NCBI RefSeq assembly: GCF_900104045.1
Contig: NZ_FNIN01000001.1
Span: 310,001-374,000 of the forward strand
DNA from: Desulfonauticus submarinus
Lineage (GTDB): Bacteria; Desulfobacterota; Desulfovibrionia; Desulfovibrionales; Desulfonatronovibrionaceae
Direction: 5' to 3'
Length of the DNA: 64,000 nucleotides
The notes below the pieces were generated by a model. The model was not told the DNA's origin, ran no database searches, and was given only the letters and a program-made list of their open reading frames with translations. Shown here one piece after another: positions 1 through 64,000 of this stretch; within the stretch, counting starts at the first letter, position 1; each line of letters starts with the position of its first letter. The position numbers and the translations under genes are program-made.

Positions 1-57
1 ACAACCACTTCCAATCAACAAAAACAAACTTACTAAAAATAAAAATAATCTTCTCAT
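1..57 (-). CDS. start of an exported protein, possibly a lipoprotein (cut by window edge)
   Basis: Only the first 19 codons lie in the window. They begin with ATG at 57 and read MRRLFLFLVSLFLLIGSGC, a short basic start, a hydrophobic stretch and then Cys, as in a lipoprotein signal peptide, although the residue three before Cys is Gly rather than the usual Leu. A GGAG ribosome binding site lies about 9 bases before the start. The gene is divergent from engB. Its function cannot be seen. Confidence 0.5.
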   Translation of the reverse strand, partial: MRRLFLFLVSLFLLIGSGC

Positions 58-144
58 TTCTTAACTCCTTTTTTAATATTATAAACAAATTCAGTTCGTA
101 TTAAACTCTATACTTTTTCAAAAAAAAATTCTAGACTTTTCCGC

Positions 145-729
145 ATGAAAAGAGAATTAAAATTAATTAAAACTATTTATACCCTAGAGCAATTAAAATG
201 TGAACCCCTTTCTCAAATAGCCATAGCAGGTCGTTCTAATGTAGGCAAATCATCTTTAATCAACTGCTTAGCAGGACAAAAAAAACTTGCTAAGACAAGC
301 TCTTCTCCTGGTAAAACTCGCAGTCTTAATTTTTATCTAATTCTTCCAGAAAAATTTTATTTAGTTGATTTGCCTGGATATGGCTATGCAAAATGTTCTA
401 AAAAAGAAAGAGAAAAATGGGCAAACCTTATCTACCATTACTTAAATAACAACCCCTATTTAAAAGCAATAATCATCTTACTTGATTCTAGACTAAGCCC
501 CCAAAAACTAGACTTAGAATTAATTTCTTTCCTAGAACAAGAAAACATAAAAATTGTTCCAGTACTAACAAAAATTGATAAATGTACCCAAAAAGAAATA
601 TCGCGCCAAGTGAAAAACTGGCTACCTATTCTTAATACAGATCCTAAAGACCTAATACTTTTCTCTAGTAAAACAGGAAAAGGGAAAAATAAATTATGGC
701 AAAAATTAATAGATCTAGGCAAAAATTAA
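145..729 (+). CDS. engB: ribosome biogenesis GTPase YihA/EngB
   Basis: 194 residues, normal length for the EngB family, an essential cytoplasmic GTPase that helps assemble the large ribosomal subunit. Seen: the Walker A/G1 motif GRSNVGKSSLIN near residue 29, a G2-type Thr in the PGKTRS stretch, the G3 motif DLPGYGYA near residue 75, and the G4 motif TKID near residue 141. No clear Shine-Dalgarno sequence precedes the ATG. The gene converges on lptG and the two stop codons overlap in one TTAA, so no terminator fits between them. Confidence 0.95.
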   Translation: MKRELKLIKTIYTLEQLKCEPLSQIAIAGRSNVGKSSLINCLAGQKKLAKTSSSPGKTRSLNFYLILPEKFYLVDLPGYGYAKCSKKEREKWANLIYHYLNNNPYLKAIIILLDSRLSPQKLDLELISFLEQENIKIVPVLTKIDKCTQKEISRQVKNWLPILNTDPKDLILFSSKTGKGKNKLWQKLIDLGKN

Positions 730-1802
730 TTTTTTAAAATTATTGGAAAAAACGATATACATACACCTAAAAATAATAAATTTGCCAACCATGCTCCTAT
801 AAAAGGAGATAATATCCCTTCCTCAGCAAAAGAAATTCCTGTTACAAACAAGGCATAATAGATAAATATACAAATTAAGCCAATAAAAAAGCTTTTATAG
901 ATATTTTTTACAAAAAAAACAATAATTGAACTTAAAAAAGATAAAATAAGGATAGAAAAAGAATAAGAAAATTTGCTATATAATGTAGTTAAAATACCTG
1001 TAATATTGCTACCGTTCTTTTTAAAATGTGCTAAAATACCTTTTAATTTCCACACAGAAAGAGCTTCCTTAGGAAAATCTGATTTTAAAGTAGCAATAGA
1101 TTCTAAGTCCAAGTGTGCTTTTAACTCTAATTTATTATATTTAGAATTTAAAAACTTATTTGGAGAAATGCTAATCCCATTTAATAAAATAATTCTTTTT
1201 TTATTTTTTAAATATAAAAAATTTGTTGCATAATAAAGTTTTAAAACTTTTTGTCTTTCTAGATCTACAACATAGCAAATAATGTTATTACCTTTCTTTT
1301 TCTTTAAATTATATTTATTAAAATAAATAATTTTGTTTTTATCTTTAACCCAAGAATTAAATATTTCTTGTTTTACTAAATGCTTATTTCTAACTTCTTT
1401 TTTCCAAATCTTAGCAGTTTCAAATAAACCATAACTACCTAATTCTTGAATAATAAAAAAATGAGTAAACATAAATATTAAAGAAATTGAAAATATAATA
1501 AAAACTAATTTTTTATATTCTATACCACCTGACATCAACGCAACCATTTCATTTCTATTGTAAACAAGTGATAGAAATAAAATGATAGATAAAAAAAATA
1601 TTCCTGGAGATATTTGGGATATTATTAGAGGTATTTTCCACAAAAAATAGACAATAATAGTTTTAATAACGACCTTTTTTTCTATAAACTCATCAACCCT
1701 ATCTAGAAAATCAAATAATAAATAAATTGATATTCCTGCTATAAAAAAATTAAAAAGTAATAAAGAAAGATTTTTAAATATATATTTTGTTAAAACTCTC
1801 AT
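726..1802 (-). CDS. lptG: LPS export ABC transporter permease LptG
   Basis: YjgP/YjgQ family inner-membrane protein of about 358 residues. Members form, with LptF and the ATPase LptB, the transporter that pulls lipopolysaccharide from the inner membrane and sends it to the periplasmic bridge. Seen: an N-terminal transmembrane segment, two more by residue 120, a hydrophilic periplasmic middle of about 150 residues, and three C-terminal membrane segments. It lies directly after lptF. The ATG at 1802 is preferred; an in-frame TTG at 1820 would overlap the lptF stop. LptG rather than LptF is assigned from gene order only. Confidence 0.85.
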   Translation of the reverse strand: MRVLTKYIFKNLSLLLFNFFIAGISIYLLFDFLDRVDEFIEKKVVIKTIIVYFLWKIPLIISQISPGIFFLSIILFLSLVYNRNEMVALMSGGIEYKKLVFIIFSISLIFMFTHFFIIQELGSYGLFETAKIWKKEVRNKHLVKQEIFNSWVKDKNKIIYFNKYNLKKKKGNNIICYVVDLERQKVLKLYYATNFLYLKNKKRIILLNGISISPNKFLNSKYNKLELKAHLDLESIATLKSDFPKEALSVWKLKGILAHFKKNGSNITGILTTLYSKFSYSFSILILSFLSSIIVFFVKNIYKSFFIGLICIFIYYALFVTGISFAEEGILSPFIGAWLANLLFLGVCISFFPIILKN

Positions 1803-1809
1803 AATAAAT

Positions 1810-2949
1810 TTATGAATCAACTCTTAAAAATTTTCTATTTTGTAACCAATAATACAATTTTGAATCAACTAAATTCACTTGATAATTTAAAATTGATAAA
1901 ATCAAAAAAATTATATTTGGCATCCACATAGATAAATTAGGGGAAATTTTCCCTGTTTCTCCAAAAGAATAAAACAATAAATATAAAGAGTAATAAATTA
2001 TAAAAAATAATAGACAAAATATAACACCAAATTGTTGCTTAATTCCAGATAAGTTAAAGGCAAAAGGCAGGGTAAAAAATACTAATATCAAACAAGAAAA
2101 GGGCAATGCTATCCTTCTTTGTAATTCCATTTTAGCTACTCTAATTATTTTGCTATCTTTACTATTTTTTATAGTATTTTTTATTTCTGAAAAATACATT
2201 TCTTTTGGTTTTTTATTATCTAATTTTATTCCATAAAACATGTTCTTCAAATCTATACCAATTTTATAGGAATTAAATTTAATTATATAACACTCTTTTT
2301 GTGATAAATTATATATATTCCCATCACTTAAATCTATGATAGCTAAATTATCATTTTTATTAAATTGAATCTTTCCTTTACTAGACAAAATAACTCTATT
2401 ATCTTTGCTATCTTTGTAAACAATAAAAATATTTTTCATTATGTTGTTAGCACGATCTATATCTTTAAAATAAATAGTTATACCTGGAAAATTAGAAATA
2501 AATATACCTGGCTGTAAAGAAATTTGGGTTTTTGATTGTAAAATACTAATACATTTCTCTCTAAACATCTCTATTCCCTTAGGAATTAAAAAAAATGAAG
2601 TATATAAAGAAAAAAGAACACATAAAAAAGAAAAACCAAGGGGGAAGAAAAAAAAGTGCTTATAGCTCATGCCAGAAGTCTTTAACGCAAGAAGTTCTCT
2701 TTCTGAACTCATCTTTAAAAAAACTAGAAATACGCTAATCATGCAAGAAGCTGGTACTAAAATAATAAGAAAGGAAGGGGCTAAATAAAGAAAAAGTTCT
2801 CCAATATCTTTCAAAGAAATATTTTGTCCTAAAAAAAAATCTTTTAGATGTAATAATTTGCCAATCAATAAAAAAATAAGAAAAGAAAACAAACAAATAA
2901 AAAAACCTAATCCTATTTCTTTAGCTAAATACCGATTTAAGATCGTCAT
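1810..2949 (-). CDS. lptF: LPS export ABC transporter permease LptF
   Basis: 379-residue YjgP/YjgQ family permease with the family layout: membrane segments at the N-terminus, the family-typical SSERELLALKTSGM stretch around residue 79, a long periplasmic domain, and C-terminal membrane segments. The family works as the LptF/LptG pair in lipopolysaccharide export. Its ATG is one base after the stop of the small upstream gene, so the two are probably translated together. The ATPase LptB is not in the window. Confidence 0.85.
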   Translation of the reverse strand: MTILNRYLAKEIGLGFFICLFSFLIFLLIGKLLHLKDFFLGQNISLKDIGELFLYLAPSFLIILVPASCMISVFLVFLKMSSERELLALKTSGMSYKHFFFFPLGFSFLCVLFSLYTSFFLIPKGIEMFREKCISILQSKTQISLQPGIFISNFPGITIYFKDIDRANNIMKNIFIVYKDSKDNRVILSSKGKIQFNKNDNLAIIDLSDGNIYNLSQKECYIIKFNSYKIGIDLKNMFYGIKLDNKKPKEMYFSEIKNTIKNSKDSKIIRVAKMELQRRIALPFSCLILVFFTLPFAFNLSGIKQQFGVIFCLLFFIIYYSLYLLFYSFGETGKISPNLSMWMPNIIFLILSILNYQVNLVDSKLYYWLQNRKFLRVDS

Positions 2950-2950
2950 T

Positions 2951-3139
2951 TTATTTTGTTTGCATATCCTTACTATTGGATTTAAAAAATCTTTCTAAAA
3001 AGGCTGTCTCTTTTGGTCCTAAATTAAATCTCATACCAACTTCTTGTAATAGTTGGGATAAATTTTTACCTTCTTGAAGAGACTCATCTATCCATTTAAT
3101 TGCCTGCTCTAATTTTTTATTATCCATAATTGTACTCAT
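2951..3139 (-). CDS. small conserved-looking protein of unknown function
   Basis: 62 residues, soluble, rich in charged residues, no signal peptide or membrane segment. It reads as two or three helices (EQAIKWIDESLQEG, then KNLSQLLQEVGMRF). A good ribosome binding site (GAGGGG) precedes the ATG at 3139, and its stop is one base from the lptF start, so it leads the lptF-lptG operon. I do not recognise the family. The tight coupling suggests a real gene, perhaps a regulator or accessory to Lpt, but that is inference. Confidence 0.6.
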   Translation of the reverse strand: MSTIMDNKKLEQAIKWIDESLQEGKNLSQLLQEVGMRFNLGPKETAFLERFFKSNSKDMQTK

Positions 3140-3246
3140 TCTATCCCCCTCTTTTATCTTGCAACTTTGACTTACTTAGCTTAAGAGAATTCAGGTCAAA
3201 AACACCAAATTATTAACTCTTAAAAAATTCAAAAGGAGGTTAGTCA

Positions 3247-4041
3247 GTGAAACGCTTATTGGCAAGCTTTTTATTTTCTGTGCTTTTTTTATCATTAATT
3301 TCAACTAGCTATGCTAAAGACAACTCATGGGAAAGAGTAAAATCTAAAGGAATCCTAGTTATTGGTCTAGACGATGCCTTCCCACCTATGGGCTTTAGAA
3401 AAGCAGATGGAACTTTAACTGGTTTTGATATTGAGGCTGCCGAGACTTTAGGTAAACGTCTTGGAATTAAAATAAAATGGCAACCAACTGCTTGGGATGG
3501 AGTTATCCATTCTCTTTATGCTAAAAAATTTGATTGTATCTGGAATGGAATGACCATAACCCCTGAACGAGCTAAAAAAGTTAATTTTACCAAACCATAC
3601 ATTATGGATGGTCAAGTAGTAGTGGTGCGTTTTAATGAAAATAAAATAAAAACTTTTAAAGATTTAAAGAGTGCTATTATCGGAGTTCAAAAAGGATCTT
3701 CTGCTGTTGAAGCTGTAAAAAAACTTCCTGTATCCCCTCAAGAGATAAGAGAATATGATTCTAATCCAAAAGCGTTTTTAGATTTAGAAGCAGGACGACT
3801 TGATGCTATGGTAGTAGATAACGTGGCAGGAAGATATTATATATCTGTTAGACCAGGAAAATATAAAATTTTACCAGGATTTATTACCAAAGAACCTTTT
3901 GGCGTTGCTTTTAGAAAAGAAGATAAAGAACTTTTAAAAGTAATCCAATCTGAAATAGATAAAATGGTAGCAGATGGCACAATGGCAAAAATTTCTGTTA
4001 AATGGTTTGGAGAAGACATAACTAATCCTAAAAAATGGTAA
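3247..4041 (+). CDS. amino-acid ABC transporter substrate-binding protein
   Basis: 264 residues, a periplasmic solute-binding protein of the polar amino-acid family (SBP_bac_3 type). Seen: a signal peptide ending around SYA-KD at residue 23, then the family hallmarks GFDIEAAETLGKRLG and WDGVIHSLYAKKFDCIWNGMT, in which the Arg of TPERAKKVNFTKPY normally holds the substrate carboxylate. Start is GTG with a strong AAAGGAGG site 8-9 bases upstream. It is followed without a gap by its permease and ATPase. The exact amino acid cannot be told from sequence. Confidence 0.9.
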   Translation: MKRLLASFLFSVLFLSLISTSYAKDNSWERVKSKGILVIGLDDAFPPMGFRKADGTLTGFDIEAAETLGKRLGIKIKWQPTAWDGVIHSLYAKKFDCIWNGMTITPERAKKVNFTKPYIMDGQVVVVRFNENKIKTFKDLKSAIIGVQKGSSAVEAVKKLPVSPQEIREYDSNPKAFLDLEAGRLDAMVVDNVAGRYYISVRPGKYKILPGFITKEPFGVAFRKEDKELLKVIQSEIDKMVADGTMAKISVKWFGEDITNPKKW

Positions 4042-5069
4042 TGAATACAAAAAAAATAAATACCAAATTAAAGAACAGGGTCTTTAAGACCCTGTTCTTT
4101 TGTTTTCTGTTTTCAATATGCTTTAACCACCAACAGGTATTGGCTAATTTATACAAGCAAGGAGAACAAGCACTAACACTAGGTAATCTACAAAAAGCAG
4201 AAAATATACTCCATCAAATTCCCCCTTTTATTCAAAATAAAAAAAACCCTGACTTTTTAAAGGCAAGATTATTACTTGCTCGTCTTTACTATAATCAACA
4301 AAATTATAAACTAGCAAAAAAAGAATGCCTATCTATATTAAGATACTTTCCTAAAAACAAAGAAGCAAATCAATTATTAAAAACCATAGATGAACTAAGC
4401 ACTCCGGTCATTATAAATTTCTTTAGAGATACATATAAATATTTACCAGCCCTTTTAAAGGGGACTTTAATGACCTTAATTTTAGTATTATTTACTATGC
4501 TTGTTTCTCCATTTGGAGGTCTTATTATTGCTTTAGGTAGAATAAGTAAGTTTTATCCTTTAAATATAACTTGCTGGTTTATTATCTGGCTTTTTAGAGG
4601 AACACCTTTATTATTACAACTTTTCTTTATTTATTATGGTCTTCCAGCTTTAGGTATAACCCTAAAACCATTAACTGCAGCCTTTTGGGGGCTAGGTTTA
4701 AATTACTCAGCTTATCTTGCAGAAATAATAAGAGCAGGAATCCAAAGCATTGATGCTGGACAAATGGAAGCAGCCAAGGCTTTAGGTATGACATACTCTC
4801 AAGCAATGAGAAGAATAATTATTCCTCAAACTTACAAACGCATCATGCCTCCTATAGGAAACGAATTTATAGCCTTAATAAAAGATACTGCTTTAGTCTC
4901 CACTATTGCTATGGTAGAATTGATGCGTTCAGCAGACCAGTTATTTAATACCTATTTTGATGTAAAAATATTGATTTTAGCTGGTATTATTTACCTCCTT
5001 TTAACAACAATATTTACACTTACATTTGAAAAAATAGAAAGAAAAGTTGGAGCATATGAAAAAAGATAA
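4041..5069 (+). CDS. TPR-like domain fused to an amino-acid ABC transporter permease
   Basis: About 342 residues. Residues 12-37 are a signal peptide-like or first membrane segment. Residues 38-125 form TPR-like helix pairs (LYKQGEQALTLGNLQKAE, then ARLLLARLYYNQQNYKLAKK). From about 140 onward it is a HisM/GlnP-type permease with about five membrane segments and the EAA loop EAAKALGMTYSQAMRR that contacts the ATPase. Ordinary permeases of this family are near 220 residues, so the first 120 are an added, probably periplasmic, module. Its ATG shares one base with the stop of the binding protein (TAATG); an in-frame ATG at 4035 is the alternative. See findings. Confidence 0.85.
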   Translation: MNTKKINTKLKNRVFKTLFFCFLFSICFNHQQVLANLYKQGEQALTLGNLQKAENILHQIPPFIQNKKNPDFLKARLLLARLYYNQQNYKLAKKECLSILRYFPKNKEANQLLKTIDELSTPVIINFFRDTYKYLPALLKGTLMTLILVLFTMLVSPFGGLIIALGRISKFYPLNITCWFIIWLFRGTPLLLQLFFIYYGLPALGITLKPLTAAFWGLGLNYSAYLAEIIRAGIQSIDAGQMEAAKALGMTYSQAMRRIIIPQTYKRIMPPIGNEFIALIKDTALVSTIAMVELMRSADQLFNTYFDVKILILAGIIYLLLTTIFTLTFEKIERKVGAYEKR

Positions 5070-5835
5070 AATCCCTTTAATTGAATTGAAAAATATATAT
5101 AAAAAGTTTGGTGATATTGTAGCCATTAACAATGTTAATTTAAAATTATATAAAGGAGAGAAATTGGCTATTATTGGGCCTTCTGGTTCAGGCAAGTCAA
5201 CTCTATTACGAACAATAAATTTTTTAGAACAAATAGATAAGGGACAAATTTTCTTTGAAGGAAAAGAAGTTGGTTATATCTATAAAAAAGGTAAACGTAT
5301 TCTTGATAAACCTAAAAAAATATGTGCTCTTAGGGCAGAAATAGGAATGGTCTTCCAACATTTTCATTTATTTCCCCATATGACAGTTCTAGAAAATGTA
5401 ATGGAAGGACCCAAAACTGTACGCAAAAAAACAAAAGAAGAAGCTAAAGCCATAGCCTTGGATATGCTTGCCAAAATGGGACTTTTAGATAAAAAAAATG
5501 TTTACCCTGCTTGTCTTTCAGGTGGTCAAAAGCAAAGAGTAGCAATTGCAAGAGCTTTAGCAATGAAACCCAAATTAATGCTTTTTGATGAGCCTACTTC
5601 TGCCTTAGACCCAGAATTAGTGGGAGAAGTATTTGAAGCTATTAAAAAGTTAGCGCAAGAAGGAATGACAATGATCATTGTTACTCATCAAATGGGATTT
5701 GCAAGGGAAATGGCTGACAGAGTAATTTTCATGGAAAATGGATCTTTCTTAGTAGAAGCAAAGAGTAAAGAATTTTTTTCTTCTAAAGCATCAAACAGCA
5801 GAATTAAAACCTTTTTGCAAAAAATATTGGATTAA
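5056..5835 (+). CDS. amino-acid ABC transporter ATP-binding protein
   Basis: 259 residues, GlnQ/HisP family. Walker A GPSGSGKST near residue 38, Q-loop in VFQHFHLFPH, signature LSGGQKQR, Walker B LMLFDEPTSALDPE and the switch His in VTHQMG are all intact, so it should hydrolyse ATP to drive the permease just upstream. The gene overlaps the permease end by 14 bases. ATG at 5056 is chosen; an in-frame TTG at 5047 is possible. A short insertion between Walker A and the Q-loop (around residues 75-90) is a little longer than in E. coli GlnQ. Confidence 0.92.
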   Translation: MKKDKIPLIELKNIYKKFGDIVAINNVNLKLYKGEKLAIIGPSGSGKSTLLRTINFLEQIDKGQIFFEGKEVGYIYKKGKRILDKPKKICALRAEIGMVFQHFHLFPHMTVLENVMEGPKTVRKKTKEEAKAIALDMLAKMGLLDKKNVYPACLSGGQKQRVAIARALAMKPKLMLFDEPTSALDPELVGEVFEAIKKLAQEGMTMIIVTHQMGFAREMADRVIFMENGSFLVEAKSKEFFSSKASNSRIKTFLQKILD

Positions 5836-5838
5836 TAC

Positions 5839-6645
5839 ATGTTGTACTTAAAAGCTGTTATCCTAGGTATTATAGAAGGTTTGACTGAATTTTTACCTAT
5901 CTCTTCTACCGGGCATCTGATTATTGCTGGTCACTTTCTTGACTTTAACGGAGCAAAAGCTGAGACATTCGACATTGTTATTCAACTGGGTGCTATTTTA
6001 GCGGTTATATTTTTATATAAAAATACCTTTATTGATTTGTTTTTTCCTAATTTTTCCCAAGAAAAAAAACAAAAAAAATTTAAAGGATTGTATGGAATAT
6101 GGTTACTATTTTTAACTACTTTACCTGGAGGAATTCTAGGATTACTTAGTCATCATTATATAAAAAAATACTTATTTTCACCCTATACTGTTGCTTGGGC
6201 ATTAGGAGTGGGAGCTTTATTCATCTTAACTGTAGAACACTTTTGTCCTAAACATAAGATAGTTGACTTAAATCAAATAACTTCTAAAAATGCCTTTTTG
6301 GTAGGATGCTTCCAATGTCTTGCTCTATGGCCAGGATTTTCCAGATCTGCAGCAACTATCTTAGGAGGCATGCTTTTAGGAATGCAAAGAAAATTGGCTG
6401 CTAAATATTCTTTTTTAGCAGCTGTTCCAATTATGTTTGCAGCAACATTTTACGATTTATTAAAAAATTATTCTTTATTTTCTATTAATGATTTTATTAT
6501 CCTAGGAATAGGATTTATAACATCTTTTATATCTGCCTGGTATGCAATTAAAGGATTTATATACCTATTGGAAAAAATAACTTTAAAACCGTTTGCTTAC
6601 TATAGATTAATTGTAGCAACCCTTATTTTATTATTTATCACTTAA
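5839..6645 (+). CDS. uppP: undecaprenyl-diphosphate phosphatase UppP (BacA)
   Basis: 268-residue multi-membrane protein that removes a phosphate from undecaprenyl pyrophosphate to recycle the lipid carrier for peptidoglycan and other envelope polymers. The two family motifs are present: EGLTEFLPISSTGHLI at residues 14-29 and PGFSRSAATILGG near 165, the second differing slightly from the common PGTSRSGATI. The ATG is three bases after the stop of the ABC ATPase gene, so it is likely read from the same transcript, though the functions are unrelated. Confidence 0.93.
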   Translation: MLYLKAVILGIIEGLTEFLPISSTGHLIIAGHFLDFNGAKAETFDIVIQLGAILAVIFLYKNTFIDLFFPNFSQEKKQKKFKGLYGIWLLFLTTLPGGILGLLSHHYIKKYLFSPYTVAWALGVGALFILTVEHFCPKHKIVDLNQITSKNAFLVGCFQCLALWPGFSRSAATILGGMLLGMQRKLAAKYSFLAAVPIMFAATFYDLLKNYSLFSINDFIILGIGFITSFISAWYAIKGFIYLLEKITLKPFAYYRLIVATLILLFIT

Positions 6646-6660
6646 AAATAGGATGTCATT

Positions 6661-7200
6661 ATGCCAAAAAAAAGAATTATTTTAACAGAAAAAGAAATCG
6701 AGAAAATCATTGAACGACTGGCCTATGAAATCTTAGAAAAAACAAAAGATAATTCTAAATTAGCTTTAATTGGAATCCAAAAAAGGGGAATCGATATCGC
6801 AACTAAATTAAAAACAATATTAGACTCTAAAACATCTTTAAATATTCCTATAGGAAGCTTGGACATTAACCTCTATAGAGATGATTGGACTACTTTAAAT
6901 AATACTCCTTTTGTAAATGCGTCTTATATTCCCTTTAATATAGAAAATAAAGAAATAATTTTAGTCGATGATGTTATATTTACGGGAAGAACAATCAGAG
7001 CAGCTTTAGAAGCTATTCTAGATTTTGGACGTCCTAATAAAATAAAACTAGCTGTCTTAATCGATCGAGGCCATAGAGACTTACCAATCCATCCAGATTT
7101 TATAGGTAAAAAAATTAACACATCCCTAAAAGAAAAGGTCCATGTGTTAACCTTACCTCAAGATGGAAAAGAACAAGTTCTTTTAGAAGAAGAGGTATAA
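6661..7200 (+). CDS. pyrR: PyrR: pyrimidine operon regulator / uracil phosphoribosyltransferase
   Basis: 179 residues, typical length for PyrR. The PRPP-binding loop VDDVIFTGRTIRAAL near residue 102 and the LDINLYRDD and LIDRGHRDLPI stretches are family hallmarks. In other bacteria PyrR binds pyr mRNA leaders to control attenuation and has weak uracil phosphoribosyltransferase activity. No pyrimidine gene is near, so which activity matters here is not shown. It lies between uppP and an mgtC-like gene with gaps of 15 and 7 bases. Confidence 0.92.
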   Translation: MPKKRIILTEKEIEKIIERLAYEILEKTKDNSKLALIGIQKRGIDIATKLKTILDSKTSLNIPIGSLDINLYRDDWTTLNNTPFVNASYIPFNIENKEIILVDDVIFTGRTIRAALEAILDFGRPNKIKLAVLIDRGHRDLPIHPDFIGKKINTSLKEKVHVLTLPQDGKEQVLLEEEV

Positions 7201-7207
7201 TCAATTT

Positions 7208-7897
7208 ATGTGGTTACATTGGAGTTATGAGCTAGGGCTTGCATTTATATATGGAGGCCTAATCGGTTTTGAACGAGAATACCATGGGGAGCCAGCAGGC
7301 CTTAGAACTAATATCTTAGTATGTATTGGTGCATGTTTATTAATGAATCTTTCTCTTTATCTTCCAGAAGTATACCATAATTTTACTGTTTCTTCAGTAA
7401 TCAGAATGGACCCCGCACGTATTGCTTCTTATACTATAGCTAGTATAGGTTTTTTAGGCGGAGGAGCAATAATAAAAGGCAAAAACGTGATTAAAGGATT
7501 AACTACTGCTGCTGGATTATGGCTAGTTACTGCTATTGGTTTAAGTTTAGGAGCAGGTTTTTATTTCCCTGCCACTCTTACCACAATTCTTAGCCTTTTT
7601 GTTCTTTATTATCTGCGTCAAATAAGAAGACATATCCCCAAACAATATTCTGCCTTACTAGTAATAGAATGTACTTGTAATTATGAAAGTTTAGAATATA
7701 TTAAAGAAATACTCTCTGCTTACCCTTTTAAAGTCAAATTTATTAACTTTTCTTATAAAAAAGGAGAAAATAGAATGATCTATAAGATATATATTACATC
7801 TCATCAAAAAATCGAACCTAAGAATTTATTAGACGAGTTAACAATTATACCTAGTATTGATTATGTCAATTGGACAGAAGGGGGAAATATTCGTTAA
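7208..7897 (+). CDS. MgtC/SapB family membrane protein
   Basis: 229 residues. The N-terminal 140 form four to five membrane segments with the family motifs GGLIGFEREYHGEPAGLRT and ASIGFLGGGAIIKGKNVIKGLTTAA. The C-terminal 80 are a soluble ACT-like domain. Family members are linked to growth in low magnesium and to control of the F-type ATPase in pathogens; the job in a free-living anaerobe is unknown. The stop codon lies inside the terminator hairpin that ends this transcript. Confidence 0.88.
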   Translation: MWLHWSYELGLAFIYGGLIGFEREYHGEPAGLRTNILVCIGACLLMNLSLYLPEVYHNFTVSSVIRMDPARIASYTIASIGFLGGGAIIKGKNVIKGLTTAAGLWLVTAIGLSLGAGFYFPATLTTILSLFVLYYLRQIRRHIPKQYSALLVIECTCNYESLEYIKEILSAYPFKVKFINFSYKKGENRMIYKIYITSHQKIEPKNLLDELTIIPSIDYVNWTEGGNIR

Positions 7898-7910
7898 TTT
7901 TCCCCCTTCT
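7876..7910. terminator. two-way rho-independent terminator between mgtC-like gene and dapA
   Basis: Perfect 12-bp inverted repeat (AGAAGGGGGAAA at 7876-7887 and its complement at 7899-7910) with an 11-base loop that contains the mgtC-like stop codon. A T-rich run follows on the + side. It sits between two convergent genes and could end both transcripts. Confidence 0.75.
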
Positions 7911-7920
7911 GGTATAATTT

Positions 7921-8805
7921 TTATAAAAGGCTTTTTTCTTTTAAAACAGCAATCAATTTTTCTTTATTTTGAGGCTGCATCTCTACTAAAGGCAAACGAA
8001 CCTCCATCTCAATCCTTCCCATTAAAGCAAGCGCAGTTTTTACTGGAATGGGATTTGTTTCTATAAACATAGCTCTGCATAAAGTTAATAATTCTATCTG
8101 AATATCACTAGCTTTTTCTAAATTACCTTTAAAAAATTCTTCACACAGCTGATGTGTCAGCTTGGGCACAATATTAGAAACTACCGAAATAACTCCTTTA
8201 CCACCTAAAGATAATAGAGGCAAAATAGTAAAGTCATCTCCAGAAAGTACAGTAAAATTTTTACCGCACGATTCAATAATCTCAGCTACCTGCCTTAGAT
8301 TACCAGAAGCTTCTTTTATTCCTATAATTTCTTTTACTTCTGTAAAAAGCCTTTTGGCAACTGCTGGAGTAATATTTAAACCTGTCCTAGATGGAACATT
8401 ATACACTACCATAGGAATAGAAACTTCTTTAGCTATTTCTTTATAATGAGCAATCAATCCATCTGGAGTAGGTTTATTATAATAAGGTGTAATTAAAAGA
8501 GCAGCGTCTGCCCCTGCATCTTTAGCAAACTTAGTTAATTCAATTGCCTCACGAGTAGAATTAGATCCAGCCCCTGCAATAACTGGGACTCTACCCTTAA
8601 CCTGCTCTACACATATCTTAATTACTCTTTTATGTTCCTCATGACTAAGGGTAGCAGATTCTCCTGTTGTACCACAGGGAACAAGACCATCTATTCCTTG
8701 TTCAATTTGCCATTCTATATGCTTTCTATAACTGTCTTCATCAATTTCTCCTGCTTTAAAAGGAGTGATTAAAGCAGTGATTGCACCTTTTATTTCCATC
8801 TTCAC
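7921..8805 (-). CDS. dapA: 4-hydroxy-tetrahydrodipicolinate synthase
   Basis: 294 residues. First committed enzyme of lysine/diaminopimelate synthesis: condenses pyruvate with aspartate semialdehyde. Seen: [14 protein letters not shown] near residue 45, the catalytic Tyr in YNVPSRTG near 134, and the Schiff-base Lys in [11 protein letters not shown] near 163. It is the last gene of a long minus-strand string and follows dapF after three bases, pairing two steps of the same pathway. Confidence 0.97.
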
Positions 8806-8808
8806 CTC

Positions 8809-9630
8809 CTAAATATTCTCCAATATTTTTTTATTTAAAAAACCTTTATACACTAATATAGTTTTTCCTTGAAGAAAAATTCTTTCACCTTGAAGAAAAA
8901 TTTTTAATTTTTCACCTCCACTAGTAACCACATTTACTTCTCTATTTAAAAGTCCTAAAGCAAATCCAACATATACACTTGCTGCTGCTCCTGTTCCACA
9001 GGCATAGGTTTCATTTTCTACACCTCTTTCATATGTTCTAAGCAAAATAAAATCTTTTTTTACAATCTGTACAAAATTTACATTAGAACCACTAGGACTA
9101 AAATAATCATGAAAACGAATTCTTCTTCCTATTTTATTTACATCAATCTCTTTTATATTCTCTGTAAAAAACACAACATGAGGAACACCTGTATTTACAT
9201 AATGAATATTAAAATCATTTTCATCTATAAAAATTTTAACATCCAATTTTAAATCTTTTGGCTCAGTCAGTTCTACTTTTACTTCATTTTCTTTTACTAT
9301 CTCTGCATGAATAACTCCAGCTTCTGTTAAAAAAGCCTGTTCCTTACCCGCAAGACCTAAATAATTAGCTAACCAAGCAGCACATCTAGCCCCATTCCCA
9401 CACATTTCAGCTTTAGTTCCATCAGCATTATAAAAATGCCATTTAAAATCTATCTCACCATTTCTAACCTCTTCTAAAAAAATTAACCCATCTGCTCCCA
9501 CTCCAAAACACCTTTGACATAATTTTTTTGCCCAAGCTGACATTTGAGATATATTTACAGGCACACTATTTAAATCAAATAAAATAAAATCATTGCCGCT
9601 TCCTTGCATTTTATAAAAAACTAAATCCAT
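8809..9630 (-). CDS. dapF: diaminopimelate epimerase
   Basis: 273 residues. Interconverts LL- and meso-diaminopimelate with two active-site Cys, both seen: CGNGARCA near residue 77 and ACGTGAAAS near 215. The start MDLVFYKMQGSGNDFI is typical. It lies two bases after the selenoprotein gene and three before dapA. Confidence 0.97.
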   Translation of the reverse strand: MDLVFYKMQGSGNDFILFDLNSVPVNISQMSAWAKKLCQRCFGVGADGLIFLEEVRNGEIDFKWHFYNADGTKAEMCGNGARCAAWLANYLGLAGKEQAFLTEAGVIHAEIVKENEVKVELTEPKDLKLDVKIFIDENDFNIHYVNTGVPHVVFFTENIKEIDVNKIGRRIRFHDYFSPSGSNVNFVQIVKKDFILLRTYERGVENETYACGTGAAASVYVGFALGLLNREVNVVTSGGEKLKIFLQGERIFLQGKTILVYKGFLNKKILENI

Positions 9631-9632
9631 TA

Positions 9633-10466
9633 TTATCTCATCCTTTTAACAATATCTTTTATCATCTGATCATCCTTAATATCATCACCTAATCCAAAAA
9701 CTTTCCAATAAATATTTTTTTTATAAATCCATTTTTTAGTTTTTAAAAAAGAAATATAATCTTTTATATCGACATAATTTACTGCCTTGCCTTTAGAATA
9801 TGGTCTTACCCATAATGTACTCTGATTATTAACTAATTCTCCAGAAAATCCAGGGCCATCTCCACTTCCAAATAGTATTTCTATTTCTTTAACATTATTT
9901 AATAGTTCTTTTTCCATATAATACCCTAATGCAGATATTACAATTATAGGAAGGTTTTTATACTTATATTTTATTTTATGATAAAAAGATGATAATTTTT
10001 TAGAAAATATCTTTATATTTTTCTTTTTAATAGTTGGCAAAACAATTATTACAATTTTTTTCTTTAAAAGAAAAAAATTTATATTTTCATCTAAATGAAA
10101 CCAGTTTTTAGGAAAATCAATAGAATACTTTTTAAAGATATTAAATTCTTCTTCATTTACAACACCTATGTCATATCCTGATAATAAATAAACTTTTTTT
10201 AAATCTTGAAAAAACTGTTTATTTTCCAATGCTTTATTGCATAAAAACTCATCAGGACCAAAAATAAAAAAAGTATTCTCTTTTCTTCTAAAATCAAAAA
10301 AACTTTTTCTCCTGGCTAAACCTCCAAGAGTTTTTCCCCCTCAAGCAGGACAAGGCTCTATCTTACATTTAGTATTTGCAACATAATATATTTCTGTGCC
10401 ACTAAATGCTTTAAACGGCCATGAGAAAAAAACTAAAATAAAAAATATAAAAATACTTCTTTTCAT
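9633..10466 (-). CDS. exported selenoprotein, UGA read as selenocysteine at codon 42 (UshA/metallophosphatase-like)
   Basis: If the TGA at 10341-10343 is read through, one frame runs 277 residues from ATG 10466 to the stop at 9633. It has a signal peptide (MKRSIFIFFILVFFSW, cleavage near residue 22), then the motif CKIEPCPAU, so Cys39 and Sec42 make a CxxU redox pair, followed by GGKTLGGLARRK. Later parts (LLSGYDIGVVNEEE, FGSGDGPGFSGEL, LWVRPYSKGKAVN) resemble bacterial UshA-like metallophosphatase relatives; this family call is from memory and uncertain. The metal-binding residues of true phosphatases were not found, so it may not be a phosphatase. An in-frame ATG at 10481 is an alternative start. 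A hairpin follows the UGA. Without readthrough the signal peptide would be separated from the rest. Confidence 0.75.
10309..10330 (-). promoter_or_regulatory. SECIS-like hairpin after the UGA of the exported selenoprotein
   Basis: Minus-strand stem of 7 pairs (CUCUUGG with CCAGGAG, one G-U) closing the 8-base loop AGGUUUAG. The loop G is 18 bases after the UGA at 10343-10341, inside the usual 16-37 base range for bacterial SECIS elements read by SelB. Paired by eye only. Confidence 0.55.
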
Positions 10467-10498
10467 CTTCTTATCAAACATTACTTAACATTCAATTA

Positions 10499-10774
10499 TT
10501 AACTATTAACAAAATCCTTTAAATTTTTACCAACTTTAAAAAATGGAAGCTTTTTAGGTCTTACCTCTACCTTTTCTCCTGTCTTAGGATTTCTTCCAAC
10601 ATAGCCTTTATACTCTTTAATTTTAAAACTCCCAAACCCCCTAATCTCCACTCTTTTTCCAGCAAGCAATGCCTCTCTCATAGAGTCAAAAAAAGTATTT
10701 ACAAAGTCACTTGCTTCTTCAGGAGTTAGATTCTTATCTTCTGCCAATTGCTTTATTAAATCACTCTTATTCAT
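10499..10774 (-). CDS. HU/IHF family DNA-binding protein
   Basis: 91 residues, exact family length. The EIRGFGSFKIKEYKG strand and the DNA-wrapping arm with GRNPKTGEKVEVRPKK are present, including the Pro at the tip. Such proteins bend DNA and organise the nucleoid. A GGAGG lies about 10 bases before the ATG. It stands between the MinD-like gene (58-base gap, the largest in this string) and the selenoprotein gene, so it may also have its own promoter. Confidence 0.95.
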   Translation of the reverse strand: MNKSDLIKQLAEDKNLTPEEASDFVNTFFDSMREALLAGKRVEIRGFGSFKIKEYKGYVGRNPKTGEKVEVRPKKLPFFKVGKNLKDFVNS

Positions 10775-10832
10775 CCTTTATAGCCTCCTTTTTTTGCTTT
10801 CATATCCTCTTCATTACCTTCAATCAAGTACC

Positions 10833-11639
10833 TTACTTTTTAAAATTATCTATTAAATTTAATCCCTTTTTAACTAATGTTGTTTTTTCTGTAAAATTTA
10901 TAAGCTTTTTAGCTATATTTATCAAATCTAAACAAGCCTTTGAAGTAGGATATAACTTAAATAAAGGTTTCTGTTGCCTTACTGCCTCTGAAAGATTTTT
11001 ATCCTCTCGTACATATCCCAAATACATTAACTCTATCCCTAAAAATTTTTGGCACGCAACATTTAACCTTTCAAAACTTTTTTTAGCTTCTTGTTGATTT
11101 TCCACCATATTAACCAAAATAAAAAAATTAGATTGATTATAATGATTTTTTAATATTTTAATTAAAGCATAACTATCAGTCAGAGAGGTCGGTTCTGGCG
11201 TAATAATAACAATCCTTAAAGACGTTGATAGAGCAAAAGATAAAATTCCATTACTAATACCAGCGCCTAAATCCAATAATATAAAATCATATTTAGATAG
11301 GATAGTATCTAATTTTTTAGCTAGTAAAAATTGAATATCACTTTCATATTCTAATAAATCTAAAACACCAGAAGCTGCTGGAATAAAATCTAGTCCTGTT
11401 TTATCTAAACTTAAAATGATTTCTTCGGGCTTTATATCTTCACTTAACAAATCTTTTAGATTTTTTTTAGGAGTTACTCCCAATAAAATATCTAAATTTG
11501 CTAATCCTAAGTCACAATCAATAACAATGACTTGATTAGCAAGACTATGTAAAATATAAGCAAGATTTAAAGTAATATTTGTTTTTCCAACTCCTCCTTT
11601 TCCACTCACAATTGATAAACTAATATTTTTTCTTTTCAT
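10833..11639 (-). CDS. MinD/ParA family ATPase, FlhG-like
   Basis: 268 residues. Deviant Walker A motif SGKGGVGKTN at residues 12-21, switch motif DCDLGLANLDILLG at 41-54 and Walker B LLDLGAG near 121 mark the MinD/FlhG group of membrane-cycling ATPases that set cell-division or flagellar number and place. No C-terminal amphipathic MinD tail is obvious, and minC/minE are absent, so an FlhG (YlxH) type role is more likely than MinD. Flagellar genes are not in the window. The gene follows a GGDEF protein gene after five bases. Confidence 0.85.
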   Translation of the reverse strand: MKRKNISLSIVSGKGGVGKTNITLNLAYILHSLANQVIVIDCDLGLANLDILLGVTPKKNLKDLLSEDIKPEEIILSLDKTGLDFIPAASGVLDLLEYESDIQFLLAKKLDTILSKYDFILLDLGAGISNGILSFALSTSLRIVIITPEPTSLTDSYALIKILKNHYNQSNFFILVNMVENQQEAKKSFERLNVACQKFLGIELMYLGYVREDKNLSEAVRQQKPLFKLYPTSKACLDLINIAKKLINFTEKTTLVKKGLNLIDNFKK

Positions 11640-11644
11640 AATCC

Positions 11645-12466
11645 TTAACTCTTAAATAAAATATTTTTCTCAGCCTCATTTACTAAAGTAGCACTATCTT
11701 TTTCTTCTTCAGAATAAAAAGATATATAAAATCTATTTTTACCATTTCTTTTAGCTTTATATAAATTAGCATCTGCTATCTCAAATAATTTACTTGACTC
11801 TACTTTCCCATATCCTGAATATACTACTCCACCTGCAGAAATTGTTATTTTAATATCAAATTTTTCTACCTTAAATCTAAACTTTTCTACCTCTTTTAAA
11901 ATTCTTTCTGCTATGCCATAAATATGCCTAATACTAGTTCCTCTAAAAATAACAGCAAACTCCTCTCCTCCTATTCTACATGCAAAATCATTTCCTCTAA
12001 TTTGATTTTTTATAATCTGAGCAACTCCTTTTAAAACTATATCCCCAACTTGATGTCCATATGTATCATTTACACTTTTAAAATTATCTATATCAAATAT
12101 TAACAAAGATAAAGGGATTTTAAACTTTCTAGCATCTTGTATCTCTCTAACAAAAGTCTCTTCAAAAAATCTTTTATTATATAAAGAGGTAAGAAAATCC
12201 ATATTTTTATATTTATTCAAATATGAAAACAATTCGAATAAGTGTAAAGATAGACTAAATTTATCTTTTTTAATTGGTAGTAAAAACCACTTATTATCTT
12301 TATCTACCTCACAAATTACCTTTTTTATCTTATCAACATAATTAGAATGAAAAAATGTAAATAAAATATAAGCTAAATTTTTATCTAATTTATCTTTTTT
12401 TACTAAAAGCTCTAACTTTTTTAATTCATTTAACAAATCTTGTTTATTTAATTCAGTTGTTACCAT
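11645..12466 (-). CDS. soluble diguanylate cyclase (GGDEF domain)
   Basis: 273 residues, no membrane segment. Residues 1-90 are an unrecognised helical domain. Residues about 95-255 are a GGDEF domain starting at FLTSLYNKRFF, with the active motif IGGEEF and, five residues before it, RGND, which fits the RxxD inhibitory site for product feedback. It should make cyclic di-GMP. The start overlaps the prfB end by 14 bases. A PilZ receptor is encoded a few genes upstream in the same string. Confidence 0.92.
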   Translation of the reverse strand: MVTTELNKQDLLNELKKLELLVKKDKLDKNLAYILFTFFHSNYVDKIKKVICEVDKDNKWFLLPIKKDKFSLSLHLFELFSYLNKYKNMDFLTSLYNKRFFEETFVREIQDARKFKIPLSLLIFDIDNFKSVNDTYGHQVGDIVLKGVAQIIKNQIRGNDFACRIGGEEFAVIFRGTSIRHIYGIAERILKEVEKFRFKVEKFDIKITISAGGVVYSGYGKVESSKLFEIADANLYKAKRNGKNRFYISFYSEEEKDSATLVNEAEKNILFKS

Positions 12467-13578
12467 TGTCTCTAGTTCCTGAATTTAAAAATATTAAATA
12501 TTCTTTAATAAAAATATCGATATTACCATCTAAAACATCTTCTACATTACTCGTTTCATAGCCAGTCCTATGATCCTTTACTAAGCGATATGGATGTAAA
12601 GTATAAGTTCGAATTTGATGACCAAAAGAAATTTGCGTTTTTGCCTCATAACTTTCCTGTTTTTTCTCTTGCCTTTTAGCAAGTTCCATTTGAAGTAGCT
12701 TGGCTTTTAAAATTTTTAAAGCTATTTCTTTATTTTGAAACTGAGATCGCTCATTTTGAGATTGAACTACTAACCCTGTAGGTTTATGAATAATTCTTAT
12801 CGCCGAGCTTGTTTTATTAACATGCTGTCCACCAGGACCACCAGCTCTAAAAGCTTCTATTTCTAAATCTTCTTCTTTAATTTCTATTTTAATATCTTCC
12901 CTTTCGTAAGGATATACATCTACTGAAGCAAAAGATGTATGACGTCTCTTAGAAGCATCAAAAGGAGAAATTCTTATTAAACGATGTGTTCCCTTTTCAC
13001 CTTTTAAGAACCCATAGCTATAAGTTCCTTTTACATGCAAGGTTACACTTTTTATTCCAGCCTCTTCTCCTCCTATATAATCTAAATATTCTATTTTAAA
13101 AGAATGTCTTTCCGCCCACCTAGTATACATTCTAAGCAACATTTCAGCCCAATCTTGAGCTTCTATGCCACCTGCTCCTGGATGAATCTCGAGTATAGCT
13201 TCTGCGTCATCTCCCTCACCACTCAATAATAGCTCCATTTCTAATATCTCTAAGCTCTCCTTTAAAAATCTTAAAGTTTTTTCAGCTTCTTGCAAACATT
13301 CTGATTCTCCTTCTTCTACTAGAGCTAGCCATACTAACAAATCTTCCTTTTTAGAATAAAGATTTTTTATCTTTTCCAATATATTTTCTAATTCTCTTTT
13401 CCGTTGCAAAAGAGGAGTTACTTTTTCATGATTTGACCATAAAGAAGCATCACTTAATTTTTTCTCTATTTCTGCTAATTCTTTTTCTTTAACTTTTAAG
13501 TCAAAGACGCCTCCATAATTCATCTAGTTTATTTATAGTATCTATACTTGATATTTTCAATTCATTCAAATCTAACAT
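12453..13578 (-). CDS. prfB: peptide chain release factor 2, with programmed +1 frameshift
   Basis: Release factor 2 ends translation at UGA and UAA. The first 25 codons (ATG at 13578, starting MLDLNELK) run into an in-frame TGA at 13503-13501; a +1 shift at CTT-TGA-C joins them to the main frame from 13502 down to 12453, giving about 374 residues. The main part holds the catalytic GGQ motif (GGPGGQHVNKT, near residue 250 of the joined protein) and the SPF-type anticodon-like motif (RISPFDA), which marks RF2 rather than RF1. It follows lnt after 12 bases. Confidence 0.96.
13501..13515 (-). promoter_or_regulatory. prfB +1 frameshift site
   Basis: Minus strand reads TGG AGG CGT CTT TGA C. The in-frame UGA after CUU, with the Shine-Dalgarno-like GGAGG a few bases upstream, matches the known RF2 autoregulatory site (AGGGGG-UAU-CUU-UGA-C in E. 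coli). When RF2 is scarce the ribosome shifts forward one base and completes RF2. Confidence 0.93.
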
Positions 13579-13590
13579 CCTTTACACCAC

Positions 13591-15069
13591 CTAGAAAAAA
13601 ATTTTTAAAAAAAATATAATTAATATAATAAAGGGAAATGAATAAATGTAATAAAAATATTTATTAAAAAAACTCTTTTCTTTTATTGTATAAACAATAA
13701 AATCAAGATACCCCTTTTTAAAAAGATCTATTTTTTTTAAAACAACACCTTTATTAGAAATAATAGCTGTTATGCCACTATTTGTACATCTCAATATATA
13801 TCTTTGCTGTTCTATAGCCCTTAATGTAGTTAAAAAAAGATGTTGATAAGGAGCAGAGGTATCTCCAAACCAGGCATCATTAGAGATATTAATTAAAATT
13901 TCAGATCCTTTATTTACTCTATCTTCTACTAAATGCGAAAAAATTGCTTCATAACAAATAAGTACTCCAAGAGCAAGATTATTCATTTTAAGAGGATCAG
14001 TTAAAAGACCAGGCGAAAAATCTCCCACACCAGTATAAAAAAATCTAAACACAGAGTATAAGAAATTAAATGGCAAATATTCACCAAATGGCACTAATTT
14101 TTGCTTATCATATATTCCTATAATATCACCTTTATCGTTCAAAAGATATGCTCTATTAAAAAGTAAATATTTTTTTACTGATATAAATTTATAACCAGGA
14201 GATCCAAATAAAAGATATACTTTATTATCTCTAACGAACTTTCTAATTATATTAGAAAGTTTACTTCTCTCTTGAAAGTAAAAGGGCATACATGTCTCAG
14301 GCCAAATAACTAAATCTAATTTTTTATTTTTATAAACATTTTTTAAAGATAAGTTAATATAAGTATGAACGGTATTTTCTTGATATTCTTTATCCCATTT
14401 ATGTTCTTGATCAATATTTCCCTGAACTAACCTAACTTTTAATTTAGAAATAGTCTGAGGAACAGAAAGTAAACTAAAAATATTTAATAAAATTAAAATC
14501 ATAAAGATAGAAAAGGAGACGAAAACATATTTTCTATTGATTAGAAAAAATGTTATTAACACCACAAAAAAAGAAAATCCTTTTGCTCCTATAAACTTTA
14601 AACATTGTAAAAAAAAAGGATATGGAGAAAAAATCAAAGCTAAATCTGGCCAGGGAAAGCCTGATAAAAAATATTCTCTAATAATTTCTAACGACATCCA
14701 AAGACCCGCGGCAAAAATCCCAAGCCATAAGAAAGAAAGATATCTTCGCATTAAACGTATTAAAATATAGTATACCCAAATATAAATAGACAAATAAAAA
14801 CCCATTAATATAGGAAAACACCATGAAAGATAAAAGGGAATATTACCATATTTATAACATGGATAATAAATCCAATAAAAAACAACAGCATAACCAAAAC
14901 TTGCATAAATATAAACGAATTTAGAATAATTTCTTTTTTCTATAGCCAATACATGTAAAGATCCTAATAATAAAAACAAAAAAGGAGGAAAACAAAAATA
15001 TGGATTAGGATAAGAAAAAAAACAGCAAAAAGATATTAAAACTAAATAAAAAACACTCTTCACAAACAA
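13591..15069 (-). CDS. lnt: apolipoprotein N-acyltransferase
   Basis: 492 residues. Adds the third acyl chain to lipoproteins in the inner membrane, the last step before Lol sorting. The N-terminal half has six or more membrane segments; the C-terminal half is a nitrilase-type domain with the catalytic Glu in WPETCMPFY, Lys in KQKLVPFGEYLP and Cys in ICYEAIFSHL. A final membrane segment ends the protein. It lies between the CorC-like gene (4-base gap) and prfB. Confidence 0.95.
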   Translation of the reverse strand: MFVKSVFYLVLISFCCFFSYPNPYFCFPPFLFLLLGSLHVLAIEKRNYSKFVYIYASFGYAVVFYWIYYPCYKYGNIPFYLSWCFPILMGFYLSIYIWVYYILIRLMRRYLSFLWLGIFAAGLWMSLEIIREYFLSGFPWPDLALIFSPYPFFLQCLKFIGAKGFSFFVVLITFFLINRKYVFVSFSIFMILILLNIFSLLSVPQTISKLKVRLVQGNIDQEHKWDKEYQENTVHTYINLSLKNVYKNKKLDLVIWPETCMPFYFQERSKLSNIIRKFVRDNKVYLLFGSPGYKFISVKKYLLFNRAYLLNDKGDIIGIYDKQKLVPFGEYLPFNFLYSVFRFFYTGVGDFSPGLLTDPLKMNNLALGVLICYEAIFSHLVEDRVNKGSEILINISNDAWFGDTSAPYQHLFLTTLRAIEQQRYILRCTNSGITAIISNKGVVLKKIDLFKKGYLDFIVYTIKEKSFFNKYFYYIYSFPFIILIIFFLKIFF

Positions 15070-15073
15070 AATT

Positions 15074-15892
15074 TTACCTATCAGAAGTATATACTTTTAC
15101 CCAATGAACATGTTTCAAATCAGCATCTTCTATAACTATTTTAAAATTATCACCCTCTAATATTTCTCCCTTCTGAGGGACATGTCCCATTTTCTCACAT
15201 AAATATCCACTTAAAGTGTCTACCTGTTCGGAATGTAAATTTATTTTTAACTTTTCATTAAATTCTTCTAAATCTACTCGTCCTGAAACTAAATAAACTC
15301 CATTACCCTGTGAGATGATTTCCTCTGGTCTTGGCAAATCATATTCGTCTTCTATTTCGCCAACAATTTCTTCTAAAATATCTTCCATTGTAACTAGGCC
15401 AGCAGTTCCTCCATATTCATCTAACACAATTGCCATATGCATCTTTTTTGATTTTAGCTCCAATAATAAATCCCTTACTCTTTTTGTTTCAGGAACAAAA
15501 TAGGGTTTTCTAATTATCTCGCTTAATCTTATATTTTCTTTGTCTAGATAGTAAATTTTCAACAAATCTTTTGCATGGATAATTCCAACAATCTGATCCT
15601 TAGTTTCTTTAAAAACAGGAATTCTAGAGTGACCACATTCAATTACAGTCTTTACCACTTCATCAATGTTCTGATCAATCTCTGCACAAACCATATCAGT
15701 CCTAGGAACAATAATTTCATCTACACGTAAATGAGCTAACTTTAATACATTTAAAAGCATTTGATATTCATCATACTTTAATAATCCTCTTTCTTTAGCC
15801 TCTTTAAGTAACTCTTTTAATGAAGAATTATCTTTTGACGAAAAAAAATTTTTAATCCAATCCCAAAATTTAATTTCGCCTGAATCTTCCAA
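15074..15892 (-). CDS. CBS-domain protein, CorC/HlyC type
   Basis: About 272 residues from TTG 15892, which has an AGGGGG site seven bases upstream; an in-frame ATG at 15949 would overlap the PilZ gene by 44 bases. Seen: paired CBS domains (IIVPRTDMV near residue 65; [40 protein letters not shown]) and a C-terminal CorC/HlyC domain. It lacks the DUF21 membrane part of the CorB-like protein encoded at 41774-42811. It sits just before lnt, as CorC (YbeX) does in E. coli. Role in metal-ion export is inferred from the family. Confidence 0.88.
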
Positions 15893-15905
15893 TTTATTCC
15901 CCCTT

Positions 15906-16952
15906 TTATACTGTTCCTTTCTGGCGATATATTTCCAAATATTTTTCAAAAAGCCAATTACCCAAACTTTCGCATCCCTGTTCCAAAGGAATTTCTTTCC
16001 ATTCTATTTGAGTAGAATTAGCTTTTACTTTACCTTCTGCCACAAACTGAAAACCAAAAAAATAAAACTCTTGATCATCAGCTAAATAAACGTTTTTTAA
16101 TTTACATATAAAATAAAAAAACATATTAGTATTGGTATATGTTGGATTTAGATGTAGATACAAAAATATATATTCATTATCTCTTTTAAATTTAACAACA
16201 TCAGATACAATCTTCTTTTTTATACCTAGCTTAATTCCACCTCCAGATATATCCTTAAGAAATATATTTCTTTTTCTCTCATCGTATAAACCTAAAGGTT
16301 CTCCCCACTCTGAAATATCTTTTGAAAATCCAGCATATTTATCTAAAAAAGCAGGCCACAATTTAATACTTTTTATATACTTAGAAGGTATTTCTATTCT
16401 TAAAAATCTTCTTTTTTGTCCTAAATATAATTTTTCAGGAAGCTTTAATTTAATAATATATGAACCTTTATTTACATAATAATCAACAACAATAGATTTA
16501 AAATTATAAAAAATAGCATTTAATTTGCCTGAACCTATCTTAAAAAAACAAGATAAATTTTTTTTAAACCAAACTTTGCTTATTTTTAAATAAGAAGGCA
16601 TTTCTAAATATATAAATTCATCATCATAATCAACCAATGTAGCATACACCATGGAATCAGACCGTCCAATACTAATATCAAACCTACTACGCTGGATCAA
16701 AGCAAAATCAAAAATATTTTTGATTGTCTCTTTATCAGAAATAGAACCAAATTCGTTAGAATCATCTCTAGATTCTTTCCATTTAACATATAGATGTATT
16801 AAAAATAGTATTGGGAAAAAAAGAATGCAAGATATTACAAAGTAGTAAAGGAAGTTGATAAAATCACTATTTAATCCACTACCCTCAAAAGATCGTTTGA
16901 TTTGATTTAAAATATAACTATTTGAAATAATATAAATCATCATTAAAATCAC
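15906..16952 (-). CDS. membrane-anchored PilZ-domain protein, YcgR-like
   Basis: 348 residues. One membrane segment at about 35-55, then a YcgR-N-like region, then a PilZ domain. The cyclic di-GMP-binding parts are visible: QKRRFLRIEIP near residue 188 (RxxxR) and DISGGGIKLGI near 250 (DxSxxG). Such proteins bind cyclic di-GMP and change flagellar or surface behaviour. It overlaps the preceding lipoprotein gene by 35 bases. Two GGDEF proteins that could supply the signal are in the window. Confidence 0.82.
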   Translation of the reverse strand: MILMMIYIISNSYILNQIKRSFEGSGLNSDFINFLYYFVISCILFFPILFLIHLYVKWKESRDDSNEFGSISDKETIKNIFDFALIQRSRFDISIGRSDSMVYATLVDYDDEFIYLEMPSYLKISKVWFKKNLSCFFKIGSGKLNAIFYNFKSIVVDYYVNKGSYIIKLKLPEKLYLGQKRRFLRIEIPSKYIKSIKLWPAFLDKYAGFSKDISEWGEPLGLYDERKRNIFLKDISGGGIKLGIKKKIVSDVVKFKRDNEYIFLYLHLNPTYTNTNMFFYFICKLKNVYLADDQEFYFFGFQFVAEGKVKANSTQIEWKEIPLEQGCESLGNWLFEKYLEIYRQKGTV

Positions 16953-17592
16953 AATTTTCTAAAGAAGACTTTAACACCTCCAAGTGTTTGTCTGCCTCCT
17001 TAGAAGAAAAAAATCTTTTTTTCAATTTCCAATCTTCCACTAAAAACAATGTCCATCCATACTTTTTATCAATATTAAAAGCCAATGTTAAAAACTTCTT
17101 TTTCCATTTTATAGGTGCACATTCTACAACTTTACGTGAATATACAGATATATAAATAGGATTTTTCTCTTTATTAATTTTTAACCATAAACTATGATAT
17201 TTTTTTTGTTCCACCATTCGTTTATATATTAAGTCTTTTGAAGATGAAATAAAATTGGATAACTTTTTACCTAAATAATATTCACTACACTTATAAAATC
17301 TAATCCTTTCTTCCCCGATATATTGGTATAATCGATATAAATAATAAAAATTAAGACCTATCATCTCAACTTTATCATGAGTTGCAAAAATTAAATTTGA
17401 TTTATTAAAATAAATTTTAGCATCACAAAATTTGCCTTCTAAAAAAGAATTCAAAAATTTTATCCTATAAGAATAAGCAGAATCAACTAAAGAACTTTGA
17501 ACAAAAGGGCTTTCTTTTTTAACACTAATAGAACAACTAAATAAACAGACCAATAAAAAAGCAAATATAATTACAAATTTAAAATTTTTCAT
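16918..17592 (-). CDS. putative lipoprotein in the Mla-type locus
   Basis: 224 residues. Signal peptide with a likely lipobox (LLVCLFSCS, Cys near residue 20). The rest is a mixed alpha/beta soluble domain with several Tyr/Phe/Lys-rich strands. I do not recognise the family. Its start overlaps the mlaD stop (ATGA), so the two are coupled. In other bacteria the gene after mlaD is mlaC, the periplasmic lipid carrier; this protein is about that length but is lipid-anchored and no MlaC motif was seen, so equivalence is only a guess. Confidence 0.7.
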   Translation of the reverse strand: MKNFKFVIIFAFLLVCLFSCSISVKKESPFVQSSLVDSAYSYRIKFLNSFLEGKFCDAKIYFNKSNLIFATHDKVEMIGLNFYYLYRLYQYIGEERIRFYKCSEYYLGKKLSNFISSSKDLIYKRMVEQKKYHSLWLKINKEKNPIYISVYSRKVVECAPIKWKKKFLTLAFNIDKKYGWTLFLVEDWKLKKRFFSSKEADKHLEVLKSSLENCDFNDDLYYFK

Positions 17593-18578
17593 GGTTTTGG
17601 CATCTCAATATTTTTTATAATTTCCTTATTTGTTTTAAATGGCCATTTATCTTGAAGTCCACTTAAGATATCATTGCTTTTCTTTAAAGTATATTCAGCT
17701 TCTATCTTAAGACGATAAATATCTTTTGTAGCTTTTTTTAATTCCAGAGTTATATCTTTAGTATTATCAATAATAGGTTGTAATTCTTTACGAATAGTTT
17801 TTAAATCTTTTACAAAAGATTTAACTTCTTTACTAATTTTAAAAAATTCTTTTTCTATGGGCCTAACATCTTCTATTGCAAGTGTAGCATTCTTTAAAAA
17901 AGTATTCATAGTAATAACTAATTCATCAGAATGTGATAACAAAGAGTCAAATTTTTTCACAGGCCGATTGTCTTGAGTTAAATAGTATAAAAAACCTTTA
18001 TTTTTTAATATATTATCTGTAATTTTTTCAAAATTAACAATAGTTCGTTGAATACTAGATTTTTTATCTAAAAAATCATCTGTAATTTTTCTCATATTAG
18101 CAACTATTTTCTTCATATCTTCAATAACAGGTTGAGCTTCCATAAGCAACTCGTTTATTCCTCCAACTTTTGTTAAGGTTAAAGTATATCCAGATGGCAA
18201 AATAGGACTTTTATCACTACCTGGAATAACTTTAAGATATGGATTCCCAATAATTCCTTCCTGATCCAAAATAATTCTTGTATCTTTTCTAAACCATTTT
18301 CTATATTTTTCAAGAATACTAATTTTAATTTTTATATAATCTACTTTATCCAAATATAACTTTTCTACTTGTCCAATTTTAAATCCTGAGAGTTTTACAG
18401 GAATCCCTCTTTCTATATTTTCCCCTGACTTACTTATAATATAATAATTAACTCTTTTAGCAAAAATATCCTTTTTTATTCCTATATAAATCAAAAAAAA
18501 TACTAAAAATAAAATAAACCAAAATAAAACAAATCCTACCTTATACTCAAATTCTTTAAACTTTTTATCCCAAAACAT
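17589..18578 (-). CDS. mlaD: MlaD-type MCE-domain protein
   Basis: 329 residues. One N-terminal membrane segment (residues 15-33), an MCE domain at about 40-125 (GIPVKLSGFKIGQVEKLYLD, DQEGIIGNPYLKVIPG), then a long helical tail of about 190 residues. MCE proteins form the hexameric ring of Mla-type lipid transporters between the membranes. The permease MlaE and a degenerate ATPase lie just upstream; the tail is longer than in E. coli MlaD. Confidence 0.85.
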   Translation of the reverse strand: MFWDKKFKEFEYKVGFVLFWFILFLVFFLIYIGIKKDIFAKRVNYYIISKSGENIERGIPVKLSGFKIGQVEKLYLDKVDYIKIKISILEKYRKWFRKDTRIILDQEGIIGNPYLKVIPGSDKSPILPSGYTLTLTKVGGINELLMEAQPVIEDMKKIVANMRKITDDFLDKKSSIQRTIVNFEKITDNILKNKGFLYYLTQDNRPVKKFDSLLSHSDELVITMNTFLKNATLAIEDVRPIEKEFFKISKEVKSFVKDLKTIRKELQPIIDNTKDITLELKKATKDIYRLKIEAEYTLKKSNDILSGLQDKWPFKTNKEIIKNIEMPKP

Positions 18579-18591
18579 AATAAATTACCTA

Positions 18592-19092
18592 TTACAAAAT
18601 TATTTTCTTAAACTCAACATCATTAAATACAACTTCTTCACTTTCCTTAACTAAAACCCAAAGATAATGCCGAGATTTTAAGGTATGAATAAAATTTTTA
18701 ACAAAGTCAAACTCTTCTCTTGTTGGATATTCTAAAAAAATAATTTTAGAATCTACGCTAAGGGCCCGTAAAAGCATACTTTTAAATAATTCAACTCCAG
18801 TTAATTTTTCCTTTCTCTTCCACAAAATATCCTCTAATTGTAATTTATCTATAAAAGTCTTAAATTTCTTATAACAGGACTTTAAAGATATATTATTTTT
18901 ATACATCAATGGTAAAAAAATATTTTCCAGCATCTCTAAGTTAGATAAAAATGGAACTTTTTTACTAATAATACCTATATCAGCTGGATGAATAGAAAAA
19001 AATTCAAACAAATATCTTTCTAGATTTTTATTTTTCAAAATAATAATTAAGTCTTCGTCTTCTTTTTTTAAAATATTAGTTAAATTTTTCAT
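18592..19092 (-). CDS. degenerate MlaF-like ABC ATPase lacking nucleotide-binding motifs
   Basis: 166 residues; normal MlaF has about 260. Order and spacing follow an ABC ATPase: the strand before Walker A (LIIILKNKNLERYL, residues 15-28, where GxxGxGKS/T should be), the post-Q-loop helix (SNLEMLENIFLPL, 50-62), the signature region (LTGVELFK, 97-104, instead of LSGGxxxR), Walker B (IIFLEYP, 117-123, instead of hhhhDEP) and the switch region (VLVKES, no His). All catalytic residues are missing, yet the frame is open and lies tightly between mlaE and mlaD. It is probably a non-hydrolysing structural relative, not fresh decay. See findings. Confidence 0.75.
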   Translation of the reverse strand: MKNLTNILKKEDEDLIIILKNKNLERYLFEFFSIHPADIGIISKKVPFLSNLEMLENIFLPLMYKNNISLKSCYKKFKTFIDKLQLEDILWKRKEKLTGVELFKSMLLRALSVDSKIIFLEYPTREEFDFVKNFIHTLKSRHYLWVLVKESEEVVFNDVEFKKIIL

Positions 19093-19093
19093 A

Positions 19094-19873
19094 TCAAATC
19101 AAATAAAATAGTATTTCAATTAAAATTATCGCAGTAACAATACTCATCATACCATTAATTAAATTAATAGGGACCTCTGTAATGGAATTAGTAACCGATA
19201 TCCCTTTTTGAATAGATATCAATGAAAGAATTAAACCAAAAATTGATGACTTTAAGACAGTAATAAATAAATCCTTAAATCCTAAAAAATTTGTTATTTG
19301 ATAAATATAATTTTCATAATTAATTTCATGTAAAAAACCCAAGGTCAAATATCCACCTATCAAAGAAATAATTATAAAATAAAAATTTAACATTACCGAG
19401 CTAATAAAAAAAGCTAAAATTCTTGGTAAAAACAAATATTCTACTATTGGAATATCAAAAAAAACCAAAGTATCTATTTCATTATACAGCTTCATAACAG
19501 ATAACTCTGAAATAACTGCTGTAGAAGACCTTACTAAAATAATAATAGAAACAATTAATGGGCTAATTTCATAAAATATAACTTTAACTATAAATTCTCC
19601 TATCCTATCATAACTATTTAAACTAATTAAAAGTTCTAAAATATAATTAACAATAATACTACCTAATAATAAAGCTGACACTAAAATAGGGAAAAAACTT
19701 TGTACTGCTGTGAAATATAATTGTCTAATAAATACTCTAAAAATAGCCCTATTAAATATTTTAAAACTAAAAAGAGATGGAAGAACAGATAAAAATATAT
19801 TTAATGACTGAATATAAGTAGTAAATCTGTCAGTAAAAACCTTTCCTAAAAAATATATTATTCTATGAAACAT
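19094..19873 (-). CDS. mlaE: MlaE-type ABC transporter permease
   Basis: 259 residues with about five membrane segments, including the MlaE stretches RVFIRQLYFTAVQS and EISPLIVSIIILVRSSTAVISELSVMKLYNEIDTL, the latter the coupling region that normally touches the ATPase. Mla transporters move phospholipids between the inner and outer membranes. It starts five bases after mnmG. The neighbouring ATPase-like protein is degenerate, so a working ATPase would have to come from another locus. Confidence 0.88.
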   Translation of the reverse strand: MFHRIIYFLGKVFTDRFTTYIQSLNIFLSVLPSLFSFKIFNRAIFRVFIRQLYFTAVQSFFPILVSALLLGSIIVNYILELLISLNSYDRIGEFIVKVIFYEISPLIVSIIILVRSSTAVISELSVMKLYNEIDTLVFFDIPIVEYLFLPRILAFFISSVMLNFYFIIISLIGGYLTLGFLHEINYENYIYQITNFLGFKDLFITVLKSSIFGLILSLISIQKGISVTNSITEVPINLINGMMSIVTAIILIEILFYLI

Positions 19874-19878
19874 TTTGA

Positions 19879-21765
19879 TTAAATAAAGTTACATTTTTTC
19901 AAATAAATTTCTAAACATTGGATAGCGGCTGGAGTGATACCAGAAATTCTACTTGCCTGTCCCAAGTTAAACGGTTTTATCTTTTCCAATTTTTCTACAA
20001 TTTCTTTAGAAAGTCCAGGTACTTTTTTATAATCTATATCTGGAGGCAATTTAATATTTTCTAAATTTTTAAAAGCAGCTACTAATTCTTCTTGTCTTTG
20101 TAAGTATCCTTCATATTTTATCATTATCTCAACTTCTTCTTTTACTTCCGAAGAAAACTCTGCGATTTGCTCACAAAAAATTTTTAAAGAATCAATAGTT
20201 ATCTGAGGCTGTTTTAAAATATCAGCAAGTTTCACCTTTTTTTTCGGTAAAGCTGCCTTTATATCTTTCAATTTAACAATTGTATTTTTATCTGGCTTTA
20301 TCTCATATTCAATTAAAACTTTTTTTAATTTACTAATCTGGTCCATTTTTTTGGAAAATTGTTCCCATTTCGTATCATCTATTAAACCTAATTTTCTACC
20401 TATAGGAGTTAATCTTTGATCAGCATTATCTTCTCTTAAAAGCAGTCTATATTCAGCTCTTGAAGTAAACATCCTATACGGTTCTTCAGTGCCTTTTGTA
20501 ACCAAATCGTCAACTAAAACTGCCATATATGCTTCATTTCTAGCTAAAATAAAATTTTTTTCTCCTCTAACTTTACAAAATACATTCAAAGCAGCCCAAA
20601 GCCCCTGAGCTGCTGCTTCTTCATAACCAGAGGTACCATTAATTTGACCAGCACAAAACAATCCTGAAATATGTTTGGATTCTAATGTAGGTTTTAATTG
20701 AGTGGGGAAAATAAAATCATATTCTATTCCATAGCCTGGTCTAACAATTACAGCGTGCTCCAAGCCTGGAATAGTTTTCAACATCTTTTTTTGAATATCT
20801 AAAGGCAAGCTTGTAGGAATCCCATTAGGATAAACCTCGGGGCTGTCCAAACCCTCTGGTTCTACAAAAATTTGATGGCGTTCTTTATCAGGAAACCGCA
20901 CTATTTTATCTTCTATAGAAGGACAATATCTTGCCCCTATCCCTTTTATTATTCCTTGAAAAAGAGGAGAACGATCAAATCCTTCTTTTATTACTTCATG
21001 GGTTTGTTCATTAGTGTAGGTAATATAACAAGGCAATTGAGGCAAAAACTTACATTTATAATAAAAGCTAAAGGGTTTAATATCCTTATCACCTTCTTGA
21101 ATTTCTAATTTACTAAAATCTATACTATCTTTTAATAACCTAGGAACTGTACCTGTTTTTAATCTTCCTAACTTTAAACCTAATTTTTTTAAACTTAAAG
21201 AAAGCCCCTTACTGGCAGGATCACCAAATCTTCCTCCAGAATAATTATTAAGTCCTATATGAATTAATCCTTGAAGAAAAGTTCCTGTAGTTAAAAGTAC
21301 ATTTTTCGCTAGAATAACTTCATCAATTAAAGTCCTTACCCCACAAATTTTATTATCTTTTGTTAAAAGCTCTTCAACACAACCTTCTCGCACCCACAAA
21401 TTTTTCTGAGCAAAAATATCCCTTTGAACAACATTCAGATAAACTTTACGATCAATTTGAGCTCTTGTGGAGCGAACAGCAGGCCCCTTTCTAGTATTTA
21501 ACACTCTAAATTGAATAGCTGATTCATCTGCCCACTTTCCCATAACCCCACCCAAGGCATCGATTTCCTTTACCATATGCCCCTTTGCCAACCCTCCAAT
21601 AGCAGGATTACAAGAAAGATGACCTATTCTATCTATATTAATCGTAAGAAGAAGAGTTTTTAATCCAAGACGACTTGCAGCCATAGCAGCTTCACAACCT
21701 GCATGGCCAGCTCCTACCACAATAAGATCATATATTTCTGGCGGATTCTCTTTTAAACAAGACAT
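19879..21765 (-). CDS. mnmG: tRNA uridine-5-carboxymethylaminomethyl modification enzyme MnmG (GidA)
   Basis: 628 residues, full length. FAD-binding [18 protein letters not shown] near residue 17, the [20 protein letters not shown] stretch near 48, [13 protein letters not shown] near 275 and the C-terminal helical domain ending in [15 protein letters not shown] are all present. With MnmE it makes the wobble-uridine modification of several tRNAs. It heads the long minus-strand string running to dapA; mnmE is not in the window. Confidence 0.97.
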
Positions 21766-21786
21766 GTAAAGGATTATTGAACAATT

Positions 21787-22992
21787 TTAGTCAAAAAGCA
21801 AGTTGAACATCACTTTAGCGTCATTAAGAGTATTGTTAATAGAAGAGCATTCATTTGGCTGATGGGCAAACCCCATCAAAGAAGACCAGACTGCTGTGGG
21901 ATAACCTTTACGTCTTAGAATAGCAGCTACAGTTCCACCACCTATACCCATTACTTTTGCTTCTTTTTCCAAAACAACTTTAATAGCATTTTTTAATTTT
22001 GTAACTATTTGACTATCCTCTGAAGTAGGTGGAGCTGCTTGTTCTTTCATTACTACTTCATATTTAATAGTAACACCATATTTTTTTTCTATTTTTAAAC
22101 CAATGGATTTAATATGCTCAAAAATATCTTCTAAATCATATTGAGGCAACACCCTGGCATCTAAATAAAACACATCTCTACCAGGAATAGTATTAATGTT
22201 TTCTACATTTGCCTCTTTTTTAGTAGGATTAAAAGTAGAAACAGGTGGAGAAAATAAGGTATCCTTTAAATTAAAAATATCACCTAAATTTGAAAGTTCT
22301 ATAATAAACTCAGAAGCAGCAATTAAAGAATTAATTCCTAGCTGAGGCATTGAGGCATGACACTGCTTACCTAATACCTCTATTTTTAACCAAAACATGC
22401 TTTTTTCAGAAATCTCAATCTCAACACCTTGAGGAGATCCGTGATCTGGGACTAAATACAAATCATCTTTAGCAAACAAATGACTATGATTATCTACTAA
22501 AAATTTAAGCCCATAATTACTTCCAGTCTCCTCATCAGAAACAAATATTAGCCCAAGAGATAAATCAGGAACTATTTTTTGGTCTATTAAAGCCTTTAAA
22601 CTTAAAAGCGACGATACAATAGCCTGCTGATTATCTTCTACGCCCCTTCCATAAATCAAATCATCTTCTACTTTTAATTTATACGGATCACTTTTCCATA
22701 AGGCAAGATCACCTTCTGGGACTACATCTAAATGAGAAATAATCCATAAAGTAGTTTTCTTTTTTCCTTTATATCGAACTACCAAGTTAGGGCGAAATCC
22801 AATCTCTACCCTATTATCTGGGGCATTATAAAAAGTCGGCTCAAGATCCAACTTTTTTAAATAATCAGCCAAAAAATTAGCCTTCTCATATTCTCCTTGT
22901 CCGCCATTTTCAGGACCTAAGGCAACTCTTTTAACCAATTCTTTTTGAAGAAAAATTACTTCATTTCTATAAGAGTTAATTATCTTGTCCAT
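21787..22992 (-). CDS. M20 family metallopeptidase / amidohydrolase
   Basis: 401 residues. Zinc-site motifs of the M20 family are visible: SHLDVVPEG near residue 87, GRGVEDNQQA near 115, the Glu pair in DEETGSNYG near 152, DHGSPQG near 182, and the C-terminal His in GFAHQPNECSS near 380. Relatives are succinyl-diaminopimelate desuccinylase and dipeptidases; the substrate cannot be fixed from sequence. It stands alone between mnmG and the PxxKW gene. Confidence 0.85.
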   Translation of the reverse strand: MDKIINSYRNEVIFLQKELVKRVALGPENGGQGEYEKANFLADYLKKLDLEPTFYNAPDNRVEIGFRPNLVVRYKGKKKTTLWIISHLDVVPEGDLALWKSDPYKLKVEDDLIYGRGVEDNQQAIVSSLLSLKALIDQKIVPDLSLGLIFVSDEETGSNYGLKFLVDNHSHLFAKDDLYLVPDHGSPQGVEIEISEKSMFWLKIEVLGKQCHASMPQLGINSLIAASEFIIELSNLGDIFNLKDTLFSPPVSTFNPTKKEANVENINTIPGRDVFYLDARVLPQYDLEDIFEHIKSIGLKIEKKYGVTIKYEVVMKEQAAPPTSEDSQIVTKLKNAIKVVLEKEAKVMGIGGGTVAAILRRKGYPTAVWSSLMGFAHQPNECSSINNTLNDAKVMFNLLFD

Positions 22993-23014
22993 TGTTACAA
23001 TCTTAAAACATTAA

Positions 23015-23041
23015 AGGCTAGAACCTTTAAGATTCTAGCCT
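23015..23041 (-). terminator. hairpin after the PxxKW gene
   Basis: Perfect 9-bp stem (AGGCTAGAA with TTCTAGCCT) and 9-base loop between the PxxKW protein gene and the M20 gene. The downstream side on the minus strand is T-rich but interrupted. A likely terminator of the hesB-PxxKW transcript. Confidence 0.6.
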
Positions 23042-23074
23042 AAAATTAACATTAAAATCAATTAATAAAAAAAT

Positions 23075-23362
23075 CTATCTCCCTCTAGCTGCTCTCTTAG
23101 AAGCTTTTAAAGGATTAACTTTAACCTTTCCTTCATTATCTACAACAGCCTTTACATGAGTAGCAAAATTGCAAGCCTTATGAGCCCATTTTATAGCAGG
23201 CTCAGGATAACTTAAGCAATACTTTTCACCATTAAACTCTTTAATTCTTTCACATCCTTCACATTGTTCTACTACAGGATAACAACGCCCGCCCTTATAA
23301 GAACATCCATTTTCCGTCATAAAAGCACACTCATATCCTGGCCTAATAGTAGTACATTTCAT
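23075..23362 (-). CDS. PxxKW family cysteine-rich protein
   Basis: 95 residues from ATG 23362, which has GGGAGG nine bases upstream; a TTG at 23368 is less likely. Eight Cys are spread as CxxxxxxxxC, C, C, CxxC and others, followed by the naming motif PEPAIKW. The spacing of Cys suggests metal or Fe-S binding. The function is unknown. It is 30 bases after the HesB-type selenoprotein gene and probably in one transcript with it. Confidence 0.85.
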   Translation of the reverse strand: MKCTTIRPGYECAFMTENGCSYKGGRCYPVVEQCEGCERIKEFNGEKYCLSYPEPAIKWAHKACNFATHVKAVVDNEGKVKVNPLKASKRAARGR

Positions 23363-23392
23363 TAGCAATTCCTCCCTAATAAAAAAGAAAGT

Positions 23393-23698
23393 TTATCCGC
23401 AAGATGTACAAGAACTGCAGCCTCCAGAAGCATCCATCGGAAGCTTAGAGCGAACAATAAAACCCATCTCGTTTAAATCCACAGTGATCGGAGCTGCACT
23501 ATCAAATAAACTTTCTTCTACCAAAAAGGTAAATCCATCTACATCAAAGACCTTATCATTTTCTCTTTGCTCATCCAGAGCAAGTGCCAAACGTGGCCCA
23601 CCTCAGCCAGCAGCCATATAAACCCTTATAGGTGACTTTTCTTGTTCTGCAAAATAACGTTCCAATTGGGTCTTTGCCCTTTCTGTCAAACTAAACAT
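23393..23698 (-). CDS. HesB/IscA-like selenoprotein, UGA read as selenocysteine at codon 32
   Basis: 101 residues from ATG 23698 (GGGAGG eight bases upstream) to the stop at 23393, with one in-frame TGA at 23605-23603. The first 31 residues (MFSLTERAKTQLERYF...) and the part after the TGA (GGPRLALALDEQREND) join without shift into an A-type Fe-S carrier-like domain; related proteins have Cys where the TGA stands (AAGCGGPRLALAL type). The C-terminus GGCSSCTSCG supplies the other Cys ligands. HesB-like selenoproteins are a known family in deltaproteobacteria. A textbook SECIS-type hairpin follows the UGA. It likely carries or senses an Fe-S cluster; the exact role is unknown. Confidence 0.93.
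23567..23583 (-). promoter_or_regulatory. SECIS-like hairpin in the HesB-type selenoprotein gene
   Basis: Minus-strand UUGCUC-UGGAU-GAGCAA: a perfect 6-bp stem with a 5-base loop containing GG, starting 19 bases after the UGA. This is the usual position and form for bacterial SECIS elements bound by SelB. Confidence 0.85.
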
Positions 23699-23729
23699 AC
23701 CAAAACCTCCCAAAAAATTAAGGTCTAAC

Positions 23730-23758
23730 TATCTAAGCCCTGTTTTTACTTTTGTCAA
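23730..23758 (-). promoter_or_regulatory. likely sigma-70 promoter of the hesB-PxxKW pair
   Basis: Minus strand TTGACA at 23758-23753, a 17-base spacer, then TAGATA at 23735-23730 as a weak -10 box, 32 bases before the start codon. The -35 box is perfect; the -10 box is poor. Confidence 0.5.
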
Positions 23759-23840
23759 TTTTTTAATATTAAAACTTAAATTCAAAATTCCTCAAAATAA
23801 TTACTTGAAATAAAACAAAAAAGTGATAAAATTATTTTCT

Positions 23841-25325
23841 ATGAAATATAAGTCGCTACTTTTTTTTCTTGTGATATTATTATTTCTCTTTAACTCTATA
23901 GCTATTCCCCAATATATTCCGCGTCTTTTTTTTAAAAAGAAAATATCTTTTAAAAATGAATATATTGAATATAAAGTTAAAAAAGGAGAGTGGCTATATA
24001 AAATTTTAAGAAGCTATAATATTCCTGAGAATCAGCTTCCTTTGGTTGTTAAAATAATTAAAAAATTAAATCCTCATATCAAAGACCTATCTAATCTAGA
24101 AGCTAATCAAATTTTGCGAATTCCTAAAATTTATACTAAATACAAAACACTAAATTATCTAAAAAAATATAAATACAAACCAAAAACTTATAGAGTAAGA
24201 AAAGGAGATAATGTTGTTAAAATACTAAGAAATATATCAGGAGTACCTACTAAATTAATTTTTAATGAATACCTAACAATTTTTAGGTTACTTAATCCTA
24301 CTGTAGATGTAAACAATATCCAAACAGGTACTAAAGTAAAAGTACCTATACCACTACACCCTGTCAAAAATTTTTATCCAGGCGCACTAAAACCAATAAA
24401 AACACAAAAAAACAACAAATTCTTAACCAAAAAAAGAAATAGATCAAAAAATAAAATACATTCCCCTAAAAAAACATTTACAAATTCAATAGATCCTAAA
24501 AAAACTTTAATCACTATTCTTCAGAATCTGGGATTTGGAGTAGCGCCTGGCTTAAAAGCCTATTTTCCTCAAGCAGACGGTAGTTGGTTAGAGATTGATT
24601 TAACTAAAAATATTCTTCTTACTCTAACCTCGCATAAAAAAGTTCTCTTAAGTTTAGAAGATTACTTCCAAGAAGGTTTAAAATATCCTTTTAAAGTCAT
24701 TAAAGTATCTTCATGGAATCCAAGTGAAATACTTTTACAATTAAACAAAAATTATCCTTCGTTAGTAAAACTGTGGCCTAAAAACCAAACTTTTATTTTT
24801 AACAATACCAATTTTTCAACAGAGATAAAAGCAGACTTTGTAGTTAAAATAAAAAACAAAATCTTTACCATTATATTTTTAGATAAAAAGGCCTCTACAG
24901 ATAATATGAATATTGTATATAGCTTTCTAAAAAATATAGGAGTAAATGTTCTATATCTAAAGAATGATGATATAAAACAAACTATAGAAAAAATAAAATG
25001 TAAACTAATTAATCCAAAACTAATTTATGTTCCAACTATAGTGGAAAAAGATATATTAAAGTTTATTAAAAAGAAATATATTCCTAAACAAAAACATAAA
25101 AATATATTGAGTTATCTTAGAAAAAATAAAATTATCGTAAAGAAAAGAATTGGATTTTATATTTTTAGAGATAAAGATAAATTTATCAAACTATATTCTT
25201 ATCTTATAGTAATAAGAGATAAATTCTCATCTAAAAATAAATCAATTTATATATATAGAGGAAATAATCCTTATATTTCAACTTTATTACATTTAAATGG
25301 ATATAAAGTATATATCTTACAATAA
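23841..25325 (+). CDS. exported LysM-domain protein
   Basis: About 494 residues. An N-terminal hydrophobic segment (LLFFLVILLFLFNSIAIP) may be a signal peptide or anchor. Two LysM-like repeats follow: one around YKVKKGEWLYKILRSYNIP to NQILRIPKI and one around YRVRKGDNVVKILRNIS to TKVKVPIPL, both with the usual xxVKxGDxLxxI pattern; they should bind peptidoglycan. Residues about 215-494 are an unrecognised, Lys- and Ile-rich domain. Start may instead be the GTG at 23823; neither has a good ribosome binding site. It diverges from the hesB-like gene and is followed by a small unknown gene. Confidence 0.75.
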   Translation: MKYKSLLFFLVILLFLFNSIAIPQYIPRLFFKKKISFKNEYIEYKVKKGEWLYKILRSYNIPENQLPLVVKIIKKLNPHIKDLSNLEANQILRIPKIYTKYKTLNYLKKYKYKPKTYRVRKGDNVVKILRNISGVPTKLIFNEYLTIFRLLNPTVDVNNIQTGTKVKVPIPLHPVKNFYPGALKPIKTQKNNKFLTKKRNRSKNKIHSPKKTFTNSIDPKKTLITILQNLGFGVAPGLKAYFPQADGSWLEIDLTKNILLTLTSHKKVLLSLEDYFQEGLKYPFKVIKVSSWNPSEILLQLNKNYPSLVKLWPKNQTFIFNNTNFSTEIKADFVVKIKNKIFTIIFLDKKASTDNMNIVYSFLKNIGVNVLYLKNDDIKQTIEKIKCKLINPKLIYVPTIVEKDILKFIKKKYIPKQKHKNILSYLRKNKIIVKKRIGFYIFRDKDKFIKLYSYLIVIRDKFSSKNKSIYIYRGNNPYISTLLHLNGYKVYILQ

Positions 25326-25334
25326 ATATAATTT

Positions 25335-25667
25335 ATGAACTCTTACTTATATAAAATTTATGGCTTTTTTGAAGATGATTCTAATATAATAGATAAAATA
25401 CAACATACTTTAAGTAATTTAAATATTTTTGAAGTTGAAAAATCTCAGGATACAAGAATTGACTTTTTTTATTGGGGAAATTGTTTTGTCGATTTAGATT
25501 CATTAATAGAAGATTTAAAAAAATATTTTACTCCACATACCTATGGTCAGATAGACTTCATTGACTTTGATGAATGGAAAATGAAAAGAATCGAAATAAA
25601 AAAAGGAAATGTGTTAGCTAAACCCATACCTTTAAATAAAAGCTGGGATCCTTATACTCTATCCTAG
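25335..25667 (+). CDS. small protein of unknown function
   Basis: 110 residues, soluble, acidic in the first half, no signal peptide. Aromatic-rich patches (IDFFYWGNCFVDLDSLIEDL, HTYGQIDFIDFDEWKMKR). I do not recognise the family. It starts nine bases after the LysM gene, so the two are probably co-transcribed. It ends five bases before the hisA stop, on the opposite strand. Confidence 0.6.
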   Translation: MNSYLYKIYGFFEDDSNIIDKIQHTLSNLNIFEVEKSQDTRIDFFYWGNCFVDLDSLIEDLKKYFTPHTYGQIDFIDFDEWKMKRIEIKKGNVLAKPIPLNKSWDPYTLS

Positions 25668-25672
25668 TAAAA

Positions 25673-26404
25673 TCAACTTTGAGCCGCAATCCAATTAAGA
25701 GCTTCTTGAAGATTTAATGTTTTTTCATAAATAGCTCTGCCTGTTATAACGCCTTCTAGACCTAATTTAGTAAATGGATAAAGTTTTTTTATATCATCTA
25801 AATTCGAAACTCCTCCTGCTATTAACACAGGCATATTAGAAAGTTTCAGAACTTCTTCTAAAGCTTGTAAATTAACACCTTTCTGCATCCCATCTCTAGA
25901 GATATCCGTATAAACAATAAAACCTGTTTTTATCTTATTTAACCAAGGGATTACATCATAAATAGTTTTATTAATGTCTTCTACCCATCCTTTAATTTTT
26001 AAATATCCATTTTTGGCATCAAGAGAAACTCCTATTTTTTGTTTAAAACTTTCTACTAATTTTTCAAATAAATGAGGAGATTGTAAAGCCATGGTGCCAA
26101 TAATTAAACGCTCAACCCCTGCTTCTAAATAATATTTAGCCACAGTTAAAGATCTTATACCTCCACCTAATTGGACAGGGATACTTACTTTAGTACAAAT
26201 TTTTTCTATTAATTTTAAATTCTTAGGCTCTCCTTCAAACGCTCCGTCTAAATCTATAACATGTAACCACTTAGCTCCCTGATTCTGCCAAAAAACTGCA
26301 GCCTCTACAGGATCTTCAAAATAAGTGGTCTGCTTATCTGCCTCTCCCTGTTTTAACCTAACACACTTGCCACCTTTTATATCAATTGCTGGAAAAATTA
26401 TCAT
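25673..26404 (-). CDS. hisA: HisA, phosphoribosylformimino-AICAR-phosphate isomerase
   Basis: 243 residues, a TIM barrel that isomerises ProFAR in histidine synthesis. The first catalytic Asp is in FPAIDIKGGKCVRLKQG and the second in VYTDISRDGMQKGVN near residue 130; the phosphate-binding LIAGGVSNLDDI is near 193. Its start overlaps the stop of the lipoprotein gene upstream (ATGA), which in turn is coupled to hisB. Confidence 0.95.
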   Translation of the reverse strand: MIIFPAIDIKGGKCVRLKQGEADKQTTYFEDPVEAAVFWQNQGAKWLHVIDLDGAFEGEPKNLKLIEKICTKVSIPVQLGGGIRSLTVAKYYLEAGVERLIIGTMALQSPHLFEKLVESFKQKIGVSLDAKNGYLKIKGWVEDINKTIYDVIPWLNKIKTGFIVYTDISRDGMQKGVNLQALEEVLKLSNMPVLIAGGVSNLDDIKKLYPFTKLGLEGVITGRAIYEKTLNLQEALNWIAAQS

Positions 26405-27018
26405 AAACCTATTTCTCCTAACCCTACTTTAAGGCCCTCTAAAAACAATTCTTTAGCTGTTATCCATTTGCCTTTTCTAGCAAAAAACTTACCTAAGCTT
26501 AACAAGTTCTCACTTAAAGAAACTTGAGCTTCGTCAAAATGGAATCTATAAACTAATTTCTTTTTTTTAATATCAAATAAAAATAAATCAAAAACAACGT
26601 GAGCAGGCCTTTTTACTCCATATTCTCCACCTTCTCTCTTTTGATATTTATAGATATAGGGAATAAGCAAAAAATCAGTCGGGACACATTGCCCTACTTT
26701 AATCCAATACTGAAAAATTGATTTTTTCTTAGAAAATTTTATTAGTTCAATACACTGTTTGGTAATTTCTGCTCTTATAAATTTAACTTTTCTTTTTTCT
26801 AATGTTTGAAAAATTAATAAATCAAGTTCTTTTAATACATTTGTATTGATATTCTTATCTGATTCTATATATCCAGCTAACATATCCCAACCATAACGAG
26901 GATGAAAACACGGAGCTACAGCTAAAACAACTTTTTCTTCTTTTGGAAAAGAAAAATAGGTATTCTTACTTGCACAAGAAAATAAAAAAAGAAATAAAAC
27001 AAAAACAACTTTTTTCAA
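26401..27018 (-). CDS. putative lipoprotein of unknown function between hisB and hisA
   Basis: 205 residues. Signal peptide with lipobox LFLFSCAS, Cys at residue 15. The rest is a soluble domain (VVLAVAPCFHPRYGWDMLAGYIE; DFLLIPYIYKYQKREGGEYG; VVFDLFLFDIKKKKLVYRF) with the alternating strand pattern of small lipoproteins that sense or assemble envelope parts, but no family could be named. It overlaps both hisB and hisA by ATGA, so it is translated with two cytoplasmic histidine enzymes, an odd partnership. See findings. Confidence 0.75.
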   Translation of the reverse strand: MKKVVFVLFLFLFSCASKNTYFSFPKEEKVVLAVAPCFHPRYGWDMLAGYIESDKNINTNVLKELDLLIFQTLEKRKVKFIRAEITKQCIELIKFSKKKSIFQYWIKVGQCVPTDFLLIPYIYKYQKREGGEYGVKRPAHVVFDLFLFDIKKKKLVYRFHFDEAQVSLSENLLSLGKFFARKGKWITAKELFLEGLKVGLGEIGL

Positions 27019-27602
27019 TCTAACACACCCTTTGTGCTATTTTGAATAGAATACTTTACTTGTAAAGCATGTTGCAAAGCCAATCCTAAAGCTTTAAAAC
27101 TTGCCTCTAAAAGATGATGACCATTTGTTCCATATTTCCAAAGCATATGTAAATTAAATTTGCCACTAAAACTCAAACTTTTAAAAAATTCTCTAAAAAC
27201 GTCTTTTTCTTCACCAAATACTATTGAGGGAATATTTTCATATCCCTTGGCTACAAAATAAGGACGTCCGGAGATATCTACAACAACTTCTACTAAAGCC
27301 TCATCCATTGGAACTTTAACATCTGCAATTCTGACAATACCTATTCTTTCTCCCCATCCTTTACATAAAGCCTGTCCAAGACAAATTCCAATATCTTCAA
27401 TAGTATGATGAGAATCTACCTCTAAATCACCTCGTGCTTTTAACTCCAAATCAAACTTAGCCCAGAAAGTTAATAACTCTAACATATGGTTTAAATATCC
27501 CAATTGGGTATCAATAGTCGCTTTTCCACTTCCATCAATGTTTAAAAAAAGTTCTATGCTTGTTTCTTTTGTCTCTCTTTTAATTTTTGCACTTCTCATC
27601 AT
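27015..27602 (-). CDS. hisB: imidazoleglycerol-phosphate dehydratase
   Basis: 195 residues, the dehydratase-only form. The metal-binding motifs are visible: LGYLNHMLELL near residue 40, DSHHTIEDIGICLG near 65, and the second-half HMLWKYGTNGHHLLEASFKA near 150. Sixth step of histidine synthesis. The gene ends by coupling into the lipoprotein gene and starts 24 bases after tatC. Other his genes are not in the window. Confidence 0.96.
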   Translation of the reverse strand: MMRSAKIKRETKETSIELFLNIDGSGKATIDTQLGYLNHMLELLTFWAKFDLELKARGDLEVDSHHTIEDIGICLGQALCKGWGERIGIVRIADVKVPMDEALVEVVVDISGRPYFVAKGYENIPSIVFGEEKDVFREFFKSLSFSGKFNLHMLWKYGTNGHHLLEASFKALGLALQHALQVKYSIQNSTKGVLD

Positions 27603-27626
27603 TTCTTCTTCCTTAATATAACTTCT

Positions 27627-28430
27627 TTAAGCAGAGCTTTTTTGTTTATGGGGCTCTTTTTTGCCAAAAAAGTACGCTATCCAAACTCCTATCTCATATA
27701 ATAATACAAGTGGTCCAGCCATTAAAACCTGAGTTACCACATCTGGAGGTGTTAAAATGGCAGAAACTACAAAAGCAATTAATATAGCATATTTTCTCTT
27801 TTTTCTAAGTCCTTTACTGGTAACCATACCTAATCTAGCTAAAAAGAAAATAAAAAGAGGAAGCTCAAAAATAACACCAAAAGCAAATAAAAGTTTAATA
27901 CAAAAACTTAAATACTCTCGTAAGGTTGGCATAGGACGAATAAGTTCTGTAGCAAATCCCATAAAGAATTGAAATCCAAAAGGAAAAACAACAAAGTATC
28001 CGAACATAGCACCTACAATAAAAAACACTCCTGAAAAAAAAGCAATTGGTAAAAGATACTTTTTTTCACTCTCATATAAACCAGGAGAAATAAATTTCCA
28101 TAATTGATAAAAAATATAAGGAGAAACAGCAAAAACGCCTGCTACTAAAGAAACTTTCAAATAAGTAAAAAAAGCCTCTGGCAAAGAAGTAAAAATAAGA
28201 GTACTTTTTGGAGGTAAAACCTTCACCAAAGGCTGCATGAGATAATTAAAAATTTGTTTAGAAAATCCATATGAACCTATAAAACCAATAACAATAGCAA
28301 TAATACATCTAACCAATCTCTGTCTCAGCTCTTCTAAATGTTCAGTAAGAGTCATCTCATGAGCTGAATGGTTATTTTCAGCTTTATCTTTTTCTGAAGT
28401 TTCTGTTTTTAATTTTAAATCTTCACTCAT
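27627..28430 (-). CDS. tatC: twin-arginine translocase subunit TatC
   Basis: 267 residues. A charged N-terminal stretch of about 25, then MTLTEHLEELRQRLVRC, the family hallmark, and six membrane segments including the conserved FxxE region near GVIFELPLFIFFL. TatC recognises twin-Arg signal peptides to export folded proteins, often cofactor-bearing redox enzymes. It follows the tatB-like gene after six bases. Confidence 0.96.
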   Translation of the reverse strand: MSEDLKLKTETSEKDKAENNHSAHEMTLTEHLEELRQRLVRCIIAIVIGFIGSYGFSKQIFNYLMQPLVKVLPPKSTLIFTSLPEAFFTYLKVSLVAGVFAVSPYIFYQLWKFISPGLYESEKKYLLPIAFFSGVFFIVGAMFGYFVVFPFGFQFFMGFATELIRPMPTLREYLSFCIKLLFAFGVIFELPLFIFFLARLGMVTSKGLRKKRKYAILIAFVVSAILTPPDVVTQVLMAGPLVLLYEIGVWIAYFFGKKEPHKQKSSA

Positions 28431-28436
28431 ATAAAT

Positions 28437-28739
28437 CTATTTCTCCTCATCTTTTGAAGATTCGTTTAAATCTTTACTATTTTCTTCTATCTCTTTTGTT
28501 TCTATATTTTCTTGGATCTCACTTTTTTCAAGTTCTTTTTTTGCTTCTTGATAGGCTCTTTTTTCTTCTTCCTTTTCTATTTCTTCTTCAATGGTCCTTT
28601 TAACATCTGTAGATACTTTTTTAAATTCAGCCATTGCTTTGCCTAAAGTCTTGGCTATTTCAGGTAATTTAGACGGACCTATAACAATCAAGGCTACAAC
28701 CAAAATCAACATTAATTCTGTAGAACCTATTCCAAACAT
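28437..28739 (-). CDS. tatB: TatA/TatB family translocase subunit
   Basis: 100 residues. One N-terminal membrane segment (IGSTELMLILVVALIVIGPSKLPEIAKTLGKAM), an amphipathic helix, then a highly charged Glu/Lys tail. The single copy next to tatC and the Glu at residue 8 in GSTEL favour a TatB role, but TatA and TatB cannot be told apart with certainty. Any other TatA-type gene must lie outside the window. Confidence 0.88.
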   Translation of the reverse strand: MFGIGSTELMLILVVALIVIGPSKLPEIAKTLGKAMAEFKKVSTDVKRTIEEEIEKEEEKRAYQEAKKELEKSEIQENIETKEIEENSKDLNESSKDEEK

Positions 28740-28825
28740 ATCCTTATCCTTTTAGAGTAAACATTATTCTCTTACAAACTATCACTCTTAACACGCTATT
28801 TATTAAAAAAACATCTTTTTTTATA

Positions 28826-30376
28826 TTACTCCCATTCAATAGTACTAGGAGGCTTAGAAGAAATATCAAAAACTACTCTATTTACGCCCTTTACTTCATT
28901 TATAATACGATTAGAAATTTTTGCCAACAATTCAGAAGGTAATCTTGTCCAGTCAGCAGTCATAGCATCTATGCTATCAACTACCCTTAAAGCAATTACA
29001 TGTTCGTAAGTACGTTCATCTCCCATTACTCCAACTGTTTTTAAAGGTAAAAGAACAGCAAAACCCTGCCATACCTTTCTATACCAATCAGAAGCTAAAA
29101 GTTCATTTTGAACGATCTTATCTGCTTGTCGAAGAATATCCAACCTATTAGGAGTAATTTCACCGATTATCCGAATAGCTAAACCAGGTCCTGGAAAAGG
29201 ATGTCTCCAAATAATAAAATCAGGCAAGCCAAGCTCAATACCTACCTTTCTGACTTCATCCTTAAATAATTCTCTCAAAGGTTCTATTAACTTTAAATTC
29301 ATTTTTTCGGGAAGACCGCCAACATTATGATGACTTTTTATAACAGCAGAAGGACCTTTATAAGATACACTTTCAATAACATCAGGATAAAGAGTTCCCT
29401 GAGCAAGCCATTTTACCTTTTTAAGTTTATTGGCTTCTTTTTCAAAAACTTCTATAAAAGTATGTCCTATTATTTTTCTCTTTTTTTCTGGGTCTTCTAC
29501 TCCTTTTAACCTATTTAAAAACAAATCTTGAGCTTGAACATAATGTAAATTCAAATCAAAGTGTTTCTGTAGATAAGAAACAACTTCTTCTCCTTCATTA
29601 AGACGTAAAAGTCCATTATCTACAAAAATACAATGTAATCTCTTGCCTAGAGCTTTATGTAATAAAACTGCAACTACAGTAGAATCAACTCCTCCACTTA
29701 AAGCACAAACTACTTCATCTTCGCCAACTTTATTCTTTACATCTTTAACTACATTTTCAATAAACGAACTCATAGACCAAGATGGAGTCAAATTGGCTAT
29801 TTTAAATAAAAAATTAGCAATAATCTGTTTACCAAAATCAGTATGAACAACTTCTGGATGAAATTGAAGAGCATAAAGTTTTTTTTCTTTATTTCCTATA
29901 GCTGCAAAATCTATACTCTCTGTCTTAGCTAATACCTCAAAATCATTAGGAATATTTAACACAGTATCTCCATGAGACATCCAAACGGTAAATTTTTTAT
30001 TTTCAGGCCAAATATTAGACCATAGAGGAGAATCTTGTAAAAGCTCAAGTTCGCTTCTACCATACTCCCTATTAGAAGAAGGAACAACTTCTCCTCCCAG
30101 CAACTTATTCATAAGTTGCATGCCATAACAAATTCCTAAAACAGGAATCCCCCATTCAAAAATTTTAGGATCAATAGAAGGACTATCCTCTGCTGTTACG
30201 CTGGCTGGACCTCCAGACAAAATAATTGCCGATGGTTTTAGTTTTTTTATCGCCTCTAAAGATAAATTACAGGGATGAATTTCAGAATAAATACCTTCTT
30301 CTCTTACTCTTCTAGCAATAAGTTGAGTATATTGAGATCCAAAATCCAAAATAATAACTTTATCACCTTTAAACAT
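28826..30376 (-). CDS. guaA: GMP synthase (glutamine-hydrolysing)
   Basis: 516 residues. N-terminal class I glutaminase with the Cys in GICYGMQLM near residue 83 and His/Glu in FHPEVVHT near 172, then the PP-loop ATP pyrophosphatase domain with SGGVDSTV near 226 and the C-terminal dimerisation domain ending [10 protein letters not shown]. Makes GMP from XMP. It follows guaB after 11 bases, so the last two steps of GMP synthesis form one operon. Confidence 0.97.
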
Positions 30377-30387
30377 AAAAACAACCT

Positions 30388-31848
30388 CTAATAATTTTCT
30401 ATTCTATAATTTGGGGCTTCTTTTGTAATAATAACATCATGCACATGACTTTCCTTAAGACCAGAATTTGTTATTCTGACCATTTTACTTTTTTCTTGTA
30501 AATCTTTAATATTCCTACACCCTAAATATCCCATGCCCGAACGTAGCCCACCAATTAATTGATAAATTGTTTCACTAACAGGACCCTTAAATGGTACTCT
30601 TCCTACAATTCCTTCTGGAACCAATTTATGAGATGCATCCTGAAAGTATCTATCTGAACTTCCAGCCTTCATTGCATCAATGGATCCCATTCCTCTATAT
30701 ATTTTATATGTTCTACCTTGATATAATATGGTTTCACCAGGACTTTCCTCTGTACCTGCCAACATACTTCCCATCATCACAGAATCAGCCCCTACAGCAA
30801 TAGCTTTTACAATATCCCCAGAAAATTTAATTCCTCCATCAGCAATAAGACATCTATCAAATTTCCTACATGCCTTTACTGCTTCCATGATAGCTGTAAT
30901 TTGAGGGACCCCAACTCCAGTTACAACTCTAGTTGTACAAATAGATCCAGGACCTATACCCACCTTCACAGCATCTGCTCCTGCTTTAATTAAAGCCATT
31001 GCTCCTTCATAAGTAGCAATATTGCCAGCTATCAACTGACAATCTGGAAAACTCTTTTTTATAATACTCACTGTATCTAAAACATTTTTAGAGTGACCAT
31101 GTGCAGAATCAACAACAATAAAATCAGCTCCTGCCCTTAATAAAGCTTCTACTCTATCTTCTCTATCTTTACCAACTCCAACAGCTGCACCTACTCTAAG
31201 ACGTCCATACTCATCTTTACAAGCATTTGGATATTTTCTAATTTTCTCAATATCTTTAATAGTAATAAGACCCTTTAATCTATTTTCCTTGTCTACAACT
31301 AACAATTTCTCAACTTTTCTTTTTTGTAGAATCCTTTTGGCATCTTTTAAAGTCGTACCTACCGGCACAGTAATAAGATTTTCTTTTGTCATAACCTCTT
31401 TAACTTTCGTTCTTAAATCCTCTACAAATCGAACATCTCTGTTAGTAACAATACCCTTTAATGTATCTCCTTCTACAACAGGAAGTCCTGAAATCCTATA
31501 TTCAGCCATTAACTCCAATACATAAGCAACATTATCTTCAGGATTCACAGTAACAGGATCCAAAATCATACCACTTTCTGATTTTTTAACCTTTTCTACT
31601 TCTAACTTTTGTTTTTCTATAGTCATATTTTTATGAATAACTCCAACCCCACCCATCCTGGCCATAGAAATAGCCATTCTAGCTTCAGTTACAGTATCCA
31701 TTGCTGCACTTAAAAGTGGAATATTTAAATCTATAGTGGGAGTGAGTTTAGTTTTTAAGTCCACCTGATCTGGCAAAACTTCTGAATAGGCTGGCAATAA
31801 TAAAACATCATCAAAAGTTAGTCCTAATCCAATTACTTTATCTTCCAT
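30388..31848 (-). CDS. guaB: IMP dehydrogenase
   Basis: 486 residues. Barrel domain split by a CBS pair ([18 protein letters not shown] to RKYPNACK, residues 107-210). The catalytic Cys is in [15 protein letters not shown] near residue 303 and the flap Arg-Tyr region in GSSDRYFQ. Converts IMP to XMP. It heads the guaBA pair; the gap of 41 bases to livF holds no obvious terminator. Confidence 0.97.
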
Positions 31849-31889
31849 AAATCCCCCTAAGCATTAAATAGCAAAAGATTAAAAATTCT

Positions 31890-32594
31890 TTACAATCCTA
31901 AATAAGCCTTTTTAACCTCTTCATTTGCTAAAAGATTTTTTGCTTTATCTGCAAGTACAATCCTTCCATTTTCCATCACATATCCTCTATGGGCAATTCT
32001 CAGTGCTTGGTGAGCATTTTGTTCCACCAAAAAAATGGTTGTTCCTGTCTCATTTATCTTTTTTATAATCTCAAAAATTTGCTTTATTACCAAAGGAGCC
32101 AAACCAAGAGATGGCTCATCTAGTAATAATAGTTTTGGTCTCGCCATAAGAGCTCTAGAAATAGCGAGCATTTGTTGTTCCCCACCACTTAATGTTCCTC
32201 CAAGCTGATTTTTTCTTTCCGCCAAAATAGGGAACAATTCAAAAATATACTCTAAATCTCTTTTTATCTCCGACTTATCATTGCGTAAATAAGCTCCCAT
32301 ATCTAAGTTTTCCATAACACTCATTCTAGGAAAGATAAGCCTTCCTTCTGGAACCTGGACAATACCTTTACTTACTATTTTATCAGGAGGTAAAGAATTT
32401 ATTTCTTCTCCTTGAAAAACCACACTTCCTTTACGAGGTGGCACAATACCACAAATAGACATTAAAGTAGTAGTTTTTCCTGCACCATTAGCACCTATTA
32501 AGGTAATAATTTCACCTTCATCTACAGTTAGACACACATCATAAAGTGCCTGAATTTTTCCATAAAATGAACATACTCCTTTTAACTCAAGCAT
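31890..32594 (-). CDS. livF: branched-chain amino-acid ABC transporter ATPase LivF
   Basis: About 234 residues from ATG 32594. Walker A GANGAGKTTTL, signature LSGGEQQML, Walker B LLLLDEPSLGL and the His of the switch are replaced by the family-typical FLVEQN. LivF and LivG form the ATPase pair for LivHM. The start overlaps the livG end by eight bases, GATCATGATGC. Confidence 0.93.
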   Translation of the reverse strand: MLELKGVCSFYGKIQALYDVCLTVDEGEIITLIGANGAGKTTTLMSICGIVPPRKGSVVFQGEEINSLPPDKIVSKGIVQVPEGRLIFPRMSVMENLDMGAYLRNDKSEIKRDLEYIFELFPILAERKNQLGGTLSGGEQQMLAISRALMARPKLLLLDEPSLGLAPLVIKQIFEIIKKINETGTTIFLVEQNAHQALRIAHRGYVMENGRIVLADKAKNLLANEEVKKAYLGL

Positions 32595-33378
32595 CATGAT
32601 CCTCACCTAGATAAGCTTTAATAACTCTTGGGTCTTCTTTAATTTCCTGAGGTGTTCCCTGGGCCAATAATCTTCCATATTCCATTACATAAACCATATC
32701 AGAAATATTCATTACTAATTTCATATCGTGCTCAATAAGTAAAATAGCTACTTTTTCTTGCTCCTTAATCTGCCTAATTAATTCTTCTAATTCTTTTGTT
32801 TCCTGAGGATTCATTCCTGCTGCAGGCTCATCTAAAAGCAAAAGGCTTGGCTCAGCAGCAAGGGCCCTTGCAATTTCAAGCCTTCTTTGAGCACCATATG
32901 GTAAATTAGAAGCTATTTCATTAACATATTTTTCCAAATGCAATTTTCTTAAAATATTATAGCTTATTTCAATAGTCTCTTGTTCTTCTTGAACAGTTTT
33001 CTTATCTCTAAGTAAAGCTCCAAAAATCCAAGCCTTTGTCCTAGTATGACGTCCAATCATTACATTTTCTAAAACAGTCATATTAGGGAAAAGGCGAATA
33101 TTTTGAAAAGTTCTTGCTAACCCTAACTCTGTAACTTTATTAGGCTTATAGCCATTTATTCTTCTTTTTTTACCTTTTCTATCTAAAACAAAGACATCTC
33201 CTTCGGTAGGATTATATATTCCAGTAACGCAATTAAAAAACGTTGTTTTCCCTGCTCCATTTGGACCAATTAAAGCAACAATTTGATCTTTACTAACCTG
33301 CAAATTTACATGATCAAGCGCTCTTAAGCCGCCAAAATCCATACAAAGTTCTTTTACTTCCAATATTGGCTTTACCAT
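32587..33378 (-). CDS. livG: branched-chain amino-acid ABC transporter ATPase LivG
   Basis: 263 residues from ATG 33378; upstream in-frame starts would overlap livM. Walker A GPNGAGKTTFF near residue 37, LivG-type signature LPYGAQRRLEIARAL, Walker B LLLLDEPAAGMNP and switch IEHDM are present. Pairs with LivF. Confidence 0.93.
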   Translation of the reverse strand: MVKPILEVKELCMDFGGLRALDHVNLQVSKDQIVALIGPNGAGKTTFFNCVTGIYNPTEGDVFVLDRKGKKRRINGYKPNKVTELGLARTFQNIRLFPNMTVLENVMIGRHTRTKAWIFGALLRDKKTVQEEQETIEISYNILRKLHLEKYVNEIASNLPYGAQRRLEIARALAAEPSLLLLDEPAAGMNPQETKELEELIRQIKEQEKVAILLIEHDMKLVMNISDMVYVMEYGRLLAQGTPQEIKEDPRVIKAYLGEDHDA

Positions 33379-33388
33379 TGCTCTTTTC

Positions 33389-34588
33389 TTACTCCTTACC
33401 TTCATAAATATATTTTCTTCTAACATTTGGAATAAGGCCTTGAGGTCTAAACACCATCACTAAAACCATTGCAGCTCCAAATAAAAGCATTCTATATTCA
33501 GAAAACGCACGTAAATATTCAGGTAGCAAAATCATCAAAAAAGCAGCTAAGATTACTCCCACAATTGAACCCATGCCTCCTAAAACCACAATAGAAAGAA
33601 TAATTGCTGACTCGAGAAAGGTGAAACTAGCAGGGTTAATAAAAGTAGTTTTAGCGGCAAAAATTACTCCAGCAAAACCAGCCCATGTAGCTCCCAAGGC
33701 AAATGCTGCCAACTTAGTTTTCATTCTATCTATTCCCATTGCTTCACAAGCAACCTCATCTTCTCTTAAAGCTAACCAAGCTCTCCCAAGTCTAGAATTT
33801 TGAAGCCTATTAACTACAAAAATTGTCACTATAGCCATTGCAATAATCAGGTAGTATATATATATAGTAGCTTGTTCTACGCTTAAATTTAAACCAAAAA
33901 ACCCAGGTCTAGGAATATTTGAAATACCACTTGGTCCAAAAGAAAACTCATCCCAGTTTTCTAAAATTAGTCTTATGATTTCTCCAAAACCTAAAGTAAC
34001 TATTGCTAAATAATCTCCTCGCAATCTTAAAACAGGAATACCCAATAAAATACCAAAAATTGCTGCTAGAAGCCCGCCTAAAGGCAAAACAACCCAAAAA
34101 CCTAAATGAAAATGATAATTTAAAAGCGCATAGGCATAAGCTCCTACAGCATAAAAAGCTACATATCCAAGGTCTAACAAACCTGCAATTCCCACTACTA
34201 TATTCAAACCTAATCCCAAAACAACATAAATCAAAGCTGAAATCATAATGTTAGTCTGATAAGTTGAAAAAATCCATGGAAAAATAATTAAAAACATAAA
34301 AATAGAGGCAAAAAGAGGCCTATTGTACCGTGGTTCTGAGACCAATTGTTGAATAAAAGTTAATTTTTCTTCTCTACTTTCTTCTTTATCTTTTGCCCCC
34401 TTTTCTTTTCTTTCCATTAAAAATCGCCAAACAAAGGAAAGCAGAAACGAACCTATACCTACATAAAATAAATTTTTCCATCTCCATAAAACAGTTTTTT
34501 CTATTATATCAACCTTTATTACCATTATAGGAAAAGTTAAAAACATAAACCACAGGGCAATTTGAATGGACTTAATAAAACTTTTCAT
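33389..34588 (-). CDS. livM: branched-chain amino-acid ABC transporter permease LivM
   Basis: 399 residues, about ten membrane segments. The LivM hallmark AIVTLGFGEIIRLIL is near residue 195 and the coupling loop LREDEVACEAMGIDRMKTKLAAF near 278. The first 110 residues hold two membrane segments and a charged linker not found in shorter LivM proteins but common in longer ones. Works with LivH. Confidence 0.92.
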   Translation of the reverse strand: MKSFIKSIQIALWFMFLTFPIMVIKVDIIEKTVLWRWKNLFYVGIGSFLLSFVWRFLMERKEKGAKDKEESREEKLTFIQQLVSEPRYNRPLFASIFMFLIIFPWIFSTYQTNIMISALIYVVLGLGLNIVVGIAGLLDLGYVAFYAVGAYAYALLNYHFHLGFWVVLPLGGLLAAIFGILLGIPVLRLRGDYLAIVTLGFGEIIRLILENWDEFSFGPSGISNIPRPGFFGLNLSVEQATIYIYYLIIAMAIVTIFVVNRLQNSRLGRAWLALREDEVACEAMGIDRMKTKLAAFALGATWAGFAGVIFAAKTTFINPASFTFLESAIILSIVVLGGMGSIVGVILAAFLMILLPEYLRAFSEYRMLLFGAAMVLVMVFRPQGLIPNVRRKYIYEGKE

Positions 34589-34606
34589 AGTTCCTCTCTT
34601 ACCACC

Positions 34607-35509
34607 TTAAACTTTTTGTGTATTTGTTCTTCCTAAAATACCTGCAGGTCTGAAAATCAAAATAATAACAAGCAAACAAAAAGCAAATACATCTTCATAG
34701 TCACTAGAAACATAGCCTGTAGCAAAGCTCTCAGTCCAGCCCAAAATAAGTCCACCTAAAACTGCTCCAGGAATAGAACCAATACCTCCCAGGACAGCCG
34801 CAGTAAAGGCTTTAATGCCTGCAATAAATCCAATAAAAAAGTTTATTTGCCCAATATGAGAAGCAATCAATACACCACCCAAGGCAGCTAAAGCAGAGCC
34901 TATAATAAAAGTAACAGAGATCACTCTGTCTACATTTACTCCACAAAGCAGAGCCATCTTTCTATTTTGAGCTGTAGCTCTCATGGCCTTTCCAATCTTT
35001 GTAAACTTAATAAACAAAGTAAGTAAAATCATTGCAACAGCAGTAACTACAATAATAACTAATTCAGAAGAACCTAAAAATTCTTCAAAAGGCTCCATAA
35101 ACTTAAAATCAGGAATCAAATTAGGAAAAGGTACAAATTCTGAAGTTTGCGCTAAAAGCACATAATTTTGTAAAAATATTGACATACCAATAGCACTAAT
35201 TAAAGGGGAGAGTCTAGGAGCATTCCGAAGCGGCTTATAGGCTATTTTTTCTACTGTATATCCATAGGCTGAAGCATATACCATAGCAATTACTATGGCC
35301 AAAGATAAAGTTGAAATCAAACTAAATCCTAACAAAGAACAAATACCAGCAACTAAAAGACCTGTAAAAGCTCCTATCATATAAATTTCGCCATGCGCAA
35401 AATTGATCAATTCTATAATCCCATAAACCATTGTATAACCTAAAGCAATTAAAGCATAAATACTACCGCGTGTTAAGCCACTAAAAAACAACTCTAAAAA
35501 GTAATCCAT
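34607..35509 (-). CDS. livH: branched-chain amino-acid ABC transporter permease LivH
   Basis: 300 residues from ATG 35509, with GGGAGG five bases upstream; a GTG at 35521 is in frame. Eight or so membrane segments with the LivH marks LIALGYTMVYGIIELINFAHG near residue 20 and the coupling loop RATAQNRKMALLCGVNVDRV near 185. Works with LivM. Confidence 0.93.
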   Translation of the reverse strand: MDYFLELFFSGLTRGSIYALIALGYTMVYGIIELINFAHGEIYMIGAFTGLLVAGICSLLGFSLISTLSLAIVIAMVYASAYGYTVEKIAYKPLRNAPRLSPLISAIGMSIFLQNYVLLAQTSEFVPFPNLIPDFKFMEPFEEFLGSSELVIIVVTAVAMILLTLFIKFTKIGKAMRATAQNRKMALLCGVNVDRVISVTFIIGSALAALGGVLIASHIGQINFFIGFIAGIKAFTAAVLGGIGSIPGAVLGGLILGWTESFATGYVSSDYEDVFAFCLLVIILIFRPAGILGRTNTQKV

Positions 35510-35580
35510 TGTCCCTCCCACATATTACAACAGTTCCTAGCACTTAACTAATTAAAAATAAAAAGCATTAAAAATAAAAA

Positions 35581-35621
35581 ATTCTGATGTCTTTTTCTCC
35601 AGGAGAAAAAGACATCAGAAT
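35581..35621 (-). terminator. strong hairpin between livK and livH
   Basis: Perfect 19-bp inverted repeat (ATTCTGATGTCTTTTTCTC and its complement) with a 3-base loop, followed on the minus strand by a T-rich run. It fits a partial rho-independent terminator that would give more binding protein mRNA than permease/ATPase mRNA; a role in mRNA stability is equally possible. Confidence 0.85.
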
Positions 35622-35644
35622 CACAGCATAATAAATACAAGGCG

Positions 35645-36760
35645 TTATTTAACCTCTACAAATTTTCCATTACGTACCTGATATACAGAGAATCCTACAC
35701 CCTCTGCATCGCCTCTTTGATCAAATTTAATTTTGCCTAAAGGAGTAGATACATATTCTGTACGTAAAGCCTTAACAATATCTTCATACTTAGTAGAACC
35801 AGCCTTTTCAATAGCATTCAAAAGGGCTTCTATAGCTGCATACCCATTTTCAAAAAATGGTCCTGGAGCAGAACCAAACACTTTTTTATGCTCTGCCAAG
35901 GCCTCTTTATATTCAGGATTCCCAGAAACATCTTTTGGACCAGAAGCATAAACACCTTCTGCACTTTTTCCTGCTACTTTAATAAAAGCTATATCTTTTA
36001 CCCCATCACCAGCAATAAAAGGAATTTTTAAACGTTTTCTTCTCATGGTGCTTACAATTTTTGAAGCTTCAGGATGATATCCACCAAACATTACTACATC
36101 TGGTTTTTTTCTCTTAATCTTTTGAACTACAGCAGAATAATCAACTGCACCAGGAGTTACACCCTCAAACAATACGACTTTAGCTTTTCCACTCTCTTCA
36201 ATAAACTTTTTCTCCATAGTAGCTAAGCCTTTTCCATAATCTCCCTTATCATGAATAATAGCAATCTTTTTAGCATGAAGATTATTTAATACAAACTCAA
36301 CATCTAACTTTGCTTGAGCATCATCAGGAGCAATTGTTCTAAAAAAATTTGGATATTTACCACTTTCTGTTAAATCAGGGTTAGTTGCAGAAGGAGAAAT
36401 TACTACAACCTTAGCACTTTTATAAATCGGTAAAGCAGCTTTTGTAGCTCCACTACAAATATGACCAATAACCCCTACAACTCCATCAGAAACTAACTTT
36501 GTTGCCACATTAGTAGCAAGCTCAGGTTTACATTGCTCATCTGCAACAATTAATTCAATTTTTTTACCCAAAACACCACCTTTGTTATTATACTTTTCTA
36601 CAACCAACTTGGCAGCATTAACAGTAGGAATACCATAAGAGGCCAAGTCTCCACTATGAGAACCAGCAACACCTATTTTAATGGTATCACCAGCCCACGC
36701 TAAACTAGTTAAAAAACAAAAAAGAGCTACCATTCCTACAATTTTTCCCAATTTTCCCAT
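35645..36760 (-). CDS. livK: branched-chain amino-acid ABC transporter substrate-binding protein LivK
   Basis: 371 residues. Signal peptide MGKLGKIVGMVALFCF with cleavage near AWA-GD at 23, then the type I periplasmic-binding fold: IKIGVAGSHSGDLASYG, DEQCKPELATNVATKLVSDGVVGVIGHICSGAT, and the later PDVVMFGGYHPEASKIV. Supplies leucine, isoleucine, valine or related ligands to LivHMGF encoded downstream. A promoter-like TTGACA lies at the end of the gene upstream. Confidence 0.93.
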   Translation of the reverse strand: MGKLGKIVGMVALFCFLTSLAWAGDTIKIGVAGSHSGDLASYGIPTVNAAKLVVEKYNNKGGVLGKKIELIVADEQCKPELATNVATKLVSDGVVGVIGHICSGATKAALPIYKSAKVVVISPSATNPDLTESGKYPNFFRTIAPDDAQAKLDVEFVLNNLHAKKIAIIHDKGDYGKGLATMEKKFIEESGKAKVVLFEGVTPGAVDYSAVVQKIKRKKPDVVMFGGYHPEASKIVSTMRRKRLKIPFIAGDGVKDIAFIKVAGKSAEGVYASGPKDVSGNPEYKEALAEHKKVFGSAPGPFFENGYAAIEALLNAIEKAGSTKYEDIVKALRTEYVSTPLGKIKFDQRGDAEGVGFSVYQVRNGKFVEVK

Positions 36761-36802
36761 CTTTTCCCCTCCTCATTTCATTACCTTATTTAAAATAACA
36801 TA

Positions 36803-36832
36803 CTTCTAACCTTAAAGATTTTTCTCTGTCAA
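36803..36832 (-). promoter_or_regulatory. possible sigma-70 promoter of the liv operon
   Basis: Minus strand TTGACA (perfect -35) at 36832-36827, 18-base spacer, TAGAAG as a 4 of 6 match to the -10 box at 36808-36803. The -35 box overlaps the stop codon of the TPR gene. Confidence 0.45.
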
Positions 36833-37383
36833 TTGGAAATATGACTAAGAAAATCCTTTACCTCTTGCTTTAACTTAGACTCCGCATCTGGGCTATTTAA
36901 AACTTTCTGAAAATATATTTTTGCCTTATTAGGCTGAGATAAAAATTTCGCATAAATTACCCCTAAATTATAATTAATTATATAATTATTTTCATCTGAC
37001 TTTAATACTTCTTCATATAAATGCACAGCCTTATGATATTTCTGTAATTGAAAATAACAATATCCAGCCTGACTTAAAGCCATTCTATCCTTTGGCTCTA
37101 TATCTAAAATCTTTGTCCAAAAAGATAACGCTCTATTCCAATTACCCATCTTCATAAAAACAAAACCAAGTTCTTTTAAAACATCAATATTATTTGGATC
37201 TTTTTTTAATTTTTGCATCAAATCTATAACCATTGCCATGGTATCTTGAGAATTATTAACCTTTGTTTTTACTTTTAAAGTAAGATTAGGACTATTAAAT
37301 CTATAGAATATAGAAGAAATAAAAATGATTATAAAAGACAAAAACAAAGTTAAAAAAACATTTTTTCTTATAACTTCATTCAT
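36829..37383 (-). CDS. membrane-anchored TPR protein at the end of the ccm operon (CcmI/NrfG-like)
   Basis: 184 residues. One membrane segment at 9-27, then at least three TPR repeats (NIDVLKELGFVFMKMGNWNRALSFW, ALSQAGYCYFQLQKYHKAVHLY, YIINYNLGVIYAKFLSQPNKAKIYF). In Ccm systems a TPR protein (CcmI, or the C-terminal part of CcmH) presents the apocytochrome for heme attachment. It starts two bases after ccmD, so this role is likely, though no direct motif proves it. Confidence 0.78.
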   Translation of the reverse strand: MNEVIRKNVFLTLFLSFIIIFISSIFYRFNSPNLTLKVKTKVNNSQDTMAMVIDLMQKLKKDPNNIDVLKELGFVFMKMGNWNRALSFWTKILDIEPKDRMALSQAGYCYFQLQKYHKAVHLYEEVLKSDENNYIINYNLGVIYAKFLSQPNKAKIYFQKVLNSPDAESKLKQEVKDFLSHISN

Positions 37384-37385
37384 AT

Positions 37386-37517
37386 TTATTTATCCTTTTT
37401 CAAATTATATAATTCTTTTACTTTTACACCAATTTCATTATTTTTCTTATTTAGAAAAATAAGATACAAACATATAAAAGACCAAATAAAAATATTTGCA
37501 CCTATAATATATTTCAT
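37386..37517 (-). CDS. ccmD: CcmD-like small membrane protein
   Basis: 43 residues, below common gene-calling limits. AAGGAG eight bases upstream, ATG at 37517, one base after the ccmC stop; stop at 37386, two bases before the TPR gene. It has one membrane segment (IIGANIFIWSFICLYLIFL) followed by a basic tail (NKKNNEIGVKVKELYNLKK). Length, topology and position between ccmC and the rest fit CcmD, which stabilises the CcmABC complex and helps free heme-loaded CcmE. Confidence 0.85.
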   Translation of the reverse strand: MKYIIGANIFIWSFICLYLIFLNKKNNEIGVKVKELYNLKKDK

Positions 37518-37518
37518 C

Positions 37519-38184
37519 TTACAGCTCCTTTATTATCTCAAAAAACATTCCCTTTATCCTATCCTCAAGCAATAATTGTCTAAAACGTAATACTAAAAGA
37601 GAAAGCCATAAAAAAAAGAACGTAACCAAAGCTGCACTAACTGTATACAGCATTTCTATACTTAATCCTCCCCCTTTAGCATAAAAAACTGCAGGATGCA
37701 CAGAACGCCAAATTCTTGCAGAAATAAATACCAAAGGAACATCTAAAAAAGCCACAATTCCAATTACAGCTGCAATATTTTGCTTTTTTCTTCTTGAGAT
37801 GTCTAATGATTGTATAAGTACATACCCCATATATATAAACCACATAATAAGAGTAGTAGTGAGTCTAGGATCCCAGGTCCACCAAATACCCCAACTAGAT
37901 TTTGCCCAAATAGAACCCGTAACTAATGCTATTGCTGAAAAAAGCACTCCTATTTCTGCGCTTGCTCGGGCTAAGAAGTCAAAGTTATCTCTTTTAGTAA
38001 TTAAAAACCCAACACTCCCTATAAATACTAACAAAAAGCTCATCATTCCCCACCAAGCAAAAGGAAGGTGAAGATAAAAAATTTTTTGAACTATACCTAG
38101 AGTAGCTTCAATAGGAGCATATATCCATATAATATATTGTAAAATTATAATTAAAATTCCAAAAATCATTATAAACACTATCAT
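37519..38184 (-). CDS. ccmC: cytochrome c maturation protein CcmC
   Basis: 221 residues from ATG 38184, which has GGAG seven bases upstream and lies one base after the ccmB stop; the in-frame ATG-like start at 38226 would overlap ccmB. Six membrane segments, the tryptophan-rich heme-handling motif WGIWWTWDPRLTTT near residue 113, and His in FYLHLPFAWW and in RSVHPAVF. CcmC loads heme onto CcmE. Confidence 0.94.
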   Translation of the reverse strand: MIVFIMIFGILIIILQYIIWIYAPIEATLGIVQKIFYLHLPFAWWGMMSFLLVFIGSVGFLITKRDNFDFLARASAEIGVLFSAIALVTGSIWAKSSWGIWWTWDPRLTTTLIMWFIYMGYVLIQSLDISRRKKQNIAAVIGIVAFLDVPLVFISARIWRSVHPAVFYAKGGGLSIEMLYTVSAALVTFFFLWLSLLVLRFRQLLLEDRIKGMFFEIIKEL

Positions 38185-38185
38185 T

Positions 38186-38851
38186 TTACTCTCCACTAAA
38201 AATAAAGGGAAATAAAATATAACCACCTCCCAAATAAATCAAATCAAAGGAAAGCGTTAACCTAAACCAAGACAAAAGATCATTGCTTTCTCCCCAAACG
38301 CTTTCTCCCAATTTAATACCAGCTAAAAGTAAAGGAATTACCAGTGGAAAAATAATAAGAGATAAAAAAGATTCTTTAATTTCATATCCATAACTTAATG
38401 CCCCTAGAAGAGAACCTATCAAGGTTAAGCCGATATTAATTAAAAAAAAGAAAATTATTGCATATAAGGAACAATTAAACTCTTGCTGACCTAAAAAAAT
38501 AACAACCGCACCTATAAAAAATATTTGCACTAATAACAATAACACAAGTCCAGAAATAGCTTTTGCTATCCAAATCTCTTGAGAAATTAGAGGAGACAAA
38601 TTTAGAGCTTCATGCATATTATTCTCTTGTTCTAATAAATAAAGAGCATTAAAAATTAAAATAAGAGAAAAATTTGATGATATCCAAAAAATTGTTGCTG
38701 CATAACTTGAAGTTAAAATTCCTCCAATAGGACGAGATAAACTAAATAAAAAAATTAAAACCAAACCAAGCAAAATAGACTGCAAATATATATTGCTTCT
38801 CCCTAAAATAAGTTTTAAATCTTTTTGTATTAAATAAAACAATCTAACCAT
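38186..38851 (-). CDS. ccmB: cytochrome c maturation permease CcmB
   Basis: 221 residues with six membrane segments and the CcmB-type ALYLLEQENNMHEALNLSPL loop near residue 65 and the SLIIFPLVIPLLLAGIK stretch near 168. CcmA2B2 uses ATP to release holo-CcmE from CcmC. Between ccmA and ccmC. Confidence 0.92.
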   Translation of the reverse strand: MVRLFYLIQKDLKLILGRSNIYLQSILLGLVLIFLFSLSRPIGGILTSSYAATIFWISSNFSLILIFNALYLLEQENNMHEALNLSPLISQEIWIAKAISGLVLLLLVQIFFIGAVVIFLGQQEFNCSLYAIIFFFLINIGLTLIGSLLGALSYGYEIKESFLSLIIFPLVIPLLLAGIKLGESVWGESNDLLSWFRLTLSFDLIYLGGGYILFPFIFSGE

Positions 38852-38867
38852 CTTACTTTAAATATTT

Positions 38868-39473
38868 TTAGGAAAACACCAGTTTTTTATCTTTTATCCT
38901 CACTTCAACATCATAATAACTAAAAGTTGAAGAATGAGAGATCCAAACTACAGTCCCTCCCCTATCAACTACTTCCTTGATTTTTTTATTCAAACTTTTA
39001 ATAAAATCTTCATCAAGGCCTGTTTCTGGCTCATCTAACAACAATAGCTCAGGGGAAAGCAAAAAAATTCTAGCCAAATTCAACCGTTGTTTCATGCCAC
39101 GAGAAAAATTCTTTACCTTTTCTGTGGCAAATTTTTCAAGTCCAACACTTTCTAACGTATATATTATTTTCTCTTCATCAATTTTAAGAGAATAGATTTT
39201 AGCAAAAAAAGATAGGTTTTCCATTGCAGAAAAATATGGATAAATAAAAGGAGAATGAGCAAGATAACCTATTTTTGTTTTTTCCATATTAAAAACCACA
39301 TCTCCTTCTGTAGGTTTAAGCAATCCCGCCATAATCTTTAACAAAGTGGACTTTCCAGATCCATTTCTACCCCGTAATAAATATAATTTACCTTTTTCTA
39401 AACAAAAATTAACATTCTTTAAAATTAACCTATACCCAAAAAAATGAGTGACATTATTTAAGGCAATAAGCAT
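38868..39473 (-). CDS. ccmA: heme-release ABC transporter ATPase CcmA
   Basis: 201 residues from ATG 39473; a TTG at 39479 is also in frame. Walker A RGRNGSGKSTLL near residue 34, signature FSRGMKQRLNLARIF, Walker B LLLLDEPETGLD and switch His in WISHSS are intact. Partner of CcmB. Confidence 0.93.
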   Translation of the reverse strand: MLIALNNVTHFFGYRLILKNVNFCLEKGKLYLLRGRNGSGKSTLLKIMAGLLKPTEGDVVFNMEKTKIGYLAHSPFIYPYFSAMENLSFFAKIYSLKIDEEKIIYTLESVGLEKFATEKVKNFSRGMKQRLNLARIFLLSPELLLLDEPETGLDEDFIKSLNKKIKEVVDRGGTVVWISHSSTFSYYDVEVRIKDKKLVFS

Positions 39474-39483
39474 AAGCAAATAA

Positions 39484-41358
39484 TTACGCTTTTTTTCTGC
39501 TAAAACAAGCCATTAATCCACAAATAGACAAAATAAAAGAGCCAATCCAGATCCAATTTACAGCAGGATGTAAACTAATTTTTATACTCACATTTTTATT
39601 TTTATCAAAACCCAGCAAACTAATATACACCTCTGTCCCTAAAGAAGGATACGTATCTACCTCTACAAATGGTTGTTCAAAATGAGCATACAGCCTTTTT
39701 TGAGGCCTTAGTTCTCCTATCTTCTTACCTTTTCTAAAAATATCAAAAACACCCTCAAAAATCTCAATACCAGGAACTTTTTTATGTATTAATTCTTTAT
39801 ATTTAATATTAAAGCTATCCATTGTAATTTCTTTGCCAGGAGATAAAATAAATTCTTCCTCATGTTTAAAAGGACCTGAAATAGCAATACCAATAATAAT
39901 TAAAGATATCCCTATATGTAGTCCGTATATTCCAATCATATTAATATTTTTATAAAATCTATTTTTTAAAGTAAACCAAATCAAAGTCAAAATAGAAAAT
40001 ATGGCAGAACCAACTCCAAGTAAGCTAAAAAAATTCTTATATCCATTAAATAACATTAAAGCTACTGAAAGGAAAAAACCTAAAAAAGATAATAAGAGTA
40101 TTTTTTTATCTTGTATTTTACCTTTCCAATCTAAAACAAAACAGATAGCCATAGCTACTGCTATAAATATAAACAAAGGAGCACAAACTCTATTATAAAA
40201 AGTAGCATCCAAGCCAACAGTATTATCAGACCACAACTTAGAAAACACAGGCCATAAAGTGGCTATAATTACAATAATTCCCAGAAAAATAAACAACCAA
40301 GAAGTAATTATAATAAAACCCGATTTAGTCCATAAATCATCTAACCTTTTACCTTTAACTGGAATTAAAGTGAGATATAAAGTAATTAAAAAGTAAATAA
40401 ACATAAAAATTGATAAGGGCCAAGCAATACCACCAGATCCAAAGGCATGAAGAGACTCAACTACATTACTTCGGACTAAAAATGTAGCAAAAAAACAAGC
40501 AATCAAGGTAAGATGAAGAAGAAAAAATGTTGTCTTATATAAAGAAGAACGCTTACGAGCAATAATAGAAAAGTGTAGATAAGCTGAACCAAAAAGCCAC
40601 GGAATTAAAGAAGCATTTTCTACAGGATCCCATGCCCAATAACCGCCCCATCCTAATTCCATATAAGACCACCAAGCTCCCAGGACTATTCCAACACTTA
40701 AAAACACCCAAGAAAGAATTGTTATGGGTCGAACAATCTTAATCCACTCTTTATACTCTCCTTCTAGCCAAAATGCTAAAGCCAAACAAGCAGGAATAGT
40801 AAACCCAGCATATCCTAAAAATAAAAGGGGAGGATGAAAAATCATACCTACATTTTGCAACAAAGGATTTAAACCTCTACCTTCTGAAGGAGCAGGACTT
40901 AATTTCAAAAAAGGATTACTTGGACCAGTTAAAATCAATAAAAAAAACGCCTCTATTAAAAAATAAAAGCACCAAAACATTACTTTTTGTCTACCAGTCA
41001 TCTTTTGATAACTAGAGGTAAATAAAAAGAAAAAACCAAACAAAGCAATAGATAAAAGCCAAAATAAAAAAGATCCTTCTTGCCCAGCCCAAAAAGCTGT
41101 TAAAGCATAAAACAAAGGCAAAAAAGTATCAGTATAATCATGAACATAAGCATAAGAAAAATCTCTAACTCCTAAAGCATAAAGCAATATTACAGAACTT
41201 AATAAAATAAGAAAAGTTACACTTTTTTGGACATTTTCAGTCAATTTTAAATTTACTGTTACATCTTTATTAGTAAATAAAAAATAGGTACTAATACCAC
41301 CATTTAACACTATAAACAATAATGCGATTAATAAAGAAAAAAAGGCAAAATAATGCAT
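39484..41358 (-). CDS. ccmF: cytochrome c heme lyase subunit CcmF
   Basis: 624 residues, about 15 membrane segments. The WWD motif GWGGYWAWDPVENASLIPWL is near residue 240, with His in MIFHPPLLFLGYAG near 172 and GSAYLHFSI near 260 as likely heme ligands. CcmF joins heme to the apocytochrome. An AAGGAG lies eight bases before the ATG. It follows ccmE after 35 bases. No ccmG or ccmH follows. Confidence 0.95.
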   Translation of the reverse strand: MHYFAFFSLLIALLFIVLNGGISTYFLFTNKDVTVNLKLTENVQKSVTFLILLSSVILLYALGVRDFSYAYVHDYTDTFLPLFYALTAFWAGQEGSFLFWLLSIALFGFFFLFTSSYQKMTGRQKVMFWCFYFLIEAFFLLILTGPSNPFLKLSPAPSEGRGLNPLLQNVGMIFHPPLLFLGYAGFTIPACLALAFWLEGEYKEWIKIVRPITILSWVFLSVGIVLGAWWSYMELGWGGYWAWDPVENASLIPWLFGSAYLHFSIIARKRSSLYKTTFFLLHLTLIACFFATFLVRSNVVESLHAFGSGGIAWPLSIFMFIYFLITLYLTLIPVKGKRLDDLWTKSGFIIITSWLFIFLGIIVIIATLWPVFSKLWSDNTVGLDATFYNRVCAPLFIFIAVAMAICFVLDWKGKIQDKKILLLSFLGFFLSVALMLFNGYKNFFSLLGVGSAIFSILTLIWFTLKNRFYKNINMIGIYGLHIGISLIIIGIAISGPFKHEEEFILSPGKEITMDSFNIKYKELIHKKVPGIEIFEGVFDIFRKGKKIGELRPQKRLYAHFEQPFVEVDTYPSLGTEVYISLLGFDKNKNVSIKISLHPAVNWIWIGSFILSICGLMACFSRKKA

Positions 41359-41393
41359 TTATTGCTCCTTTTATGTCTCTTCTAGACTATAGT

Positions 41394-41777
41394 CTATTTA
41401 TTTTTGTATTTAGAAGGACATTTTGTAATAATAAGAGACGCCTGAAAATATTCTGGCTTCATTCTTCCTTCTACAATAACTTCAACTCCAGGTTTAAAAG
41501 TATCTGAAAGTGCTCCTTTATAAAAAATTGGAATAGATTTATGTTTATCTGTTTTATCCAAAAGATAAAAAAAAGTTTCTAAACCACCATGAGATCTTTT
41601 TAGTCCTTTTTTTCCTACGATTCCAAACAATCTTGCCTGGTTTAACTTATCTAATCCCATATTCAAGGCTTCTGACACAGTAACAAAGTATACCTTATTC
41701 TCACTAAGGGTGGAAAATGCCAAATAAAAAATAGCCCCTAAAATAAGAATAAATGCCAAAATATAATTCTTTTTCAT
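41394..41777 (-). CDS. ccmE: heme chaperone CcmE, Cys-type
   Basis: 127 residues. Membrane anchor at 5-22, then a beta-barrel domain (LFGIVGKKGLKRS, FKPGVEVIVEGRMKPEYFQASLI). The heme-binding motif, usually HxxxY, here reads KCPSKY: Cys120 replaces His and Tyr124 is kept. This is the variant reported for Desulfovibrio-type systems that lack CcmG and CcmH. Overlaps the CBS gene upstream by four bases. Confidence 0.92.
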   Translation of the reverse strand: MKKNYILAFILILGAIFYLAFSTLSENKVYFVTVSEALNMGLDKLNQARLFGIVGKKGLKRSHGGLETFFYLLDKTDKHKSIPIFYKGALSDTFKPGVEVIVEGRMKPEYFQASLIITKCPSKYKNK

Positions 41778-42811
41778 TTTATTTCCTTAGAAATTATTTT
41801 TTTCCTTCTTTCTCTGGCTAGCTGACGCATATCTACTACTTCATCCGTTTCGTCAATAATTTCTTTGCCTAAAATTTCCTCTAAAACATCTTCAAGAGTC
41901 ACAAGACCTGCTACACCTCCATATTCATCTAAAACAATAAATAAATGCATTCTGGTTTCTAAAAGTCTAACCAAAAGTCTATCCAGAGTTAAACTTTCAG
42001 GTACAAACTGCACTGGTTTCATTATTTCTACTAAGGTCAAGTTGTGTTTATCTTCTGCAAGTGTAGATAACAAATCTCTTCTTAAAACAATTCCTACAAT
42101 ATCTTCTATATCGTTTTCATAAACAGGAATTCTACTATGCGGTAGAATTTTTTTCTTTTCCAAAGCTTCCTTTACTGTAATATGAGCTGGCAAACAAAAC
42201 ATTACGGTTCTAGGAGTCATTATATCTTTAACGGTTTTTTTATCTAACATTAAAATATTTTGAATAGATTCTTCTTCATAAGGCTTAATAATTCCTGACC
42301 TTCTTCCAAGACTTAATACAGCCAAAACATCTTCTTCAGTAGCTGTGTATTTCCCCTTTCTTTTTTCTATAAAAAAAACAAGAGCTTGAAAAAGACGAAT
42401 AAGAGGTTTTAAGACAATAATAATTCCATATAAAGGATAAGTAATAAGGGGTACTATTTTATCATTATAAACTACTCCAATCGTCTTGGGGATAATTTCT
42501 GAGAAAATTAAGATCGTTATGGTAAAAATCAAAGAAAAAAAGAAAACACTTTGTTCTCCAAATACCTCTGAAGCTGCAGCACCGGCAATAGCAGCGCCTG
42601 CAGTATTAGCTATGGTATTTAAAGTAAGAATAGCAGTAATAGGTTGCTCTATATTAGAACGCAAGTTTTCTAACAACTTGCCCAACTTCGGGCTCTTTTC
42701 TTTTAAACGCTCAATACTACCCCAGGAAACAGAATAGAGAGCTGCCTCTGCAATAGAGCAAAGGGCTGAAATAACGACAGCTAAAAAAAAGGCTAGTCCT
42801 AACTTTGTCAT
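41774..42811 (-). CDS. DUF21/CBS-domain membrane protein (CorB/hemolysin-like)
   Basis: 345 residues. N-terminal DUF21 domain with four membrane segments (AFFLAVVISALCSIAEAALYS; ILTLNTIANTAGAAIAGAAA; EIIPKTIGVVYNDKIV), then a CBS pair with KDIMTPRTVMF near residue 197 and LDEYGGVAGLVTLEDVLEEILG near 298. It lacks the C-terminal CorC/HlyC domain. CNNM/CorB relatives export magnesium. Coupled to ccmE by overlap although no functional link is known. This window thus has the membrane type and, at 15074, the soluble type. Confidence 0.88.
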   Translation of the reverse strand: MTKLGLAFFLAVVISALCSIAEAALYSVSWGSIERLKEKSPKLGKLLENLRSNIEQPITAILTLNTIANTAGAAIAGAAASEVFGEQSVFFFSLIFTITILIFSEIIPKTIGVVYNDKIVPLITYPLYGIIIVLKPLIRLFQALVFFIEKRKGKYTATEEDVLAVLSLGRRSGIIKPYEEESIQNILMLDKKTVKDIMTPRTVMFCLPAHITVKEALEKKKILPHSRIPVYENDIEDIVGIVLRRDLLSTLAEDKHNLTLVEIMKPVQFVPESLTLDRLLVRLLETRMHLFIVLDEYGGVAGLVTLEDVLEEILGKEIIDETDEVVDMRQLARERRKKIISKEIK

Positions 42812-42861
42812 CTTGTGAAAAAGAATTTAACAAAATAAATAAATAAGAGCAAGCAAGACTT

Positions 42862-44127
42862 CTAGAGATAACCTTGTAAATCAAATTTATTACGCCAAAA
42901 TTTAACCAACTTCTCTGCTTCTGTTTCTTGTCTTTCCCAGTTACCAAAAGCCTTTCCATTGGAAATAAGTCTAGTAATGGCTCTTCTTACATCTATACTT
43001 ATTTTTCCAGGACTCTTATCTTCCCACGGAGTTCCTGGTAAAGGAATAAAAGTATGAGCATGAACTCTTGCTCCTAATTGAGTCAATTCTTGCATGAATA
43101 AAATAGTATCCTGTTCATCTTCTTTTGTTTCCCCAGGAAGGCCAAAAATAAAATCAACACAAGGAATAAAGTTATATTTTACAGCTAATCTAACAGCAGA
43201 ACGCACATCATCAAGAGTATGTTGTCGTCCCATACTTCTAAGCATTCTTTCACTTCCTGTCTGAGCCCCTATAACCAAATTTTTATTATCAATCTTTTTA
43301 GCTAATAACCGCATAATCTTTTCACTCAGTTGTTCTGGTCTGACTTCTGAAGGAAAAGAGCCAAAAAAAATCCTTCCATAAGGCAGTATCTCTCTTATTT
43401 TAGTTAAAAGCTCTTCAATAGCTTCTATATTGACCTCTCGTCCATTTCTAGAACCATAAGCCAAAGCATTGGGTGTAATGAAACGAATATCTGTTAAATT
43501 TATGCTTTTAAAAAATTTAATCCATTCCAAAATAGTTAAAATACTTCTATGTCTAACTTTTGTTCCAAATAAAAATGACGTCTGACAATATTTACAAGCA
43601 AAAGGACATCCCCTTGTAATTTCTAAAGGGCCAAAGCGCATCAAAGACTTTGAAAACGGAAAATATTGATTCAAATCAACATACTTCTTGTTTTTATTAA
43701 TTTTTACATTTTCTTTTTCTAAATAAGCTACGCCAGGGGTAGATTTAAATTCATTGCCATTTAAAAAATTATCCAAAAAAAGACAAAAACTTTCTTCTGA
43801 CTCGCCCACAAAAACAAAATCAAATCCAAAACATAAACTACCATAAATATCACCACTAGGATGAGGACCACCTGCCAAAAATATACTATTTTTATATTTT
43901 GTTTTTAGCGTTGAAACAATTTTGTAAATCTCAAAAATATTAAAAGAACAAAAAGAAAAACAAAAAATTACAGATGATTTAAAAGAGATGTTTAAGTCTT
44001 GTATAGAATTAAAAAAAATGATTTCAAAATTATTTAACAATTTTTTAGTTTCTAACGCTCCTAATAAAGCATTAATACTATACCTATTTAAAGAATTTTT
44101 CCAAAATAAAAGATATGTTTTTCTCAT
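42862..44127 (-). CDS. B12-binding domain / radical SAM protein
   Basis: 421 residues. An N-terminal Rossmann-type cobalamin-binding-like half (IFLAGGPHPSGDIYGSL, DFVFVGESEESFCLFL) and a radical SAM core with the 4Fe-4S motif RGCPFACKYCQTSF (CxxxCxxC) near residue 178. The expected DxHxxG for B12 binding is not clear, so cofactor binding is inferred from the architecture. Substrate unknown; relatives include methyltransferases and archaeal-like proteins. Not obviously linked to its neighbours. Confidence 0.85.
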   Translation of the reverse strand: MRKTYLLFWKNSLNRYSINALLGALETKKLLNNFEIIFFNSIQDLNISFKSSVIFCFSFCSFNIFEIYKIVSTLKTKYKNSIFLAGGPHPSGDIYGSLCFGFDFVFVGESEESFCLFLDNFLNGNEFKSTPGVAYLEKENVKINKNKKYVDLNQYFPFSKSLMRFGPLEITRGCPFACKYCQTSFLFGTKVRHRSILTILEWIKFFKSINLTDIRFITPNALAYGSRNGREVNIEAIEELLTKIREILPYGRIFFGSFPSEVRPEQLSEKIMRLLAKKIDNKNLVIGAQTGSERMLRSMGRQHTLDDVRSAVRLAVKYNFIPCVDFIFGLPGETKEDEQDTILFMQELTQLGARVHAHTFIPLPGTPWEDKSPGKISIDVRRAITRLISNGKAFGNWERQETEAEKLVKFWRNKFDLQGYL

Positions 44128-44323
44128 TTAACCTAAACGGAAAAAGTTTTGTACCCTACCAATCTTAATTAACTATCAGTACTTAAACCAACTATTCATA
44201 TTTATCTAGAGCCATTTTTATCTAAATTTAATAAAATTATTTTTCTAAAAATATTTTTAGTTGACATATTTTTATTAAAACAATAACACTCTAAACACAA
44301 ACTTTTTCACAGGAGGTTTATAA
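44128..44323. promoter_or_regulatory. divergent intergenic region with a possible promoter for the exported-protein pair
   Basis: 196 AT-rich bases between divergent genes. On the + strand TTGACA at 44261-44266 is a perfect -35 box; 17 bases on, TAACAC at 44284-44289 is a weak -10 box. Downstream is AGGAGG, seven to eight bases before the ATG at 44324. No RNA gene or repeat was seen. Confidence 0.4.
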
Positions 44324-45100
44324 ATGAATTGTTTTAAAAAAATTTTTATCTTTACCATGTTAATAGTAGGATACCTATTTTCTAATCAAGCTTCTGCTCA
44401 TGAATTTATTGTTAAGCCCTACTTTTTTTCCTTACCCCAGCCAGGAGAAAATCCTTTTAGTATTGTATCTAGTCACATATACATGCTCAGTGAAGAAGTA
44501 GAACCATTAGATAAAGTAGAAGTATATTTAATAGGTCCTGATACAAATCAGAAAATCAATCTTCAACCAAATCAAACTCTTTATACGCTTGATGGCAAAG
44601 TTATGCTAACTGAACCAGGCATGTTTTATTTAAAGGCACACCGCAAAGGCATGATTTGGACAAAAACAACTAAAGGATGGGTACAAAAAAGTAAAAAAGG
44701 TTTAAAAGGAGTATTAAAAAGCGGCTTGTATGAAAAGTTTTCTAAAGCTCTTATTAAAGTAGGTGAAAATACAAATTTTTATAAAAAACCTTTAGGACAG
44801 ACACTAGAAATTATTCCCTTAAAAAATCCTTATCAGCTAAAACCAGGAGATATCTTGCCAGTAAAGGTTTTATTACAAGGAAAGCCTATAAATACTGAAA
44901 TAATGGCAAGTTATGATAGATTTAGTATGCATCCTAATACCTATGCCTATTTAACGGAGGCACAGGATAATGGCATAGGATATGTTAAAATTTCATCTCC
45001 AGGTGTATGGATGGTAAGAGTTCAAGTAGAGAAAAAAGTTAACTCTAAAGATTATGACGCCCATGTTATGCGAGCTACTTTAATCTTTGAGGTGAGATAA
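44324..45100 (+). CDS. exported DUF4198-type protein, mature form starts with His
   Basis: 258 residues. Signal peptide (IFIFTMLIVGYLFSNQASA) with cleavage predicted at ASA-HEF near residue 25, leaving His as the first residue. The body has beta-sandwich-like strands (VEVYLIGPDTNQ, GMFYLKAHRKGM, LEIIPLKNPYQLKPGDILPVKVLLQGKP). This is the DUF4198 pattern, in a family often linked to periplasmic nickel or cobalt uptake. AGGAGG precedes the ATG. Followed at once by another His-first exported protein. Confidence 0.8.
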   Translation: MNCFKKIFIFTMLIVGYLFSNQASAHEFIVKPYFFSLPQPGENPFSIVSSHIYMLSEEVEPLDKVEVYLIGPDTNQKINLQPNQTLYTLDGKVMLTEPGMFYLKAHRKGMIWTKTTKGWVQKSKKGLKGVLKSGLYEKFSKALIKVGENTNFYKKPLGQTLEIIPLKNPYQLKPGDILPVKVLLQGKPINTEIMASYDRFSMHPNTYAYLTEAQDNGIGYVKISSPGVWMVRVQVEKKVNSKDYDAHVMRATLIFEVR

Positions 45101-45571
45101 GTGTATTTTAAGGCTATAGTAAGTTATACTATATTTATTCTAATCTATTTAACCACCCAAGTCTGGGCTCATGGATTAGGATATACAATTACTCAAGGAA
45201 ATAACATCCCCATTCTACAAATTACATTTACAGGAGGTGAAGCTGCTGGCTTTGCCTCTGTAAAAATATTCCATAAAAACAACTTAATTCAAACAGGCAA
45301 AACAACTGCTCAGGGAAAATTTCCTTTACTTATACCTAAAGAAATAAAAAATATTAAAATAGAAGTTTATGCTGGTATGGGACATAAATTAATATTCTTT
45401 TATACTCCTATTCAAAAAAACCAGGCAAAAGACATTTCTCACAATTATAAAAAAAACAATATTATCTATTCTAGCAATATCAAGATAAATTGGCTTAAGG
45501 TTATTTTAGGACTTTCTTTAATTTTAAATTTGATATTTTTAGGCAAGCTACGATGTTTTAGGCAACAATAA
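45101..45571 (+). CDS. exported membrane-anchored protein, mature form starts with His
   Basis: 156 residues, GTG start with GAGGTGA about seven bases upstream, directly after the DUF4198 gene. Signal peptide ending VWA-HGL near residue 23, again leaving His first; a beta-rich domain (LQITFTGGEAAGFASVKIFH, GKTTAQGKFPLLIP, IKIEVYAGMGHK); and a C-terminal membrane segment (WLKVILGLSLILNLIFLG). It resembles the small NikL/CbiL-like accessory proteins of metal uptake loci, but this is a guess and no metal transporter lies in the window. Confidence 0.7.
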   Translation: MYFKAIVSYTIFILIYLTTQVWAHGLGYTITQGNNIPILQITFTGGEAAGFASVKIFHKNNLIQTGKTTAQGKFPLLIPKEIKNIKIEVYAGMGHKLIFFYTPIQKNQAKDISHNYKKNNIIYSSNIKINWLKVILGLSLILNLIFLGKLRCFRQQ

Positions 45572-45597
45572 ACTCTATCTTTTGCCGCATCCTTTAC

Positions 45598-45635
45598 AAC
45601 CAAAAAGGGCAACATTAATGTTGCCCTTTTTGGTT
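45598..45635. terminator. two-way terminator, perfect 38-base palindrome
   Basis: 19-bp perfect inverted repeat with no unpaired centre (arms AACCAAAAAGGGCAACATT and complement). GC-rich core flanked by A-runs and T-runs on both sides, so it works as a rho-independent terminator on either strand. It lies between convergent genes. Confidence 0.85.
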
Positions 45636-45651
45636 TATTAACAATAATAAA

Positions 45652-46197
45652 CTATGCTACCATGGTTTTAGAAAACGCTTCGTTTAATGCCTCAAAATTT
45701 TTTGGTCCTAATTTAGAACCAAAACGTTCTAATAAAACTCCTTCCATATCCTCTGGCATTAGGATAGAAGTGGCTTTTAATAATGCTCCTAACATAGTAG
45801 TATTTGTAATAGGAACTCCTAAACAACTTAAAGCTATTTTTAAAGCATCCACCTGAGCAACTTTAGAAAAACCGTATCTCTCTTTTAACTCTTCTACCGA
45901 TTCTGAAGCATTTACTATTACAATACCATCTTTTTTAAGACCCTTAGCCACATCTACAACACCCAGTAAGGTAGGATCTAAAACCAAAACTACATCAGGG
46001 TTATAAATTTTTTCTCTTATCCTAATCCTCTCATCTGACACTCTAACAAAAGCTTCTACAGGTGCTCCTCTTCTTTCTGGGCCAAAACTTGGAAAAGCTT
46101 GAGCAAACTTTCCTTTATCAATTGCTGCCTTTGCCAAAAGTTCAGCTGAGGTTACTCCGCCCTGTCCTCCTCTTCCATGAAGTCTAATCTCTATCAT
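45652..46197 (-). CDS. 2-oxoacid:acceptor oxidoreductase gamma subunit (PorG-like)
   Basis: 181 residues from ATG 46197, with GAGGTGG four bases upstream; a GTG at 46209 is in frame. GRGGQGGVTSAELLAKAA near residue 8 and FGPERRGAPVEAFVRVSD near 38 are hallmarks of the gamma domain of pyruvate- or ketoacid:ferredoxin oxidoreductases. The alpha, beta and delta subunits are not adjacent; the gene instead follows recR. It may serve a complex encoded elsewhere. Confidence 0.88.
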   Translation of the reverse strand: MIEIRLHGRGGQGGVTSAELLAKAAIDKGKFAQAFPSFGPERRGAPVEAFVRVSDERIRIREKIYNPDVVLVLDPTLLGVVDVAKGLKKDGIVIVNASESVEELKERYGFSKVAQVDALKIALSCLGVPITNTTMLGALLKATSILMPEDMEGVLLERFGSKLGPKNFEALNEAFSKTMVA

Positions 46198-46216
46198 CTT
46201 CCACCTCACCCTATTT

Positions 46217-46825
46217 TTAAAGTTTTTGCCTAAAATTTAAAGACTGACGCAAGGTTTCTTTATCCATATATTTCACTTCTGCTCCCAAGGGTATCCCTTG
46301 AGCCAATCGAGTAATATTTATCTTAGGAAACTTACTATTTACTAGATTTTTTACATAAGAGGCAGTATTTTCTGCCTCAACGGTACTTCCTAAGGCTAAA
46401 ATTACTTCTTTTATTTGTCCATATCTTAATCTATTCTCTAAAGCTTCAGTATTTAAACTTTCACTTTCTTTACCATCTAACGGAGACAAAAGTCCTCCAA
46501 GTATAAAATACTTTCCCCTATAAAAACCTGGTTCTTCTAAAACAAACATAGAATCCAAATCAGCTACCACACAAAGTAAAGTCTCATCTCGAGTTGGATC
46601 TGCACAAATAGAACAAGGGTCTTCTTCTGTAAGTGCCTGACAGTACTTACAAGGTTTTAATCTAGACTTAAGTTCTAAAATATCTTTCCCTAAAGTTATA
46701 ACTTTGTCTTCTGGCCAATTGAGAAGTTCCATCACCATTCTCAACGCACTCTTAGGACCCACTCCAGGAAATTGAGAAAATTTATATACTAAATTTTGAA
46801 GCGGAAGAGGTAATTTATCTAACAT
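46217..46825 (-). CDS. recR: recombination mediator RecR
   Basis: 202 residues. Helix-hairpin-helix start FPGVGPKSALRMVMELL, zinc finger CKYCQALTEEDPCSIC near residue 58, Toprim VVADLDSMFVLEE, and the C-terminal ATP-like loop near LAQGIPLGAEVKYMD. Loads RecA with RecFO in DNA gap repair. Part of dnaX-ebfC-recR, a widely conserved order. Confidence 0.96.
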   Translation of the reverse strand: MLDKLPLPLQNLVYKFSQFPGVGPKSALRMVMELLNWPEDKVITLGKDILELKSRLKPCKYCQALTEEDPCSICADPTRDETLLCVVADLDSMFVLEEPGFYRGKYFILGGLLSPLDGKESESLNTEALENRLRYGQIKEVILALGSTVEAENTASYVKNLVNSKFPKINITRLAQGIPLGAEVKYMDKETLRQSLNFRQKL

Positions 46826-46827
46826 CT

Positions 46828-47130
46828 CTAAAATAACCCCGGAATATTCAGTCCACCTGTTAATTTAGACATTTCACTTTGTACCATATCCTTAGCTTTT
46901 TTTAAGGCTTCATTTGTAGCTGCTAAAACTAAATCTTCTAACATTTGAACATCTTCTGGATTAACTACTGTAGGATCAATTTTTATTTCTACAATTTCCT
47001 GTCCTCCTGTAGCTTTTACCACAACCATTCCTCCACCTGCAGATGCTTCTACTACTTTCTTTTTCAATTCTTCTTGCATTGTTGCCATTTTTTTCTGCAA
47101 CATCTGAGCTTGGCGAATTAAATCTTGCAT
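46828..47130 (-). CDS. ebfC: nucleoid-associated protein EbfC (YbaB)
   Basis: 100 residues. MQDLIRQAQMLQKKMATMQEELKKK start, then VVEASAGGGMVVVKATGGQEIVEIKID, the family core. A small dimeric DNA-binding protein usually encoded between dnaX and recR, as here. Confidence 0.95.
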   Translation of the reverse strand: MQDLIRQAQMLQKKMATMQEELKKKVVEASAGGGMVVVKATGGQEIVEIKIDPTVVNPEDVQMLEDLVLAATNEALKKAKDMVQSEMSKLTGGLNIPGLF

Positions 47131-47162
47131 TACATCCTCCTCTAATAAAAAACTTTCAAAAG

Positions 47163-48464
47163 TTAACTTTTTACAACAGCTAATATTCTAGCATCAAACT
47201 CTTCAATAATTTTCTTTACTAAAGGATGTTCTTTTATCTCTTGATCATCCTTTTTCTCATTCAAAATTTTTTCAGTTCTTTTTTTTAACGTTAAATTTAA
47301 ATTTTTCTCTAAAGAAATTTTATTTTCTATTTCACCTCTTTTATCTTCAATAATTAATTCTTCTACTCCTAATAACTTTGACAAATAAGCAAGATTAAAA
47401 AATAAAAGCTCTAAATCTAAAATGGGGTCAACATTTTTTAAAATAGTCCTCTGAGCTTCTACAACCATTTGCCAACTAGCATGAATTCTTTTTATTCCAA
47501 ACTGTTTAGATAAGTTAATCCAGTAGTCTAATTTATCTCTTTCCCAACCTAAAATCTTATTTGCCTCATTTTTAAGTTGAGCAATTAAAAATAAATTACG
47601 CCAATACAATCCAAATTCTTTTATAAAAAAACCTAAATCCAGTCCCTGCTCTCTTAAATATTCCACTAAGTTGTGTAGCTCTATTAAATTTTCTTGAATT
47701 AAACTTTCAAACAATCTTTGAAATAATTCTTCTCCTGCCAACCCTAAAATTTTTCGCACATCTTCTTCTTGAAGTTCATTTCCTGATAAAGCCAAAACTT
47801 GAGCTAATAAAGACATTGAATCGCGAATAGAACCATCTGCTCTTTTTGCAATTAAACTAATAGCTTGGAGTTCATACTTTATGCCTTCTAAATTCAAAAT
47901 ATTTTGAAGATGAGACTCAATTTGACTTTGAGTCAAAGCATTAAACACATAATGCTGAGATCTACTAATAATAGTGATAGGAAATCTTTCTGGTTCTGTA
48001 GTAGCAAAAATAAAAACACAATGTTTGGGGGGTTCTTCTAAAGTCTTTAAAAAAGCATTAAAGGCTGCTTTTGAGAGCATATGAGCTTCATCAATAATAA
48101 TGACTTTGTAGTTCCCAGAAATAGGAGGTAAAAAAACATCTTCTCTTAATTTTCGAACATTATCAACGCCTGTGTGAGATGCTCCATCTATTTCTAAGAC
48201 ATCAGGAGAAATGCCTTTAGTTATAGCAATGCAATTAGAACATTTATTACAAGGTTCAGCTGTAGGGAATTTTTCACAATTAATTGTTTTTGCTAAAATT
48301 CTTGCTATTGTTGTCTTTCCAACCCCTCTTGTCCCACTAAATAGATAAACATGGGCCACTTTGTTTTCCAAAGCAGCCCGCGAAAGAACCTGTTTTATAA
48401 AATCTTGCCCTACTACCTCGGCAAAGGTCTGAGGACGATATTTTCTAGTTAGCTGAATACTCAT
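47163..48464 (-). CDS. dnaX: DNA polymerase III subunit gamma/tau
   Basis: 433 residues. Walker A GTRGVGKTTIAR near residue 45, zinc-binding CEKFPTAEPCNKCSNC near 64, Walker B VIIIDEAHMLS near 123 and sensor 1 EDVFLP and FATTEPE are present. Loads the sliding clamp. The length is close to the short gamma form (about 430) rather than tau, so the polymerase- and helicase-binding C-terminal parts seem absent or reduced. Only one frame is open; no slippage site was established. Confidence 0.93.
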   Translation of the reverse strand: MSIQLTRKYRPQTFAEVVGQDFIKQVLSRAALENKVAHVYLFSGTRGVGKTTIARILAKTINCEKFPTAEPCNKCSNCIAITKGISPDVLEIDGASHTGVDNVRKLREDVFLPPISGNYKVIIIDEAHMLSKAAFNAFLKTLEEPPKHCVFIFATTEPERFPITIISRSQHYVFNALTQSQIESHLQNILNLEGIKYELQAISLIAKRADGSIRDSMSLLAQVLALSGNELQEEDVRKILGLAGEELFQRLFESLIQENLIELHNLVEYLREQGLDLGFFIKEFGLYWRNLFLIAQLKNEANKILGWERDKLDYWINLSKQFGIKRIHASWQMVVEAQRTILKNVDPILDLELLFFNLAYLSKLLGVEELIIEDKRGEIENKISLEKNLNLTLKKRTEKILNEKKDDQEIKEHPLVKKIIEEFDARILAVVKS

Positions 48465-49385
48465 TTAAATCTCAAATTTAGTAAGCCAACCAGCGTATTT
48501 TAAATTATCACCCTTTACTATTTTAAAATATTCACTTTGTAATAATAATGCAGTTGGACCTGCTTGCCCACTTCCAATAACTCTTCGATCTACCTCTCTA
48601 ATAGGAGTTACTTCTGCTGCTGTTCCACAGAAAAATGCTTCATCAGCACTATATAATTCATCTCTTGTAAAACGTTGTTCAACTACCTCATATCCCATGT
48701 CCTTAGCCAAAGTTATTAAACTATCTCGAGTTATTCCTGGTAAAATAGAATCTAAAGGAGGAGTTTTTATAATACTGTTACGAACAATAAATATATTTTC
48801 CCCAGTAGCTTCAGCAACATATCCTTCTGGATCAAGCATTAAAGCCTCATCATAACCATCTGCCACTGCTTCTCGTTTTGCCAAAACAGAATTAACATAA
48901 TTACCACATACTTTTGCCTTGGTCATCATAATATTAACATGATGTCTTGTAAAAGAAGAAGTTTTTACTCTTATACCTTTTTTTAAGGCTTCTTCCCCTA
49001 AATAAGCTCCCCACGGCCAAACAGCTATAACTAAATGAACAGGATTTTTACCAGGATGCACTCCCATAGCTCCGCTACCAATAAAAGCTAAAGGACGAAT
49101 ATATCCTTCCTCTAGTTTATTTACTTTTAGAGTCTCTACAATAGCTTCTGCCACTTCTTCTACAGAAAATGGAATCTCCATTTCTACAGCTTTGGCAGAA
49201 TGAAAAAGCCTTTGAACATGTTCTTTTAATCTAAAAACAGCAGATCCACCTTCTATACATTTATAGCATCTAATTCCCTCAAATACCCCCACACCATAAT
49301 GTAAAGTATGAGTAAGTACATGAACATTAGCCTCTTCCCATGGTACTAATTCACCATCAAACCAAATTTTTTCTGTTTTTAACAT
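48465..49385 (-). CDS. ilvE: branched-chain amino-acid aminotransferase
   Basis: 306 residues from ATG 49385, with GGAGG about four bases upstream. Class IV fold: [16 protein letters not shown] near residue 30, PLP-Lys in [14 protein letters not shown] near 155-160, [21 protein letters not shown] near 180. Last step of valine, leucine and isoleucine synthesis or the first of their use. Follows der by 34 bases and starts the run into dnaX. Confidence 0.92.
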
Positions 49386-49419
49386 AACGCCTCCACCCAT
49401 TAAATTTTATATCTTTTCT

Positions 49420-50733
49420 TTAACTCCTTCCCCTAAAATATATTTTTAAGGGAACCATTTCCAGGTTAAAAAGATTCCTTATTTTATTTTCCAAAAACCT
49501 TTTATAGGAAGCTTTTATCAAACTAGGATTATTCACAAAAAACACAAACTCTGGTGGATAAACATCGGTCTGAGTAACATAATAAAATTTAAGCCTTTTA
49601 CCTCTAACTATAGGAGGTTGATGTTTGTGTTGTACCTCTCTTAACAACCTATTTAACTCAGAGGTAGAAATCCTAATTCCTGATTTTTCCCAAACCTTCT
49701 CTGCTAAAGGAACAAGGCTACCCATCCCTGCTCTGGTTACAGTAGAGGTAAAAACTACAGGAACATAACTACAAAATCTCAGCTCATAAGCTATTTCTTC
49801 TTTTATTCTTTTTAACTCATTTTCTTTTAATAAATCAATTTTATTAACCAAAACAATAAACGGAATATGTTCTCTCTGCAAAAAAGAAATAAGTTTTTTG
49901 TCCTGATGGCATATACCTTCTAAAGCATCTACCATCAAAAAAACAATATCTGATCTTTTACTGGTTTTTAACGCCCTCAGAACACTAAATCGTTCTAAAC
50001 TTCCTTCAATATTACTTTTACGCCTAACTCCTGGAGTATCAATTAAAATATAGTGCCTACCATTCTTTTCAATTACAAGATCCACACAATCTCTAGTTGT
50101 GCCAGGGACAGAACTAACTATTTGTTTTTTTCTTCCAAATAACTCATTAACTAAAGAAGATTTCCCTACATTTGGCCTTCCTAAGACACAAAGTTTTAGT
50201 CCTTGTTCCTCCATCTGAATGTTATCTTTACTTTGCACAAAAGGTAAATTTTCTACAACCTGATCCAATAAAAATCGCACATTATAACCATGAGCTGCGG
50301 ATACAGCGACCATTGGAAACCCTAAACCATAAAAATCTGAAATTAAGAGATCTTCTTGCTCAAATCCATCTACTTTATTCACCACAAGTAAAGTATTTTT
50401 ATTAGCTTGTCGGAGTAACCTCGCTACTTCTTTATCCTGAGGAGTAAGACCATCTTTTCCATCCACCACAAATAACACTAAATCTGCATCACTTAAGGCT
50501 TCTTCAGCCTGAACTAAAATCTCTTTTTCAAATTCATCCTCACCCTCTAAAACTAATCCTCCTGTGTCAACTAAAGCAAATTTTACTTTTTCATGTATTA
50601 CCTCTCCGTAAATATTATCACGAGTAACACCTGGCAAATTATGAGTTAAGGATTTCTTTTTTTTAAGTAAACGATTAAATAATGTCGACTTACCAACGTT
50701 AGGTCGACCTAAAATTACTACTAAAGGTATCAT
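49420..50733 (-). CDS. der: ribosome-associated GTPase Der (EngA)
   Basis: 437 residues with two G domains: GRPNVGKSTLFNRL at residues 8-21 with DTGG and NKVD, and GRPNVGKSSLVNELFG near 186 with DTPGVR and NKID, then the C-terminal KH-like domain. Needed for 50S assembly. With engB at 145, the window holds two GTPases for large-subunit assembly. Confidence 0.97.
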   Translation of the reverse strand: MIPLVVILGRPNVGKSTLFNRLLKKKKSLTHNLPGVTRDNIYGEVIHEKVKFALVDTGGLVLEGEDEFEKEILVQAEEALSDADLVLFVVDGKDGLTPQDKEVARLLRQANKNTLLVVNKVDGFEQEDLLISDFYGLGFPMVAVSAAHGYNVRFLLDQVVENLPFVQSKDNIQMEEQGLKLCVLGRPNVGKSSLVNELFGRKKQIVSSVPGTTRDCVDLVIEKNGRHYILIDTPGVRRKSNIEGSLERFSVLRALKTSKRSDIVFLMVDALEGICHQDKKLISFLQREHIPFIVLVNKIDLLKENELKRIKEEIAYELRFCSYVPVVFTSTVTRAGMGSLVPLAEKVWEKSGIRISTSELNRLLREVQHKHQPPIVRGKRLKFYYVTQTDVYPPEFVFFVNNPSLIKASYKRFLENKIRNLFNLEMVPLKIYFRGRS

Positions 50734-50829
50734 CTTTTTCTTCTTCTAATGTATAAATATTTCCATAATGCAAAACTACTTTTACAATATTAGCCAATTT
50801 CTACAAAATTTAAAAATACAATAAAAAAA

Positions 50830-51624
50830 TTAATCTCCCTTTTTAATACGCTCTGCAATCTCTTTAGCAACCTTAACGCCAGAGAGCAACATCCCGCCAA
50901 AGATTGGCCCCATTCTATAAGAACCAAAACAAGCATTAGCAGCCATCCCACATACATATATGCCAGGAAATGCCTCTTGAGTATTTTTTAATGTATTTTC
51001 TTCAGCCACCTCTGCCCACATAGATTTCTCTCCTTCTATTTCTCCTGAAGGAGTAAAAAGCTTTATATCATTCTTTCTAACCAATGTCTTTAAAACTTCT
51101 GTATCGTGTCCTGTAGCTTCAATTACAAACTTTGTTTCTAAAACTAAAGGATCTACATGTAAGCCAGCCATTTCTACAGGACTATAGTTTACTACCAAGC
51201 CAGAAACTCTTTTCTTACCATTCTCTTCTCGAATAACCACATCTTCTACACTCATACAATTAAATACTTTTACTCCAGCAAGACATGCCTTTGAAGCTAA
51301 AGTGGTAGTAGCCAAAACAGCATCTACAGTAAAATAACCCGTTTTATACTCTTTAGTAGGAATACCAAGATCTTCTAAAATTTCTCTACCTTGCTCCTGA
51401 ACAACTATATAATTAAAGGTCATTCCACCTCCCCACATTCCTCCACCAATAGAAAGCTTTCGCTCAAATAAGGCCACTTTAAATCCCTCTTTAGCCAAAT
51501 AATATCCTGCAGTCATTCCAGAAGGTCCGCCTCCAACTATAGCTACATCTAAAGAAAGACTACTTTTAAAGTCCTCAAAATAACGGGAAATAATGGCTTC
51601 TGAAATAATTTTCTCTTCTAACAT
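50830..51624 (-). CDS. thi4: Thi4-type thiazole synthase, predicted catalytic (non-suicidal)
   Basis: 264 residues from ATG 51624, with AAGGAG eight bases upstream; an upstream in-frame ATG at 51654 is less likely. FAD/NAD-binding [21 protein letters not shown] near residue 27, [11 protein letters not shown] near 60. At the position of the yeast sulfur-donor Cys, the stretch AGLHVDPLV has His156, as in archaeal Thi4, which uses sulfide and is not self-destroying. Makes the thiazole part of thiamine. No TPP riboswitch was found upstream. Confidence 0.88.
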
Positions 51625-51969
51625 ATTATTCTCCTTATATTTTTTTCTACTCATAACATAAAATTATCATCTTTTTTTACCTAATTGCAACAAAATACAT
51701 TCCTTACAGGATAAACAACCTTGAGTTAAAGGTAAAGAGTTTTCCTTTTATCCAAATAATCTCCCTATTTTTCCAAACTGTTAAATAAAAACACAAATAT
51801 TAACAATTAAGTTTATATATTAAAAATGTAATTTAAAGAAAAATATTTTCCTAAGAATTTTAATTTTACCATTGACAAAAAAGAAAAAATCTACCAATCC
51901 TCTCAACTCTAACCTAGACAAACTAAAATATAGTATTGCAAGGCATCTATTTTATTGTTAAAAGATACT
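51625..51969. other. 345-base gap upstream of thi4 and the GGDEF gene
   Basis: AT-rich divergent region. On the minus strand, 25 codons ending at 51667 read ...LTQGCLSCKECILLQLGKKR with tandem stops; no start codon precedes, so it is not called a gene. A 7-bp inverted repeat (GGATAAA 51709-51715, TTTATCC 51747-51753) encloses a smaller CCTT/AAGG repeat and could fold in a leader. A lone TTGACA at 51872-51877 (+) lacks a -10 box. No TPP aptamer motif was found. Confidence 0.5.
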
Positions 51970-53103
51970 ATGCTAAAAAAGATAATTAAATCAATATCTC
52001 TTGAATTTCCAGATCCAACCTTAGAACAAGCATTTAAACAAGAACAAATAAAAAATTATTTAAATTATATGCGATTTTCTATCCTGATAGGAGCACTTAT
52101 ATACATTTCCTTTACTCTTTTAGACCAAATTATTACGCCAGATGTAGCATACACTGCTAGACTAACTAGAATAATAGTTATTTCTATAATATTCTTTCCA
52201 ATTTTTATATCAACCTTTTTTAAAAAATTTCATCAATATATTTATATTTTTTTAGTTATAATTATAATTTCAACAGCAGCAAGTATTATTTTTATAATGT
52301 ATATATCGCATTCAAATTATGCTCATCTCCATTTTGCAGGAATAATTTTGGTATTTTTCTATTCTTATACATTTTCTCATCTATTGTTCAAATTTGTTAA
52401 TATATCATCTATAGTAATATGGACAATTTATACTATATATGCTATTGGAAAATTCAATACAAATCATGTCTTATTTTTAATAGACACTAGCTTCCTTCTT
52501 GGATCTTTTATAGCATCTGTATATGCTGGATATTCTTTAGAACAATTTTCTAGGTTAAATTTCATAGCATTGAAAGAATTAAAAGAAGAAAAAGATAAAT
52601 TAAAGCTTGCTAGTTTTATAGACTATTTAACAAAATTATATAATAGAAGATATATGGAAATACGTCTAAAAGAGGCAATAAATCTTTATCAAAGAGAAAA
52701 AATACCTATATCTATTCTATTTATCGATTTAGATAATTTTAAAATCATAAACGACAATTATGGACATGACTTTGGAGATATTGTTTTAAAACAAATAGCT
52801 ATTACCATGAATACTGTATTGCGCGATAAAGATATTGTTTTTAGATATGGAGGAGATGAATTTTGTATTCTTCTATTTAATACTGATTTAAACCAAAGTC
52901 TTCAAATTGGAAGACGTATTTTAAATCAACTAAAAAATATAAAATATATCAATCAACATCCAGTCACTCTTAGTTTTAGTGGCGGGGGTCTTACTTTAAA
53001 TCCTAAAATAAAAACAGTTAATGATATTATAAAAAAAGCAGATAATCTTCTTTATAAAGCAAAAAAACAAGGAAAAGCAACTTTACTAACTGAGAATCTA
53101 TAA
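51970..53103 (+). CDS. membrane diguanylate cyclase (GGDEF)
   Basis: 377 residues from ATG 51970; a TTG at 51955 is also in frame. Residues about 30-190 form six membrane segments of unknown sensory type. A linker leads to the GGDEF domain (FIDYLTKLYNRRYM near 215) with the active YGGDEF motif; five residues before it, RDKD fits the RxxD feedback site. Should make cyclic di-GMP. Its stop overlaps the end of mtnA by six bases. Confidence 0.9.
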   Translation: MLKKIIKSISLEFPDPTLEQAFKQEQIKNYLNYMRFSILIGALIYISFTLLDQIITPDVAYTARLTRIIVISIIFFPIFISTFFKKFHQYIYIFLVIIIISTAASIIFIMYISHSNYAHLHFAGIILVFFYSYTFSHLLFKFVNISSIVIWTIYTIYAIGKFNTNHVLFLIDTSFLLGSFIASVYAGYSLEQFSRLNFIALKELKEEKDKLKLASFIDYLTKLYNRRYMEIRLKEAINLYQREKIPISILFIDLDNFKIINDNYGHDFGDIVLKQIAITMNTVLRDKDIVFRYGGDEFCILLFNTDLNQSLQIGRRILNQLKNIKYINQHPVTLSFSGGGLTLNPKIKTVNDIIKKADNLLYKAKKQGKATLLTENL

Positions 53104-54117
53104 CCCCTTAAAATCATAAGGAAACCTAAAAATATCTTTTTCTGTTATAATTGCAGAAACTAAATGTGCTGGTGTAATATCAAAAGCAAAGTTTAAAACA
53201 TCTACATTATCAGGTATAATTTTTTTATCATTAATAAAAGCAACTTCTTTTTTAGGCCTTTGTTCTATATTTATATCATCTCCTTTAGCTGTATTAGGAT
53301 CTATAGTATAAAGAGGTGCAGCTACATAAAAAGGTATATTATGTTCTTTTGCTAATAAAGCTACGCCATAAGTGCCAATCTTATTGGCAACATCTCCATT
53401 CACTGCTATACGATCAGCTCCCACAATGACTTTATTTATCATTTTATTTTTCATTAAAAAAGCACACGCATTATCGCAAGCAACTTTAACCTCTATCCCA
53501 TCTTTTGCTAATTCATAAGCAGTAAGCCTTGCCCCTTGTAAAAAGGGTCTGGTTTCATTAGCAATAACCTTTATTTGTTTTCCTTGCTCTACAGCTGCCC
53601 TTATAACTCCAAGAGCGGTTCCATATCCACCTGTAGCAAGTGCCCCAGCATTACAATGAGTCATAACAACATCTCCATCCTCTAATAAATCAGCTCCTAA
53701 TTTGCCCATTTTTTGATTTATTTCTATGTCAAATTCATGCAAAGAAGTAGCTTCTTTTGTCCAAAAATCATATATTAATTGGGGATCTTTTATTTGTAGG
53801 TCTTCTAATTTATGACGCATCATATTCACTGCCCAACTTAAATTTACAGCTGTTGGTCTTGATGCTGCAAGATTTTCTAATCCCCTATATAACTTACCTT
53901 GCCAATCATCATATTTGCTTATTTCTTTAATTAAAATACAACATCCATAAGCTGCAGTAATTCCAATTGCAGGTGCCCCCCGAATAACCATTTCTTTAAG
54001 AGCATAAATCACATCTGTTAAAGTTTTGCATATAAACCAATCTTCTTTTTCAGGTAAAAAGCGCTGATCTAATAATTTTAATATTCCATTCACCTTATCA
54101 AATTGAATATGATTCAT
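53098..54117 (-). CDS. mtnA: S-methyl-5-thioribose-1-phosphate isomerase
   Basis: 339 residues. VIRGAPAIGITAAYG near residue 47, catalytic Cys in THCNAGALATGGYGTALG near 155 and Asp in VGADRIAVNGDVANKIGTYG near 237 are present. Isomerises methylthioribose-1-phosphate in methionine salvage; some homologues act on ribose-1,5-bisphosphate. No other salvage gene is near. It follows gatB by 21 bases. Confidence 0.94.
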   Translation of the reverse strand: MNHIQFDKVNGILKLLDQRFLPEKEDWFICKTLTDVIYALKEMVIRGAPAIGITAAYGCCILIKEISKYDDWQGKLYRGLENLAASRPTAVNLSWAVNMMRHKLEDLQIKDPQLIYDFWTKEATSLHEFDIEINQKMGKLGADLLEDGDVVMTHCNAGALATGGYGTALGVIRAAVEQGKQIKVIANETRPFLQGARLTAYELAKDGIEVKVACDNACAFLMKNKMINKVIVGADRIAVNGDVANKIGTYGVALLAKEHNIPFYVAAPLYTIDPNTAKGDDINIEQRPKKEVAFINDKKIIPDNVDVLNFAFDITPAHLVSAIITEKDIFRFPYDFKGL

Positions 54118-54138
54118 TTTCTCCCTCTTTTATCTCGG

Positions 54139-55560
54139 CTAGACTAACTTTTTTTGTAAAATAGAATTAACTAGTTGTGGATTAGCCTTGCCTTTTGTTG
54201 CTTTCATAACTTGACCTACAAAAAATCCTTGAAGCTTTTTTTCTCCATTTTTATATCTTTCCACTTCTTTAGGAAAGTTATCTAATATTTTTTCAATAAT
54301 AGCTTCTAATTCTGAGCTATCAGATATTTGAATTAAACCTTTTTCTTTTACATACTTTTCAGGATCATCACCTGATAATACCAAATGCTCAAAAATATTT
54401 TTACCTATTTTTCCACTAATAAGTCCCTTATTAATTAACTCAAGTAAATTATATAATTGAAAAGGTGTAAACTTTGACTCTTTTAAACCTAACTTATGCT
54501 CATGCAATACTCTTAAAAGCTCAGATAATATCCAATTACTTACTTTTTTAGGATTTGCTCCTAATTCTACAGTTTTTTCAAAAAAATCAGCCAAATCTTT
54601 CTCTGCTGTCAAAGTAAGGGCCTCATCTTGGCCTAATCCATAATTTTCCTTAAAGCGTTTAAATTTACTCTCTGGAAGCTCTGGCAGGCTCTTTTTAATC
54701 TCATTAATCCAATTTTCATCTAACACTAATGGTACTAAGTCAGGATCAGGAAAATAACGATAATCATGTGCCTCTTCTTTACTCCTCATGGGTTTAGTAA
54801 TATTTTTTTGAGGATCGTAAAGTCTAGTTTCTTGAACAACTTCTTCTCCATCTAAAACCAAGTCTATTTGTCTCTCAATCTCATATTCTAAAGCTTTCTG
54901 AACATGTCGAAAAGAATTAATATTCTTTATCTCTGTTCTAATACCAAATGTATTTTCTCCTTTAGGCCTAATAGATACATTAGCATCGCACCGAAAGCTT
55001 CCTTCTTCCATGTTACCATCACAAATATCTAAATAGACCAAAATAGAACGCAAAGCTTTTAAATAAGAAACCGCCTCTTCAGGACTTCTTAAATCTGGTT
55101 CTGAAACTATTTCCAACAAAGGAACACCTGTTCTATTTAAATCTATAAAACTTTCTGAGCTAGAATGAATCGATTTACCAGCATCTTCCTCCATATGAAT
55201 ACGAGTGATCCCAATCTTTTTATCACCCTTATTAGTTTGAATAACAAGATACCCATGTTCAGCTATAGGCAATTCATATTGAGATATTTGATAACCTTTA
55301 GGCAAATCAGGATAAAAATAATTTTTTCTAGCAAATATAGAATAAGTATTTATTGTACAATTTACAGCTAATCCCATTTTTATAGCAAATTCTACAACCT
55401 TTTTATTTAAAATTGGTAAAACTCCTGGCATTCCTGTACATACAGGACAAGTATTAACATTTGGCTCATCACCAAAAGCTGTAGAGCAACTACAAAAAAT
55501 TTTACTTTTAGTTTTAAGCTGCGCATGGACTTCTAACCCAATCACACTTTCAAATTCCAT
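54139..55560 (-). CDS. gatB: Asp/Glu-tRNA amidotransferase subunit B
   Basis: 473 residues from ATG 55560, with GGGAGG five bases upstream. [18 protein letters not shown] near residue 7, [11 protein letters not shown] near 43, [12 protein letters not shown] near 82, and the C-terminal YqeY-like helical domain ending NSILQKKLV are present. GatB carries the kinase/amide-transfer tRNA part of GatCAB. gatA and gatC are outside the window. Confidence 0.96.
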
Positions 55561-55602
55561 CCTTGCCTCCCTAATTATCAACTTACTATAAATGTATTTT
55601 TA

Positions 55603-56226
55603 TTACTTTTTATTATATAATTCAGGATTTAAACTTGGATCGTTATACATTTTAAATTGAAAATAAACTTTTGGAACTTTTTTACCTAAAAAATATTCAT
55701 CAATTAAATAAAATAAAGAATTTTTTAGATCTTTATGTTGCTCTTTTAAAATGTTTAACTTTTTTTTACAATTAATAACATGTTTATCATCAACATCTGT
55801 TCTAAACAACTGTTCATTCATATGATAAATTTTTAAACTTAAAATAGATAATCTATCTAATACTGAACCTATTGTTTCTGTATTATAAACTTTATATTTT
55901 ACTGAAGGTAAAAATGGTAGTATATTATGCATTATCCACAAATCGATCTTTTCAATCCAATCATTCCTACATTGATTTAATTTATCAATATCTCTTTTAC
56001 ATTGAGCAATAACACTATCATCAACGTCAATACGTCTTGCCCTATCTTCAACATGCCATAATTTAAAATTACACAAATGTTCTCTTTTCACAATATTCTC
56101 TAAACTAAGATTATCTCTTATTTCAAATATATTGATGTCCTCTTCTTTTAAGTGCCATTCAACTACACTTTCAATTTGAAAACTAATACATTTATCAACT
56201 AAATTTTTAAATTTTTCTTTATTCAT
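55603..56226 (-). CDS. DUF4254 family protein
   Basis: 207 residues, soluble, helical. The family-like repeated patterns ICNFKLWHVEDRARR-type at about 52-68 and IGSVLDRLSILSLKIYHM near 120 are present, with paired RIDVDD/RTDVDD stretches. Function unknown; members are often near LPS or glycosyltransferase genes. Its ATG overlaps the mltA stop by eight bases. Confidence 0.78.
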   Translation of the reverse strand: MNKEKFKNLVDKCISFQIESVVEWHLKEEDINIFEIRDNLSLENIVKREHLCNFKLWHVEDRARRIDVDDSVIAQCKRDIDKLNQCRNDWIEKIDLWIMHNILPFLPSVKYKVYNTETIGSVLDRLSILSLKIYHMNEQLFRTDVDDKHVINCKKKLNILKEQHKDLKNSLFYLIDEYFLGKKVPKVYFQFKMYNDPSLNPELYNKK

Positions 56227-57376
56227 TTTTCCTCAATATCAAATATAACTTTATTCTATCTTTTAAGTGACCTGCTATAAATTCTGCCTTGTCTCCTGAA
56301 CCACAAAAAAGATCTAAATGATCCTTTACAATAGCTCCTCCTGTATCTTGAGCTAAAAAGATAGAAGCAAATTTTTGCGAAACATCAGTTTGCAAAGGCA
56401 ATTCTCCCTCTCCTATAACAATACTTCCCCAGGGCAAAAACGAATTATCACTAGCTACACTTACCCACGGTGTCAACGGCTGCGATATACACCCAAATGG
56501 CCCCTTATCTGCTAATTTAAAAAACACATAACTAGGATTGGCCCACATTAAATCATCTACTAACTCTGGATGCATTTCTAAGGTATGAAAAATTGTTTTA
56601 AGATTTACTTTCTCTGCTTTAAGCAATCCTTTTTTTACCAACACTCTTCCTAAAGAAACATACTGTCTACCATTCTTTCCAGCAAATAAAACATGTTTCA
56701 CTGTTCCATCGGGAAATATAAGCCTTCCTGAGCCTTGAATATGTAAAAAAAATAGTTTCACTTTATCTTTTACCCAAGCAATTTCTAACCCTCTTCCCTC
56801 AAGAGCACCATTATCTATTTCTTCACGAGAAAAATAAGGCTCTATTTTATCTCCTAAAATTCTATAATATAATCTTTGCCCCTTAAATCGTGGATGAAAT
56901 TTTCCCAAGTCTACTACTTTTAAATCATCAGGCAAACCATAAATAGGATATTTATACTCTTCTGTTTTAACATAATTTGCCTCTAACCAAGGTTCATAAT
57001 ATCCTGTTAAAAGAGTATCTGTAGACAATACATAAACATTAAAAAGACGAGAAAATTCTGTTATATTCTCCCACAATAAATCTATATTATCCATTAAACT
57101 CAATGCTGTATATAATAAATCACCATAAGTACAAGTCAAAGTCCCTCTATTTAATACAATTTTATTAGGATTTTGTTTAATTAAAAAGTCAATTTGATAA
57201 TTCAAGGCATTTATAAGCTGATCTCTGGAAGCAATAAATTGGCGTGATACTTTTTTAAATAAAATTTTTTTTTGATATAAAGATAAATTTATCTCTGGAG
57301 GTGGAGATTTAAAAGTACAAGCAAAAATACTTACACAACAAATTAAAAAAAATAATTTTTTTTTCATTTTAACCAT
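56219..57376 (-). CDS. mltA: membrane-bound lytic murein transglycosylase A
   Basis: 385 residues. Lipoprotein signal with Cys in SIFACTFKS near residue 20. LLTGYYEPWLEA near 118, IQGSGRLIFPDGT near 212, KNGRQYVSLGRVL near 228, and the 3D domain DTGGAIVKDHLDLFCGSGDKAEFIAG near 345 with catalytic Asp. Cuts peptidoglycan glycan strands. It starts within the DUF89 gene end; an in-frame ATG at 57367 is an alternative start. Confidence 0.95.
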   Translation of the reverse strand: MVKMKKKLFFLICCVSIFACTFKSPPPEINLSLYQKKILFKKVSRQFIASRDQLINALNYQIDFLIKQNPNKIVLNRGTLTCTYGDLLYTALSLMDNIDLLWENITEFSRLFNVYVLSTDTLLTGYYEPWLEANYVKTEEYKYPIYGLPDDLKVVDLGKFHPRFKGQRLYYRILGDKIEPYFSREEIDNGALEGRGLEIAWVKDKVKLFFLHIQGSGRLIFPDGTVKHVLFAGKNGRQYVSLGRVLVKKGLLKAEKVNLKTIFHTLEMHPELVDDLMWANPSYVFFKLADKGPFGCISQPLTPWVSVASDNSFLPWGSIVIGEGELPLQTDVSQKFASIFLAQDTGGAIVKDHLDLFCGSGDKAEFIAGHLKDRIKLYLILRKNE

Positions 57377-59135
57377 TAACTAATTTAATCAAACTAGCAT
57401 CAAAATATTTACCAACACCATACTCTTTACGTCTAAAAAATTTATCAGGAGAAGGTCCAATAATTTGCATCTCAGGATATTTTTTTTGTTCTTCTAAAGC
57501 AATTTGCATTTCTTTAGTACAGCCAGTGGAAAATGTTGCATCCTTTCCTGCCCATACAGGAGGTACTTTTTGTCCCATTAACTCAAAACTCTTTTCTATA
57601 TCTTCTACTGTTTGAAAGCGCCAAATATCTATTAGACCACTTCTTTGTACCATCTCCCACATATACATTAAATCATCTCCATCCATTCCAGGCTCAAAGT
57701 GTTCAGCAGGATTAATAATAAATGTTCCTTCTAGTTTACTTCTCAAATAATTTACAAAAGTATTTAAAACTTTTATTGCTGTTTGAGTCTGTCCTGGGAT
57801 ACTTCCTACAATAGCACTATAAAACATAACTTTCTGGCCACTTGCGTGAGCTTTTCTCATTTCTTCTTTAATTTCTTCTGCTTTAGCAATAATCTCATTT
57901 TCTGTAATTTTACGCACTTTTGGACTTTTTTCTTTATACTCAAAACATACTTTTCCATTTTTATCTCTGTAGCAGACAACTATGTCTCTAGTAAATAAAT
58001 GAGAAGTTAATATTAGACGACGATAATTACCATATCCCTTCGCAATAATAAAATCACATTCTTTCCAAGACCTTGCAAAAGTAACACTACTTCTGCATAA
58101 GTTAAGTCTCTCTCTCGTTCCATCTGAAATAACAACAAGATCATGCTCTTTTAATTTATAAAGAAGATCTTTTTTAGAAATTTTATTATTTGAGATAAAA
58201 TAAGCTTTTTTCAAAACTTTTTGCAAAACCAAATCATTATCCATATCCCAAAAAGTAGGATAATCAAAATAAAATCCTTTTTTAAAAGATAAAATAACTT
58301 TACATCCTAATCTTAACAAAACATTTACAATTAATAAATCTATAATAAGCCCTCCTGCACTATCAGGTAAATAGAGAATCTTTAAAGACCGAGACCTGTC
58401 TTCACCCATCATTTTTTCCAAAGCAAATCGAAATTTCTTAAATTCCAAGGCATATTCTTTTAACTCAAAATCATATTTCTTGTTAAACTCCCCTTTTGTC
58501 CAAATAGAGTCCATTTGAGATAAATAAAACAACCTAGAAAGCTCAAACATATCTAATTCCCAACGCAAATCTCCTAAACTCTGACAAGTCATTTTTTCGG
58601 CAGGGCAAATATCTACTATTTTTCTAAATTGCTCAGAATTAACAAAATCAAACGCTTGTTGGTTAAACCATTGTTTCCTAACCTCATATGGATCATGAAC
58701 CACACATTGAGAAAGCAAAATAGTAATTAAACGTTTAGCAAGTCTAGTAGGAATTAAAATCATATTTTTATAGGCTTGTTGAAATTTATACCTCCATAAG
58801 TTAACCAATTTTTTACGCACATAATCATCTAAAGGCATAGCATTTAAAAGTAAAACCAATCGTTTCCAGGTATAAAGATATTCTTTTTTTAAGTCTTTAC
58901 TAAGCTCGCCTTTTAAAAGATTTAATAAAAGCCAATCAGTACAAGGAGCAAATACCTGATCTTCTTCCAAATCAACCATAAATTTAATCTGCTCTGGTGA
59001 TGCATTATCTTCTGGATTTGCCAAAGGTTCTAAATCATTTTCAGTCATAAAGTTTAATATCCAAGCATCTAAAATAGGATCCTTACCATAATAAAGATCC
59101 CTTACCGAATGAATATTAGAAGGAAATTTTAACAT
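57369..59135 (-). CDS. large DUF89/ARMT1-like protein
   Basis: 588 residues, soluble. The C-terminal two thirds resemble DUF89/ARMT1: LYLPDSAGGLIIDLLIVNVLLRLG near residue 265, VISDGTRERL near 334, and DFIIAKGYGNYRRLI near 362, the metal-phosphatase-like pattern. The N-terminal about 240 residues and the C-terminal about 150 (INPAEHFEPGMDGDDLMYMWE) are not recognised. Overlaps nadK by seven bases and mltA by eight. DUF89 members act on phosphorylated sugars or damaged metabolites; the substrate here is unknown. Confidence 0.6.
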   Translation of the reverse strand: MLKFPSNIHSVRDLYYGKDPILDAWILNFMTENDLEPLANPEDNASPEQIKFMVDLEEDQVFAPCTDWLLLNLLKGELSKDLKKEYLYTWKRLVLLLNAMPLDDYVRKKLVNLWRYKFQQAYKNMILIPTRLAKRLITILLSQCVVHDPYEVRKQWFNQQAFDFVNSEQFRKIVDICPAEKMTCQSLGDLRWELDMFELSRLFYLSQMDSIWTKGEFNKKYDFELKEYALEFKKFRFALEKMMGEDRSRSLKILYLPDSAGGLIIDLLIVNVLLRLGCKVILSFKKGFYFDYPTFWDMDNDLVLQKVLKKAYFISNNKISKKDLLYKLKEHDLVVISDGTRERLNLCRSSVTFARSWKECDFIIAKGYGNYRRLILTSHLFTRDIVVCYRDKNGKVCFEYKEKSPKVRKITENEIIAKAEEIKEEMRKAHASGQKVMFYSAIVGSIPGQTQTAIKVLNTFVNYLRSKLEGTFIINPAEHFEPGMDGDDLMYMWEMVQRSGLIDIWRFQTVEDIEKSFELMGQKVPPVWAGKDATFSTGCTKEMQIALEEQKKYPEMQIIGPSPDKFFRRKEYGVGKYFDASLIKLVNG

Positions 59136-59968
59136 TGTAATATTCCTTTATTTTTTAAACGAGTTACAAATCCAGATTCTTTTTTTTGAATTAAAATAAA
59201 ACTCTTCTTACATACACTTATATTCAATTTAACTTGAGGTGGTAATAAAATACCTTTTTGTCCATCTATAGTTAGCATGGCTTCAGATTGAAAAGAAGTT
59301 AAAACGATTTGAAGTTTAGTTGACTTTGGTAATACAAAACTAGGTAAAGGACATAAAAAAGGACAAATAAAAGTTAAAACAAATGCTTTTAACTCAGGAA
59401 ATAATAAAGGTCCGCCAGCTGAAAAATTATAAGCACTAGATCCTGTAGGTGTTGCAGCAATTACTCCATCAGCTCGAACTGTAAACTTTTCCTCTTTATT
59501 AATTGTTATTTCAAATTCTAAAAGCCTTGCTAATCCAGTACGATGCAAAACAATATCATTTACTGCCACACCCTTTTCTTCTAAGCTAGGAATATCATAG
59601 TTTAACTCCAATCGATTACTAAGTCTAAAATTACCTTGCAAAATATTTTCTAAACTTTCTTGCCAGCTATCTGCCTCTAATTCTGCCATAAATCCCACAC
59701 GACCAAAGTTAAATCCTAAAAAAGGAACCTCTGGCAGAATCATCTTTCGCGCTACACTCAGTAAAGTCCCATCTCCTCCTACCACGATTACTAAATCTAT
59801 ATTCTTTGAATTAACTTCAATGGTTTTCCCTTCTAAACGATTAAAAAAAATTTCTACTTTTATTCCTCTAATATTTAAAAAAGATTTTATTTGTTGGCTC
59901 AACTCTAATGCTTTTTCATCACCATATTTTAAAACTAATAAAATATTTTTAAAATAACTGGACATCAT
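59129..59968 (-). CDS. nadK: NAD kinase
   Basis: 279 residues. Catalytic GGDGTLLSVAR near residue 64, LGFNFGRVGFMAEL near 92, and the conserved ATPTGSSAYNFSAGGPLL near 172. Makes NADP. ATG start directly after the sigma-54 activator's stop. Confidence 0.96.
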   Translation of the reverse strand: MMSSYFKNILLVLKYGDEKALELSQQIKSFLNIRGIKVEIFFNRLEGKTIEVNSKNIDLVIVVGGDGTLLSVARKMILPEVPFLGFNFGRVGFMAELEADSWQESLENILQGNFRLSNRLELNYDIPSLEEKGVAVNDIVLHRTGLARLLEFEITINKEEKFTVRADGVIAATPTGSSAYNFSAGGPLLFPELKAFVLTFICPFLCPLPSFVLPKSTKLQIVLTSFQSEAMLTIDGQKGILLPPQVKLNISVCKKSFILIQKKESGFVTRLKNKGILQC

Positions 59969-61483
59969 TTAACGAACAAATTTTTTAGGGTTAATATTAT
60001 ATTTTTTAATTTTATAATTTATAACTCTATAGCTTGCTTTAAGTTCTCTTGCTACCTGCAACATATTTCCTTTTGCTTTTTTTAATGCTTCTATTAAAAT
60101 CTCTTGCTCAAATTTAGCCACCGCTTCTGCAAAAGGAAGTTGAATATCTGTTGCTGAACTTTCTGCTGTTTGAAGAGTTGGCGGAAGATGATAAGTTCTA
60201 ATAACTTCTTCATTACAAATAAGAACTGCTCTTTCCATACAATTTTTTAATTCTCTTACATTTCCTGGCCAATGGTATTGAACTAAAAGATCAATAGCAG
60301 GAGTAGAAATTCTTTTTATCTTTTTATTATACTCATTAGCATAATACTCTAAAAAATGCTCTGCTAAAGGTAAAATATCATCTCTTCTTTCTCGTAAAGC
60401 AGGAATATACACAGGAAATACATTTATTCTAAAGTAAAGATCCTCTCTAAATTTTTTCTCTTGAATTAATTTTTCCAAAGGTTGATGAGTAGCACACACT
60501 ATCCTAACATCTACTTGAATAACTTTTTCTCCTCCAACACGCTGAATCTCCCCTTCTTGAATTGCTCTAAGTAATTTAGCCTGAGCCTCTAGACTTAATT
60601 CTGCAATTTCATCTAAAAACAAAGTTCCTTTATGAGCCAATTCAAATTTTCCCTTTTTAGTATGAATAGCTCCTGTAAAAGCTCCTTTTTCATGTCCAAA
60701 TAACTCAGACTCTATTAAATCTGCTGGCAAAGCAGCGCAATTTAGCTTAATAAGAGGCCCATCCTTTACTTTACTAAGTTTGTGAATAGCCTCTGCTATC
60801 AACTCTTTACCTGTCCCAGATTCTCCTCTAAGTAAAACAGTAGCCTTAGAAGGAGCTACCTGGGAAATTTGGGTCATAATTTTAGACATTGCTTTTGAAG
60901 AAAATACTATTTTCTCTTTTTGAACTTCACTCTCATCACCCTTACCAAATTCAGGTAAGAAATGTTTCTTAGTAAGCTCATCCTGGAGATAAGAGGTATG
61001 CCGTGCGATAATAATAGCTAATAATTCTAAAAACTCACTTTGTTCTTTAAGAATTTCAAGAGAACGCCTGGGTATATCTGCTGTTAAAACACCAAAAATC
61101 TCAGCTAAGCCATCATTATTTTTTAACAACACAGGAACAGCAATAAAGGAAAGCCTTTTTAAATCTTGAATATCTCTATTAAAAGCCAAATTCAAAAACC
61201 GAGGCTCATCTCCCATTACAGGGACAATAATTGGCTTTTTTTCTTTGACCACCTGTCCAATTATACCCTCTCCAGGAGCATATGTCTTTTGAGGAACTTT
61301 GGCATAACCAGAATAAATGGTAAATTCTATCATTTGGGAAATGGGATCAAAAATAGCCAAAGACATATGGCGATATCCCATCTTTTTAGCTACATGTTCT
61401 AAAAGATGGGTAAGCCCCTCCCTTAAAGGCTTTGAAAAAGAAAGTTCTAAAACTGCTTCTTTTAAAATATCTAAATAGTGCAT
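59969..61483 (-). CDS. sigma-54-dependent transcription activator with GAF domain
   Basis: 504 residues: N-terminal GAF domain (about 20-170), AAA+ domain with Walker A GESGTGKELIAE near 230, GAFTGA sigma-54 contact loop near 276, Walker B LFLDEIAEL, Arg finger region ERRDDILPLAEHF, and a Fis-type helix-turn-helix at the end (NMLQVARELKASYRVINYKIKKY). Same layout as NifA. Overlaps iorB by 13 bases, so it is probably co-transcribed with iorAB and may control it; that is inference. Confidence 0.94.
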   Translation of the reverse strand: MHYLDILKEAVLELSFSKPLREGLTHLLEHVAKKMGYRHMSLAIFDPISQMIEFTIYSGYAKVPQKTYAPGEGIIGQVVKEKKPIIVPVMGDEPRFLNLAFNRDIQDLKRLSFIAVPVLLKNNDGLAEIFGVLTADIPRRSLEILKEQSEFLELLAIIIARHTSYLQDELTKKHFLPEFGKGDESEVQKEKIVFSSKAMSKIMTQISQVAPSKATVLLRGESGTGKELIAEAIHKLSKVKDGPLIKLNCAALPADLIESELFGHEKGAFTGAIHTKKGKFELAHKGTLFLDEIAELSLEAQAKLLRAIQEGEIQRVGGEKVIQVDVRIVCATHQPLEKLIQEKKFREDLYFRINVFPVYIPALRERRDDILPLAEHFLEYYANEYNKKIKRISTPAIDLLVQYHWPGNVRELKNCMERAVLICNEEVIRTYHLPPTLQTAESSATDIQLPFAEAVAKFEQEILIEALKKAKGNMLQVARELKASYRVINYKIKKYNINPKKFVR

Positions 61484-62070
61484 GGGATTAATTTTTTTGC
61501 CACTTCAATAGCTTGTAGGTTTACCTCCACAATCTTTGGTTTTAAATATTTCTTTATACCCTTTTCCAAGTCATTTACTGTGATTTCTATTTTATTTAAA
61601 GCCAAAAATGCTGCCAGCAAAATAGTATTAGCAACCTGTGGCACTCCAAGTTTTTCAGCTTCTTCTAATACGGGTAAAAAATAACTTTTTTCAGCACAAT
61701 CTTCACACTTCTTCTTTATATCTTGCAAAGAAGGATAAGTATCTTGCCCTAAAGAAACTCCTATGGGAAACAAAGGATTCTCACTAGAAACAACTAAACC
61801 TTTTTTTAACTTTAAAAAAGGTAAAGCTCTAAGAGTCTCTAATGGTTCAAAACCTAAAAGCACATCTGCCTCACCTAAATTTATTTTAGGGCTCAAATAT
61901 CCTCCCAATAACACAAAAGTATGAACAACTCCTCCTCGTTGAGCCATTCCATGAATTTCTCCAGCAGTAACAGGAATTCCCTTATCTAAGGCCAAAGTAG
62001 CAAACAAATTAGTAACTGTTAAAGTTCCTTGTCCACCTACTCCTGCAAAAAAAATTCTTACCAAAGACAT
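61471..62070 (-). CDS. iorB: indolepyruvate:ferredoxin oxidoreductase beta subunit
   Basis: 199 residues from ATG 62070, with AAGGAG six bases upstream. FFAGVGGQGTLTVTNLFA near residue 8 and the GEIHGMAQRGGVVHTFVLLG stretch near 40 mark the IorB/gamma-like domain. With IorA it oxidises aryl pyruvates from aromatic amino acids to aryl-acyl-CoA and reduces ferredoxin. It follows iorA by 85 bases. Confidence 0.94.
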   Translation of the reverse strand: MSLVRIFFAGVGGQGTLTVTNLFATLALDKGIPVTAGEIHGMAQRGGVVHTFVLLGGYLSPKINLGEADVLLGFEPLETLRALPFLKLKKGLVVSSENPLFPIGVSLGQDTYPSLQDIKKKCEDCAEKSYFLPVLEEAEKLGVPQVANTILLAAFLALNKIEITVNDLEKGIKKYLKPKIVEVNLQAIEVAKKLIPCTI

Positions 62071-62155
62071 ATTAACTCCTTTCAAACCTACCTAAATTCA
62101 GTTTAATACAATAATTGTATTTTTAAAATAACAAGTTAATTTACGTATTTATTTT

Positions 62156-63982
62156 TTACTTTGCTTTTATATGTTCACAAATTTGCAAACACACCATGCA
62201 ACCAGAGCAAAGAGCTTCATCTATTTTTACTTTACCTTCCTCAATAAAAAAAGCAGGACAAGCTAATTCTTGAACACACTTTAGACAATTATCACAGTTT
62301 TCTGTAATATAGGCTTTTTTATCCTTTTTTATACCCATCACTTTGCGAGCAAAAAGAGGACACGGCTCTTCAGAAATAAGTACCCTCACTCCATCAAGAT
62401 TTTTAAGTTCTTCTAAAGCTTTTATTAATGCCTTTTGATTTAAAGCTCTTACTTTTTTTACTTGAGATACTCCTATAGCCCTTACAATTGGCTCTATTTC
62501 TATAGGCGTTACATCTTGGGACATTTTTTCAGCACTCACTCCAGGATGCGGTTGATGTCCTGTCATAGCTGTAGTTTTATTGTCTAAAATAACTAATAGA
62601 ATATTATGCCTATTATATACCGCATTTACTAACCCTGTAAGGCCTGAATGGAAAAACGTAGAGTCTCCAATAAAAGCCACCACTGGTTTATCCACAACTT
62701 TGGCCATGCCACTACCCGCAGAAATAGAAGATCCCATACATAAAAGGAAATCTGCCATTTTTAAAGGCGGTAAAATTCCCAAAGTATAACAACCTATATC
62801 TGAAGAATAATAAGCATCATCTCCAAAAACCTTACGAACTGCATAATAAGTAGAGCGATGAGGACATCCTGCACACAAATTAGGTGGTCTATTAGCAAGA
62901 TTTTTCTCTTCCTCACATAATTTAACTTCAGTAATACTTTCTCCCATAAATTTTGAGAGGGCCTTAGCAATTAAGGTGGTAGAATACTCTCCAAATCGTG
63001 GCAAACCAATATTTTTGCCCATAATTTCTATGGAAACTTTTTGCTTCTGAACCAATGCTCTAACTTCTGTTTCTAAAATAGGTTCTAATTCCTCTAAAAT
63101 TAAAACTTTTTCCACTCCATCTAAAAAATTCAGAATTAACTTTTCACTTATAGGATAAGTAAATCCAAGCTCTAATACCTTTATTTTATTTAATTGAGGA
63201 AAATCTTTTAAAACATCATGTAAATAGGCTCTACTTATTCCTGAAACAACTATACCTAACTTTCCTGTTCCCCAAATTTTATTAAAAGAAGATTTGTTCA
63301 CTTCTTCTTTTATTTCTTCCAATTTAGATAATAAAACTTTATGTCGTTCTCTAGCCACTACAGGAATAGGAACAAATCTAAAAGACACTTTTTGAAATTC
63401 AGCCTTTGTTATCGCAGGTTGTACTTCCTCAAATACCACCTTTCCTCTTAAATGATTCACTCTAGTTGTAGTCCTTAACACAAACGGCTGCTCATATTTT
63501 TTTGATAACCTAAAAGCTTCTTTGGTCATATCTTTACATTCTTGAGCAGAAGCTGGTTCAAAACAAGGAAATCCGCCTAATCTAGCATAATAACGATTAT
63601 CCTGTTCATTTTGACTAGAATGACAAAAAGGATCATCTGCACTTAAAATCACCATTCCACCAGGTGTTCCAATATAAGCCAAAGTCATTAAAGGATCAGC
63701 TGCTACATTTACTCCTACATGTTTCATAGTAACCATACTTGGCACACCTGCTAAGGTAGCTCCTCCAGCTACTTCCATAGCCACTTTTTCATTAGTAGAA
63801 TATTCAAAATAATAGCTTCCCTCATTTTTCAAACGATAAAAAGTATCAGGGACCTCTGAAGATGGGGTTCCTGGATAACAAGAAACAAACCCAACTCCTG
63901 CCTCAATTGCTCCCCTTACAATGGCTTGATTACCAAGAAGTAAATGTTGATCTCCACTTTTTCCTTTAACAAGTATATCCAT
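62156..63982 (-). CDS. iorA: indolepyruvate:ferredoxin oxidoreductase alpha subunit
   Basis: 608 residues, full length. N-terminal pyrimidine-binding domain (GVGFVSCYPGTPSSEVPDTF), thiamine pyrophosphate domain with AGCPHRSTYYAVRK near 375 and GDSTFFHSGLTGLVNAVYN near 440, and a C-terminal two-cluster ferredoxin domain (CDNCLKCVQELACPAFF, then CSGCMVCLQICEH). Catalytic partner of IorB. AGGGG lies seven bases before the ATG; the promoter lies beyond the window edge. Confidence 0.96.
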   Translation of the reverse strand: MDILVKGKSGDQHLLLGNQAIVRGAIEAGVGFVSCYPGTPSSEVPDTFYRLKNEGSYYFEYSTNEKVAMEVAGGATLAGVPSMVTMKHVGVNVAADPLMTLAYIGTPGGMVILSADDPFCHSSQNEQDNRYYARLGGFPCFEPASAQECKDMTKEAFRLSKKYEQPFVLRTTTRVNHLRGKVVFEEVQPAITKAEFQKVSFRFVPIPVVARERHKVLLSKLEEIKEEVNKSSFNKIWGTGKLGIVVSGISRAYLHDVLKDFPQLNKIKVLELGFTYPISEKLILNFLDGVEKVLILEELEPILETEVRALVQKQKVSIEIMGKNIGLPRFGEYSTTLIAKALSKFMGESITEVKLCEEEKNLANRPPNLCAGCPHRSTYYAVRKVFGDDAYYSSDIGCYTLGILPPLKMADFLLCMGSSISAGSGMAKVVDKPVVAFIGDSTFFHSGLTGLVNAVYNRHNILLVILDNKTTAMTGHQPHPGVSAEKMSQDVTPIEIEPIVRAIGVSQVKKVRALNQKALIKALEELKNLDGVRVLISEEPCPLFARKVMGIKKDKKAYITENCDNCLKCVQELACPAFFIEEGKVKIDEALCSGCMVCLQICEHIKAK

Positions 63983-64000
63983 ATCTTACCCCTGCATTTC

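Follow-up and report, generated by a model that had tools for sequence, protein, structure and literature searches.

The 64,000-nucleotide stretch of Desulfonauticus submarinus DNA analysed here (the window) very probably encodes a genuine selenoprotein of family NF049981, in which UGA codon 42 is read as selenocysteine (Sec) by means of a downstream hairpin and which is exported, has a 5'-nucleotidase/SoxB fold and has a former metal site that has probably been turned over to redox or sulfur-transfer chemistry. The features on which this reading depends are given below, with the kind of evidence for each in brackets.

7921..8805, minus strand: dapA, 4-hydroxy-tetrahydrodipicolinate synthase, next in the cluster (profile matches, relatives)
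8809..9630, minus strand: dapF, diaminopimelate epimerase, conserved downstream neighbour (profile matches, relatives)
9633..10466, minus strand: UshA-like selenoprotein coding sequence, 277 amino acids and a TAA stop, TGA taken as Sec (profile match and relatives)
10309..10330, minus strand: SECIS hairpin CUCUUGG AGGUUUAG CCAGGAG, 7-bp stem and 8-nt loop (folding and shuffles)
10341..10343, minus strand: Sec42 codon TGA, motif C39-P-A-U42 (sequence and alignment with relatives)
10401..10466, minus strand: signal-peptide-like N-terminus, about residues 1-22, hydrophobic (judged by eye, predictor-free)
10499..10774, minus strand: HU/IHF-family DNA-binding protein, conserved upstream neighbour (IHF-beta models best, below cut-offs)

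The recoded frame and its hairpin

Minus-strand positions 10466-9633 form a frame of 277 codons whose sole interruption is the TGA at 10343-10341, which bears out the original prediction that this TGA joins a signal peptide to a downstream frame. The remaining two frames of the same strand over the same stretch contain 28 and 34 stops. The residues around the Sec codon read TKCKIEPCPA-U-GGKTLGGLARR, and the predicted CxxU motif, Cys39-Pro-Ala-Sec42, is present and aligns with CPxU or CPxC of the relatives. The part beyond the TGA has 235 residues (43-277), or the 236 originally given if Sec is counted, and it has indeed no ATG near its start. The earliest codon at which it could start is a TTG near 10229, and a gene caller blind to Sec would therefore report a 198-residue stub. 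The claim that the selenoprotein is hidden stands for such gene callers only, since the family itself is already in NCBIfam as NF049981 and in a published table (PMC13188914). Reading the raw sequence thus uncovered a genuine recoded gene, and the in-frame TGA is almost certainly read as selenocysteine. A frame-wide look across the window for other C/U or G/U contexts gave two further candidates, neither of which was supported.

The hairpin was found exactly where a SECIS-like element had been proposed, with its stem beginning 11 nt and its loop AGGUUUAG 18 nt past the UGA, and no fold of the 49-nt region has a lower energy (-9.5 kcal/mol). It has the form of a SECIS-type hairpin, lying just downstream of the UGA and having a G in the loop; the loop resembles AGGUCU, the SECIS loop of E. 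coli fdhF. In order to assess its stability, we used synonymous-codon shuffles, in which the protein was fixed and the third-position GC of each gene was kept. The window hairpin had a z-score of -3.4, and 1% of the shuffles were equally stable. When dinucleotides were shuffled in a 56-nt stretch, slightly different from this one, the energy was not unusual (z -0.66), and the hairpin therefore rests on its position, its loop sequence and the codon-level test. Over the family, the mean z of the 30-nt region was -1.52 for Sec members (134 sites) compared to -0.57 for Cys members (14 sites), more negative values being stabler (rank test p 3e-5, with sites that are related and not independent). 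The same-genus relative L010 has a 7-bp stem with a one-base shift, a loop of GGUCUG and one pair changed from C-G to U-G. Over the whole family, RNAalifold found no stem shared by the Sec members; the hairpin register varies, and a competing hairpin arises from the LARRA codons in GC-rich members. All parts that the ribosome would need in order to read UGA42 as Sec, namely SelB, tRNA-Sec and the hairpin, are present.

Family, relatives and genomic setting

The joined protein matched NF049981, UshA-like (seleno)protein family 2, with 229.6 bits (E 4e-68; curated cut-off 140 bits) over profile positions 2-261 of 262; all 40 diverse members of our alignment matched the family too. This match, together with the fold and ligand alignment described below, upholds what had been a hesitant guess of an UshA-like family. 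The window protein resembles other members in its full-length match, CxxU motif, length and single Sec, and it differs from them by the usual divergence only, being an AT-rich member with 23-40% identity to the others aligned. NF041198, UshA-like (seleno)protein, was matched weakly (29.9 bits versus a cut-off of 275). It shares a Sec/Cys motif in the same fold type, but its motif is CxU instead of CxxU and its profile has 519 positions compared to 262. No Pfam family was above cut-off for the window protein, Thioredoxin_8 giving a weak match only. In a 2026 review table, NF049981 is listed with motif CxxU, one Sec and WP_420705249.1 and is marked as known from GenBank annotation, and NF041198 is listed with motif CxU (PMC13188914). 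The NF041198 kind was first seen in the GOS survey, as a COG0737 UshA-like CxU selenoprotein (PMC2398784). The kind of protein is therefore known, with the window protein as a further member; our literature searches found no functional study of UshA-like family 2.

Homologues were found in 27 of the 61 nearest genomes, and TGA was present in 25 of the 26 listed with a match spanning the site, the exception being a C-terminal fragment from genome G057. The family cut-off was passed in 159 of the 297 genomes of the class. A DNA pattern scan of 84,980 species returned 91 stretches, with named records mainly from Desulfovibrionales and some from Syntrophaceae and others; as the pattern demands CPxU-G and GG.AR, Cys-only or motif-less members are beyond its reach. 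The closest named relative is from Desulfonauticus sp. 38_4375 (L197, the same place as L010). No relative was encoded by viral contigs. Residues P38, C39, P40, U42, G43, G48, G49, A51, R52 and R53 are invariant across the 40-protein set. In G057 (L034, L036) and in G286 (L091, L103, L105) the copies are disrupted by several stops or frameshifts; selA of G057 is broken too, which makes a poor sequence likely.

The suggested search for homologues with Cys at residue 42 yielded both Cys and Sec homologues. Cys replaces Sec as CPTCG in L081-L084, L086, L087, L090, L132, L169, L171 and L191, as well as in the divergent L101, and as CPVCG in L085, L088 and L089. On the tree, which has 18 Cys rows including three pairs that are duplicates of one protein, the Sec/Cys state changes about three times. 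In seven Solidesulfovibrio-type loci (L081, L082, L083, L084, L086, L087 and L090), a Cys copy and, directly after it, a Sec copy form a tandem pair beside HU. Such pairs may represent a division of labour or a Sec-to-Cys change after duplication. One member, L022 (1480-2388; 264 bits to the family), has kept Sec and lost the motif Cys and the second Pro (PIKAUQ), and the Cys-Sec pair is thus not absolutely required.

The predicted site between HU and dapF was confirmed, with an upstream gene of the HU/IHF family and a dapF ATG only 2 bases past the selenoprotein stop. Among relatives with enough flank, duplicates left out, the HU/IHF gene is directly upstream in 79 of 92, with a ParA/MinD-like gene there in 6 more, and dapF or dapA is directly downstream in 68 of 87. 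Most exceptions concern the second copy of a tandem or paralogues at other sites. We draw no defensible functional hint from the HU/IHF, dapF and dapA neighbours of the main copy, which are silent on redox. The same-genus genome G001 (L200) has the same order of ParA, HU, dapF and dapA, with about 100 bases from HU to dapF and the selenoprotein gene absent. Other Desulfonauticaceae-level relatives examined likewise keep HU-dapF-dapA and lack the gene. Eight genomes that lack it have selA (G001, G003, G004, G006, G007, G018, G020 and G026), so that the gene is dispensable and a loss of Sec use does not account for its being missing there.

Paralogues are found in other settings. At L160, L161 and L162 the order is Metal_resist, CcmF, TPR protein, family member and P-type metal ATPase, the TPR protein having a weak CcmH/CycH TPR match. 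The L189 paralogue is likewise near a P-type metal ATPase. The distant L188 is nearer to NF041198 and gives a match to the SoxB model (E 4.5e-17); the gene after it encodes a protein that combines a VKOR-like with a thioredoxin-like portion.

Predicted fold, lost metal site and function

The structure predicted from the 40 aligned proteins had a mean pLDDT of 90.6 and a pTM of 0.88, the Sec loop being modelled least surely within the mature protein (pLDDT 66, residues 41-50). Foldseek matched this model to the catalytic domain of 5'-nucleotidases/SoxB (E 4e-11), and VIA-align gave a Z of 22.2 for SoxB 2wdc and of 20-22 for 5'-nucleotidases and others over about 240 residues. The predicted model thus has a calcineurin-like phosphoesterase fold. 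The window protein shares this fold and the GGxARRAT motif with SoxB and the 5'-nucleotidases (UshA, CD73), but in the window protein the ligands are replaced, the C-terminal domain is missing and Cys-Pro-x-Sec is inserted in the first loop. At 277 residues it has no C-terminal substrate-binding domain, the alignment stopping at residue 320-370 of the 500-residue targets. According to the model and the fold search, the exported protein consists of the superfamily's catalytic domain on its own.

The usual metal ligands had been reported as not found, and an alignment with the true 5'-nucleotidases L106, L108 and L093 (hhalign 97%; same order, Solidesulfovibrio-type genomes) agrees with this. 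The binuclear metal ligands (D-x-H, GD, GNH, H and GHxH) were not recovered in the hhalign alignment: D36 corresponds to N31, H38 to K33, N121 to E104, H122 to E105, H221 to A179, H244 to G202 and H246 to G204. D89 of the GD position falls on D72 of the window protein, an Asp that varies within the family. Since these positions are replaced, the protein should not be a metallophosphatase. CPxU sits in the loop after strand 1, adjoining the first lost ligands, which suggests that the former metal site has probably become a redox or sulfur-transfer site; in the periplasm, it would now act through thiol/selenol chemistry. A periplasmic thiol/selenol redox protein is, in our judgement, the most likely identity. 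Indirect evidence for the redox side comes from the CcmF, TPR protein and P-type metal ATPase genes beside paralogues and from the VKOR/thioredoxin-like gene beside L188. We more tentatively suggest that a metal site converted to a selenium redox site serves periplasmic thiol control, perhaps of apocytochrome c or in metal stress, in a gene tightly linked to HU/IHF and dapF/dapA; this may be so, with the balance somewhat against it. To our knowledge, such a role is undescribed for either UshA-like selenoprotein family. The lost metal site, Sec/Cys exchange, tandem copies, fixed setting and paralogue neighbours together provide a first testable functional frame for the family.

Two other functions would seem compatible with part of these results. 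The protein may be a dead scaffold that binds a metal, haem or sulfur compound through Cys39/Sec42, for instance in the role of a chaperone for metal or haem, as the loss of the superfamily's metal ligands, the absence of the C-terminal substrate domain of 5'-nucleotidases and the Metal_resist, CcmF, TPR protein and P-type metal ATPase genes near paralogues would allow. We consider this unlikely, because Sec is usually kept by oxidoreductases for catalysis and because catalytic redox positions typically show such repeated exchange between Sec and Cys. Still less probable is a protein that has kept hydrolase activity of the SoxB/5'-nucleotidase type, in which Sec/Cys would belong to a rebuilt metal site or serve as the nucleophile (e.g. 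on sulfane sulfur or a thiosulfonate bond). The hosts are sulfate reducers, SoxB is the nearest solved fold by VIA Z and the distant L188 resembles SoxB, but conservation does not extend to the His/Asp/Asn ligand positions, the tie in Z favours SoxB no more than 5'-nucleotidases, and a shared fold is not proof of function.

That the TGA really ends translation or stems from an error in sequencing, leaving a pseudogene or a 41-residue peptide followed by a dead frame, we practically dismiss: the downstream frame without a nearby ATG and the broken copies in G057 and G286 would fit, but many genomes sequenced independently, with 25-40% protein identity, share this TGA, which also answers the suggestion of a misread TGT or TGC, nothing but Cys codons replaces it among the intact members seen, and the genome has the full Sec machinery. 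The components for which a search had been proposed were all found, namely tRNA-Sec (85.1 bits, over cut-off), selA (620 bits), selB (401 bits) and selD (329 bits). The selD gene of this genome (L046, G000 C16:22471-23394) itself contains one in-frame TGA, and its SelD is therefore probably a selenoprotein too.
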